In this document: in pieces, positions 1-64,000 of the stretch
Layout: each line of letters begins with the position of its first letter
How positions within the stretch are numbered: the stretch's first letter is position 1
Assembly (NCBI RefSeq): GCF_036711975.1
Contig: NC_091971.1
Span: 15,631,501-15,695,500, forward strand
Reading direction: 5' to 3'
From: Onthophagus taurus
Taxonomy: Eukaryota; Arthropoda; Insecta; Coleoptera; Scarabaeidae
Length of the DNA stretch: 64,000 nt
Program-made: the position numbers and the translations under genes
The notes under the pieces: model-generated
Told to the model about the DNA's origin: nothing
Databases searched by the model: none
The model's input: only the letters and a program-made list of their open reading frames with translations

Positions 1-200
1 AATAAACAAACTTCGAAACCCCAGAAATCCCCTATTCAACCTCTGTAACAAACTCCTTTATGGAAAATTCCAAATTATTCCCATTACTCAACGAATATCT
101 CTCCTCGCACAAAAAGCTTACAAAAATATGTCCTCAAACCCTTCTCCTCTTTTCCAATCCTCAAATTTTGACACTATTTACAAGAAAATCGTGGATTCCT
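1..200 (+). mobile_element. LINE ORF2 C-terminal fragment (tentative)
   Basis: Frame 2 is open from the window edge for about 66 codons and reads like the C-terminal tail of a Jockey-type non-LTR retrotransposon polyprotein (NPLFNLCNKLLYGKFQ, ending in VDS and a stop). It is cut by the window start. No catalytic motif is present, so the call rests on general resemblance only. Confidence 0.35.
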
Positions 201-239
201 AAAAGATGACTAATTTGTGTAACATGGACAGAAGGACCA

Positions 240-800
240 CGGTCGGTAGCCCGTTCCAGCTTCTAATTTAACTTTCAGTTTACATCGTATAATAATATTA
301 TTTAATTTTTAATTGTATTGTGATAAGCTGGAATAAATATCTTTCTCTCTGTTTCCAGTTCTTGAATATGAAAATTTCCCAAAGTATTAATAAGAGTGCC
401 TCCTTCCAATGAACTAACACGTTTTGAATAATTACTTTCAGTTTTTGAGAAAACAATATTTGAAGTTTTGATAAAATTTCCGATGTTGCAATTTTCATCG
501 ATAACTTTCAAAATTTGCTATAAAATTAATTTCTTGAAGGATCCTTGTGGAAATATCGCCAGTTATTAATTAAAGCCTCCTCTTTTTAGAGTTGCTTCAT
601 TAGTTAAATCAGCATCAAAAAAGTTCATTGTGTATCTCGTATCCAAATAAGTTGACATATCTTATCAGCTTTCTTATTAATTTAATTTTTATTCAAATAT
701 CGCAATAATGTGGCAATATAGGTTATCATTTCAAAAATGCACCAGAAATTATAACCATAATGGCCGGATAGATCAAGTGGATATCCGACCAAAGGAGACC
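240..800 (-). mobile_element. hAT-derived fragment with satellite monomer
   Basis: This stretch is, in reverse complement, the same sequence as about 37970-38390: the block with 'ttgctataaaattaatttc', 'ttgaaggatccttgtgg' and 'tgcaccagaaattataacc', ending at a 'ggatatccg' motif near 780. It carries the 180-bp monomer roughly once or twice rather than amplified, and the terminal inverted repeat is damaged. It is a second, unamplified copy of the element at 37911. Confidence 0.75.
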
Positions 801-3606
801 CTAAATAGGAGACCTTAGTCCCCTATTTATTACCCTGTGGTGATGTACTCTTCTTCTTTAAGCTTCTAGATAATACATGTGATTCGCCTTCACTCTTCAG
901 TGGTATTAACATGCATGTTTACTGTTTTTGACTTTTTGTTCTTTACTCCGAATCCTCGAACCAAGGCTTTCTGGAGTTCCCCATACTTCGAATGACGAGA
1001 ACCGCAGATAGACTGATATTAACCACTTTCGTTTTTCCTCTCTTACTCAGACGAGTACTGTTTCCCTCAGTTTATGAATAGCCTCGTACATGTCTGCTTG
1101 TACTTTGTTAATTTTTCGATATTTTGTTAACTCTTATATTAATTCGATTAATTGGAATATATAAGGAAAGAGAAAGTCTCCTGAAAGAGGTACTTTTTGG
1201 AAAATATTTTTTAGAGAGATAAGATTGGGCAAAAGCGAATTTAATTTTTCAAAAAATTCTTATGCTGTTGGTATATTTGTGCTTGTACTACATGAAATAC
1301 AATAAAAGTGGCCGACTAGATACATCTAGAATAGATCATCTGGCTGTATGGAAAACCAAGCAGGACCACGTACTCTTTCTATTAATTCCTCTTTAATGTT
1401 ACCTGCCAAGCTTTCTCCTTTATACTCCTTTGACAGTGTATTTGTGTAATTTCAGCTTTCCGCCAAGCATTGATGGCAGTAATATGTGGTTTACCTTTTT
1501 GAGTTATGAGTTGGGATTTCTTAAAGACCATTGTGGCTGCTATATTTGAGCCTTGTATGACAATATCTGGCACATTGCTTTAAATAATTTGGAATTGTTG
1601 TTCTTTCTACCTTAATAATCAATAGTTTCTTGTTGACACTTTAGGTGCTTCATTTTAAAATAGTTCCTTAATTTAGCTGATTTCATAGATCATTTATAGC
1701 ACTGCGATCTCGACCTAACAGTTTCTAGGGACAGAAAAGTAAAACCAAAGGACAGATATTCCGAACTGTAGTGATAGACTTTCATTTTGACAGAAAAAGT
1801 AACTGAATAATTAAGTTTATAGGATAAATATTGTCCTTGTTGCCGTCACTGCTACATTTTAATGCAATTAGCTGAAGTGCCTTGCACTTAATGTTCTCAA
1901 AAATGTTACAACGTGTTTTCAGCGTTCTTTTTGGCAAAAATGTTAATCTATGTATACTACAAGTTTAACTGTTTGTTCAATGTATGTTAAAGAATATCAT
2001 TCACATGTTATGATTTGAACCTTTACTGTTTTGTAACTTATATTGGGCATCGCTAAACTAGAGTAATCCCAGCATGGTGATGTTTCTGACTCTTGACGAA
2101 AGAAATTCTAAGTTTACAAGTAAAAATGACGTACATTTAAAGAAAATCACGTCTAGCATACCAATAATAGTTTAAATAGATTCCAGGCTTTTAAAACGTA
2201 TAGATCTATCAACATTTCGAGGTTTAATTATAATAGGTCTTTTTTATATGCTTTAAATATTCAAGAAAGGATCAATATGTTGGAACTAATTAAGTAAGCT
2301 TACTTATACATATTACTAAAAACAAACTTGTTAATAGACTGGATACTACTTTGCAGAAAAGTTGAAGAAGACCAAGGTCTTTAATACAAATTTAATGACC
2401 GCAAGCGTTCTATATCATGAAAATGAAGATTTTCTGAAGAAAAACTATTTTATGTATGAATACCATTATACTCGTGATTTTTCTCTATCATTCCCAAGCT
2501 AATGCGATGGAAAGGGAAAATAGATATTTTAAACCATGATTATTCGTATTGAAAGACAGAAAACGTGTCACCTGAAATAAACGTTTATCTATTATACACA
2601 AGGGCTTCCTTATCTTTGGTCGACAGTGAAACCTAACCAGTCCAGAAAGGTTGACACCAGAAACACTCCTCTAAGTTTCTTATTCAGTCACTGAAGCCAA
2701 ACCACCATGGCAAATGAAATAACTTTATTACTAAAATAACTCTTCGTTAGTGCAAACGTAAGTCTGAAGTATTCCTTTTCTCGTCAAGTGTTATTGGATT
2801 AATTTTTTGTTCTAAATTTTTATCAAGTTTGCAAAACTATCATACAAGTTTTACTATTTTTGTTAGTGGACAAGAGTCTAATAACTGGTTTTCTTTTGTT
2901 ATGACTCTTTTTATTGCGATTTACCAGTCAAAAGAACAAACATGATATACTTGATTGAAAAAGCTGTAACTATTTTATAGGACAGCTTATCCTTACAAAA
3001 GCATACAAGAAAATGTAGCAAATTCTGTTGATCCATTTTGGAGATTTGAGTGAAATGCTACAGGATGGATGGTTTATTCTCCTTTAATAGGAAATAATAT
3101 TGAGTTATGAACTATTTTATTTATTGACGAACATAAGTATATAATAAATAGATATGATTACGAAATCAATGTTTTATATGCATGTATACATACTGTCTAA
3201 CGAAATGGATTTTAGATTTAGCTCAAACAGGTATTTGGAAAAAAGTTTTACAAGATAACCATCGCAATAACTCCTGTCATGAAAGCAGACCTAGTTGTAG
3301 CTCGTGAAGAGACCTTTCTTAAGAAGTCTGAAAGTTACAAGACATATGAATCAGTGGTTTTGAAAAGTGTCTTAAGCACATTTTTTTTAAATAGGGCGAA
3401 ATGGGGTACTATATCATGGTTTGAAAATTCAGTATGTTTTGAAACATACTACTCTCGTTTGAGTAACTAGTGTCAGTGCCATAATTCCTTACTGCTAATG
3501 TTGTTAATATTTTTAGCTATTTAATACATAAATTTTATAATAACACGAAAAGAATGAAAGAAGGAAATCAAGTGTTAATTATAATTCAAATATTGACTTA
3601 TTATCT
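801..3606. other. No recognisable gene
   Basis: AT-rich DNA. The only longer frames are short and show no known domain (63 codons at 1382-1573 minus, 63 codons at 3279-3470 plus). I saw no repeat structure or RNA gene that I could defend. Confidence 0.5.
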
Positions 3607-3752
3607 ATGGCATTGAAATTATTTGTACCACCCGGTAGTAGTACTGTCAACCCTTTATCGATCGATGACAACACAGCTTTTTCCCAGTACGAAAGCTCCT
3701 CACTTTCCGTACATAACCTAAAAGTCCAAGCTTTGAAATGCATTCAGAATTG
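3607..3752 (+). CDS. Candidate first coding exon, unrecognised
   Basis: From an ATG at 3607 the frame is open for 48 codons plus two bases and ends exactly at a consensus 5' splice site (TG|GTAAGT). Composition is coding-like, with mixed polar and hydrophobic residues and none of the AT-rich homopolymer bias of chance frames. The protein starts MALKLFVPPGSS and ends ALKCIQN. A possible next exon begins at 4540 after 'ctttaacag', keeps phase, and stops at 4592-4594, giving a product of about 66 residues. I do not recognise a family. It could equally be the surviving start of a longer gene. Confidence 0.35.
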
Positions 3753-6405
3753 GTAAGTTCTTTTTTAAATTATAAAAATTTCTCACTCAAAAAACATTTT
3801 AACATCTCATTATTAAGGATCAAAATTTATTTATTTATTCATTTTTAATCACAATTATCTTCAATTTATGTTTTTAATAAACAAGAACATATCTATAGAA
3901 ATTATTTCAATTAATATTTAAATTCTTTTTTTTAATTAAAACTAAAATTATGTACTTTATAGAAAAATTATGAGTAGAAAATATTCTTTTAATCATACAA
4001 CACAATAAAATTGTGTCAAAGGTAAATATATTATTTTCTCAGATCTAGAACATTTGTAGCTTCGTAACAACTCGTTATTTATTAATATGTGAAACCCTTT
4101 TGAAACCCTATAATTACGTTTCATGCGAACCAAACCGAAACTTAGATGTCGAAGTGGTTTTAAAATATTCATGCAGAAATGCGCGTCTTTCCGATCTGAC
4201 CTCCTATTTGGTGGTCGCAATGAATTGCGGGGAACATTCTAAATTATTATTATAATAACCCTATAGACTAGTAGGAGTGGAAAGGGAATCCTTTCTACAA
4301 AATTCACAAGTGAATATGTCCAGGTGTTCAAGAAATTGAAACGTTAAATATTTAAGCTGAATCGGCCACGTAATAAAATCTGTTGATTAGGTTTGAAAAG
4401 CAACGAGCGAATTAAAAACATTATTAATTAATTAAAGAAAATAAAATAAATAATATTTGTTTAGAAATTATGAATGTGTTAAATTATTGGGTATTTCGTT
4501 AAGTTATCTATAATGAAAATTTTCCGTTTGCTTTAACAGCATTTTTAAAACTTTATCTGCTCTACGTAATATTGTTTATGTTGATAGTCAATAACCTCGT
4601 AGTTGAACTCACACAAAAATGTTTTCGAAATGAAAGACATTGAACTTATCATTTCATTTTTATTGTATATTATTTTTATTTCAATTTTCATTTCCATTTT
4701 TATAATTTTTGTTTTTAATTTTGAACTTGTTGTCTTCTACAGCAAAGTTAGAAATGTACTTCAAATAGATATTGAGCTGAAAATTCATCATGTAGTTCAA
4801 AAAAAAAAATAAGTAAAAGAAATAGATGTTTTACTACAGTTTTCAATCAGAGTGTCAAGGTCTCCATGTCCGACTCATCGATCTTGTTTTAAAGAACCCA
4901 AATCTCTTAGGTCAACTAACTGATCAGTAAAGTTCATCTAAGATATTACTCAATAAGTTACTCTTTGGATGGCGGTCTCAACATAGATGTGTATCATAAT
5001 CATATGTTTATTCTGTTTTAAGTATTGTTTTATTTAATTTGTTAATTCAATCCACGTTTCTTTTCGGCAGTATAGAAAAATTATTTTTTGTGGACAAATT
5101 GCGTAGCTTTTAGAACAGCTTTACTCAGGAACAACATTTACATAGTTCATAATTGCCACCGAATTCACGATTTCTTGGAATTAGTAGCAAGATCCTCCAT
5201 TGGAATACACTCCAAACAATTTTATTTAAGTCATTACTTTCAAAGAATAAAATTATTAACCAATATCAACGAACCCAACAAATAGAGTACGCAATTTACA
5301 AAAAAATAATAAACGAATTATAAATCAAAAGACGTAATAAGGCATAAAATGGATCAATAAGTCTACCTCTAAGGTAAAATATAATAAAAGATCCAACCAT
5401 GTTTGAAGTAATGTGTAATTATTACTGTGATGCATCGTTAGGAATCGTTGTTCTTTCGTTAGAAATTGTTTAACAAAAAGAAAGAGCACAAGTCCGTAGC
5501 CAGGGATGGGACCTTCATTTTGGAATTTCAGTTATGGATATTAATCACTTGTGCTTCCATCCGTTCAAGTTTCCATTCTACAAAATAGCTAGTTGAATAA
5601 GGTGGTTTTATGTATTTTTCCATCATCTTTTTTTCCTCCACACTGAATTATTATATGTTTGGGATTAGTGGCCATGGATAATCATTTGTTATTGATAACT
5701 GTTGTTATTGTAGGCGAGGATCCCTTAAGATACGGTTACGTCTGGTTCCATTGTATTGTTGTTAACAAACGATACTCGCAACGAATTCTCTTCAATATTG
5801 ATATATTTACTACTGGCTTCGCATAATATCTTTCTCGTTTTTCAGTATCTTATTGATAATTTGTGGAACTGTTAATATTACTGTTGTAATATTAGCATGA
5901 TTCTAAATAAAGTCTGGCGCCTTTACAACATAGTTGTTGAATTAGATAACGCAACAATTTCAAAGAATAACGATATGTTGATTGGCTTATAGGGTCATCA
6001 TAAATCCAATAGAACATACTTGGTGTACTTTAAGTATTCTACTTAAAATAACGACTTTGTAGCTTTCTTCTAAAGGACCGGAAGTGGTGACTATCATGAA
6101 AATATTTGAGATTGGAAGATCGGTATGCCAACAAACAAAATTTTAGAAACGTAAGTGTAGTGAAATCAAAAGAGGTAAAGTGAGATTTAAATTAATGTGA
6201 ATGAAACAACACTATTTAGGCCCAATTTTACCACTTCTTGATAAATTTATCCCATAGCTAAATCCAGCTCTTACAATTAGCCAATGAGATTGCTTAAAAC
6301 CGCCGTAACTATCCTCTAGATAGTTTATCAGGAAAATGGTAAAAGTGGCTTTATTTTTTTTATTTAACGTATAGTATTAAGACACTTCGAAAACGGAAAT
6401 CATAA
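3753..6405. other. No recognisable gene
   Basis: AT-rich sequence. Frames at 3993-4220 (minus), 4603-4812 (plus, hydrophobic low-complexity) and 5088-5285 (plus) lack recognisable motifs. I see nothing else supportable here apart from the possible second exon at 4540-4594. Confidence 0.45.
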
Positions 6406-6880
6406 TCAGAATATAAAATATACGAAAAAATAAAATAACAATAAAGTAGAATGAAATAAAATGACATAAAAACAATCACCATTACAATTACAATCATAGT
6501 CACGGTTCCGATTACAGACATTTAGTTCATTTATATGAGATATTGATTCTAGAATTGCCAACAGGAAATCTTTAGGTGGTCCATCATAGGCTGTCCCAGG
6601 ACAACCTTCTATAACATGTTTCACGGTTTGATTTTTATCGCATTCGACGATCGGACCTACCATGCTGTTTAAAATTGACCAAGTTTTGCGTGGTAAATCA
6701 AAACCAAGAGGCTTTTGGGTAATACATAGGATCTGATTATTCTGCTTTGCTATCCATTCTTGATGCCAAGCGTTAGTCAGGTTGCACTATTATTGGCTAT
6801 TTTAATCGGTAGCTTTTAATCGTATACTTGTACCCTCTCGCGAGGACACTTATGTGACACAGGTTTGAGGTTGGTATATG
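6406..6880 (-). mobile_element. LINE ORF2 C-terminal fragment
   Basis: The minus strand encodes the end of a non-LTR retrotransposon polyprotein: 'PLGFDLPRKTWSILN' followed by a Cys/His segment 'ECDKNQTVKHVIEGCP' and 'GPPKDFLLA'. The C..H...C spacing matches the zinc-knuckle-like end of RT proteins of this class. The frame is open for 85 codons from 6663 to 6406, with stops upstream. It is a degraded fragment without the RT core. Confidence 0.7.
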
Positions 6881-7333
6881 GCTCAGTACTGGGAGCCATT
6901 CCACTGCAGTAGATTTGATAACCTATGTGATCATGCTCATGGTATTACTGAACTGACCATCGATTGTGTGGACATGAGTAACACTAAAGTTACCAAACGC
7001 AAACGATTAATTTCAACCGAGCATTGTTCTATGAGCAATTTGTTTAGTAGCACTGATGTAGGAAATTCTTCTGCATAAAAAGAAGAATTCGGCTTAATCA
7101 CTAAACTTGATACTGCGTGATTACCTATTGCTTGAAGTGATGGTACATTAAAAGCAGTGATGGGCTCAGGATTTACCCCGGCTCAGGGTAAATACCCAAA
7201 CAGTACATATAAAAGTGATACAAGTAAAAATATAACCGATTCGGACAAAACTGTAGAGAAACATGATGAAATGGGCGTTGAAGACGAGAAATTGTCAACG
7301 ATCGAAGACGTATTATAATCAGGTAACCACTGC

Positions 7334-7618
7334 TCATTCTTCATTCTTGCGACGATGATCCGCCCAGTTCCACTTGAGCCTTGTCACAATATTGACCACA
7401 TCATTTACGCCAGTTCTTCTTCGTAGGTCTTCATTTCGTATGTGGTCCCTCAGGTTTACACCCAGCATCGACCTCTTCATCTTTCTTTGCGTTACTTTGA
7501 GCCTCCTGGTAATGGACACTGTTAATGTTAAAGCTTCGGAACCGTATGTCATAACCAAAGGAGGAAGCACGCATTGATTGAAAGCCTTTCTTTTCAAATA
7601 TACACGAATATCGCTCAT
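7334..7618 (-). mobile_element. RTE-like LINE ORF2 C-terminal fragment
   Basis: 94 codons on the minus strand resemble the region after the RT palm in RTE/BovB-like elements: 'KAFNQCVLPPLVMTYGSEAL', then 'RRLKVTQRKMKRSMLGVNLRD' split by nothing obvious, then 'RLKWNWADH'. It lies inside the hAT copy at 7155-8879 and is disconnected from the RT fragment at 8531-8758. Confidence 0.8.
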
Positions 7619-8136
7619 GAAGATGTCTCTAAGTTTCCTGGTATGCCCATGCGAGTATCATCCTTCTGTTTAGTTCGCTTGTTTGGTTATTATCTTTCGA
7701 TACACGAACCTCATGGCCAAGATATATGGCTGCGATGCGAACCAACTGAGATGAGTTCTTTAAGGACAATAGTGGAAAAGACAAGCTTCAGATTCAGAGA
7801 ATTGATGAAAGTGCAATATGACTAGAAAAGAATCAAACAACAAGAATTAATGAAGCGCAAAAACTGAATTTAGTCATTAATATTAGACTTATACTCAATT
7901 CAGGACATTCAAAGTTGTTTTTCAAGCATTAAAGAAATCGTTAAATATTTTCGAAGAGTATTACGTAAACGAGAATGGTCGGTAGTGAAAATATAAACTT
8001 TCTCGAAATATATGTACACTTTAAAGCTAATAACACCAGGAATGTGTATAAATTTGTTAGACAGTTAAGACAAAGGCACAAATCGCACACAGCTCTATGC
8101 TGAGATGGAACAGGAAAAATAATATGTGATAGTAAA

Positions 8137-8376
8137 ATGAATAACATTTGGAAAAATTATTTCCAAAACCTATTAACCATAGAAACTGATTTGGAAATAG
8201 ACAGCAATCCGTCACACCAAAGAAAGGATAGTGTCATGGAACCTATATCAATCAGTGAAGTTCAAAACGCAATCACTGCGTCAAAACATGGACAGGCATC
8301 TGGGATTTATAACATACCATCGAAAGTATTCAAGATAGAAGTGTTCATTATCACCAATATTGATGTTAGAGCTTGA
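8137..8376 (+). mobile_element. LINE fragment upstream of RT core
   Basis: 79 codons reading 'WKNYFQNLLTIE' and 'SISEVQNAITASKHGQASG', the linker just before the reverse transcriptase domain in RTE-like LINEs. It abuts minus-strand RT sequence starting near 8380, so the LINE is broken and inverted here. Confidence 0.65.
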
Positions 8377-8379
8377 AAC

Positions 8380-8760
8380 AAGATTTGTCCTAAATTTTGT
8401 TGATATTTAGCCCGACTTTTGCACACACCTCCTGTATACGTTCAGCATCAGTTTCACCTCTCCAAGGCTATCCGAAATAAGGACTATATCGTCCGCGTAG
8501 CGCAAATTACTTAGGTATTGCCATCAATGTTTATACCTTTTTGGGTCCAATCCAGTTGTTTAAATACACTCTCCAGGACTGTGATGCACAATTTGGGTTC
8601 AACATTATATCGCCTTGTCTTACCCCACGCCCAATAGGTATTCGGTCAGTACTTTCATGCAATTTTACCGTCATTGTAGCATTCTTGTAAATGTTATAAA
8701 TAAGTTTGGTGTATCGATAATGGACTCTGCATTCTTGAAGTATTTGCAAAACTGCCATGA
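8380..8760 (-). mobile_element. RTE-like LINE reverse transcriptase fragment
   Basis: The minus strand encodes RT palm sequence, including 'RYTKLIYNIYKNATMTVKL' and the motif 'GRGVRQGD' (RT motif 4 region), followed downstream in other frames by 'CAKVGLNINK'. Frameshifts and stops break it. The YADD motif itself is not intact. Confidence 0.8.
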
Positions 8761-8887
8761 ACTCAATTTAAATCAAATTTTATAAATACCTCTAAATACC
8801 CATCTTGGGTAAAAAACCCCGGGTATATATCCAGGGAATTTTCCCTTGAAAATAAATACTCAGGTATTTAACAACACTGATTAAAAG

Positions 8888-9369
8888 TAACTCTTCGATT
8901 CTTATGAAAATGTTAAAAAATAGATTCTACTAATAGATTCTATTAAATAGATACATTTTCTTTGGCAACATATTCACATATTGTCAGAGATATCAGATAA
9001 ATGTATACTTACTAATACTTTAGATGGAAGATGTATTATTATTTTTTAATAGACAAATACTTCAAAAAAATCAATATTTCATAGGAATCAACCTAAATTC
9101 CTTTTTGTTATTCCGTTATGTATAATTACATATCCAGCGTCTCGCCCACAAGTGACTTCGGTGAAGTAAATATAAACGATTTTTCATACAAGTGCACTTT
9201 TGGTTGAATTCCCAAGACATCAAAGGAACGATATCATTTAACATCACCGAGGTAGGGCCACTACCAATAGTATCCGCGTTACCTTCAAGCGATTTCGGCG
9301 ATGTTGGTGGATATCGTTCATTTGACATCAAGTGAACGATATTATCTATTATATATCTATTAGTGTTTA
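8888..9369. other. No recognisable gene
   Basis: AT-rich sequence right of the hAT target duplication. A frame at 9116-9382 (minus) has no known motif. Confidence 0.4.
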
Positions 9370-10920
9370 TGTCATTTTGCAAAAATATCTCTCAGCTTAT
9401 TCACTTATTATACTCTTTCGACACACACTTCTGCCAATCTTTCTCTCAGCATCAGTAAACTGGTCTGTTTTGCACAAACTTCTCTGCCAGTGTGGATGTT
9501 ATCATTTTTATGTAAAAACTTTGCTTACACTACTCTGTGGTAATGGAAATAATTTTGTAGTGCTTGCAGAAACTTAATTGCCAATATTCCTATTTTAGTT
9601 AATGCCAACAGTTCCTCTCGTTCTGCGAACATGCCCCCATTATTACAACAATTTCGGTGTAAGCGATAAATTCTTTCTGCCAATACTTTTATCAGTGTTA
9701 TTTATAGAGTCAATACTCTGCCCTTTTTGCAAAAACTTCTCTAGTAGCGTTGGTGTTCTTCTCATTCTGCGGAATCATTGTGTTAGTATTAGTGACATTT
9801 TGTAAAAATATCACAATCGATATTCTTATTTCTCCGCAAAGATTTCCTTACCACCGCTTTTTGTCAGCTACAAATCTCGCTGTTAGTGTGGGTTCTAATC
9901 TTTATGCAGCAATTTTATCGTCAAAGTTCCATTTTTCTACAAGTTCTTTGTTAATACCAACTATTCTTCTGGTTTTACAAATGTTTCTGCCTACAATCTT
10001 TATCAATGTCAATATTCTAGCCACTTAACACAAATCTCTGTGTCCTTGTTGTACTATTCTTCTATTAATCATGATGTTTCTGGGCCTTGAAGTTACCAGA
10101 TCGGCTTGAGGGGGCCATTTTCGAACGTCTTTCACTCCTCCAAATAGACATACCTCACTTGAAACTACATACATACAATCATGATGTTCATGACTTTTTA
10201 CAGTATCTTGTTTGTAAGGTTGAGTGGTGCTAATTTTATATAAGAATAGAGAATATAAACAACAATAGAAATTTCTAGCTACATTAAACTGATGCGGCAA
10301 AGTCATGTATATATATGGAAACGGACTATAATAAACTAAACAGTCCATAAATCAACTCGTTTGACAGCGATGAATTTGCAAAAATGTATCCCTTAAGAAA
10401 AGTAGTTATATCATTTCCACTTTTAACCAATAATTACCCACATTAGCACAGACATGTTTAAGACTCGCCACAAAATTATCTCTCTGTGTAGATTATAAGT
10501 CAACGTGTATCCTATTATGTGTTGCTACATCATTCTCGAAAGAAAAGCCAGATATGTCATCTAATATTTAAAAAAACGGTGAATTGTGACTCGTGCATAG
10601 TCGGATCGTGGTTGGAACCAAAACAGTAACGTATTTTAACGTTTCCTTGTCTTGCTTTTGTAATAACAAGACATTCTTTGTTAGTGACAATTCTTTATTA
10701 TCTCTGACATTCTGGAAACAGCTTCTTTATCAGTATTAGAATTCTCGTATGTTTGCAGAAATTTCTCTAGAAAGGATTTTTGTCTATTCTCATCTTTCTG
10801 CAATTTCATAACATAAACTCCTGTATCACTGTTAGTATTCTTATCGTTGTACAAAAACATTTCAGTAAGATTCTCTAGAAGTAAGGATGTTTTAAACTTT
10901 AATATTTATGACCTTAATGT
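9370..10920. repeat. Old degenerate tandem repeat, interrupted
   Basis: Between 9370-10030 and again 10650-10920 the sequence repeats a loose pattern of about 55-60 bp: 'tttgcaaaaacttctctag', then 'gttagtattctt', then 'attctgc'. Copies are strongly diverged, so the period is approximate. A segment of different texture (about 10050-10640), containing a minus-strand frame of 107 codons at 10025-10348 with no known domain, separates the two parts. Confidence 0.4.
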
Positions 10921-11142
10921 TAGCAAATCTATGTATATAGTTCTATAAACTCCTGAAGATGACTAGAGTTCATGAAACCGATAGAATAAAAAAGAAATAA
11001 AAACAAATCTTATTATATTTTATTAGTTGGCAAGACTAAATTGTAGCTAACTTCACAACAAGTTTGACATTGTTTACATTGTGCAACTGTCAAATTCACA
11101 AAGTTTTTTTTAAATATTTTTAGATATTTCGTATTTTATACG

Positions 11143-11250
11143 ATGAATCTGAGAAGGAAAGGGGATGAAAATCAAACTGACGAAGAGAAAATTATAGTCT
11201 ACACAAACATGAAAGATATTTCTAATCAAACTTCAATCATTTCTGTCTCA
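11143..11250 (+). CDS. Candidate coding exon, unrecognised
   Basis: ATG at 11143 opens 36 codons with a polar, coding-like composition (MNLRRKGDENQ...), ending in phase 0 at a consensus donor (TCA|GTAAGT). A plausible acceptor with a pyrimidine-rich tract (gtcttgcag, ending at 11822) would add seven codons and a stop. No family is recognised. Short conserved peptides or a chance frame are both possible. Confidence 0.3.
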
Positions 11251-11873
11251 GTAAGTCAAAAACATTTTTCATACATAAACATTGTTATTTTGAAAGTTCC
11301 AAATATCTAAAATTCCTAAAACAACCCGTAGCCAAAACAAATTTGTTTATTTCTATAATATATAGAGTAAAACTTAATAATTTAAATCTGATATAAAAAT
11401 TACATCGAATTCGTTAATTTTCGAAAAAAACATGGATGTTTGTTTTGCTTCATTAATAATTTATTTATTTTTCTTTTAGATGTTTTTATGCGTCGTAAAG
11501 AAAAAAAACCTTTTGACCCTCGATCAAACAAAAAATTTTTGTGCAAAATCCAAAGTTCAATACCAGATTTTTCGATTTCGCGTCAATTAAAAGAAACGAA
11601 AGACGCAAAAGATTTTTGAAATGGTCTTTAAACACGACTTTATTTACGATTCTGTTCTTATCAATCACGTTTTTGTACGTCTCATTATCGCATTAAGCTT
11701 GCACTTTTCATGCTCGTGTTAAATGTTTTTATTGACGTTATTATCCGGGATTCTAGATAGTACTATTTTAATGACCTTTTAACCCCCCGCAAATATGTAA
11801 AATCTCTGAAACTGTCTTGCAGGCCGTAGTTGTAAATCAACTGTGATCAATCAATTTTCTATTATAACAAACG

Positions 11874-12146
11874 ATGATTAAAGCTGTGGGGAAATTATTC
11901 CAAAAAACAGCAAAGTTGAAAAGTAGTGTGAAAGTGCTAAATTTTGTAACCGGTACAGTTGAAATATCAGCTCGGGTTTATGAATTGTTACCAAAATCTG
12001 ATTGGACTAATAGAAATAAGCTTATTTATCCAGCTTATTTACCTAATTTATTAGCTAATTTAAAGGTATGTTCAAAATTAAAGTTGGAAATAAAGTTAAT
12101 AGCTTTTCATGTTGGTTATGAAATTATTCATCATAAAGTCGATTAA
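11874..12146 (+). CDS. Hypothetical protein or exon
   Basis: A 90-codon frame begins MIKAVGKLFQKTAKL, a basic amphipathic N-terminus like a mitochondrial presequence, followed by 'ARVYELLPKSDWT' and 'YPAYLPNLLANLK'. A donor-like AAG|GTATGT at about 12065 would end an exon after LANLK, and the downstream frame looks less coding-like. I do not recognise the family. It stands 300 nt after the candidate exon at 11143 on the same strand and could belong to the same gene. Confidence 0.35.
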   Translation: MIKAVGKLFQKTAKLKSSVKVLNFVTGTVEISARVYELLPKSDWTNRNKLIYPAYLPNLLANLKVCSKLKLEIKLIAFHVGYEIIHHKVD

Positions 12147-12149
12147 TCA

Positions 12150-13200
12150 TAGTCGTGGTGGTAAATTATAGTTTCTTCGACAACTCATACGACTCTAAAC
12201 CGTTTCGTACAATTAATATCATAAAGCTATAATCGATATAACTTGGTTTAGTATTCTTGTTGCGTGTCAGACACGTGTAAATGCCGGTAAAAAGTGGTGG
12301 TCACACCTGGGTGTGTTAATAAGGTCATCTATAAATCTTCAATTACTATTTCTGTTGAGGTGAACTTCCAAAATTTATAACTTGTATTAAAAGTTTTGTT
12401 CCCATAATTACTGTAATAAGTAATAAAACGTTACGCAGATGTAAAATTCACATCGTTATTTGGAATGTTCGAAGATAATTTGAGGAATTAATTCTTATTC
12501 TTTTAATACTCTTGTTAGTTATAATTTCCAATTTGAACCGGAGTATAAAACAAGAAACTTCCGTAATACTAAACGTTGTTTGAAATGGATATGACCTCTT
12601 TATGGATAGAACAGGCCCGGATTGGCTTATACAAAAAAAATTTCTACTGAATATGTACTGTATTACTATTCTTTTAATTACCGCACAAGTCAGAGTCTGC
12701 CTCGGACTACCAAAAATAGCGAAGTTTCACTCTTTCTCGTCTTGGTTGTAGGCTCACGCCTGTTATGGCCAAAAAATAACTGTTGATGGTTCATAATTCA
12801 CAAATCTAAAATATAACTAGATTATTATTGCGCATATTTGTAAACCAAGTAATTCGTATTTATGTATATGTAGAAAGTTCCAAGTTCGGAGAGTTTGTCA
12901 GACTATGATGTCCAATACAGCTCTACAAAAGTTTCCATTCATGTAAACACCTGGTGATACATTTCATTTATAAAAAGATGAGTAGCATGTTTTGGTATAT
13001 ACAAAACTTTTTTTGACAAAGGCTTATTGAACATAATTAAAAATGAAACTAATACATATGCCAAACAGCAGTCAGAAACTTCATCAAATTAATGGACACC
13101 TATTTTTAAAAGTGATGTGAATATTTAGCCCATTTTTGATAACAAACAAAAAAAAAGTTCATCTTTATATATACCTCCTGGACTAAACACTAGAGTAAGC
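12150..13200. other. No recognisable gene
   Basis: AT-rich DNA without long frames, repeats or RNA-gene signals that I could support. Confidence 0.4.
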
Positions 13201-13204
13201 AGAA

Positions 13205-14600
13205 TACAATCATAGAAAAAGGAAAACTTTGAACGAAATAGCAATAGTCAAGAAATCCTGAAGATAAGATTATATTAAATGACGCTATGCATTTAAAAAG
13301 TGAGGTTCGGCAGACAAAACTGAATCTCTGTTTAACTTAGACATATAATCAATGATAATGGTACTGATTGCTCTTTTTGGAAAGCTGTAAGACTTAAAAT
13401 CCCTATAATATAGATCCATCCAGTTAGAAACATTGAAGGGAATAGATAATAATATTCAAAAAGCAAAAGTTTTTACAAATCATCTAGAACAAACCTTTAA
13501 ACCAAATGACGATCAGGGAGAAGAACCAGAATGGAATGAACTATTTCAGGAACAAGAAACAATCACAGACGTCATCTAAAGAAGTGTACACTAAGATAAA
13601 AGAAAGTGTTAACTCCAAGAATCCGCAAGCTTTTGTCTTAATAATTGGGGAAGTATTGAAAAAGCTCCCTAGGATCACATTCAGATATGTTTCCATATTC
13701 TGGAAGATGGCTGAAATCATAATGATAACGAAACCAGGAAAACATTATCATGAAGTAGCATCTTACAGACCAATATCATTACTGCCAGTAATAGGCTACG
13801 GAAATTATTTTAAAAAGAATAAATCCATTGGCGCCAAGAGATTAATTTCGCAGCTGCAATTCATCTTCAATCCACAAGTCTCTAATAATAATAGAAAGAA
13901 TATTAGAAGAAAATATGTTGTGTTCTACAATATTTTTAGATGTAGCACAATCTTTTCATAAAGTATAGTTTGATAATTAATTAGAAACTAAGAAAATACC
14001 TACTGAAACAGTTGTCTGAAATCCTACATAATAAAGCATGTCGTAGCTTACTTGGAACTAAAATCCATTAAAGCTGGTGTATCTTAGAAAATGGTGATAA
14101 GGGCCGGTCCTACTTTTTATATACATGCGATATACCCTAAATAGAAAACATAACCATTGCCACTTTTGCTGATGACATAATGAAGAAGAAACTGTTAAGC
14201 AATAAGCAGGAGACAATAGAATAAACAGTTGGATTAAAAAATGGAAAATTAGACGAAACAAAACAATCTTATAAACAAATATAACGCCTGATACAAAACT
14301 CCACTGGAAAGCACACGTTAAAAGAAAAGGCAGGGGTTCGAAATAAGATGCAGAAATGGCTAATACGGAGATATTTCATAATCTCTTTGTATAATAAGCT
14401 ATTGCTGTATAAAAAATATTAAAATCCGTATAGACACATGGCATCCAGCTGTGTAGACCAAACTATCAGAAAATTTATTAAGAGTCATGAGGAAAGGCTG
14501 TATCATCATGTTAACATCGAGAACATCCAGATACTTGATAATACAGAACTAGAAAGGAGACTCAAAAGACACAAACCGTTTGAATGAGTGTAGTTGCTGT
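13205..14600 (+). mobile_element. Jockey-like LINE remnant (RT domain)
   Basis: Decayed ORF2. The best part (13506-13961) encodes 'KLPRITFRYVSIFWKMAEI', 'TKPGKHYHEVASYRPISLLP' and 'KRLISQLQF', which are the start of a non-LTR reverse transcriptase. Downstream frames keep 'TIATFADDIM' (the FADD catalytic motif, near 14155) and further C-terminal RT sequence with several stops. The 5' end and tail are not definable. Confidence 0.85.
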
Positions 14601-14712
14601 TAATGTTATGAAAAAGGAAAGCTTGACTGTGTAACTTCAGTGTACTTTAAATGACAACCCCTAATGAACGCTAATTAGTTGCCTCAGTTGTTATCACATT
14701 TAGTAAATTAAG

Positions 14713-15490
14713 TTGGGTTTAATTTGCTCATTGGTCATGCTTGCCAAAAAAGCATGGCCAAAAAATCTGTACTTGGTCCTTACAAATATATCATTGTTGA
14801 CGAAAGATTCATTTTATGCAAAGGTCAAACGATATAATCCTATGAAACAATTTCGTTTAGGCACCAATTTTTATTGTTTGTACAAATCAAAACAAGATAT
14901 TTGTATTCATCAATAATTTATACTGGTAAAGGAACAATAATAGGATGACAAAGATAAAGGTTGCTGCTTGACAACAGATAACTTCTATACAACTACAGAA
15001 GCTAATTTCCTTACTTTACATAAATAGGTATGTATTAAACGATGCAGAAAATCTGAAAAGATTTTGAAGGAATTAAAAAAAAGAGAAAGTATTGATTTTG
15101 AAAGAAGGAATTTTATGGTTATGACAAGGCGTGATATAAAAACAAGAAATTTAATTGCAAAACTTGAAATAGTCGCAAATTAGAACGACACAATGGGAAA
15201 ATTTGATAGTTTAGATCAGCAATTTCATAACTATCCTGAGTTAAGACATCTGTTTACAATTCATTTATACTTTGTGATCTATATGGTGGAAGGCAATCTC
15301 ATTTAGAATAAATTTTGTCAAACGATGCACGAAAGACCAACAAATTTTGGTCACAAGACGTTGCGCAGTGTACTGCAATAAAGATAATCAGAGAATAAGG
15401 AAGAGGAATAAAATCTGGTATTATTGTAGAACATGTAACAAATGGTTATGTGCTGTACCTTGTTTCATGATATTACACTTGTTTTAAACC
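14713..15490 (+). mobile_element. piggyBac transposase remnant
   Basis: Frames in series encode piggyBac family landmarks: 'TTDNFYTTTEANFLTLHK', 'RNFMVMTRRD' and, at 15355-15465, a Cys-rich tail 'RCAVYCNKDNQRIRKR' ... 'YYCRTCNKWLCAVPCF' matching the C-terminal zinc-binding domain. The middle catalytic segment is broken by stops and frameshifts. No intact termini were found. Confidence 0.8.
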
Positions 15491-15539
15491 TATTGGTTTT
15501 TTGAATGTTGAATTCGTAGTCGAAATTTGTCTTGTGATG

Positions 15540-16590
15540 TGACCAACTGCCCTTCATTTGGGTGATCTACCTGGTGTTCTTTCATTTATCTTCTTCGTTT
15601 CTCTACATATCGTTTCCTGAGGTGTATATTTCTTATCCTCTAGTCTTAGCCAGGATTCTTCGCAACGTTTTCATTTTGGCTCTTTCACTCTTAGTTTTGA
15701 TCATATTTACGCATTCCTCTAGTCTGTATGTAATGATATAACTTATGCAAGTTTTATAGGTTTTCATCGTGCTGCCTATTCGCATATACTGATTTGACCA
15801 AACGATTTCTCTTCAGCATCCTGATAAAGATATGGATTCTTAAGTATTTGCTGGATCATGACTAATCAAAATATCCAGTCCAAAATATTTGAGCTAATTG
15901 ACTTGATCGATGGGCACAGCACAAGTTTGCATCTAATCAGTTCTTTGGCGGTTGTCATGACTTATTGATTCAGTTCAGCTGTTACTCTTACTCGATAGAA
16001 TTCAAAGAGCTATAACATTGTCTGTGTAGTACATCATAGAACTTTATCCTTGCTCACTGCATAGTCCAAGTTCAACAACGTGTATAATTTTGTCCATTAT
16101 CAGAATAAACAAGAATGGGCTTAAGCTGTCCCCTTGTCAAATTCCACCTTCTTCTTCTTTCTCTTGTCCCCATTTATACCGTACGGTGTTGGGTTTTGGA
16201 TCCATCTTCTCATCTCTGGCCATAGTCCGTACTTCGGTGAGTTTCTTCCCTCTTCTTAATCTTTCCCTCCTATTGGATTCTTGGTCTACCACGCTTTCTC
16301 TTTCCTTTTGGCCTCATGTTGAATATTTTCTTAGGTGCTCTATCTTCTTTCATTCGAAGCAGATGACCACACCAACCTAGTTGTTTTCCCTCTATTTCCT
16401 ATGCCAGGGGGTTTAAACTTAGTTCTTCTGGTTTTCCTCAATATCTTGCGTAGGTACTTCATCTCTGCTGCTGTTTTCGATTTGGGCTTGTCTAACATCG
16501 TCCAAGTTTCTGACCCATAATTATGTGGGTAGCTGTTTATTTGATAGTGTTGCACTTGCTTCCATCTCAAATCATCAAATTCCACCTAAA
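15540..16590 (-). mobile_element. RTE-like LINE ORF2 C-terminal remnant
   Basis: The minus strand carries 'YGSETWTMLDKPKSK', 'AAEMKYLRKILRKTRR' and 'GWCGHLLRMKEDR', the post-RT region of RTE/BovB-like elements, with the remainder in broken frames down to about 15540. It is dead and lies 0.7 kb upstream of AK1. Confidence 0.8.
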
Positions 16591-16599
16591 GTCAAAATA

Positions 16600-17331
16600 T
16601 GAACGTTTATGAGCTCGCCTGTTTTAATTTTTGTTACCGGTGTTAGAATTTAGATTAGTTTTACAATGATAGATGGAGTTCCTTTCTCAATTAGTAATCT
16701 CAGAATTAACGAAACAGATATTTAAATATTTATTTTAACTATTTAATAACAAATAGCGTCTGTTGATGACCCATTTTTTAATTTTTTACCTTAATGGGTT
16801 AAGGAAGTTAATGTGTTTTTGTAATTTTTTATTCGGTGCAATAAATCATTCGCTTTTCTTATTTACATAAGTAAACAACTGTCCTAACATAAAGGAATGA
16901 TCCATTAATCAAAATGTTCAAAAACTATTTCTTATGTTTACCCAGAAAAGTCGAAGTAAGAATTTTCAATAATTTAAAACTAAAATACATCAATTGTAAG
17001 TAAATTTGTTTAAATGCAAGCTATGGTCCGGCCCTGTTGTTTGAAAACGAGTGAGTTGTTGCATAAACCAACACGTAATAAATGCAATGAGTTTTTTCGT
17101 GTATTATTCCAAGTTTTAAAACGTTTAGATTCGCCAGATTCTGTACGTTATTTCGGAATAGAATCACCATCACGTGGTATTTTATGATCCCTCTTTTATA
17201 TTTCGCGGCATTAGATCGAAAATTTTCAGTAGAGACCCACTCGGTTCTATATCTGTACCAAATTAAAACGAATTGGCATACTAACCCATTGCCATTGAAA
17301 TTTTTACTGTGTGTACACGTTTAATTTCGTA
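16600..17331. other. AK1 upstream region
   Basis: AT-rich non-coding sequence preceding AK1. It must hold the promoter and 5'UTR, but I see no clear TATA or initiator motif. Confidence 0.4.
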
Positions 17332-18370
<1,039 letters not shown>

Positions 18371-18655
18371 GATTATTATTCTGATAAATAATTCGTTGTT
18401 GTTTTGATTCAAAAATGATAAAAACACAAAATATTTTAAGAAAATTAATACAAAACATGATATAAAAGCACACAGATGAATCGAACAATTGATGAATTTT
18501 AATGTTAAGATTTTTGCAATAATATTTATTGACTAGATATAAGCACAATGTTATCGTTATTAATTGTTGTAATTTATTTTAAATTTTAAAAATATACTAA
18601 TTAGGTAATTTAAAGTTTTGTTTTAAATATCCAATCTTTAACAATGGCACAATAT
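18371..18655 (+). other. AK1 3' flank
   Basis: AT-rich sequence directly after the AK1 stop, probably its 3'UTR. No canonical AATAAA was found close to the stop; variants such as aataat occur. Confidence 0.35.
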
Positions 18656-19160
18656 CAAAAAGAACTCTATTTAAGAAATTAGGTGGCCCATCATCTTTGT
18701 CTCAAAAGCCGAGAAACAGCTCTTCGTAAAAGTCGCTGTTGATGCCTGATGGCGTTTATCTTGGTGTTCCGATTAATGAAAATCAACGGCTTTTTCTCAG
18801 TGGCGCAGATGCTGGACAAAACCATCACAGAAGCAGGAAAATGGCTGCAATTGTTGATTTTTGCAGCAGCGGTCTTCTGCTAACTCTTTTTGAGTTGTTG
18901 ACGTTGGTTCTGGCACGAGTGGAAAAATCTCATCAGTGAAGAAAACTTCTGATAAATGAGCACCCACAATCAGGCGAATCATTCGGCGAGAATTTTCCAA
19001 TCATTTCAGCTTCATTGTATCGTTGAGGAAATGGAGACAACCGATCTTGTAGCTTCGAAACGTTAACTTTCTTCTAACGATGTTCCAAGTGCTACGGATA
19101 CTGACACCAAGCTCCCTTGCTATTTTCTTGAACGTTTATCAAGTCAATCCTAAAGCACTC
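18656..19160 (-). mobile_element. mariner/Tc1-type transposase remnant
   Basis: The minus strand encodes 'SEVFFTDEIFPLVPEP' (resembling the FTDE catalytic block), 'QPFSCFCDGFVQHL' and 'GINSDFYEELF', typical of mariner transposases. An upstream piece reads 'KVNVSKLQDRLSPFPQR'. Frameshifts separate the blocks, so it is inactive. Confidence 0.65.
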
Positions 19161-19866
19161 TAGCTAAGCAATATAATTATTGTATAAAATTAAAAATAAT
19201 AAGAAAATCTTGATAAAACTGACCTCCGACGAAGTCATTAGAACAGAACTTTATATTCGAGAATTTGTTAAATACTACAATTTCATCACATTACATAGAA
19301 GATAAATTATAGTATGCGTGTTAACTACACACATTTGTTCAGATATTACTTTAAATAAATCGATAATTCAATCAGAAGATTCTGGGCAGCCTAGAAAAGC
19401 AGTAACGAAACTAACCTGTTGTGGTTTTGTCCTGTACTACATCCAGTGCATTGTTTTAGTTTTGATTTTCTGTTACTTTCGTATATCCTGGTTGAACAAA
19501 CACAACGCACTTCCTATTTCACAGCTTCCATGTCTTTCTTCAGTCCCATATCATAAATTATATCACTTTCCTGGCTTCAAGAATTAGTAGTATACTAATT
19601 GTTGCATGAAGAATGATTGATGAATAAAGGATAGGGAAATACTTCTTTTAATTTTCTTCTGCATGTCTCCTTCCTAATAAGATGTACTTGATAATAAAGT
19701 ACATAAGACGATTCCCTTTCATGCTACTAAATGGAAAGCATCTGCCACATTAATCTTTTTTTGTGTGAAAACAAACCAGAAAACTACTTTTGAAAAGTAG
19801 CCACAGGACCAATTTTGGTTCGCAAATTTTTTCTATTTTAATTTCTGCTCAACAACTTTTAAAGTA
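19161..19866. other. No recognisable gene
   Basis: AT-rich DNA with one 89-codon frame (19318-19587 plus) lacking any known motif. Confidence 0.4.
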
Positions 19867-20100
19867 ATAATAATTTATTGCCACCAGTGGATTACAATGC
19901 ATAATTCACATAACAGCAATAATAATAACCCAAATATATCCAGATTGTCTATAAATCATAACCCTTTTCCCAGCTTTTATGTGCCTCCCTACGTCTCCTC
20001 GCTGCCAACAGCTCCCCCATCCATCTTCTCTACTTCGCCATCTCTCCCAGCATCTGTCCAACACCTCCTCCCTTAACTCATCATACTCTATCAAAATATT
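19867..20100 (-). mobile_element. LINE 3' end with TTA-rich tail
   Basis: On the minus strand the sequence ends in CAATAAATTATTATTA, that is an AATAAA-like signal followed by an (ATT) tail at 19866-19885. The same kind of end occurs at 25820 and 33446. Only 3' non-coding sequence is left. Confidence 0.5.
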
Positions 20101-20614
20101 TTTTTTAAATTAAAGTGAAGATAATAAAAGGAATTCAAGGTGTACATAATGATTGAAAAAGTACACTTGGAAATAGTAAAAACACTGGTGCACTTAAATA
20201 GAAAAGATAGAGCAGAATGTAACGAAGCTATCCATAGCGTAGATTTAAAAGAAATTGATAGTAGTACAGATATTACATGAGCAACAAGTTGGACAAATCA
20301 AGATGGATAAATGAAACGATAAAATATAAAACATCCAGTTAATAATTAATCACTGCGCAAGACCAAAATTAAACAAATAACAAAGCGGAAAGTTTCAGAG
20401 CGACATTTTCAACTACTAAATTTTTTTACATGTTATGACATCATAAATAAATCTAATTACCAACAAGAACTATTTAAATCATGAAATCACTAAGAGGATA
20501 TGTAGAAAATAACAACCATAAAGCAAAAGAATATATAAATTCTTTCAAAGATCTATTTTTCATAATTTTAAAAAAACATCATTAGAGTAAGTAGACGTGT
20601 TGGCAATTGTATCA
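20100..20614. other. No recognisable gene
   Basis: AT-rich sequence with broken short frames. Nothing recognised. Confidence 0.35.
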
Positions 20615-21085
20615 TTATGTTGTCTCTGAGGTATGGTTTTGATTAGTTCTATCTTTAGTAAACAAAGATGCATAAATATTGCTGAAATTCTGAGTATCCG
20701 TCTTGAAATTGATTGCATCCTTAGTATAGTTAACGTGTACTATTTCGAGAAAAAGTCTATTATAGTATTTATTTTCACTATCTAAGAGCTTAACATTCTC
20801 AAAATCAAAAGTATGTTTGCAGTCATAAACATGTTGGGATAATGCACAAACAGTTTTTTCCAACCGGTAATTACTTTCATGTTTTTTAATTCTAGTTTTT
20901 AGCCATTGGGTTGTTTGGCCAACATACTTCCCGTTGCAATCATTACATGAAACATGGTAAACTAACTTTGACCTGTATTTGTCTTCAGTTTTGTCCTTAA
21001 GTAGTACAGATAGTCTGAGGAAAGAACGTGATAAAAGAAAAACTGGTAAGACGCAAAGCAGGGAGAATAGCAATATCAATGGCAA
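20615..21085 (-). mobile_element. Penelope-like element, GIY-YIG endonuclease end
   Basis: 156 codons on the minus strand. The core reads 'KLVYHVSCNDCNGKYVGQTT' followed by 'LKTRIKKHE', then 'ALSQHVYDCKHTFDFENV'. This is the GIY-YIG nuclease that sits C-terminal to the reverse transcriptase in Penelope-like elements, with the CX2C insert and the YVGQT motif. The RT part is missing here; an RT fragment of this superfamily occurs at 32040-32830. The first about 25 residues look non-homologous. Confidence 0.85.
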
Positions 21086-21397
21086 TCAAGATTTCCAAAG
21101 ACTGACAAATCAATTGTACTTTATGTAAACTGGATACGTAAGAGAAAATTAATAAACGCCAATTACCACGTAAACTAGTTCTTCAAATCATCACCTAAAG
21201 ATTTTCGTTGCTAACTTTATCAAGACTAACTTATCATGCCAAAACTAAACATACGTTCTTTCATTTCCAGAATTGGAAAGAGAAAAGAATAAAAGGGAGT
21301 TTGGACAACATATTGCAGTTCATTGGCATATGAACAAATTATCAAAAAGAATCTATAAAACTCCAAGACATTTTTCAAAACAATCAGAAAGGTAGCA

Positions 21398-22455
21398 CTA
21401 CAGAATAACCAGAAATGACACTGACGTCGATTCGTTTCATGTTGGCGGCACCTCGCTTTGTGACCTCGATTGATTTCGCCATCTTATCACGAGTTACCAA
21501 AAGCACAGAATCAAGGTCCGTTGAGCAAACATACTATATAAGGTGATCAACTCCCTGTTGTTATGAACGTATCCGTCTTTAGAGACGTGCGATTCTAGTT
21601 CTAGGTATAGTGTTATTTTTAGTGATAGTACTAGTGTAAAACTAGAACTAACACTATACTTAGAACTAGAATAATTCGGGTTTAGCCGTCTTAAGAGACG
21701 TACGGCTAAACTCAAATGTTTCTAGTTCTAGGTCGAATGTTAGTTCTAGTGACAGTGCAAGTGTAAAACTAGAACTAACGCTATACATAGAACTAGAATC
21801 ATTTGGGTTTAGCCGCACGTCTCTAAAGACGACTAAAAGACGTTCTAGGTATCGTGTTAATTCTACATAGTAACAGTGCTAGTGTAAAACTAAAACACTA
21901 GACCTAGAACAAGAAAGTTTTTTGTTCTAGGTCTAGTGTTAGTTCTAGTTTTAATTATTATGCAGTGCTAGACCTAGAACTAGAATCATTTGGGTTTAGC
22001 CACACGTCTCTAAAGACGGCTAAACCCAAATGTTTCTAGTTCTAAGTCTAATGTTAGTTCTAGTGACAGTACAAGTGTAAAACTAGAACTAACACTAAAC
22101 CTAGAACTAGAATCATTTAGGTTTAGCAGTCTTTAGAGACGTGTGGCTAAACCCAAATGATTCTAGTTCTACTGTTAATACTAGTTTTAATTGTTATTAA
22201 ACGCTAGATTGTTGTATATTTTTATTGAAGTAGTTGAAAGATTAAATATACGTATTAGAAAAGTACGTATATTAGATTATATAGTAGAACTAGAATCATT
22301 TGGGTTTAGCCGTCTTAAGAGACATGAACCAGAAGTGACACTAGCGGTATCCCGCCAAATCTTTACCACCAATAGCAACATACCTTGGTAACTCGCTATA
22401 ACATGGCGTCAGATTTGGCGGGATACTGCCACTGTCACTTCTGGTTATTCTGTGG
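21398..22455. mobile_element. Fold-back element made of alternating hairpins
   Basis: Inverted ends: CTACAGAATAACCAGAA at 21398 and, in reverse complement, CCACAGAATAACCAGAA at 22455, with weaker inverted similarity continuing inward (the 'ggtaactcg' region near 21500 and 22387). Between them two hairpin types alternate. Type A pairs 'tctagttctaggtctag' with 'ctagacctagaactaga'. Type B pairs 'tttgggtttagccg' with 'cggctaaacccaaa' and contains 'cgtctttagagacg'. At the right end a separate hairpin (22327-22362 with 22411-22446) has arms of 36 nt matching at 33. No coding sequence was seen. Confidence 0.8.
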
Positions 22456-23400
22456 TATCACTAAATAAGAACTAACAATTACTTCCCCTAAAACTCCAGT
22501 TTTATTTGTTATGATTTCTTTCAATTTGACGACCTATAAAATGACATCTTGTAAACCCAAAAGTGTAACATTTATGCATAAACTGACTACATTTTCGTTG
22601 TAACATTTGGCATGACAATGTACACTACATTGTCCCTCTTCAAAACATTTTTCCATATGCAGTGACTTGTAACTTGATAACACTTTTCAACATTATTAGT
22701 AACAGCATACAATAAAATGTTTCGTACATAACAAGTCATTTTCAGAATAAATGTATCAAATAACAATAAAAATATAAGAAAAGTAATTAAAACTTGCGAT
22801 ACATCATCACCTTTTCAAAGATTATACATAAAACGAAGACATGAATACTGCACAACCTGAACCCTTCTTAAACTCCCATGGAATAACCATTAACCAATAC
22901 ATCGCTATAATTAAATTGAGCTAATACAAGAAATTCACAAAGGAGTCGTTTCAAACTGCGATAAAAACATCCTACTGTAGTACTCTTCTTAGGGAACGAA
23001 AAGCGCGCCTACAGAATAAATTAAGTAAAATTAGCAAGCTGATCATAAACGACAAGACTCAAAATCTTAACCAAATTCGTTAATATTAACTTATTTAACT
23101 TTACTTCAAGCATCTTAATATCATCTTTATTAACAAATAAACTACCCTTTTTAGTAAATAAAATAGGGTTGACCAAAAGAGCACGTCTCTTTTGTCTCCA
23201 CACATAAGTGACTTAAATCCTCTATCATCAAGCTTCCAATCACTAATCAGGCAGGAATTTGAAATAATTGCGAATCATTAGCATAAAGGTGACAGAACAA
23301 TACTTTAACTTTCAGAATAAATTGCTGGTATAAATTATTGTTCAGTACTTTTAACAAATTCTATAAGGTTTATAATAACAATACAAAATAATCAAATTAT
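22456..23400. other. No recognisable gene
   Basis: AT-rich sequence between the fold-back element and the RpLP0 3' end. A 60-codon minus frame (23021-23203) vaguely resembles a LINE linker but has no decisive motif. Confidence 0.35.
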
Positions 23401-23413
23401 TTTTTAAGTTGCA

Positions 23414-23419
23414 TTTATT
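23414..23419 (-). promoter_or_regulatory. RpLP0 polyadenylation signal
   Basis: AATAAA on the minus strand (TTTATT on plus), 62 nt after the RpLP0 stop codon. It is the first canonical signal downstream of the gene. Confidence 0.75.
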
Positions 23420-23480
23420 GACTGGTCAGGCTGATAATAAATACAGCAAGATCATCAACATGTCAAAATGTTTAAACATT

Positions 23481-26400
23481 TTAATCAAAGAGACCGAATC
23501 CCATATCATCATCTTCAGATTCGGATTCCTCTTTCTTTTCTTCCTTGGCCGGAGCAGCAGCAGCGGCCGCTGGAGCTGCTGCAGAAGCAGCTGGAGCGGC
23601 GGCGGCAGCAAACTTACTTGGATCCTTAAAAAAATAATATTTTGAAACTATTTCCCACAAAACTAATTTATAAATTAAAAAATAAAATAGTTCAGAAGCG
23701 TAGCAATTTCATTAATGTTGCATATTGGGGGGTTCCGCTATTTCTAGCACCCAATATGTGATCAACACAATCAAAATGGTTCACTCATCACATTAAAAAA
23801 ATATTTTAAAAAGTATAAAAATAAATATAAATTACCTTGATGTATTCTTTAATTGTTGTAGCTTCTTTAAATTCAACATCTGTAACTGCAGCAAGAGCCA
23901 AAAGATTTTTGAATCCATTGGCAATGCTATGTGGAGCAGATGCAACAGTTGGATAGCCAATGCTCAAACAGACTGAAGCCAAATTAGCAACGCCGACCAT
24001 AAATCTTTCCCTAAGATCCTCTGGTTTTATATCCAAAATTTCCGGGGCAAAAATAGTTCCTGAATCGTAAACTTGTTCAACAATTAAACCATAAGAAAAC
24101 GGAGAAATATTCAACATATTTAAAAGAGTGGCTTCAGAAGCACCAACTTTATCGCCGGGCTTCAAAATATGCACATCATTGATAATTTCAATTGTACCCT
24201 TGGAAATCTTGGTTGGGATGGAAAGAGCTTGGAAGAAAGATGTTTTTTCTGGACCCAACCCGGTGTTTTGGGCGGGAATGATGACAGAAAGTGGGGCGAT
24301 GGCGCCGGGACGAGCTGGGGCACGGACTTTGTTTTCTAACAATCTATCGCGAACCTCAACGAGATCGCCGCGGGTAAATACAAAACCCACATTGCCCTTG
24401 ATGTGCGGCAAGACCTTTTCTAAAGCTGGATTTCTTTCCAAATGCCCTTTAATAGCCTTGCGCATCATGGTGTTTTTGCCCATAAGTACGACAGCGCTAC
24501 CCCTGAGGGACATGCGAATCTGCTGCATTTGCTTCGAGCCGACATTGTCAGCGCCCACAATAAAACACTTTGGATAATCTTCCAAAAGTTGCTATTAAAA
24601 AGAAAAAAATTAATTAATTTTTCTTATTTTGATGATGAAATAAAATGTGGAAGAATCTTGTAATTATCAGATTTATATTCCACATTGTCCTTCCAAGTTG
24701 GGGGGTTCAGCTATTTCTAGCACCCAACTTTTAGAAGTACTTAAGAGACGAAAAATTAATCATCACTATTAGAAATCTCAAAAATATAGATAAGAATGGT
24801 AGTAGACATTTCAAATTTTTTTGGCGATTTATTTCACTTAGAAGAGTAAAAGCAAAAGTTGTTGGTACAGTAAAAGACATTTTAATTACAGTTGACAGCA
24901 AAAACCATATTCGAACAGTACAAACTTTAACCATTAAGAAAATTATACATTTGGAATAACACTAATACTTTCTTGGAGGCAGGTTTGCTTAACAATAGCA
25001 CTTAGACACTTCAGCATCGATTTTAGTCCATTCTGCCTTTAATGCTATTTTTAAGTCTATTAAGTTATTGTAATATTTTAATTTCTTCTTGAATATTGAC
25101 AATAGGATTAAGATCTGGGCTTTATGATGGTGTTTTGAGGTGATCTGGAAAGTTGTACACAATCCAAAGACTCGAATCTAGCATGGTATGCTTCGAATCA
25201 TTATCCTGTTAAAAGATAAAATCTCGATACATCCCAGTTTTTCTGCACATTGCTCAATTATATTTCAAAATGTTGTTACACCCCTTGCAGTCAATAATCC
25301 AACTAAAAAATGAAGATTTCGGACTCCTGCAGATGAAAAACATCCCCATAATTCCAAACTTCCACCACACTTGAATGTAGGTGTCTGATTATGTGGATAT
25401 ATTTTTTCTGGCCAAATTCTTACTCGTCCAGTCGATATTTTTATATTGAGTTTGGTCTCATCTGTGAAAATTACCATTTTCTAGAAGTTGAATTGTAAGT
25501 AAGGTACTTTTTTGCTAAGTGTTTGTCTAGCAAATTTAAAACACATAGAACTGGAGAAAAGAAATAATGAGAAGAAAATTACTCAGGCTTATTTTGCTGA
25601 ATGTTCCACATCCAAATCAAAAGATGTTCAACTTATAGCGATGTAATTTCCGCTGATATACCTCTATAGAAAATGGGCAACAAAAAATTGGTATTGTTCC
25701 TAGAATCATACACAGAGTACAAAGTACCATCGGAAAATACATTTCGCACAAAATATATTAAGAAACTTTACAAAATTACCATAGACCACATACAGAAGTG
25801 CATGAACGGTCGCTCTTTAATAATAATAATAATAATAAGTTTATTGCCACATAGTTAATACAAGAGAAAAATAATATATATGTATACATAAACGAATAAG
25901 TAATGCATGTTGACAAAAGGTCAGTTTATCGCCAAAGGCGATGTCTTCCAAAAGACCCAACCAGCAACGTAAGTTAAAAAAAAATCAATATGGCTATATA
26001 AATAATTCAACATTTAAGCAAAAAGAAGAAAAAGAGCAAAGAGGAAAAACAACACAACGAGTACAGTTGATAAAGAGGAAGAGAAAGAAAAAGAGGAGAG
26101 AAGCAGGCGATATTAATAGTTAGATTCCGATAATTGTAATGATAATAGATAATCCCTTAAGCAGACCTTAAATGTCAGAAAACTACGAGTGTTGCATATT
26201 TTCATGGGTAAACTATTCCAAAGCTTTATAGCCTGCACCGTGAAAGATCCATGATATCTCTCATGGACTGAGTCTCATCAGACTGTGCTCTAGTAGGCAG
26301 ACCGCGAGACGACATGAATTGAAAGTTCGTGTACAAGTATCCTGGGGTCCGAGAAGAAAGTATCTTATACAGCGTTGTCAGTATACGGAATGATCTGCGC

Positions 26401-28905
26401 TTTTAGACAGTCAACATTTGAAGGTGATTACGATATTGCGTAACATGGTCGTACTTACCCAGGTCAAAAATAAAGCTTTTTGTAGATTTTAATCGACGAA
26501 ACAACAGATGCGACAGGAAGATATGTGGCAAATGTCACTATTGGTATTTTGATTCATGATGAGTTGCTCACTAAACAACAATTTTTATTTCGTGCTTGAT
26601 ACAGCGAATCTTTTCGATAATTCTATTAAGATTTTGGGTTCGACTTTCAACAGAGACATGATTTTACTCTTTGTATCAGATGCTGCTCTTAACTTGCACT
26701 TAACTTGTCTTACACACGGACTTCATCGAGTTTGTGAGCAAATTCGAGGTGTGTACACTAACGTTGACCGGCTTATCGTCAATGTGAAAAAAGTATATTT
26801 AAAAGCGCCGTCAAGAGTAGCAATTTTTAACGAAATAGTGCCTTGTCTTCCTCCATAACCGGTAACAACTCGCTGCGGAACATGGATTGAAGCGACAAGC
26901 TACTATGCCACTAAGTTCGAAATAATTGGGAATGTGTTTGATGCATTAGATGAAGACGACGCTGCGTTAATCAAAATTTCAAAGGACCTACTAAATGACA
27001 ATACAATAAAATCAGTCTTAATTTTCATTGCATCAAATGATGGCTTCCTTAGTGAATCAATAAAAACATTGGAAACAGCAGGGCTTCCGCTTTCTACATA
27101 GGTTGAAGTAGTGATACAAGCTCTGAACATGCTATTCGCAATAAATCTCATCATAGATACAAAAGGATTATCTATATTTAATACTATAAGTACATACTTT
27201 ACAAAAAATAATATTCCTTTGAATAATATTGTTGCATGTGCTACTGATGGAGCACCATTTGAAGCAGAAAGTGCCAAATGTTTTATGTATTCATTGTGTA
27301 CAGACATCTTGTAGGAAAATATTTAAGTATGAGTCTTCATTCATCATTAACTTTAATAATTAGAGCCGTGAACAAAATCAAATCCAATGCAAAGAACGAT
27401 AGAATATTTCGGCAGCTTTGTGAGGATAATAATGAAGATTTCATCAAGTTACTTTTGCACACAGAAGTTCGATGGCTGTCAAAGGGTACATGTTTGGCTA
27501 GATTTGTAGCATTATATGAGTGTCATACAATTTTTGGAAAGTAATGATGAGACCAATCTGTGTCAACAATTAAAAGCAGTAAAGAATGATTCCTTCTACT
27601 TGGCAGATATTTTCAAGAGAGTTAACGATATCAATTTGCAGCTTCAAGGAGCTAATAGCTTTGTTCCACAGCAAGCGGTACTCGTCAAATGCAATTGCAC
27701 ATGTCAAGTAATGTCACATTTCAGCGGATTTCATTGCATTATTTAACTGTGCAATTGCATTTGACGAGTCCACGACGAGTCAAACCGCTGGTTGGAACAA
27801 AGCTAATAAAACTCTTATAGAATGCCAAAGTATTGTGCCATTATTTATTGACAAGCTTCAAGTACTTAATCATAATCTATTGAAGAGAGAATTTCATCAG
27901 TTTCCCCATTTATCATGTATAAAAGATGATGTAACTCCAGAGGATTTCAGAGTTTTTCAATGTATAAGAATATGATATGAACAGAAGATTGTGTTTCTGT
28001 TTTATTTTCTATTTCTCTTTTAGTTTTTATATCATTTTTCATTTACTTTGTTTAACCTCACCTACAGATTTAAAAGATATCCATATTTTAATATTTAATT
28101 TTTTATAGAGCATATTTTCATACTTAAGCAGCATATTTTGACTCTTATGGAACATTTTTTAAGCGCTCAAACTACCATTTTGGAGCATATTTTTGGTTGC
28201 CCTACTTATGAATGATTTTCTAACAGTATTAAAACTTTTAAAACCAAGTTTTTAATATACTTTTGTGCTGTTGAAGGTTAACATAAACACCAAAGACCTA
28301 TTCAAGACTGTTGTAGCCAGTGCCACACCACTTATGGTAGGATCCTTAGGGATTTGATGACATAGGGATGAATGCTTTCTTCTTATTAGCATCAATCAAT
28401 TTACATTTCATAATGCTTTGTTAACTTCACTTTTTATAATTTTACACCACATATTGGGTAATAGAGGAGCTGCATTTCATTATTTTTAAGATTTCAAGCC
28501 AAGATTTTCGTTTTATATGAAATTTTATTATCAGTTTACTTCAAAAGTTCAATTGACTTCCTACCCACTTTGAATTTTCCGCAATTTTTAATAATAATTC
28601 AACTGACTGAAGTTTTTTGAAAAAAACAATGCTCAACAATCAGAATGGGGACAAAACACAACTAAAAATCTTGTATAACAAAAATACAATCTTGCAACCT
28701 ATTCGAATATAGTTTTTGCTGATAATTGTTAATAAAATGCTCTTTCGCCTACAGTTTTCGAACTGTATAGATAATCAAGACTTTTGCTTTTACTCTAGTT
28801 TTCGGTAGGTGTGTGAATACAGATTTTGCATATTATATGTATAAAACTTACGATTAGTTTTAAGAAATAATTGGATTTCCAGGTTGCTTTGTCCTCCCTA
28901 CCCAT
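23481..28905 (-). CDS. RpLP0: 60S ribosomal stalk protein P0 (uL10)
   Basis: Base of the ribosomal stalk: it binds the GTPase-associated centre of 28S rRNA and carries P1/P2 dimers that recruit elongation factors. Coding exons on the minus strand: 28905-28852 ([14 protein letters not shown]...), 24591-23836 and 23624-23481, joining in frame to 317 residues, the usual length. Visible: '[14 protein letters not shown]', '[11 protein letters not shown]', 'KGNVGFVF', '[20 protein letters not shown]', an Ala-rich hinge, and the conserved acidic end [13 protein letters not shown]. Introns are 4260 nt (filled with transposons) and 211 nt. A further 5'UTR intron is supported by donor TTG|GTAAGT at 29158 and acceptor TTTCGCAG|TT at 28942. 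Each of the two coding introns holds a snoRNA-like segment. A start at the TTG near 24585 is rejected because the true N-terminus lies in the distant exon. Confidence 0.97.
23692..23791 (-). ncRNA. Candidate C/D-type snoRNA in RpLP0 intron 2
   Basis: On the minus strand a C box GTGATGA (23791-23785) and a D box CTGA (23695-23692) bound 100 nt. The D box lies 68 nt upstream of the 3' splice site, the spacing known for intronic C/D snoRNAs in animal ribosomal protein genes. The centre (23757-23722) is a hairpin: outer stem ATATTGGG/CCCAATAT and inner GCTA-GAAA-TAGC. The terminal stem next to the boxes is weak. It pairs with the similar segment at 24667-24766. The target is unknown. Confidence 0.65.
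24667..24766 (-). ncRNA. Candidate C/D-type snoRNA in RpLP0 intron 1
   Basis: On the minus strand a C box GTGATGA (24766-24760) and a D box CTGA (24670-24667) again span exactly 100 nt, and the D box lies 76 nt upstream of the exon 2 splice acceptor. The central hairpin (24730-24695) keeps the inner GCTA-GAAA-TAGC and the run GAACCCCCC of the intron 2 copy, but the outer stem is AAGTTGGG/CCCAACTT: both arms changed together. The flanking sequences, where guide elements would lie, differ completely between the copies. A CTGA inside the hairpin (ACCC side) could act as a D' box. Confidence 0.65.
24940..25490 (-). mobile_element. Tc1-type transposase remnant in RpLP0 intron 1
   Basis: The minus strand encodes '[14 protein letters not shown]' (the DE catalytic block), '[20 protein letters not shown]' and, in a shifted frame, '[20 protein letters not shown]' with the NDSK and PDLNP regions decayed, ending in '[13 protein letters not shown]'. 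This is the C-terminal half of a Tc1 transposase, dead. It lies in the long RpLP0 intron, about 170 nt upstream (in the gene's sense) of the snoRNA-like segment. Confidence 0.8.
25820..26470 (-). mobile_element. LINE 3' end with TTA repeat tail
   Basis: The minus-strand 3' end is GGCAATAAACTTATTATTA followed by more ATT units (25821-25846). Upstream (26130-26470) the minus strand reads '[19 protein letters not shown]', LINE C-terminal sequence. The Lys/Arg-rich plus frame at 25941-26123 is low-complexity 3'UTR, not a gene. It is inside RpLP0 intron 1. Confidence 0.65.
26466..27990 (+). mobile_element. hAT transposase remnant (BED-finger / DUF659-like)
   Basis: Plus-strand frames in series encode '[20 protein letters not shown]', '[17 protein letters not shown]', then, in a second block, '[18 protein letters not shown]' and '[17 protein letters not shown]'. 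'DETTD' and 'HTEVRW' are landmarks of hAT transposases of the domesticated ZBED/SCAND3 type. The two blocks overlap poorly (27060-27120) and may be two different copies joined. Many stops. The segment 27660-27790 contains an inverted pair around 'gcaattgcacatgtc' / 'gcaattgcatttgacgag'. Confidence 0.8.
27991..28840. other. RpLP0 intron 1, no recognised element
   Basis: AT-rich intronic sequence. 'agcatattttc' style repeats near 28105-28195 may be the subterminal part of the hAT element. Nothing else is supported. Confidence 0.4.
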
Positions 28906-28941
28906 CTTCGTAGTTAGGGACTCGTAGTTTCGAATTTAAGA

Positions 28942-29260
28942 ACTGCGAAAGAGAATAAAAAATTAAGATGTATGACATAACCTCAATCTTAAGTACACTA
29001 CATAACCTCAAAAATAAAAAAATAATGCAATTTTAAATCAAAATATAACAAATAATCTAATTTATATAAAGCATATTAGCAATTATTGTTAATAAAAACG
29101 AATTATTTAAATGGATGTTTGTTTAATTTCCAGATAAAAGTTAAGAAAGCAACTTACCAAAGCGAGAATCACGAGCGCAATGAACGAGTGTTTCCGTTAA
29201 ACGTCACCGGGAAAATTTTGTTTGGTGGTAACACTGATTGATAGCGGGAAATTTAAATAT
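28942..29260 (-). promoter_or_regulatory. RpLP0 5'UTR exon/intron and promoter region
   Basis: Minus-strand 5'UTR: the donor TTG|GTAAGT at 29158 and the acceptor with a pyrimidine tract (TTCTCTTTCGCAG) at 28943 define a 215-nt 5'UTR intron. Upstream of 29158 a GC-richer patch to about 29250 is the likely transcription start region. The exact start and a 5'TOP motif cannot be fixed by eye. Confidence 0.6.
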
Positions 29261-29545
29261 AAAAATAATCTTATTATAATACTTGGAACTAACACATTTA
29301 TGAAGAAAAATACAAAATAAAACAAATATATCAACAATTAAATAAGTTATTTAAACTTAATAAATAAATGCGTTTACAATTAAATTTGTAATGTTTTTAT
29401 AATCTAACCCAACTTTACCTGTTGACGTTTGAGGTGTGTATACAATAATATGTTTATAACGTTTAAAATGAAAACTTTTATTGAAACAAGATAAAAGATA
29501 TAAAAATATATGGATAACTATCCATAAAAACTAACGTAAAAGGAA

Positions 29546-30763
29546 ATGTTAAAATTCAGGTTGGGTTTATTCTTAACAGTTTTTTGCACAGCTGTTATCG
29601 CTTTTGTACTACAATATCAAATTTTAAAACTACAAGACGAGTTAGTTAAATTCGGTGAGTCCCTTCTCGAGAAAGTATAGCTTATTTACTTTTAAATTAT
29701 TTGTTTATAGAGAATTTAAAGAAAATAGAGGAAAACATAATAAATGAAGATGTTGAGGATGTTGATGATGTGGTCGTTATTTATAACAGAGTTCCCAAAA
29801 CGGGATCAACTAGTTTTGTGGGCGTAGCATACGATTTATGTAAAAAAAATAATTTCCATGTTATCCATGTAAATATCACGGCTAACAATCATAGACTATC
29901 TTTACCTAATCAGTATAAACTTGTAAATAATATCACGAAATGGAGTGATATGAAACCAGCTTTATATCATGGTCATTTTGCATATTTAGATTTTACAAAG
30001 TATTTAGAAATGAATTGTCTGTTATAATCAATAATTTATTGATGTTTTTAGATTTAGCAAACATAAACCAATGTATATTAACATAATAAGAAAACCACTT
30101 GATAGATTAGTATCTTATTATTATTTCTTAAGATATGGAGATGATTTCCGACCACATTTAGTAAGAAGAAAACATGGTGATACAATGGTAATTTTTCAAA
30201 AATTGTCTTAAACAAACATTTTAATAATTTGACTTTTTAAGACTTTTGATGAATGTGTTAGTAAATCTCAACCAGATTGTGATCCAAATAACATGTGGCT
30301 TCAAATACCATTTTTTTGTGGGCACACTGCTAATTGCTTGTAAATTTTACCTTCATAATTGTTTAATTAATTCTTTTTAAATTAATACTACTATTTTAGA
30401 AAACCAGGAAATAAATGGGCACTACAAGAAGCTAAAAAAAACTTAATAAATAATTATTTACTAGTAGGAGTAACGGAAGATATTGAAAGCTTCATAAATA
30501 TCCTAGAACTAACAATTCCTCGGTTATTTATTGGTGCTATGGACTATTTCAATCACAGCAATAAATCAAATTTGAGGAAAACGGCTCATAAAGAAGCACC
30601 AACTGAAGAAACTGTTAAAAAGATACAGAATTCAGTCGTTTGGCAAATGGAAAACGAATTATATGAGTTTGCTTTAGAACAATTTAATTTTGTTAAAAAA
30701 CTCTCGCTTGGCGAAAAATCTCAAAGATTCTTTTTTGAAAAAATTCGACCTAAATCTTCTTAG
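29546..30763 (+). CDS. Hs2st: Heparan sulfate 2-O-sulfotransferase
   Basis: Golgi type II membrane enzyme that moves sulfate from PAPS to the 2-O of iduronate in heparan sulfate. Exons: 29546-29654, 29711-29999, 30052-30187, 30242-30339 and 30400-30763, joining to 331 residues (family about 350) with introns of 56, 52, 54 and 60 nt, all GT-AG with matching phases. Visible: short cytoplasmic tail and one membrane segment (about residues 6-24); PAPS-binding 'NRVPKTGSTSF' (62-72); 'LYHGHFAYLDFTK' with the catalytic HGH region; second PAPS site 'INIIRKPLDRLVSYYYF'; 'WLQIPFFCGH'; C-terminal 'WKMEN'-like block (WQMENELYEFALEQF) and 'EKIRPKSS'. It is transcribed away from RpLP0. No defects are visible. 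The related dorsal-ventral factor pipe is less likely because the single-copy Hs2st motifs fit throughout. Confidence 0.96.
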
Positions 30764-30808
30764 ATCACTTGATTAAATTATATATTATATAAAGTAGTTA
30801 ATATTGTA

Positions 30809-30814
30809 AATAAA
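30809..30814 (+). promoter_or_regulatory. Hs2st polyadenylation signal
   Basis: AATAAA 46 nt after the Hs2st stop codon. Confidence 0.8.
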
Positions 30815-31109
30815 GAGTATTATTAAAATGATGTGGAAGATATTTTTTTTTGTTTTTAGAATGTAGGAAAAGAACATTGTGGATATTGACATTGAAGATA
30901 AACAAGACTTGGCTTGACTCCCAATTGTAAGGGCCATAGTATCCATGATGAATAAAATCGGTGAGAAACCTTTGTTAAAAATTGTCTACAGTCTTGACAC
31001 TACAATGCATTTCTTGAGTGTCTGCTCCTAGGTATCGTTCTGATAAACTTGTTGATGCTAAATCATTATAGATTGGCCCTATAACTCCTTTAATGGCGGC
31101 TTGTAAAGA

Positions 31110-32036
31110 TGAAAAGTACTAAGAGTACCACTGCTTCCACTTTCCCAGGGGGACAATAATTATGTTGTGATTTATCATTGATAGTGGGAGCATAACATAT
31201 TGAAGTGTATGTGGGGTCGTCTGACCCCAGTATGCCTTATGCGTGATATTTTTGGTTAAGTATTATAGTTTGAAAAATTTTAAATAGTTTTAGCTTGGTA
31301 AGTTTTAAAATGTTAAGGTTTGCTAAGTCACACAGGTATACTTTTTCATTTTAATAACTTTATGGCAACTACAACTGTTAAGGAATTAGAGATCGAAATC
31401 AATAAAATTTTGATAGAAGAAGAGCAAGAAGACGCTTTTGTAAGGAAAAAGAATGTGAAAAAGATTTGGATTGCCTTGATGAACAAGAAGTTTCAGATAC
31501 TGAGGAGACAAGAAATTACATGTTGCAATATCAACAAAAAATGGTTATAAGGAAAACTTCAAAGTTCCAGAGTGCAGAGGAAGACGTGCGAATAGAAATA
31601 TAATATCGTTTATGCCATGATCAAAGGACCTCTGGACTAATCTCTGAAAGCTTGGTCTGTTTTATTTAATAAAAACATAACATTTTAAATAAAATTGTCA
31701 CTCATACCAATCAAGGAATTGCACGAAACATTCGTTTATTAGCTACATTCTAAGCGTATTACCGCAGTTAGATATAGTAAAAATTCGAGGCTTGATTAAA
31801 CTGCTTTTTCGTTATGGAGTAAATGGATTGGCATATGCAAGTACCGAACTCATATGGTCAAAATAAGTTGGTATACCGTTATACAGAGCATCCATGTTTT
31901 CAAAAGTTTTCTCATCATCTTGTTTGCGTTTTGATAACAAAGATACCAGAGCAATGCAAAGAACAAGTGATAAATTTGCTCCTATTAGGGAAATCTGAGA
32001 CACTGAAATCTGGGCCAGTGCCATAAATTCTCCCAC
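31110..32036 (+). mobile_element. piggyBac 5' half (N-terminal transposase)
   Basis: Near the left edge 'agtactaagagtacc' and 'ccagggggac' (31116-31155) resemble, inverted, the subterminal sequence at 60410-60455. Downstream decayed frames encode 'RNIISFMP', 'KIRGLIKLLFRYGVNGL' and 'CLRFDNKDTRA' with 'DKFAPIREI', the N-terminal half of a piggyBac transposase ahead of the catalytic Asp cluster. It stops abruptly where Penelope sequence begins. The minus-strand frame over 31812-32036 is its shadow. Confidence 0.75.
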
Positions 32037-32039
32037 CTA

Positions 32040-32830
32040 TCAGCTATGAAAACACCTTTCCAAGATTCTGTCTCCTTTTACTGGTAAAACAGAGTCATAT
32101 GTCAGAGATTCCACACATTTCGTAGAATCAATTAGGGGTATGAAGCTAGACCCTCAGGATATGCTGGTAAGTTTCGACGTAAAATCTCTATTCACCAGAG
32201 TATCAGTCAAAGATGCCGTGGATGATCTTCACCAGAAACTCATTTGCCCAAGTATGTCCCAGGACTAGTGGAGTACTGCCTATCGTCGACATATTTCAGC
32301 TGAAAGAGGGAATTCTACGAGTTATGCGAAAGGGCAGCGATGGGATCACCTCTGTCTCCTGTGATAGCCAATTTTTACATGGAGATGTTTGAAGAGGAAG
32401 CGTTAAAGAAGAGTCCTTGGAAACGAAGCTATGGCTCCGTTACGTCGATGACACATTCGTGATCTGGCAACATGGAAAAGAGCAACTCCAGGAATTTCTA
32501 GACCACTTCAATTCACAGCACCCCATGATAAAATTTACCATGGAAACAGAAACTGCAAAAGAGTTGCCATTCCTGGATGTGTTAGTCACTAGGAAGACAG
32601 ACGGGGGCATGGAACTGGGAGTATATCGAAAGAAGACGCATACGAATAGGTACCTGTAGGCTTCATCCCACCACCACCCACAACAAAAGAGGTCCGTGAT
32701 TCAAGCCTTATTCCAGCAAACAGAGAGGATATGCGATAAAGAGAACCTAAGAAAAGAACAAAGATTCCTAGAAGATGTGTTGCAGGAGAACGGCTCTACG
32801 ATGAAAGATATCCGACGCGCCATTTGGATA
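32040..32830 (+). mobile_element. Penelope-like element reverse transcriptase fragment
   Basis: Frames in series give 'MLVSFDVKSLFTRVSVKDAV', 'KYVPGLVEYCLSSTYFQL', 'LRYVDDTFVIWQHGKE' (YVDD catalytic motif), 'IKFTMETETAKELPFLDVLV' and 'VYRKKTHTNRYL'. This is the fingers-palm part of a Penelope-like RT. Best frame: 32417-32659. Frameshifts interrupt the rest. Its 3' side is cut by LINE sequence from about 32830. Confidence 0.9.
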
Positions 32831-33445
32831 TAGAAAAAGTGGCCAAAACTACCATTTACAGATTTATGCAATATGCTCAAAACTGCTCTGACATGTCCTA
32901 CCAATGGGCTACGGAAGGCACTATAAGCACTGATATTGTGGTTTAATGCCGTCAGATTTCACGTAATCACTACCAGTGATTAATGCTCAATACCAGATTG
33001 TACTAGCTGAACGGCAGTCCTGGTTCGAAACCGAAAATTCTTTGGTTCAGGCAGATATTTGCATGTTCACAAATGGATCAAAAACGTCGGAAGGGGTCGG
33101 GGCAGGAATATACTGCTAGTCACTTCGGATTAAGCAAGCTTACAGCCTGGGTACGTACTGTACTGTATTTCAGGCAGAAGAATTTGCTATTGATATGGTT
33201 GCTAAAATCCTTCTTGAGAGAGGAAGAAAAACATGGCAGTACGATTTTTCTCAACCAGTCAAGTTGTTCTTCAGGCCGTGAAAACGGTGTCGGCTCTGGT
33301 TAATGATTGTAAAAGACCTTTAAACACAATGAGTTGTGGTAAGAAAGTTTCTCTGATCTGGTTCCCAGGTCACTTTGAGGTTGCTGGCAATGAAGCGGAA
33401 GATGAGCTATTACAAGAGGGCAGCACTAAAGCGTTTGTGTTATTA
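32830..33445 (+). mobile_element. LINE copy A, part 1 (RNase H region)
   Basis: This is a diverged, frameshifted copy of the LINE at 55040-56624 in the opposite orientation: 'TTIYRFMQYAQNCSDMSYQW', then RNase H blocks in broken frames ending 'VSLIWFPGHFEVAGNEAEDE' (the RNase H catalytic end). It stops at 'gcgtttgtg' where another LINE is inserted and resumes at about 34440. Confidence 0.85.
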
Positions 33446-34440
33446 ATAACAATAATAATACTTTATTGACGATAACACCATTTACATGATTTTCGCAAGT
33501 CAGACACATGTATAATTATGTGTGTGAGTTATGGCCAGAACTAATCGTTTTATATTGGATGTTATTTTTAATGTAGAGAAGGCAGTGGAAGATGTTAAGG
33601 CATGGAATTGTTCACAGTCCAAATTTGCCATCACTCTGACGCATCTTCTCTGGGCTTCAAAAACTCGATTGGTATGGGCAGAATGACCCCTAGCTAATAA
33701 GGCGTAGGTGGCATGACTAAAGAAATAACCATAATATATGCCCAACAGTACATGGAAAGGGACCAAGTGATGTAGTCTGCGAATTGCAAAAATGGCGGTA
33801 GTCAGTTTTTTTATTAAATGTGAAACATGTGATTCCCATGTAAGGCCCGAGTCAAGGTTAATTCCCAGATACTTAACAGGCGCCGTGCAAGTATCTAGAC
33901 GTCTAAGAAAAAAATTTAAGGTTTGCGTTTTGGATTCGTTCACGCTGAGTCTATTTTTTTGAAACTCGTTAATGATGATCGCGCGTGAATCCATCGTACG
34001 ACGATGCAATGTATCGACAACATCCTTGCAAACCGTGGCTACTATATCATCAGCAAAGAGAATCATACTTGAATCCCTCGGAATGATTTTGGGCAGGTTA
34101 TTGACGAAAATTAAAAATAGAACTTGACCCAGAACTGAGTCCTGGGGACACCATGTATGACTGGTAAACGGCTAGAATTTTGCCCACAATAGGAGACATA
34201 TTGAAGTCTATTAGTCAAGTACGACTCTATAAGCTGGACACTATCCGCCTTTATATGAAATGTGCTTAGTTTGTTAATAAGTAAAACATGAGTCAAACGC
34301 CTTCGTTAGATCATAAAATGCGGCTTGTAAATAATTGTTGGCCTCAAAACAATCTTGAATAATCCGAGCTAATGCTTGAACAGCACTCGTCGTTGATTTT
34401 TTCCTTCTGATGCCAAACTGCCTCGAATTTAACATATTGT
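33446..34440 (-). mobile_element. LINE nested inside LINE copy A
   Basis: Minus-strand RT remnant. 'INKLSTFHIKADSVQLIESY', 'FADDIVATVCKDV' (FADD catalytic motif, start of the 188-codon frame 34066-33500), 'FFLRRLDTCTAPVKYLGINL' and 'RLHHLVPFHVLLGIYYGYF' follow the order of a Jockey/CR1-type RT. The 3' end is CAATAAAGTATTATTATTG with an ATT-rich tail at 33446-33465. It is inserted between the RNase H and C-terminal parts of copy A, with about 18 bp of host sequence missing. 5' truncated. Confidence 0.85.
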
Positions 34441-34860
34441 TTGATGTTATTTGCGATGGTCAAATATAGGATTGTACTGTGGGCTGAAAAGAGATTTCGC
34501 CTACTGTGGACCAGTTCTCCTGGAATGAGACACGTTAAGTTGTTTATTAACATCATCACTGTTAAATCCGGGAATATTTTAGGACTTGCTCGTAGCAGCG
34601 TTAAAGTCCTATGGTCCTAATGGGTGTCTTTAAAGATACACCTCAAATTGTTAGGTCTAGCCTACGATGTTGAATGCCGAGTATGTACGGAGGACGAGGA
34701 AACGATTGAGCATGTTTTATGTTGAGCCCTGCTGTTAATTGTATTAGATTCTCGATTTTTTTGTCGGAGTTTATCTCTCCAAAGGATCTGAATGACTTTA
34801 CACCGAGAAAGGTATTAATGTTCGTTAAGAGCATACTAGATCTACCCGATATATAATTTA
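34441..34860 (+). mobile_element. LINE copy A, part 2 (C-terminal)
   Basis: Copy A resumes with 'AMVKYRIVLWAEKRFRLLWT', 'SSPGMRHVKLFINII' and 'LLGLAYDVECRVCTEDEET', ending in the HVLC zinc-like motif. It corresponds to the end of the reading frame at 55140-56603 and closes with 'CSLRAY' and a short 3'UTR. Confidence 0.8.
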
Positions 34861-35492
34861 TGTAGTGTAATGTTGAAAACTTTCGAATTTGTATGGATGC
34901 ATAATAATATCAAAAATGTATGTTTTGTGTAAGTTTGGTTGCATAACAATTTTAATTTATTTTTGTTATTTATAAAAATCTTGGACTTTGTAGTAATTGT
35001 ACATTTCCAGGATATTTACAATTATTTAAATTAAAAAGCTCATTTAAAATAAACTGATTGCGTGTCAATGTTTTTCGGTCAAAGTACAAAAGTTCACTTA
35101 AAAAAAGGCATACGTTGACAGTAAATTTGAAATGATCTAAATCTTGTTGTTTTTTATGTAAACTTAACGCATTCAGTAGTAAATTAACAATCGTTTACGT
35201 AATATTTTTCAAAAGATATAAAACGGTAGATAAACGAACGCATCAAAAATACATAAATAGATAAAGTACACTGCCAGTGATGCACACACGTACACACAAA
35301 AAGTATAGGAAATGTAGATAACAAATTATTTATTTATAAATAGAAGTTTAAATAGTGAGAAAACTGATAAAAAGATCCTAAAACCAAACAGTTCGTTTTA
35401 ACCGAAATTTGGAACAATATTACAAGTACATTTAACCATAGGAAAAATTAATACCAAATGAGGTTAGGTCCGATAGTGAAATAGTCGAAAAC
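34861..35492. other. Upstream region of the DUF89 phosphatase gene
   Basis: AT-rich non-coding DNA that should include promoter and 5'UTR. No definite core promoter motif was seen. Confidence 0.4.
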
Positions 35493-37046
35493 ATGGAAAT
35501 TTGTCCCCTTTTACAAGAACCAGAGGAATACTTACCAGACACCATCGATTTACGCAACAATCCAAAAGAAAGGGATTATTGGTTACCTTGTTTGGAGAGA
35601 ATGGTTAGAAAATTTGTTGACAAAGCTAGCATTTTAAATCCTCACAAACCACAAGCTAAAGAAGAAGCTGAACATTGCTTTAGGATATTTCAGGAAATGA
35701 TTAAAAGACTAAACAATAATCCAGAGTAAGTTGGTTATTTATTGGATTTATTAAAGTGAGTTTTCATATTTTCTTATGCCAAATTGCTTTGTATGAGCTG
35801 TGCCAAAAATATAATTATAATAAATATTCTCCACAATTTTAATACCTATATTAATTTTAATAAAAAGATTTTCATTAAAATTATAATTTTTTATATACTA
35901 AATTTGACATTTAATTTTTTTGTAGGTTATGTTTAACTTCAAATAATTTTTTAAAAGTGTTTTGGGTGTTCTATTTAAAAATTGTTTATTTATATTTATT
36001 GTTGTAGATAAAGAGACACTTTAGATTACCTTAGATATACAAATTATATTTATTTTTTTTATAATGACACAGCACATTTTTTTTTATTTTTTTTTAACTG
36101 TAGAATAATGAATCCATTAAGTATTCGAACATTATTAGAATTTAATGAAAAAACTTTAAGAAGCAATAATTTTACGGACGCTTGGTTGGTACAAAAGCAA
36201 AAAGAAACGAAAACTGCATTCAGGGAATTCTCCTCGAGGTTAAAATACATTGATAATATAGATACATTTGGAGTAAGATGGTTGGAATTGGTAAAAGGTT
36301 TACTCGCAGGAAATATGTTCGATTGGGGCGCAAAAGCGGTTACAGATTTATTAGAAACAACTGGAAGTTTTGGGTTAGGTGACGCAATGAATACAATTCA
36401 AAAACGTCCTTGGTTTATAGATGATTTGGATGAGTGGATTGAGACATTACAGGTAATCTAAAAAATTAAATTGAAATAACATTAATTTTTATTGATTTAT
36501 TTTTAGAAAAAGTCATACAAAAAAGTGGTGATATTTGTAGATAACGCTGGAGTAGATTTTGTATTAGGTGTAATTCCTTTAGCGAGGGAGTTTATTAAAC
36601 GTGATACCGATGTGATATTGTCAGCTAACACATTTCCTGCTCTTAACGATATCACCATCAAGGAATTAAACTGTTGTCTACAAGAAGCTAGTCTTCATTG
36701 TCCTGTTATTAAAAATGCAGTTGACAGCAAAAAATTACAGGGTATTGAAAACGGACAAGGCGGACCTTGTTTAGATCTTAGTAAACTAAATTCAGGTTTG
36801 AAATGACTAAAACAAAGTTATGGTGGAATAAAAAGAATCGTCATTTTAGGTCTATGTGATAAAATGAAAAATGTTGATCTGGTTATGTTAGAGGGAATGG
36901 GTCGGGCTGTGCACACAAACCTAAAAGCGAAATTTAACATTGACAGTGTTAAATTAGCCGTTTTAAAGAACGAATGGCTCGCCCAAAGCTTGGGGGCCCA
37001 ACAATTTTCCATTATTTTTGAATTCAAGCCGGCACCTACGTTTTAA
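35493..37046 (+). CDS. DUF89 family 4'-phosphopantetheine phosphatase (PANK4-like)
   Basis: Metal-dependent damage-control phosphatase of the DUF89/ARMT1 fold, close to the C-terminal domain of animal PANK4, which hydrolyses 4'-phosphopantetheine and its oxidised forms and limits CoA synthesis (family knowledge). Exons: 35493-35725, 36104-36452, 36507-36795 and 36850-37046, joining to 355 residues. Introns are 378, 54 and 54 nt. Visible: 'ERDYWLPCLERMV' near the N-terminus, 'VKGLLAGNMFDWGAKAV', 'VIFVDNAGVDFVLGV' (metal-site DN), 'ILSANTFPALND', 'GPCLDLSKLNSG' and 'LEGMGRAVHTN'. The apparent in-frame TGA at 36804 lies in the last 54-nt intron (CAG|GTTTGA ... TTTTAG|GT) and is not a defect. No kinase domain precedes it, so this is the stand-alone form. 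Confidence 0.93.
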
Positions 37047-37910
37047 TGTACCTGAACTGTTAAACTGAGTGTTTGCTTTAAATTATTTCGATATGTGCAT
37101 ATATAATTTTAATGTTCTATTTTGCAATAATATATTATAATTTAATTTAAACTCTTATTCATTCATTAACTTAACACAAAACTGTATATGCAGACTTCAT
37201 CAAAAGCTATCCTGTCTCCAATAGAAGTTCCATTTTCATATATGAAATCCTGTTGCATATGAATATTGTATCCTTGTAAATAATATAGCCCCTAAGTAAT
37301 ATGTTCATAAAGGTCAATTTCTACTTAAACTTACTTGTTCCAATTTCTAACTTAACTTTCATTTAAGTTATTGGAACCTAGCATTTTTCATTTTTGAGTT
37401 ATTTTGGTTTTAAGGTTTTTTTTGGCAAATTTCACCAAGCATTTTAAAACCACATATTTCAGCCAACGTTCATTTAAAAAAGCTCTAAATTGGCACGGTT
37501 ATTTTTCAGATATTGTTAAATAGATTGTTGTTGTGTTCAAGTATCTTACACAGGGATGGTCAAAAATTGTATTACTGTTTCTCCATATTCAATGGTAAGA
37601 AAGTCGAAAATTTTAAATGGCACGCCTCATATTTTTTTAGCCTACCAGAAAGAGAATTTAATCCTCTACAAATTATCTATAAACATTCATATACCTATTT
37701 ATTGTAGTTTTCCTCATATTGGTAAATTTATCAACATCATACATAGAACTCCAGAAACCATTTGTGTTTTTGTTACAATTTATTTTCACAATTACCTACG
37801 ATTGATAATCTTTTAGTTTACTAGCTTTCATTTGCCAAAAATACAACAAACAGAAGAAAATTCAAAATTGTAGGAATAGTAGACCCTAAAAAAGTTCTAA
37901 CTAGTGATGG
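37047..37910. other. 3' flank, no recognisable gene
   Basis: AT-rich DNA after the phosphatase gene. Frames at 37513-37707 and 37556-37816 show no domain. The last about 60 nt before 37911 may be the broken edge of the piggyBac element that continues after 39955. Confidence 0.4.
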
Positions 37911-39955
37911 AACGGATAGTGATTTTGCGAAAAGCCGGATATTCGGCATTCGGCCGGATATCCGGTTATCCGGCATATCTATCCGGCCATTATCGTTATA
38001 ATTTCTGGTGCATTTCTGAAGTGATACCCTATATTGCCACATTATTGCGATATTTGAATAAAAATGAAATTAATAAGAAAGCTGATAAGATATGTCAACT
38101 TATTTGGATCCAAGATACAACTCTAAGAAGCAACTCTAAAAAGAGGATACTTTAATAATTGGCGGTATTTCCACAAGGATCCTTCAAGAAATTAATTTTA
38201 TAGCAAATTTTGAAAGTCATCGATGAAAATTGCAGTATCGAAAATTTTATCAAAACTTCAAATATTGTTTTCTCAAAAACGAAAAGTTGTTTTTTAAAAT
38301 GGGTTGGTTCATTGGAAAGAGGACACTTTTATTAACACTTTCGGATATTTTCATACTCATATTCCAAGAACTTGATTTTATACGAATTTTTAAAACTTGA
38401 TCGGCGAAAATTGTAAAATTCGAAAAAATTGTCAATCATTTCAAAAATTTATTTCTCAAGAACTGAAAGTGATTTTTCAAAACGGCTTTTTGCATTAAAA
38501 AGAGGATACTTTAATTAATAATTGGCGATATTTCCACAAGGATCTTTCAAGAAATTAATTTTATAGCGAATTTTGAAAGTTATCGATGAAAATTGCAACA
38601 TCGAAAATTTTATCAAAACTTCAAATATTGTTTTCTCAAAAACTAAAAGTTATTTTTCAAAATGGGTTAGTTCATTGGAAAGAGGACACTTTTATTAACA
38701 CTTTGGGAAATTTTCATACTCATATTCCAAGAGCTGGATTTTATACGAATTTTTAAAACTTAATCGGCGAAAATTGTAAAATTCGAAAAACTTATCGATT
38801 ATTTCAAAAATTTATTTCTGAAGAACTAAAAGTGATTTTTCAAAACGGCTTTTTGCATTAAAAAGAGGATACTTTAATCAATAATTGGTGATATTTCCAC
38901 ACGGATCCTTCAAGAAATTAATTTTATAGCGAATTTTGAAAGTCATAGATGAAAATTGCAACATCGAAAATTTTATCAAAACTTCAAATATTGTTTTCTC
39001 AAAAACGAAAAGTTATTTTTCAAAATGGGTTGGTTCATTGGAAAGAGGACACTTTTATTAACACTTTCGGATATTTTCATACTCATATTCCAAGAACTTG
39101 ATTTTATACGAATTTTTAAAACTTGATCGGCGAAAATTGTAAAATTCGAAAAAATTGTGAATCATTTAAAAAATTTATTTCTCAAGAACTGAAAGTGATT
39201 TTTCAAAACGGCTTTTTGCATTAAAAAGAGGATACTTTAATTAATAATTGGTGATATTTCCACAAGGATCCTTCAAGAAATTAATTTTATAGCGAATTTT
39301 GAAAGTTATCGATGAAAATTGCAATATCGAAAATTTTATCAAAACTTCAGGTATTGTTTTCTCAAAAACGAAAAGTTATTTTTCAAAATGGGTTTGTTCA
39401 TTGGAAAGAGGACATTTTTATTAACATTTTGGGAAATTTTCATACTCATATTCCAAGAGCTGGTTTTTATACGAAGTTTTAAAACTTAATCGTCGAAAAT
39501 TGCAAAATTCGAAAAAATTGTCGATTACTTCAAAAATTTATTTCTCAAGAACTGAAAGTGATTTTTCAAAACGGCTTTTTGCATTAAAAAGAGGATACTT
39601 TAATCAATAATTGAAAGTGATAACAGCAAGAGTTTTGTTAGTAATGAATGTGATGATAAATTACAAGCGAAGAGAAGAAAACTAGACGAAACTGCAACAA
39701 GAGATTTTATATATCGTATTGGGATTGTTACAATGAGGTTGCTAATGATAAATAAAGTTATATTAAATGAAAAAAGTCCTATTGGGGTTGAACTTGATTA
39801 TTATCTGCAGTGTCCAACACCTAAAAGAAATACTAATTCCTGTGAATGGTGGAGTACTAAGTAATAGGTTTTTAATATCCGACCAAAACCGAATGCCGGA
39901 TAGTTGCCGGATATCCGTTCCACCACTAGTTTTCACAAGCCAGTTACGTGAGACA
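37911..39955 (+). mobile_element. hAT element with internal satellite array
   Basis: The ends are inverted: 'tagtgatggaacggata' at the left and, in reverse complement, 'tagtggtggaacggata' at the right. Flanks gttctaac and gttttcac agree at 6 of 8 positions, as expected for an aged 8-bp hAT target duplication. Both ends have runs of the 'ggatatccg' motif. Coding remnants: 'STYLDPRYNSKKQL' just before the array and, after it, 'GVELDYYLQCPTPKRNTN' with EWW, the hAT C-terminal dimerisation region. The array at 38143-39590 lies between these two parts. Confidence 0.8.
38143..39590 (+). repeat. Tandem satellite, about 362-bp dimeric unit x4
   Basis: Unit starts marked by 'gaggatactttaat' fall at 38143, 38502, 38865, 39228 and 39591, giving periods of 359, 363, 363 and 363. 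Each unit splits into two diverged halves of about 176-187 bp, the second starting 'gaggacacttttatt' (for example at 38319). This is a higher-order repeat of an about 181-bp monomer. Confidence 0.95.
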
Positions 39956-41700
39956 CCTGTATAAATATAAAATATATTTTCATATATCTTTTATTTTATT
40001 TAGAATGGATAATAAAAAGGAAGAACGTTTCAGGTTCAGAATTAAATAGTTCTAGTGATTCATTTGCAAATGATGATAGTGTGCCAGATCCTGATTTTCA
40101 ATGTACTTCCTGTACTTCCAACCTATACCAGATTTTGCATTTGATTCATCTTCTTCAGGAGTGAAGAAGTTGAAGATAGGTTCTACAGTGTTGGAAGTAT
40201 TTTCAAGCATATGAAATCAATCTATTATGGATTTGCTTATGGAGAAGACAATAGGGCCGTTAAGGTCAATCGATTAGAAAGATTAGTAACGTTTTCACGT
40301 TCGAAAATTGTTTAATTTTTGCAATAATTAATGTAAAAGTTTAAAATTCCCTACTTCCGACTCCAGATGACGTTTTAAGTAAGAAGAAAGAAATCAGACG
40401 TTACGCTCGCTCCCGTTTTCTTCTAGCGCATAAGATTCGTAGCATTATCTCTCTCCAAGAATTTTATTGATTTTTATGTAAATAGATCACATTCGTAGCA
40501 TTCTCGAATGAGAGTTTTCAAACCAACAAATAATAAGGAGTTATTAAAATTCTTTGGTTTATCACTGCTTCAAGCTCAAATACAATTTCCTACTATCAGA
40601 AAAATTTTCTCCAACGATCCATTATATTACCACCCCATATTTTCAAACTCTATCTCGAGAAGAACATAAAAAACACAAGAAATTCAAAAAAATGTTCAAG
40701 AACATTATTAACCAGATAAAGCTTTGTCATTAGATGAAAGTTTATTGTTGCATCGCGGAAGACTGTCATTCAAGCACTATATAAAAGGCAAAAAAGCAAA
40801 ATATGGAATAAAGTTCGATGAATTATGTTTGCCAAATGGTTATGTGCTGCACATGGAAATTTACCAAGGAAACAAATAGAAAATCCCATTAACACAAAAT
40901 TAGAATCTTTAGTTTTCAGACTCATGGAACCTGACATATGCAAATAAAGGACGCCTTATAGTTATGGACAATTTCTACAACAGTGTAAGTCTTTGCAAAA
41001 AATGTCTTGCAAAAAAAATACATGTTGTACAGAAAAAAAGTTGTTTCTACAAAATTGAAAAAGGAGAACATATTTGGCTAAGAAGAGGAAATGTACATAT
41101 ATGTTTCAAAGTGGAAAGATAAGCGCGATGTGTTGTGCATCACCACGAAATATCATCCTACAATAAATGAAACTAATGCTCGCAATAAAGTAAAAAGAAA
41201 ACCTATTGAAGTCTCTGAATATAATAAATACATGTCAGGTGTGATCAACTAACGTCGTATTATTCCTGCCCAAGAAAAATTGTATGAAAATTGTATTCCA
41301 TTTACTGGATTTGGCAATAATGAGTAATGAACAGTCATATTTTGTACTGTTGCATTAATAAAAGCAAGAGGAGTTTATTAGTTGTGAAGAATTAATTAAA
41401 GAATTACTTGAAATTCCAGAAAATATAACATCAGCAATGTTTAATGCTAAAATATGTAGGAAAAGGACTAAATGTATCAAGGACACATTACTTAGAAGAA
41501 ATACCAATACCTGAAGATTACAAAAGAAAGGAATATTATCTGTAATGCAAGCAGTGCTCCATAAATAAAAAAGATCTAATACTGCTTGGAGATGCAAAAC
41601 ATGTTCATCAAATTCTGCATTATGTCCTAGAAAATATTTTAAAGAGTTTCATAAAAATTTATATATAAACTATTTTTATTATTTTGTGTTATTTTTGTTA
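39956..41700 (+). mobile_element. piggyBac transposase remnant
   Basis: Decayed frames in order: an acceptor-like 'tttatttag' then MDNKKEERF; 'KPTNNKELLKFFGLSLLQAQ'; 'LSFKHYIKGKKAKYGIKFDE' with 'CLPNGYVLHMEIYQG'; 'TTKYHPTINETNARN'; 'SEYNKYMSGV'; and the Cys-rich end 'YLCKQC'-like plus 'CKTCSSNSALCPRKYFKEFH'. This is a nearly full-length piggyBac transposase order with many stops. Its upstream part was probably displaced by the hAT at 37911. Confidence 0.85.
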
Positions 41701-42234
41701 CTCGGTTTTTTCATCTCTAGTTTGTACTTTTGAAATAAAATTTCCAAATCAAACATTAAATTTCATTAAAAAAAATGGTGCATTTTTGGGTGGCGTTAAT
41801 TAACCCTATTTAAAAAATTAGGTTATGTTAACTTTCATTTTGACAACCAACAACAAAAATATAACACAATCAAAATGAACTGATTATATTATACTATTAT
41901 TTTCTTTATTTACTCAATACGACTTTATAATTAAAAAAAATCGTTTAGCAACAATAAATCTTTATATTAATTATTATTTTTTAAAATACAAAGTTTGTAT
42001 AAATAAATTCAAGAATGTATTTATTTTTATAAACATTTAATTTAACCGGACGTTTTAAATTGAGTATATGAAACAGCGCCATCTATCGTGATTTTCATGT
42101 TTTCTCATCTAAAAGTTTATTGATAAAAGGTTAACCTTGTGTTTATTGAGTGGTTTCATTTAGAAACCCCCAAAAAACATCTAGATAAACACTATGTAAG
42201 GATTACGGAGATCACTTAAAGTAAATTAACCGTT
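41701..42234. other. MTMR9 upstream region
   Basis: AT-rich sequence holding the MTMR9 promoter and 5'UTR. 'gcgccatctatcg' at about 42073 is a slightly GC-richer patch. No core promoter motif is certain. Confidence 0.4.
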
Positions 42235-43998
42235 ATGGAGTTTGCGGATCTAATTGCAACACCTAAATTGGATGGGGTTATTTTACACAGTCCGTTTCAT
42301 GACCCCGTAGATGGTACTTTATGTGTTTCGGGTCATCATTTGATACTTTCTTCAAGAAAAGAGGATGTACAAGAATTATGGGTGAGATCTTTATTTATTA
42401 ATAACATAATATACTGATTGTTTTTAATTAAATTTTAGCTGTTACATCAAAGTATTGATTTAGTTGAGAAAAAACCAAATGGTACTAATTCAAATTATCA
42501 AAATGGAGGAACGATAATTTTAAAATGCAAAGATCTCAGAATACTCCAATTAGATATCGCAGGAACTGAAGAATTTTTAAACGTTTACGCTTCAATCGAA
42601 AGATTATCCAACTTAGAAGACACCAGCTCATTATATCCATTCTTTTACCGTCCTATGTACAATATTTTAGAGGATGGTTATACATTATTTAAACCAGAAA
42701 TAGAATTTGCAAAACTTTTGGCTAGTGATGAGTGGAGAATATCTCATGTTAATAAAAACTTTTCAGTTTGTCCAACTTACAGCTCTACATTAATTGTACC
42801 AAAATCAATTGAAGATGATATGATTATCGCGTCATCTAATTTCAGGGAAGGTGGAAGATTTCCTGTATTGAGTTATCGACACGAAAATGGGGCTGTTCTT
42901 TTAAGAAGTAGTCAACCATTATTGAGCAACAGCAACAGAAGGTGCAGATCTGATGAAAAAATTTTAAATACAATCTTAGGAACTGGAAAAAAAGGCTATA
43001 TCATTGATACAAGATCAACTAGCTATGTTAATCAATGCAAATCGAAAGGAGGTGGAACTGAACCAGATGGACATTACCCCCAATGGAGGAGGAGTCATAA
43101 AAATTTAGATAAAATAGCTAATTGTAACGGATCTTTATTAGATTCTTTGTCTAAATTAATTGATGCATGTAATGATACAAATTCTTCTTCTGATAAATGG
43201 CTCTCTCGAGTAGAAAGTAGTAATTGGTTAACTCATCTTATGAATTCATTAAATATTGCTTGTTTAATCGCTCAATGTTTAGATCAAGAAGGTGCATCCG
43301 TCCTAGTTCATGGTACTTTAGGTATGGATTCAACACTTTTAGTTACATCAGTAGCTCAAGTAATTTTAAATCCGGATTGTCGAACGGTTCGTGGATTACA
43401 AGCTCTTGTTGAAAGAGATTGGCTCCAAGCCGGGTATCCCTTTCAAACTAGACACGCAAAATTTTGTTACTCAACAGCAAGAAATAAAAGTCAACAACCA
43501 ACGTTTTTATTATTTTTAGATTGTATTCAACAATTACATTATCAATTCCCGTGTAGTTTTGAATTTACAACTCAAATGCTCATTTTGTTATTTGAACATT
43601 CCTATTTTAGTCAATTTGGTACATTCCTGGGTAATTGTGAATCGGATCGTGAAAAATTAAACGTCGCTCGAAAAACAACTAGTTTATGGTCGTATTTAAA
43701 TCGTCCCGATGTTTTAACTTCGCTTTTAAATCCTTTGTATGAACCGAACAAAATGGCTATTTGGCCAAGTGTAGCCCCGGTTAGTTTAGTTTTATGGAAC
43801 GAATTGTATTTGAGATGGACAATCGATCAGGTTCAACAAAAAAAAGCGATGGCAAAAATAAGCACTTTAATACAAAATGATAAAAATGCCAGAAGTAAAG
43901 TGATCAAATTGAGAAAACAAGTTTTAGATTTACAAAAAGAATACGACACTATTGTTAATATTGAAGAAGCTATTGAAGACGAAACGGGTAGTGGCTAA
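42235..43998 (+). CDS. Mtmr9: Myotubularin-related protein 9 (inactive phosphatase)
   Basis: Pseudophosphatase subunit that binds active 3-phosphoinositide phosphatases of the MTMR6/7/8 group and stimulates them on endosomal membranes (family knowledge). Exons: 42235-42381 and 42439-43998 with one 57-nt intron, joining to 568 residues; vertebrate MTMR9 is about 549. Visible: PH-GRAM domain (about 1-105) with 'DGTLCVSGHHLILSS'; myotubularin phosphatase-like domain with 'FREGGRFPVLSYRHENGAVL' and 'RTVRGLQALVERDW'; and a C-terminal coiled coil (about 515-560). At the active loop it reads VHGTLGMDST (339-348) in place of the HCxxGxDR signature: Cys is Gly341 and Arg is Ser347, so catalysis is lost, as is normal for MTMR9. 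No frameshifts. Confidence 0.95.
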
Positions 43999-44083
43999 AA
44001 TGTGCTTTAAAAATCTCTTTCAGAAAATGATTCTCTAGTCATGAAATTATTTTTTATTTCTTTTTGTATGGTTTTGATTTGAT

Positions 44084-44089
44084 AATAAA
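44084..44089 (+). promoter_or_regulatory. MTMR9 polyadenylation signal
   Basis: AATAAA 86 nt after the stop. A second AATAAA at 44316-44321 could serve as a distal site. Confidence 0.65.
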
Positions 44090-44545
44090 AAGGCAAGAGA
44101 ACAAAGATATTTTTGTTGGGTTTAAGAGAAATTTATAAAGGGGTGTTTAAAAACGAATTGAAGAAAATTGATATGACATATTTATAATAACTTAATAAAA
44201 AAGGCACGGTACTTCTATTTTGTAATAGATTTACGCAAAAATTGAATTAAAACAAAGTATTTTCTAGATTTAAACTATGCTTTAAAATTAATTGTAAGCA
44301 ACAATTTATGGCTCTAATAAAATGAATCAAAATATATACTTTTATTTTTTCCCAAGGCATCCTAAGAATAAAATCATTCCTTGGTGAAATAGGAAAGTGA
44401 AGAACTCACTACTAACCCATTTAGGACCGAGCCGAATTTAATAGCAGTATCTCAAGGACCAACACCAACGATGTTCGTGCAATTCTTTTCCTGTGGTACT
44501 CACTGAATCCAAACAAATGTTATTAAAACAGAAGCATGCCGCACT

Positions 44546-44930
44546 TTAATAATAGCCACAAATGCTTTTTAACGTTGCCCTAGAAAAGGTAGTACGAGAT
44601 GCAGGGTTCTGAACATCTGGAACAACATTGAACAAGTCAACGCAGAGCTTGGTGAACACCTTGGAAACGAAGACGGAGAAGATGGGCATACCAGAACATT
44701 TGGAAGTTGAGGATGACAAGATAGAGACGATGAGCAGTTTCGTACACTTGGGATCCCTGAGGAATAATAAAAAATCGGTCAGCGAGGAAATAAAGAAGAG
44801 GATAATCCAAGTCAACAAATGCTTCTATGGTCTTAAAAACAACTACACATCTAAGCTACCAAGAAAAATCAAATTATTCCCATACAAGACTATATAAGAA
44901 TATATGGCGCTTATAATGACAACGGTGTCT
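44546..44930 (+). mobile_element. RTE-like LINE ORF2 fragment
   Basis: The frame 44628-44897 encodes 'EVEDDKIETMSSFVHLGSL', 'VSEEIKKRIIQVNKCFYGLK' and 'KIKLFPYKTI', the RT thumb region of RTE-like LINEs (canonical order: FKYLGS, EEIKxRI, YGL, YKTLIRP). It breaks off exactly where the satellite array begins. The missing next part reappears at 46890. Confidence 0.75.
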
Positions 44931-44939
44931 GGCGTTGTG

Positions 44940-46465
44940 GTTACAACTTCGAGTTGTGTTAACTAAGAAATTATTTATGGCACATTTAATCAACTTTAAA
45001 TTTGCTTTAAAATGGTGATTATTTCATCATGATATCTCATTTGGTTCTTGAGATACGATTTTTTTTATTTCTATTAAAATTAGTTGGGTTTAAAAGATCA
45101 TCACAACGATGTTTATGGAAACTAAAAAATTATTTATGACACATTTAATTTTCGTTAAATTCGCTTTAATATGTTTGTTATTTCATCATGATATCTCAAT
45201 TAGTTCTTGAGATACGATTTTATTAATTTCCATTCAAATTAATAACTATGAAAAGTACAGAGTTGGGGTTAAAGAATCATCACAACCATGTTTATGGAAA
45301 CTAAGAAATTGTTTATAGCATATTTAATCCTCATTAAATTTGCTTTAAAATGCTTCTTATTTCATTACGATATCTCAATTAGTTCTTGAGATACGATTTT
45401 TTTAAATTCTAGTAAAATTAATAACGACGAAAAGTGCAGAGTTGAGGTTAAAAGATCATCACAACGATGTTTATGAAAACTAAGAAATTATTTATGATAC
45501 ATTTAATCCTCATTAAATTTGCTTTAAAATGCTTCTTATTTCATTACGATATCTCAATTCGTTCTTGAGATACGATTTTTTAAATTTTTATTAAAATTAA
45601 TGATGAAAAGTACAAAGTTAGGTTTAAAAGATCATCACAACGATGTTTATGGAAACTAAGAAATTATTTATGGTACATTTAATCAACTTTAAATTTGCTT
45701 TAAAATGGTGATAATTTCATCATGATATATCAATTAGTTCTTGAGATACGATTTTTTTAATTTCCATTTAAATCAATAAGGACCAAAAGTGCAGTTTTGG
45801 GGTTAAAAAATCATTCCAGCCAAGTCTATGGAAAGTAAGAAATCATTTATAGCACATTTAATCCTCATTAAATTTGCTTTAAAATGTTGGTTATCTCATC
45901 ATGTTGTCTCAATTAGTACTTGAGATACGATTTTTTTAATTTCCATTAAAATCAATAACGACGAAAAGTACAGAGTTGGGTTTAAAAAATCATCACAACG
46001 ATGTTTATAGAAACTAAGAAACTATTTATGGCACATTTAATCCCTATTAAATTTGCTTTAAAATGTTGGTTATTTCATCGTCATATCTCAATTCGTTCTT
46101 GAAGTACGATTAAATTATATGTTTCAAGTCTACAATAATAAAACGTTCAGAGATGATTCTAAAAAATTATAACAACGAAGTTTATGGGAAATAAGAAATT
46201 ATTTGTAGCACATTCAACCTTCATTAAATTTGCTTTAAAATGCTTCTTATTTCATTGTTATATCTCAATTCATTCTTGAGATACGATTTTAAAAAATTAT
46301 ATGTTTCATATATGCAGAGTTTAGGTTAAAAAATCATAACAACGAAATTTATGGGAAATAAGAAATTTTTTATTTTGCATTAAATCTTCATTAAATTTGC
46401 TTTAAATTGCTTCTTATTTCATCGTTATATCTTAATTCGTTCTTGAGATACTATTTAATATGTTT
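44940..46465 (+). repeat. Tandem satellite, about 177-bp monomer x9
   Basis: The marker 'aactaagaaattatttatg' and its variants recur at about 44961, 45120, 45299, 45478, 45654, 45833, 46012, 46189 and 46356: spacings of 159, 179, 179, 176, 179, 179, 177 and 167. Other constant parts are 'tttgctttaaaatg' and 'gttcttgagatacgat'. Monomers diverge toward the right end. Confidence 0.95.
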
Positions 46466-46512
46466 TTTCGCTTATTTTGAATTGGTCGCTTATTGCCAAA
46501 GTGATACCAGAT

Positions 46513-46821
46513 TCAAGACAGGTAATAATTAAGGAGATTGTTTACATGTTGTTGGAAATCATTACTGAAGATTGGTTGGTACCCAAACAAGATTTTGGTA
46601 TCTGCACCAATTAGCCCTATCAAGTGTTTAAATGGCTTTAATTCTTTGCGATCGGAATCTTTTAGTAACCATAGCTGAGATAAGATTGACTCCCCCAGAT
46701 CTTTCTGTGCTTTTTGTAAGGTTGATTTGTTTTGTGATGACGATTTGAGTGACTTTAAGTAATTTTCCTTATCTAAAGTTACAGTAACGCTCCAAACATT
46801 GTGTTTGGATTTGGAAAAAAA
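46513..46821 (-). other. Unexplained open frame without a start codon
   Basis: The minus strand is open from a stop at 46824-46822 to the TGA at 46515-46513, 102 codons with coding-like composition (KHNVWSVTVTLDKENYLK ... DLGESILSQLWLLKD ... GLIGADTKILFGYQPIF) and no ATG. It follows a T-rich acceptor-like tract. I do not recognise it. It could be an internal exon, a fragment of a transposon protein, or part of a captured gene. Confidence 0.4.
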
Positions 46822-46884
46822 CTATTAGTTTATATAGAATGGCTCTATCTTATTAATCGATAATTTAATTCCGTTAGATACAAG

Positions 46885-47170
46885 ATAATATATGTACAAC
46901 ATATATTGCGAACAGAGATAGTTAAATTTATCACAGGTCAAAGGTTTAGATGGATTGGCTATGTAGCTAGAATGGACATAAAAACTATCACAAGATCTAC
47001 TTCTCCTTAATTGTCGTGAACCTGTGGGTAGATGATCAGTTGAGAGATCGAAGAGACGATTTGTGGACGATGTGGAGTCAGGAGGTGGAGACGACATGGT
47101 CAGGATGGACAAGTTTGTAAAAATCTATTAAGGCAAGCCAAGGTCAAAAGAAGCTGCACAGCCAAGCATG
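46885..47170 (+). mobile_element. RTE-like LINE ORF2 C-terminal end
   Basis: The plus strand reads 'LRTEIVKFITGQRFRWIGYV' then ARMD, the canonical IVKFI..GRLRWxGHVxRM block, followed by broken 'DDVESGG' and 'RQAK'-like sequence. This is the last part of an RTE-like ORF2. In a normal element only about 60 residues separate it from the end of the fragment at 44546-44930. Confidence 0.75.
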
Positions 47171-48900
47171 CTAATGTAGATAAGTCTTGTATTAAAAACT
47201 GTTTTCATAATTTTAAAATGACGCCTAGGCAGAAATATACATGGTGTCATAAGATTTAAATGGTCACTAAGGTTGTGTTTATCTTCTTGTACAGTATAGT
47301 ATTCATTCACAATATTTTCTTTGTATCGGGTGTTGTGTTCGTGATTGTCTGCGTTTTTCAGCATCAAATCTTTATTATTGTGAGTATACTCCAGACAGGA
47401 GCGTATAAAACAGCAAGGCAAAGTAAGTATTTTTAATTTTTTAAATTGGGTTTTACAACTCTCTTGATTTTTTAGTCCAGCCAGAATAGCTCCGAATAGA
47501 ATTTTTTTGCATAACGAAAATGGCTTCCATCTCTCTAGATGCACCCTACGTAATGATCTCATACGTCGCGATAGCATGGAAATACACGAAGTATAGCTTC
47601 GCAATGTCTCGGGTGGAAGATTTGAATGTATTGTTTTAAGGCAATACAGAGCACTAGACAGTCGCCCTTTCATGTTTGATTGTTTGGACCATTTAAGAGT
47701 TTCTGAAATAGTAACTCCAAAGAATTTTATGGATTTATCTGTCACTCCATCGCATCGTCTTGTGTGAAAGGTAAGTGTGTTTGTTTTTTCTTTATTCATC
47801 TTTAATTTATTTATGTAGAACCAATGCTCAGCTTTTTCTATATTTTGTTTTTTCTTCCAGCTCCGTGATGTTACTACTTCTCACAATAAAAGATGTATCG
47901 TCTGCATAAAGACAAATTCGTTCTGCTGGAACACTACCTATAAGTAAGTCATTGATATATATATAAGGAAAAGTAATGGACCCAAGATCGAACCCTGAGG
48001 CACTCCACTTCTCACTTCTCTCCAGGTGGATTGTTTGCCCCTCCAAAACACCGATTATTTTCTGGTCTCCAGATATGATACAAAAAACCCCAGTGCAGTG
48101 TTCTTTATTCCATATTTTTCTAATTTGGCTGTCAATTAATGGTCCACTAAATCGAAGGATTTAATTAAGTCACAAAAGGCGATTTGGGTGAATTGTTCTT
48201 GATTTTAACCATGGATTACCGCTCCCAATACACTTAATAGAGCAGTTATAACAGGTTTTTGTTTTTGATAACCATGTTGACAATTTGTAAACAATTTGTT
48301 ATTGTTCAAGTAGTCTACCAACTTTTCGTTTACCACTATTTCGAATATTTTTGATAAGGTAGGCAATATAGATATTGGTCTGTAATTACTACATACACTT
48401 TTATCTCCCTTCTTATGTACTGGTGTTCTTTGCCGACTTTAGCTCCTTTGGAAAAACTCCTTCTAGTAAATTCCTTGGTATTTTTTGCTTTTAGGCCTTT
48501 TATCATATTCCCAATCTGTCCACTTCATCCAGAGATACCATACTTGAAGTTGGCAAATCTATCAAGCTGATAGGATCTATGTAATTGACTGTAGAGTGTC
48601 CTGGTGTAGTCTCAACCTGAGAGAAGAAAAGGTTTAAATCTTCAACATTCAACTCTGGGTACTCAACTGATGTTTTTCTGGACTTTCCCGTTTCTTGTTT
48701 GATTAATTTCCAAGCTCCTTTCTACCACACTTAATTATATATTTCTCTGCTCTTCCTTCATACGAGCTCCATGAGTAAAATTTTTAATTGAATTCTAAAG
48801 TTCAATAAATGTATAGTCCTAAATCCTATATTGGAAATAATGATTAAAGAAGAGGAGACATTCTTAGATTATTCATGACACCTTCGATGGGGATTAACGT
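47120..48900 (-). mobile_element. Jockey/CR1-like LINE ORF2 remnant
   Basis: Minus-strand frames in order: 'WKLIKQETGKSRKTSVEYPE', 'DLNLFFSQVETTPG', 'NIRNS', 'NCQHGYQKQKPVITALLSVL', 'AFCDLIKSFDLVDH', 'ERICLYADDTSFIVRSSNIT' (YADD catalytic motif) and the C-terminal 223-codon frame at 47799-47128 with 'KFFGVTISETLKWSKQ'. It is nearly a complete RT, broken by several stops and one frameshift at the YADD-to-thumb boundary. Confidence 0.9.
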
Positions 48901-49860
48901 CTTTAAGGAGGTAGAGTAGTGTTTATAAAATTTGACTACTTAATAAAAAAGTGATTAAAATAAGGATTTTATTATTGTACCAAACTTCACTGCCCATCAT
49001 ATACTGCATTGTCATGCATTATCTATCAAAAACGTCAACAGAGCGGGTAGCTGCTTCATCACTTAACTTATCTAAAATAAAATAACTAATTAAAAAGAAA
49101 ATAAGATTAATATTTCTTACGTTCATTAACACATGTTGCTTAGTACCCGCATCCGAGGAAGTAAGAAAAGGGAGTGAAAGATGGCTTTCTTCCACCAATG
49201 TTTTTGATTCTTTTCCTTCACATCTTTTTTGCAATACTTAACCATGAATTAATCCACCATCAATGTATAAAAACTCGGAATAATTAGGTAACTTTTCGTC
49301 GAAAAGCAATGAGATATGACCAGTCTGACAAATTTTGCTAATTCGGCCAATTCAATAAAATTAGATTCTTTAATGTTAGCATACACTTCAAACAGTTGTA
49401 ATCAACTGGGTCAACTCATTTTCATTTTATCAATTTTTGTTGTAAAGACGATTCTAATCCGATCAATTAAATGTTGTGCTCAACATTAAAAAAAATTAAA
49501 ATAATAACTTTTTATATTAAAATTTTGCAAAGAAAAAATTAAGCGGTAGCTGTATTTGCATTTTCCTTGCTTGCTACTGCTGCTGCTTAGAGAGGAAGGG
49601 GAAGGTGGCGCAGTGTAGGAGGCAACTCTAAATGATATAGAAATTGTACTCGTCTATGTTATATTATTTTTATAAAACAAAGAAATTTAAGTCTAAAGAA
49701 ATGATTTTTTAAAATTAATTATGTTTAAAATGGACATATTTGTTTATTTTAAACTTTTATTAATTTTTTTTTGATTCTTTTAAAATAAAATTTATTTAAT
49801 TCATAAATTGTTTATTTTTTCTTATTGAATTCGAGTCTTTTTCATTATAAATTGTATTCG
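48901..49860. other. No recognisable gene
   Basis: AT-rich DNA. The minus frame 49019-49234 (71 codons, LSLPFLTSSDAGTKQHVLMN) has no known motif and may be transposon-derived. Confidence 0.35.
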
Positions 49861-50350
49861 ATTGAACCTTCCTAGAACCACAATCCATTGTTTCAGCGAT
49901 CCATTATCCACGGAGATGGTCGTTTTCCATCAACGGTCGCCGAAGAATGTTGCAGGTTAACCTTGAGTCTTCTTTCTTGATCCTTGCCCACCGCGCCAAC
50001 CAACAACTCTGTTCGTTCTTTAAAAGCAGCAACCGACGTAGTAGTACGCACTGAAAGAACGCTTCCTTTGTCTTTTTTCTTCTCTTTCTTTGTTTTCTTT
50101 TTCTTTTTTTTCAGGCCTTTTCATCAACCATTTCGTTCTTCTCCGTTTGTTGTTGACTGCCCTCTCCAAACCGCTCGACTTCGGAGTTCATTTACATAAA
50201 ATATAGGCCAGTTGGTATGTTGGTCACAAAACCGGCGAAAGTTATAGGCTATTTTATTATTCTCCCCCTCACACATTATTCTTTTTTTTTGTGTGTTGTT
50301 ATTTTTTTTTGTTTCGCAGTCAGGATGTTTGCGAATACATCCGGAATTTT
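49861..50350. other. GC-richer island, possible promoter/5'UTR
   Basis: Between 49870 and 50220 GC content and CpG frequency visibly rise above the flanks ('cggagatggtcg', 'caacggtcgccgaagaat', 'caccgcgccaacc'), followed by a long pyrimidine tract (50055-50115) ending in 'ttttttttcag'. This looks like a host transcript's 5' exon or promoter rather than transposon sequence. No coding frame is convincing. Confidence 0.35.
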
Positions 50351-51640
50351 AAATAATACGTAAATTATTTGTTATGATTTTGAATTAAATTAAATTTTCA
50401 AAACATTAGAAATCTAATCCAATAAACATCCGTTTTCTATGTGTGTTTGATTGATATAATCTTTAAACTATTATTAACATAGATAACTTAAACTAATAAT
50501 TAAACATGTTATCATGATAGTCCAGATCTTTTTCAGAATTAAAAAAAACTTTTTGTGTTGGACTTGGCAGCGCTTTATTATTGCGTCTGCCAGTTGCTTA
50601 ATCTTCAAAGATAATAGTCAGCACAAAGTAATTATTTGTATATCAAGATGTTTATTTTTAACATGTTGATGAAAGATTGTAGCCGAAACTGCTTGTTCCA
50701 AGGGAAATTTAATCTCGAGACCATTTAAAATAAAAAGCGACCTGTATAGGTATACACAACAAATTTTCTGCAATCGTATACAATTACAGAATTTTATAAA
50801 ATTTCTGTATGTTGAACAATCAAACCGTTAAAGAAAATGTTCTATCTTTTGCAAATACGATGTTGATTGGATAATAAAGCTAGTATTTGTACAGGTGCAC
50901 CCACAATACAAATACAACTGATTTTGTCGTTTTGACAGAAAAACGAATTTCTAGTATCAAAGGAATTTATACCGATTTGGTGTAGTAGTTATGTTTGCCG
51001 AAAATGTATCAGTGTCAAAAAGAAAATTTTGAAGCTTTTGTTTACTTGCACTTTTTGATTTAAAGATTTTTGAAAAAGTACTAGCTTACTTAACTTATAT
51101 TTAAATGATTTCAATGAGATCCCAATAACATCCGTTAATATCTGAATGTATTTAGCAAGCTTGCCAGTCTGCGTTGAATGCCATATTAAACATCAGTTCG
51201 TACTGAATGCATTTTTGGAAGATATTGATAAGATTAATGATAACGACCTTGTTAAAAATTATCTTATTGGTATAAGATTTAGTTTTTGATCTCAATGAGG
51301 TACTAATAAGAAAAATTTGTTGAACATAAATTGCTTGGAGGCTACCTGAAAGTTATCTCATTAATATTTTGAGAAAACTGGATTTTTATGCAATCTATTC
51401 CTTTTTGTTTAACTAAACTAGTATGTCATAGAAAAATGATGAGGAGTTCATCACAATTTCAAATTCGCATTTGAGGAATAATTATGTGCTCCTGGAACAT
51501 GAGGAATTGATTTTGAACCATTGAGTCCCACAATATGTAATTTAAGGTTCTAAAAATTCTTTAATATTAGCATAATTAATGTGTATATTAATGATGGGAA
51601 TCTTGTTTCGGACCCTAACTTAATTATAACCATGAACGTG
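50351..51640. other. No recognisable gene
   Basis: AT-rich sequence, no domain-bearing frame and no repeat structure found. Confidence 0.4.
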
Positions 51641-51649
51641 GTCGCGGAG

Positions 51650-52461
51650 AACTGGAGGGGAGTAAATGACCTGAAACATGAAGTAAGTAGACATAGATGA
51701 AGCCCTTCAAAATCACTATGGAATTCCCCGACCAGGACGGAACTAAACTGACCTATTACTTACACAAAATATACGAGCAAGTATGGACCACAGAAGAAAT
51801 GCCCGAGGAGTGGTACTTGGACATGAGCTGCCCTATCCATAAGAACGGGGACCATGTATGAAGGTATTGCATTGTTAATCACAGCATATAAAGAATTCTC
51901 CAATATACTATTTAAAAAACTTCTTCTTGATAAAGAAAAGCTGCTAAGAAAATATCAAAGTGGTTTCGGACTAGGTTGATCAACGACGTACCAAATAAAG
52001 GACAAATGTCCTATGCCATATCTTGGAGAAGGGCATAGAGCTGAACATCGACGCGTTCTATATGTTCTTCGACTTCAAGTCCGTTTATGACACTATCATA
52101 CAAGTCGTGTTATATGATGTACTATATAGCCTCAACATTCCAAAAAAACTGGAAAGAATGACAATGAGGAATGTCAGATGCTAAATAAGAATACAAAATA
52201 ACACCTCAGCAAATCTACGTGTTTCCGACGAAGATATAGTTTTGAATCAAACTAACTGTAAGAAAAATACAAAGATCCAGATATCATGACTAGAATTAAG
52301 GCCATGCGATGATAATACAAACCAAACAAACAGAAAGGCTTAAATTCATGTCAGAAGCAGGATAATAGAGGATGTGTACAAGGTTGGATTTAGAGCCTGG
52401 AAGAGAAATTTAGAGAGGCCAGGACCAGGGTTGTAGCGCCACATATCATGATGATGATGAG
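51650..52461 (+). mobile_element. RTE-like LINE remnant with ATG-repeat tail
   Basis: Frames in series encode 'YFDFKS'-like 'FFDFKSVYDTIIQVVLYDVL', 'IPKKLERMTMRNVR' and 'RIQNNTSANLRVSDED', the RT motif A to B region. After an internal loss the 3' end reads 'KVGFRAWKRNLERPGPGL' followed by 'gtagcgccaca' and an atgatgatgatg tail at 52448-52461. That tail and the preceding 'GCGCCAC' are typical of RTE-like 3' ends. Confidence 0.8.
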
Positions 52462-53639
52462 GTTGCATCCTCATACGTTTTATATTGCGACTTGCTCAAA
52501 TTCAGAAAACTTCGAAATTAATTTAAGTCAGTTTGATACGAGTCAATAACCTCCTCTATCAGCGGAAGTCGATTTGAACATCTTGTGTCAGCAAAAAATA
52601 TGGTTTTCTTGTATAGTTTGGACAGCACTACAATGCAGAACAGTGATGATTATGGCTCTAGTAAGCAGATTTGAAAAGATCTTTTCGGAAAAGAGTAACT
52701 ATCGATTCCTATCACACATGTGTCAATACTAACGAATTTTTGCGAGGAAATTGAAATTGATTTAACTTGAAAATGCGTCTATTTGAACACTTGACACATT
52801 AAATCTGTTCATCAGGGATTTCCGTTTATTTGTCGCAATATAGGTTTTACGCAACAAATTTTACGTTTGCTAAGAGGGCAGCCGTTTACCAAACATATTT
52901 CAAGTTGGTTTTGCATTCACCACAAGTTTTGCTAACAATTTAGTCTTCGCTTCCAAATATTGATGGTTGATGAATGCTCCCATTAATAATACTCCAATAA
53001 TGTCAGCATTTAAAATTAGAAATTCTGCCGATGTATTTGAAGGTGAAAAAGACCTTGTGTAAATAGAGTTCAAGGTTAATGTTAGGGCTAAAGAATTTCG
53101 TGTAAATCAAAATGAATGATAATGTATTCTTTGCTAATACTTAACTTAATGCAACCCAATTCATTATTGGGTTTGAGTTTGAGGAAAGTCTAAATAACGC
53201 GTAGTTTGTGCGGAAACATCTGTCGACCGACTTGAGTTGCTAGGCTTATATTATCTTATAGCCGTTGGTTTGGACGTGCTTATATTATTGTAGAAGCCCG
53301 AAAAGAGGTACATCTTAGGTTTTTCTCAGAAATTTTGAGATATACCAATTTGGGCTGGTAAAAGCAGGAAATGTTATGAAATTTGATGTTATTTCGGGGG
53401 TTTACTATTCTAAGTTAGTAAATAGGTATTTGGATTTGTAAAGTGGCGTAAGCAACTCTTGCATGGTATCTATCTGCATCATGGCAAAACATTTTGCCGA
53501 TAATGTTTTTATCAATTAATTGATATTCTTATTGTTAAGAAAAATACGGATAATACATTTTGTATCACCACCATCACTTAGTGTTACCATTCGTGATGCG
53601 GACAAGCTTATTGTTCGAGTTCTTCTAAGCTTACATGTT
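52462..53639. other. No recognisable gene
   Basis: AT-rich sequence between two LINE remnants; nothing recognised. Confidence 0.35.
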
Positions 53640-54330
53640 TACAATCATGTATGAACCTCGTCTCTGGGTATACAGATGATATCAACATTATGAGCAAAAC
53701 ATTGAAAAAAACTAAACTAAGCTAAAATAGTAGGATTAAAGATTAATAAGGAAAAACAAATGTAATGCTCCAAAGCAGAACCAAAACCATGACTAACAAG
53801 ATTACGGAGTACCAAATCGAACCTGTAAAAGTGTATAATTACTTAGAAATAGAAGTAGTTACCCTTGGCGGTGAAGAGGGAGAGATCTGAGGGAGAAGTA
53901 AGTTAGCTAACAAACATATATTACACCTGCAAACATATTTCAGTCAAAAACAACACACCGCAACTTTAAAATTATAGTATACAAAACCATAATAAATCCC
54001 ATCATCACCTATGGTTGTGAAACATGGATTTTAGCTCAAAAACTAACAAACAATATTGATATATTTGAAAGAAAACTCTTGATGAGAATTTGTAGACCCA
54101 TTTCAATAAAATAATGAGAGCTATCAAATTACGTCAGATTCCAGAGACTACAGATCAATGATCATGCTTCAAGTATGATAAAAGAAAGACTTCCTAGAAT
54201 GCTAATATGTAAATAGAATAATGCAAGGACTAAGACCAAAAGGCAGGCCACAGAAAAGGAGGGAAAACATGCTATATATTGCATATACAGTGATGATAAA
54301 CTCTACATACAGCGAGGAAAATGATAATAT
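53640..54330 (+). mobile_element. RTE-like LINE ORF2 C-terminal remnant
   Basis: Plus-strand frames give 'KTNVMLQSRTKTMTNKITEY', 'PVKVYNYLEIEV', 'LANKHILHLQTYFSQK', 'IPSSPMVVKHGF' (degraded ITYGCETW), 'ENS..EFVDP' and 'RPKGRPQKRR'. The order matches the RT thumb and C-terminus of an RTE-like LINE; many stops. Confidence 0.75.
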
Positions 54331-54449
54331 CTTAGCTCCCGAAATGTAATTCAATGAAAACTATATATGTTATTATTAATCAAGGGAAACACAAAACATA
54401 ATCCTATCTTTAACTCAAAAAAGTTTACATACAGTCCTTAAAAATGTCT

Positions 54450-57125
54450 AGTGTCCGTTATAGCTCAATAAAAATATACAACAATCTAGCGCTGAATAAC
54501 AAATAAAACTAGACTAACACTAGTACTAGACCTAGAACTAAAAACATTCCGTTTAGTCGTGCGTCTCTTAAAACATAGAACTACAAGTGTAAAACTAGAA
54601 CTAACACTAGACCTAGAAAGTATCTAGTTCTAGGTCTAGTGTTAGTTCTAGTTTTACACTAGCACTATCACTAGAACTAACACAAGACCTAGAACTAGAA
54701 TAATGGGAAGACGCATGGCTAAACCCGAAACTTTCTAGTTCTAGGTCTAGTGTTAGTTCTAGTTTTAATTTTAATTCAGCGCTATATTGTTGTACATTTT
54801 TATTGAACTAAAAGTAGAACTAACACTAGTCCAAGAATTAGAATCATTCGGGTTTAGCCGTCTTTAAAGACGTGCGGTTAAACCCAAATGATTCTAGTTC
54901 TTGGTCTAGTATTAGTTCTACATAGATAACAGTGCTAGTGTAAAACTAGAACTAACACTATACCTAGAGCTAAAATCATTCGGGTTTAGCCGTCTTTACA
55001 GACGTGCGGCTAAACCCAAATGATTCTAGTTCTAGGTATTACATTACATTACATTACATAGAATACATATCGGGTAGGCGGACCAACCAACCTTGCACCG
55101 CGACCCTAAGGATCTATTGTACCCCGATAGATATCATTATCAAATTTCACCGTGCAGTCCAATGCTCTTAACGAACATTAATACCTTGCTCGGCGAAAGG
55201 TCATTCAGATCTTTTGAGGAGATAAACTGCGACCCAAAAATCGAGAATCTGATACGGTTAACGGCAGGGCAGTGGCATAAAACATGCTCAACCGTCTCTG
55301 CTTCCTCCGCACATAGTCGGCATTCAACATCGTCGGCTAAACCCAACAAGTTGAGGTGTGCTTTTAATCGGCAGTGCCCAGTAACAACACCCATTAGAAC
55401 TTTTATGCTACTACGGGCAAGTCCCAAAATACTCCCGGGTTTGACAGTGGCGATGTTAATAAACACCTTAGCATGTTTCATTCCAGGAGAACTGGTCCAC
55501 AGTAGGCGAAGTCTCTCTTCAGACCACAGTCCAATCCTATATTTGGCCATCGCAAATGATACACCAACTGCTGGTTCCGGTCCCACAAAGGCTTCAGCGC
55601 TGCCATCTCGTGCTAGCTTATCTGCCGCTTCATTGCCAGCAACACCAGAGTGACCCAGGACCCAGATCAGAGAGACTCTGTTATCACAACTCAGTGTGTT
55701 TAATGTTCTCTTACAATCATTAACCAGAGCCGACACCGTTTTCACGGCTTGCAGCGCCTGGAGAGCGGCTTGACTGTCTGAGAAGATTCGTACTGTCATG
55801 TTCTTCACCCCTCTTTCAAGAAGGATTTTAGCACCCATGTCAGTAGCAAATACTTCCGCCTGGAATACAGTACAGTACGTACCCAGGCTGTAGGCTTGCT
55901 TAATTCGAGGTGTCTGGCAGTATACTCCTGCTCCTACCCCTTCAGGCGTTTTTGATCCATCTGTGTACAAGCAAATGTCTGCCCGAACCAGAGAATTTTC
56001 ATTTTCGATCCAGGACTGCCGCTCAGGCAGTACAATCTGGTATCGAGCATTAATCACTGATAGTGATACCGCCAAATCTGACGGCATTGATAGCACAGTA
56101 TCAGTGCTTATAATGTCTTCCGCAGCCCATTGGTAGGACATGTCGGAACAGTTTTGAGCATATTGCTTAAATCTGTAAATGGTTGTTCTAGCCACTTTCT
56201 CTATATGCAAATGCAGAGGAGATAGGCCAAGCAGAACCTCCATTGCTAGAGTTGGCGTTGTGCCTATCGCACCAGAGATTGCCAATCCAGCTACTCGTTG
56301 AATTCGTGAAAGTTTACTGATAGCTGAAGTCTGTCGGACTTTCCTATACCAGGCTGCTGCTCCGTATGTGATCATAGGTCTAACCACAGTCACATAGAGC
56401 CAGTACAGTCTTTCAGGGGTAAGACCCCAACTTTTTCCACAAAGACTGCGACAAGTCCACAAGGATAGTCTAGCTTTGTGCAAAACTCCCTGCAAATGTC
56501 CATTCCATGACAGGGTTTTGTCTAGGATTACTCCTAGATATTTGACTTCCTTTGAGAAAGGAATTTCTTCACCTTGGATAGTTGGGCGGATTAGTCCATC
56601 CAACTTTCGCTTCCTGGTGAAGGGCTAGTTCTAGGTATAGTGTTAGTTCTACATAGATATCAGTACTAGTGTAAACCTAGAACTAACACTAGACCTAGAA
56701 CTAGAATCATTTGGGTTTAGCCGCACGTCTGTAAAGACGGTTAAACCCGAATGATTCTAGTTCTAGGTCTAGTGTTAGTTCTAGGTTTACATAGTGTTAG
56801 TTCTACATAGATAACAGTGCTACTGTAAAACTAGAACTAACACTGGACCTAGAACTATTTAGATTTAACTGTAATTCAGCGCTATATTGTTGTATATTTT
56901 TATTGAACTAAACGTAGAACTAACACAAGATCTAGAATAATTCGGATTTAGCCGCACCTCTCTCAAGACGGGTAAACCATTGAACCCATGAATGTTTCTA
57001 GTTCTAGTATTAGTTCTAGTTTTGCACTATCACTAGAACTACCACAAGACCTAGAACTAGAATAATTCGGGTTTAGCCGTCTTGAGAGAGGTGCGACTAA
57101 ATCTACTGCTGTAGATTTCGTAGCA
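54450..57125. repeat. Second hairpin array (same family as 21398-22455), split by a LINE
   Basis: The two parts (54450-55039 and 56625-57125) repeat the same A hairpins ('ctagttctaggtctagtg' with its complement) and B hairpins ('cgggtttagccgtctt' with 'gcggctaaaccc') seen at 21.4-22.5 kb. A further shared block 'gcgctatattgttgta' plus 'tttttattgaac' occurs at 54778, 56878, inverted at 54464-54497, and at about 22200 in the other locus. The CTACAGAATAACC termini of the first locus were not found here. Confidence 0.85.
55040..56624 (-). mobile_element. LINE copy B, 5'-truncated, with intact C-terminal frame
   Basis: A continuous minus-strand frame from the 5' truncation point (56624) to its stop near 55140 encodes about 494 residues of an I/LOA-type LINE ORF2. 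It begins after the RT core at 'PFTRKRKLDGL', then 'VKYLGVILDKTLSW', 'RPMITYGAAAWYRK', RNase H with 'LYTDGSKTPEGVGAGVYC', 'FQAEVFATDMGAKIL', 'FSDSQAALQAL' and 'GHSGVAGNEAADKLARDG', and a terminal CRLCAEE...HVLCHC motif. The 3' end is a run of tgtaa units (plus strand 55040-55061). A 14-bp direct repeat ctagttctaggtat (55026-55039, 56625-56638) flanks it. No disabling mutation is seen, so insertion is recent, but the RT and the 5' part are missing. Confidence 0.95.
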
Positions 57126-57740
57126 CAAGTCGAACTGTTTCGACTTTGTATTAAAATAATATAGACTTCTAATATCCTTCGTTTAAAAATTCATTAAATT
57201 ACATTTCAGGAGCTGAAATATTATCATTTTCTGGGGTGTATGTAGACTTTATTGTATCACTGTATATTTTATTTGATATTGATGCAAAAGATATGTTAGG
57301 ATGCAGAAATTCGATAAAAGGAGCAAGAAGAGATTCAAGTATGGCAGCAGAAATTGAAACAACATGAAAAATGTGTTAAAACAAGCTCGTTTGTTAATAC
57401 TTTTTAAGGATACAAACAATAGTAGAAAGGAGATGAAGAATTATTATGGATTGATTCCTGGAGTTGTCGAAAAAATCTCTGCTACACTAAAAACTGAAAT
57501 TCAAGGATTAACATTTGAATCAAAATTGTTAAAAATATCGATCTTATTTAATCTATTTAACCAATTTCCAATATCAATTAAGTGGAGAGGATAAATAAAT
57601 GAAACTAGCACACGAGAACAAAATAAAATAAACATGTGGGACACGCGACTAAAAATCTCCCCTTCATATGGGTCTTTATTATAAAACTTTCATACATCAA
57701 TTGAAAATAATTACCCGCTCTCGGATAAAATAGTAGTAAT
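57126..57740. other. No recognisable gene
   Basis: A 76-codon plus frame (57364-57594) plus an open stretch before it (57205-57360) lack a recognised motif. Confidence 0.3.
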
Positions 57741-58330
57741 AATAGCAACGGTGGACGTTTCGTTAGTTTACGAACCCGCATACAATGTAAAACGAAAGAA
57801 GGAAAAAAAATGGAAAGGGGGAAGAGAGCGAAATCTTCACGAGTCCGATACGCATCGGGAGAGCGGAAGAGAAAGTGTAACCTCCTCTTTTCAACATAAA
57901 CTGGGTCCTCTGTCCTCTCCTACAACTTATTTTTACTCTCATAATAATCGACAAAACAAATAATTTAAAAATAAGTCATCATTTCCTCTTTTAAATCGTA
58001 TTTCCTGAATTATTTTATTACGAATATTTTTGTTTACGGTTCGATAAATAACTGAACTAATTTTTTTTTATTCTTTCTGTTTCCATTTTAGCCACCCCTC
58101 TTTCCCACGCATAAATTTAAAATTAACATCTGCGACACACCGCTTGTATGTAGAGTAGAGTAGAGGCAAGTTGAGGAACGTTTTAGGAACCCAACGAGGT
58201 GTAAGGTTCCGTTACGAAAAGAAAATAATCACCACGAACGAAACCGTACCACGGCGATAACTCCTTTGATATTGTTATTTCATTTCGGCACTGTCTGCAT
58301 ATTTAAGATTAGAAACAGTATTCTTAGAAG
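57741..58330. other. GC-richer patch, possible regulatory DNA or UTR
   Basis: 57750-57930 and 58090-58260 are visibly less AT-rich with several CpGs ('cacgagtccgatacgcatcg', 'accacggcgataac', 'cccacgcataaat'). It resembles host non-coding sequence rather than transposon. The frames at 57751-57963 are not convincing as protein. Confidence 0.3.
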
Positions 58331-60285
58331 TCTATCGAATAAATAGTCCTGTTTTCTTTTTTAATACGGATAGGTATGGCTCGTTTTTAATTCTAAGAAA
58401 TAATTTTAAAAAAAATTTAATCGCACTACACAAACATTTAAATTTTAGATAAGTTTTCAACAATTTGTATTGTTCTTTAAATAAAAAAATTGTTTGCAAA
58501 AAAAAATTATTCTCTTCTTGGAATAAACTGTTGATCTACAACCACAAGGTACTGACAATGAGTAATTCTTAAATATAGTATTTAGATGTTTTAGTTAGAA
58601 TCGTTCGAAGGATCAAAGTCTAGAAATAAATCGTTACGTTTGAATTTCTTTGTTATTATTTTTCTCTGTAACTACTTAGTAATTATAATTAATTTATTTA
58701 AATAATCAAGGAATTTAGAACAATTTTTATGTTAAATTGGTGTGGTTTTAAAGTTCCAACATAATAAATTTAAACGAACAATTAAAAGCCAGTGTTTGTT
58801 TCGCAATCTCAATTTTTGCAACACAATTTGAAAGTAAGATTATAAGAAGGTAAAATACAACAATGATGTATTTAGAATATGATTCAACTTTGATTGGATA
58901 CATTCTTATCTCTCTGATAAAGTTTGTTTGTAAATGTGTATTTTGTTAAAATTTCAAGATTCGAGAATTTGCAGCAACAGCTGATTATCGACCTGATGCA
59001 ACTTTTCTGTCATGACATATGCGAGAACTATTCCGAAGAGTTCTGAAAGTTATGGTTGATCTCTGGTTTCTTTCAAGTATATACTTGAGCTTGCGTGAAT
59101 TGAATTAACTCAAAAGATAACTCTTAAAAAATATGTATATCAGAATTTAATTGATAAATCCTCCCATGATAGATTAAATGCACCATATTAATCATCAGCT
59201 GTTCATATATAGTCCAAAACCTATGAAATTCATGCAGCTCTATTAGATAGACATTTTAATGTCTATCAGTGTCATGTACGAGAATGTTGAGTTTAGGTCA
59301 TTGCACACAAAATGTGCTCTACGAACTTTGTGGCCAAACTGTGCCTCGCAGCCGTATGCGGCTCATAAAAAGTTTTAATGTGGCTTACCTAATAAAAAAA
59401 ATGATTGTTTCAAATTGCTAACATTCTTAAATATATCGATTGGAACCAATTAATACGAATCATTAAATCGTACCGTACTCTCCGATTCTGTTCGTCATTC
59501 CAAATCTATGTAACGTGTGCAAAATAATAACCATTCCTAGATTATTTGCCATAATATTTGCATTTATTTGTCAGAAAAGATATCTTTGCATGAAAATGGC
59601 AATATGATTTAATCAGTAAGTGGTACACATTTACTAAACCACTTCCATCTTTTTTCCAAGAGGAAAATGTTTTGTAAAGATATTCTCACCTACTTATGTA
59701 AATTTAGTTAGTACAATTCGAAGAGTTAACAAATTTAAAGAGAATGCCTACGAATACAACATAGATTTACATATTATATCATATGTAGACTTTAAACATA
59801 TGATGTCGTTTTTCAAAAAAGAAACTCTAGTGTACCATTTTTTTACAGTGGCCCATAGGGAATTACTTAATTGGTTGTATAGTGGCAGCCAACGTGTTAA
59901 GTATATTGACCGACGAAAACCCAGATTAAAATAGTTGAAGGAGCGCTCTGACTGTGATAATAATAGTTTTTTAAAATTCGTTTTTATAACAATTGCACAA
60001 GGTCTTGAAGTTTGGTAATTTTGAGCTATTTTAAGTACAGAGCGGTGTCTTCATTTTTTATTGATCTCAATATCAATTTATCGGCAGACGAAAATGGTTT
60101 TAAATAGAGAAAGATTCAAGCTTTCAAGTGATGCATTTAGTTCTTCGCTATCTCTAATAATAAAGAAGATATATAAAGTAGATAGGAAATTACGGGTAAA
60201 AGTTTGTTGCTGGGATCTTTGTTGCTATCGTCGCAGGGTTCATAAAACTTAGGTTAAACCGGAATAGTATGAAAAATTGAAAACA
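58331..60285. other. No recognisable gene
   Basis: AT-rich DNA. Only short frames (for example 60061-60252 plus) without motifs. Confidence 0.4.
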
Positions 60286-60289
60286 ATGT

Positions 60290-60720
60290 TTAACCCTTTG
60301 TGTCCCAAGAAGTAAAAAATGTTGAAATTTTGTGACAGAATTAAAACGCTATCAAAATACACTCAGTAGAAGCCTTTGGAATCAATTTTAGCAAAATATG
60401 CAATCCCCCCATTCCAGGGGGATAATGGTACTTGAGAGTACCGTCAAGCATTAAAATATATTTTCAGTATACAAAAACTATTATTATTGCTAATATAAAA
60501 ATAATACATTTTTTATTCCGTTAGAAAATAAGTAACACTTGCTTTATCTAAATCACATTATGACATTCAGAAAAACAGTTCTTTCTTTCATTACAACATA
60601 AATAAATATTGCACGCAGTACATTTTGAGTGGGGTCTAGCTTTGGCAGAACAATTTTCACAACTTCCTCTTTCTTTTGAACTTGCAATGAATTTTGAATA
60701 TTGAGAAAAAAACATATTGA
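60290..60720 (-). mobile_element. piggyBac 3' end: TTAA, terminal repeat and Cys-rich domain
   Basis: TTAA at 60290-60293 is followed by CCCTTTGTGTCCC, a piggyBac-type terminus at the characteristic target. Subterminal 'ggtacttgagagtacc' lies at 60427-60442. The minus strand at about 60690-60563 encodes 'RGSCENCSAKARPHSKCTAC' then NIYLCC...NCFSEC, the cysteine-rich C-terminal domain of piggyBac transposases, ending at a stop near 60541. The rest of the transposase is missing and satellite repeats follow. Confidence 0.8.
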
Positions 60721-61530
60721 GCAAAAACTAACATTTTCGCATAATCTAAGTGTCAAAAAAGATGCAAATTCAAAAATTCCTGGAAACCGTATTTATTAAA
60801 ATTAAGGAATGAGGCTTGTTCTAAATTGAAGCTCAAAGCTTTCTCTTTACAGTGATGTATAATAATTGTTGGGTTGGATTGGTAAAATATTGAGGAAAAA
60901 AATGTTGACATAAAACTTATGTTTACGTATAACCTAAATGTGTGAAAAAGATGCAAATTTAAAAATTTCTGGAAGCCGTATTTATTGGAATTAAGGAATG
61001 AGACTTATTCCAAATTAAAGCTCAAAGCTTTTTCTTTACAATGATGTATAATAATTGTTGGGTTGCATTGCAAAAATATTGAGAAAAAAAATTTTGAAAC
61101 AAAACTTACATTTTTGAATAACCTAAGTGTCAAAAAAGATGCTAATTTAAACATTCCTGGAAGCCGTATTTATTGAAATTAAGGAATGAGACTTATTCTA
61201 AATTAAAGCTCAAAGCTTTCTTTTTACAATGGTGTATAATAATTGTTGGGTTGAATTGGAAAAATATTGAGGAAAAAAATGTTGACATAAAACTTATATT
61301 TACGTATAACCTAAAAGTGTCAAAAACATGCAAATTTAAAAATTCCTGGAAGCCGTATTTATTGAAATTAAGGAATGAGACTTATTTTAAATTAAAGCTC
61401 AAAGCTTTCTCTTTACAATGATGTATAATAATTGTTGGGTTGGATTGGAAAAATATTGAGAAAAAAAATGTTGAAACAAAACTTACATTTTTGAATAACA
61501 TAAAAGTGTCAAAAAAGATGCTAAATCTGA
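60690..61530 (+). repeat. Tandem satellite, about 189-bp monomer x4
   Basis: The marker 'gatgcaaatttaaaaattcc' and its variants recur at 60761, 60950, 61138, 61327 and (truncated) 61517: spacings of 189, 188, 189 and 190. Constant parts include 'gccgtatttattgaaatta' and 'gctcaaagctttctctttac'. The array starts at the edge of piggyBac coding sequence. Confidence 0.95.
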
Positions 61531-61599
61531 AATATGTAGATATTTCAGATTTATGCTAATAAAGATATTTATGCTATGCTCTAAAATTCTCAATATGCA

Positions 61600-62365
61600 A
61601 GAAAACATGACCATAGCTTTTAAAATCAGCAATTCTATCCGAGCAAAAAGTTTACAAAGAAGGCTTTTTTAAGTAGAAGAAAGCGGCCACGAAGGATGTA
61701 CTGAACTTGTGATGCATACTGAGGTCAGATGGTCTTTTCTGACAGATATTACAAGTAAGCTGAATGATATGAATTTAGAACTTCAAGGACAGAATAAAAC
61801 AATTTTTGACATGATGAGTTCTGTAAATGGCTTTAAACAAAAACTAAACATAATGTTATCTAGAACGAATGATAATAATTTCACTTCATTTCCCAATATT
61901 ACGTCTCAATTAAAAAATATTGCTGCTACCGATATCGATTTAAATAGGTATAAAAATGAAATTAAAAACCTAATTACACAGTTTGACAATCATCTTCAAG
62001 ATTTTTAAAAAATTGATGACGTGGCACTTTTTATCACTTTTCCGTTTAATAAAAATATAAATATAGAACAGCGAAACTGTCTAACTTGTTCGAAATGGAT
62101 GTACATAAGTTAGATTCAGAAATCATAACACTGCAAGACGATATCTATGTTAAAGCAAGAGCAACTGAAGAAAATTTTTGAAAATATTTATCGGAGGACA
62201 AGTATAGAAATTTTGGAAAATGTGTTGAGAATTTGCACTCATGTTGTGGTTCAACATATTTCACCAGAACTGCATTTGCACAAATGAAAATAATAAAATC
62301 TAAATACCGAACGGCATTGACAGATACTCATTTAGAATCTTCTTTGAGAAATGCCCTAAGTAATT
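61600..62365 (+). mobile_element. hAT transposase C-terminal remnant
   Basis: The frame 61709-62008 starts 'MHTEVRWSFLTDITSKLNDM' and continues 'NLELQGQNKTIFDMMSSVNG'; downstream frames keep 'FENIYRRTSIEILENVL'. The HTEVRW and LQG landmarks place it with the hAT remnant at 26466-27990. The N-terminal catalytic part is absent. Confidence 0.8.
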
Positions 62366-62371
62366 AGATTT

Positions 62372-63116
62372 TTAATTAGAGAGTAATTTCTCTTTGAAGG
62401 CCTCATTTTTTGGCCGCCATATCTTTGGTGGTTTAATCTTTCCGAAAATTTCAAATTTACTCTCGTTACTGAAAAATATATTTTTCCAAAAATCTAGAGC
62501 TTCGATTTGATACTTTTTTGCGAAATCAAAACGTTTCTGTTTATTTATTTTAGATATATAAGGCTTTTTACGGGGTGTTCTTCCATGTAGGCCAATTCTA
62601 TGAAGTGTTCTTCGTATGGTACTTGAACTTCTGGATGTGCTTGCTATCTGCGATATGTCGTTTGCTAGTTTAACCGCACTTGTACATGGATTATTCTTCA
62701 CTTCTCTGACTACAGCTCTCGCCTGTGCTTCTGTAAGGTGCCTTGGTCGTCCAATGAGTTGTAAATCCGCTACAGTATGGTGTCTTATGTATTTATCCAA
62801 AAAGGGTTACGAGCGAACAAAAAAGTTCTGAGCAAACAAATTTTACAGCCTGTATAGCATGGTTGCCGCCGCCCGATCAAAGTCAAAATTGGTTCAATGA
62901 TTTTGCTTGATATTTGTTTACCCTCTACCAAATTTCAACGCTCTACCATAAATGGTATTGAAAATATTTAGAAAAATGTGTTAAAATTTTTGAACTTTGA
63001 TGGCCCATATCTTGACCATTTGAAGACTTTTATAATAATTTTTTTCACGAATCGTCATCATTTTTGCTCTACTATATGAGGTTAATTTTATGCCCCGAGT
63101 CACCGGAACACCCTGT
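62372..63116 (-). mobile_element. Tc1-type transposon, partial
   Basis: The frame 62800-62372 encodes the N-terminal half of a Tc1 transposase: paired-like helix-turn-helix 'RPRHLTEAQARAVVREVKNN', 'SSSTIRRTLHRIGLHGRTPR' (second DNA-binding helix with the GRTPRKKP hook), then 'FFSNESKFEIFG' (aligned with the FSDES catalytic block, Asp replaced by Asn). The right terminus at 63100-63116 is 'ccggaacaccctgta', a Tc1-style end next to TA. The left half is lost against the hAT remnant. Confidence 0.85.
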
Positions 63117-64000
63117 ATAAGTACTTATACGAAAAGTGTGGTGCTTACCCTAAATATAAAATGAAATTACAACAACCGGATCGGCTGTTTACTTTTTTTT
63201 GACGCGTAAAAATCGGGGTATTTTTGCTCTAAAGGGGATTTACCATATTTGTGAGGGTTTTTGCTTAACTATTTTCTACGGAGGGATAGCTCACAAATAT
63301 AGTCTACAGATATATTCTGGCATCTAAATTTTTATTGTAAGTTAACAGAATCGTAATAAAAAGGGTTTTTAGAAGTAAACAACTACACTGAGAAAAATAA
63401 TGTGGAAAAACTACCTAAAATTTAGTCAAAAATTAGCTAACTACTACTACTAGTTATAAAAACCAATTCTATTTCGATAATTTAAGATAGATAAATGATC
63501 GAAAAATGTATCTTATAAATACCTAATCAAATTAGTTTCATTATATAATATTAATAGATGTTCTTACTATTAATATTATTTTTATTATTAATGGTAGTAG
63601 ATAGCTTTATTACTTAAATACAGGGTGCCCATTATGTATGGAATATAGCATATATCTTGGTAAGTATCAACTTTATAAAAAAACATTTTATACAAAAGTT
63701 GTTTAATATTTTATTTGCCATAATAAGACTGCATTCAATTGTTTTTAATTCAGAAAACAAATGAGTAACGAATAATACTTACATTTTTTTAAATGGCAAT
63801 GTATTCTTTCGTTGGGCTCATTTGATAAAGATTACTTTTCTCTTTACGATGGCGTAAAATTTTTGTACAAATATAATATATGTATAAAAATAAATCAATA
63901 ACATTAATCTAGATACCCGAGATCTCAAATTATTACCGTAAATTAAATTTACATGCAAAATAAAACAAATAAACGAAAAATTAGTGTACAGGGTGTCCCA
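63117..64000. mobile_element. Transposon termini at window end
   Basis: At 63621 'cagggtgcccattatgtatg' and at 63989 'cagggtgtccca' are mariner/Tc1-style terminal repeats ('cagggtg'), each preceded by TA. The second is cut by the window end. No coding frame is present between, so at least one is a non-autonomous element. 63117-63600 holds nothing recognisable. Confidence 0.5.

Follow-up and report, generated by a model that had tools for sequence, protein, structure and literature searches.

Two successive introns of the Onthophagus taurus RpLP0 gene carry a shared hairpin framed by C and D boxes: candidate intron-encoded box C/D-type RNAs

Both introns within the coding sequence of RpLP0 in the beetle Onthophagus taurus carry, on the strand of the gene, a C box and a D box set around a hairpin with a nearly identical 30-nt core. 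With moderate confidence, and from the sequence, we interpret them as two paralogous intron-encoded box C/D-type RNAs of about 105–110 nt that would derive from RpLP0 pre-mRNA and whose function would lie in the hairpin. They would be unusual members of their class, C/D RNAs conserved in a central hairpin instead of in their guides.

The window analysed here is a 64,000-nt stretch of contig NC_091971.1 (positions 15,631,501 to 15,695,500 of the forward strand; assembly GCF_036711975.1). RpLP0 lies on its minus strand, with splice sites placed by sequence reading; the coordinates of the gene and of the intronic features are given in Table 1. The two introns bearing the units are those within the coding sequence, and an acceptor-like CGCAG is also present upstream of the RpLP0 ATG. 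A search of the 290.8-Mb genome with the central-exon protein returned one match at E 0.001, and the same protein gave 18 pattern-matching stretches in viral_contigs and 102 in genome_contigs, none of which was confirmed. Elsewhere in the window, three open frames resemble by eye an adenylate-kinase piece (17963–18370, plus strand), the tail of a retroelement reverse transcriptase/RNase H (55140–56603, minus strand) and a piece of a Tc1/mariner transposase (62372–62800, minus strand).

Table 1. RpLP0 exons, introns and intronic features, in window positions.
Feature	Position	Strand	Remarks
RpLP0 coding exon 1	28852..28905	-	ends before GTAAGT
First intron inside RpLP0 coding sequence, 4260 nt	24592..28851	-	hosts preceding-intron unit; splice sites by sequence reading
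C/D-like unit, preceding RpLP0 intron	24667..24766	-	C box to D box = 100 nt
C box GTGATGA, preceding RpLP0 intron	24760..24766	-	
Extended hairpin, preceding RpLP0 intron	24687..24740	-	lower stem, AA bulge, upper stem, asymmetric loop, GCUA-GAAA-UAGC
Shared 30-nt hairpin core, preceding RpLP0 intron	24698..24727	-	N = T
D box CTGA, preceding RpLP0 intron	24667..24670	-	exon 76 nt further
RpLP0 central coding exon	23836..24591	-	
Last RpLP0 intron, 211 nt	23625..23835	-	hosts last-intron unit; splice sites by sequence reading
C/D-like unit, last RpLP0 intron	23692..23791	-	C box to D box = 100 nt
C box GTGATGA, last RpLP0 intron	23785..23791	-	
Extended hairpin, last RpLP0 intron	23707..23775	-	lower stem, AUCA bulge, 9-bp stem, asymmetric loop, GCUA-GAAA-UAGC
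Shared 30-nt hairpin core, last RpLP0 intron	23725..23754	-	N = G
D box CTGA, last RpLP0 intron	23692..23695	-	exon 68 nt further
RpLP0 last coding exon	23481..23624	-	DPSKF ... DMGFGLFD stop

The block common to both introns is TTGGGTGCTAGAAATAGC-N-GAACCCCCCAA, identical at 29 of 30 positions. An earlier note on this DNA had described a central block shared by the two segments and put its length at 36 nt; the block is there, but 30 nt fits best. The same note held that the sequence around the block is not shared, and the flanks are indeed alike no more than chance. It did not mention that the shared block folds as an imperfect hairpin, capped by GCUA-GAAA-UAGC, with U opposite NGAACCC in an asymmetric loop and a stem that extends into the non-shared sequence. 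By inspection, the asymmetric loop may alternatively be drawn as a GGGU/ACCC pairing with two bulges.

The extended hairpin of the last intron, folded as a 77-nt stretch, has a free energy of -21.0 kcal/mol (z -3.50) that none of 200 shuffles equalled, and that of the preceding intron, folded as a 64-nt stretch, reaches -18.2 kcal/mol (z -2.58; 3/200 shuffles as stable). For hairpin segments of about 50 nt, the gene strand gave z values of -3.62 and -2.58 as compared to -2.45 and -1.06 for the opposite strand. When the boxes are included (121 nt), the stretch in the last intron has a z of -3.00, with 1 of 200 shuffles as stable, and that in the preceding intron is not unusually stable (z -1.55; 14/200). 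Beyond the shared block the arms differ between the introns yet pair within each copy, adding four contiguous pairs in the last intron and three in the preceding one. Four arm pairs can be aligned. In two of them both partners have changed (A-U to G-C; U-A to A-U), a third is identical in the two introns, and the fourth is missing from the preceding intron. The arm extensions score 7.0 and 6.2, values that shuffling the arms reproduces in 2.1% and 2.9% of cases, and control cross-pairings of arms between the introns score 5.0 and 2.1. Arms that are complementary but different argue for function at the RNA level, albeit modestly, and the covariation rests on two sequences.

The 22-base core was found, with up to three mismatches, at two sites in the 290.8-Mb genome, both of them RpLP0 introns, and its reversed control at one, all of these counts being lower bounds. 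A frame in which the upper stem is left free, with one mismatch, matches three genome sites: both RpLP0 introns and one site on C11. The C11 site (L032; G000:C11:17685432-17685457) is a one-mismatch match to GGGT-N4-GAAA-N5-GAACCCCCC with unpaired upper arms and is probably there by chance. Neither a pattern search nor a two-sequence covariance model, which returned its source sites only, located a further copy of the core elsewhere in the window, and the core was not found in viral_contigs or genome_contigs. Because it occurs at two places, both in RpLP0, the core does not resemble a mobile repeat and appears to be gene-specific. No Rfam family matched the window at threshold. A permissive Rfam search of positions 23600–24900 gave nine matches, all under their gathering scores; the lowest E value (0.36) belongs to a molybdenum riboswitch model and is taken as chance. 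The element is unreported among the matches listed in our searches of the literature on RpLP0/P0 regulation, L10 leaders and intronic snoRNAs, which is not proof of absence.

As for the boxes, the earlier note had reported GTGATGA and CTGA exactly 100 nt apart in both coding introns on the RpLP0 strand, with the D boxes 68 and 76 nt from the 3' splice sites. Both observations are confirmed, with the span counted from the first base of the C box through the last base of the D box and with exons beginning at 23624 and 24591. Both C boxes (GTGATGA) conform to RUGAUGA and both D boxes (CTGA) to CUGA, the box C/D snoRNA consensus given in an excerpt of PMC8162545. By itself, such a box pair is common and not rare. 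GTGATGA-N89-CTGA occurs at 126 genome sites, the RpLP0 pair among them, versus 68 for the reversed control, and GTGATGA and CTGA with 90–110 nt between them occur at 2493 sites versus 889. These counts are inflated by an array on C2 (G000:C2:27981823-28032642) in which GTGATGA-N89-CTGA occurs at 19 places among the matches listed; outside that array RpLP0 has, by eye and among the matches listed, the sole close same-strand pair of such sites.

The position of the boxes relative to the hairpin is more informative. The distance from the start of the C box to the hairpin core is 40 nt in one intron and 42 nt in the other, and that from the start of the core to the D box is 56 and 54 nt, such that the box offsets match between the introns. 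When flanks are drawn at random from a first-order model of the RpLP0 introns, 1.3% of draws have an RTGATGA in the 70 nt upstream and 23% have a CTGA in the 70 nt downstream; the probability of both boxes in both copies is 8.8e-6, or 7.3e-8 with offsets agreeing within 2 nt. This model is a little generous; with the box counts of the window, 49 RTGATGA and 357 CTGA over the two strands, both probabilities become some two to three times larger, at about 2e-5 and 2e-7. Since other motifs would also have drawn notice, these probabilities are post hoc and are discounted here 100- to 1000-fold; after that discount the coincidence of boxes around an independent hairpin anchor remains notable. A softer test, of words common to the flanks of the two copies, is less striking: little except the C box is shared there. 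With offsets within 2 nt, the longest common word of the 60-nt upstream flanks is GTGATGA itself (7 nt, a length reached by 6.8% of 500 shuffled pairs) and that of the 60-nt downstream flanks is 5 nt (reached by 48% of shuffles), and a 7-mer at a matched offset in either flank is seen in 11.8% of shuffles. The flank, arm-pairing and random-flank computations used intron ends that were up to 2 nt off.

The units share with the intron-encoded box C/D snoRNAs of ribosomal-protein genes the perfect boxes, the sense strand, the ribosomal-protein host, the presence of related copies in successive introns and probably the position, 68 and 76 nt before the exon. They differ in conserving a central 30-nt hairpin and offering no convincing guide, in having no box-adjacent terminal stem, and in the 100 nt between the boxes, which exceeds the usual C/D snoRNA length of 60–90 nt (excerpt of PMC8162545). 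The absence of such a stem applies to both units in a fold search beside the boxes. The best pairing near the boxes is 2 bp in the last intron, with 2 nt skipped on each side, and 4 A/U bp in the preceding one, with 1 and 2 nt skipped; the last intron also has a 7-bp A/U external pairing. Cofolds of the 20-nt flanks are no better than shuffles, 83 of 1000 being as stable in the last intron and 248 of 1000 in the preceding intron, whereas a stable terminal stem is present in most expressed human C/D snoRNAs according to PMC10234308. Predicted folds leave both C boxes partly paired, pair bases 1 and 2 of the D box in the preceding intron, and leave the stretch before D mostly paired (mean unpaired 0.35 and 0.29). 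By eye and outside the predicted fold, GTGGAA/TTCCAC around the preceding-intron D box (minus-strand window 24683-24647) could form a 6-bp stem, which by enclosing the D box would compete with a C/D kink turn.

The suggestion in the earlier note that the intron distance is typical of snoRNAs finds partial support in the literature. The distance of the RpLP0 D boxes may fit the usual position described in the excerpt of PMC8162545, some 50 nt ahead of the branch point, but this rule is relaxed for human intronic snoRNAs, most of which keep a greater distance from that point than had been supposed (PMC10234308, in part). Fly has 27 cytoplasmic ribosomal-protein genes that are snoRNA hosts; the excerpt of PMC2246290 that reports this does not mention RpLP0 among them. 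In the permissive Rfam search the best C/D match was the SNORD13 covariance model (RF01210, snoU13), which scored 14 bits where its gathering score is 46 (E 4.9). SNORD13 is a C/D RNA outside the methylation guides with a role in 18S acetylation; it is of similar length, and the weak match to its full-length model falls on the preceding-intron unit. Complementarity to the 3' end of 18S (last 75 nt) is ordinary, with best duplexes of 6 and 8 nt that 183/200 and 104/200 shuffles equalled, and we reject SNORD13 (U13) identity on that finding and the 14 bits. H/ACA snoRNAs have two hairpins with an H box (ANANNA) and end in ACA; a clear ACA tail was not seen here on inspection by eye, and a miRNA hairpin was rejected by inspection, the stem being short and interrupted and the conservation apical.

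The guide of a C/D snoRNA is a stretch of some 10 nt or more upstream of D or D', and orphan members have no known one. The earlier note had suggested comparing the guide regions next to the D boxes with rRNA and snRNA, and no match above the null was obtained at D. The D-box guides were equalled by 26 of 60 and 25 of 60 shuffles and the D'-like box by 57 of 60, in a test whose targets held non-rRNA flanks of the rDNA pieces L028 and L029 and in which L020 was wrongly cut. Against random intron 20-mers, 22/99 and 88/99 were as good as the D-box guides, and the last-intron unit taken whole was equalled by 21 of 40 shuffles in ungapped score; in these later tests L020 was dropped and starts were trimmed, and the L028 piece may overrun the 28S end, least so in the duplex-energy test. 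In the preceding intron, a C-side stretch of 19 nt, of which the first 3 nt are part of the C box and the end is overlapped by a D'-like CTTA, is complementary to conserved 28S AGGGGCGAAAGACTAATCG except for one mismatch, four of the pairs being G-U. Only 2 of 40 shuffles reach the ungapped score of this match, but 34 of 100 do as well as the C-to-hairpin stretch by duplex energy, so it is not counted. For the remaining stretches 97/100, 76/100 and 58/100 shuffles were as good by duplex energy. The 28S region of AGGGGCGAAAGACTAATCG is methylated in yeast and human. The D guide of the last intron weakly matches 28S CGTAGCGATT, about 35–40 nt upstream within the same conserved region. The D+5 rule predicts the methylated base from a D-box guide; the D+5 base here was not matched to a known methylated one, and CGTAGCGATT is not counted as a target.

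The rRNA targets came from the same genome, and the snRNAs, entered as approximate sequences, were used only in the random 20-mer comparison. With the 3' part of 28S pieced together from insertion-interrupted copies and the snRNAs approximate, a guide target may have been missed. The 28S copies examined in this genome (L014, L015, L019, L021, L022 and L028) are interrupted or cut, the 28S match ending at model position 2327 of 3401 in L019 and L021 and at 1455 in L015. A 108-base rDNA probe matched in two types of piece, 1-73/74 and 61-108, which overlap by about 14 bases, presumably as expected for an R1-like insertion with target-site duplication.

These data bear on the choice that the earlier note had left between duplicated guide RNAs that diverged in target and one RNA with its function in the core. 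A related boxed pair on the gene strand is supported, and function in the core fits best, while no guide clearly beat its null against rRNA or the approximate snRNAs. Classical 2'-O-methylation guides, in which the copies of a duplicated C/D snoRNA would direct different rRNA or snRNA sites and the hairpin would space C'/D' from C/D, are nonetheless consistent with the boxes, the intron position and the ungapped score of the AGGGGCGAAAGACTAATCG pairing, and the composite 28S and approximate snRNAs weigh on the search. Yet the D-box and D'-like matches are ordinary, as is the duplex energy of the C-to-hairpin stretch, and a mere spacer hairpin would be unlikely to stay 29/30 identical; we consider such guides quite unlikely. 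Slightly less probable again is that there is no function at the RNA level, and that a local duplication, a mobile-element remnant or a DNA-level site such as a transcription-factor palindrome happens to have boxes beside it. Just two copies are known, in one genome, and the abundance of boxes fits such an accident, but a recent duplication would leave alignable flanks, where the flanks are at chance likeness, and the complementary yet different arms modestly favor RNA. A mobile element would be expected to give more copies than two and is rejected, the 22-base core having been found at two genome sites only, both in RpLP0.

A stronger contender, though still an unlikely one, is that the hairpins act in cis within RpLP0 pre-mRNA, where they precede the 3' splice sites of the central exon and the last exon. 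One or both would be bound by a protein, P0 itself being the simplest choice, an excess of P0 would slow or alter splicing, and the C/D boxes would be a coincidence. The core is found in RpLP0 only, twice and on the sense strand, the central-exon protein has its one match in the genome, and the block begins 130 and 136 nt before the exon despite introns of 0.2 and 4.3 kb. An invariant loop with exchangeable stems would also be typical of protein sites. Structures in an intron of RPS13 and the 5' UTR of RPL12 are thought to be autoregulatory (excerpt of PMC8216456, the text of which contains neither RPLP0 nor RPP0), and bacterial L10(L12)4 is autoregulated (PMC4538822, in part). The RpLP0 hairpins are like the intronic autoregulatory structures of RPS13 (PMC8216456) and RPL7B (PMC12311795), both as given in excerpts, in being structured non-coding RNA in a ribosomal-protein pre-mRNA, and differ in that one gene has the motif twice, with C/D boxes around each copy. 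The bacterial L10(L12)4 leader (rplJL) would be a regulatory analogue if P0 bound its own intron hairpin, but the hairpins of RpLP0 have no Rfam match and are intronic instead of in a leader, and by inspection the core lacks a visible kink turn and unpaired UAA, both of which the bacterial L10 target has (PMC4538822, in part). Action in cis also leaves the matching box offsets unexplained, and the core is no more rRNA-like than shuffles (196/200, 126/200 and, antisense, 193/200 as good against own-genome rRNA), so mimicry of the P0 site on rRNA is unsupported. Locally, the core agrees with the GTPase-centre stretch over 5 and 8 nt at best, figures with no null of their own. It is possible for a C/D element to affect its own host in cis (PMC11028025, in part), such that a C/D RNA and a cis-acting element may both be true.

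If the preferred interpretation as box C/D-type RNAs is correct, the C/D motif would recruit the C/D core proteins during splicing and these would protect the ends after debranching, leaving a stable small RNP from each spliced intron. The C/D core proteins are 15.5K, Nop56, Nop58 and fibrillarin. The sequences at the guide positions differ and have no convincing target while the GAAA-capped hairpin is frozen, which suggests that the hairpin is the working part, a docking site for a protein or an RNA. Its frozen GAAA cap and NGAACCC side may form the docking surface, with the boxes acting mainly as a stabilising and localising module; the partner, as a guess from the host gene, could be a ribosome-assembly partner. 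The C/D step of this scheme draws on the box statistics and the docking step on the conservation pattern.

A more speculative variant, which we regard as a long shot, is that the sole task of the C/D RNP is production and protection of the RNA, whose frozen hairpin binds P0 or the P-stalk, such that splicing of RpLP0 would yield a sensor, or a sponge, of the protein it encodes. If true, the bacterial L10 leader would have a eukaryotic counterpart that acts from spliced introns. If the units are real, they are C/D-box RNAs in which selection acts on a central hairpin instead of a guide, two of them hosted by the gene of a ribosomal stalk protein. They would then either add to the few C/D RNAs that are not methylation guides or represent feedback control of P0, the base of the stalk, in animals.
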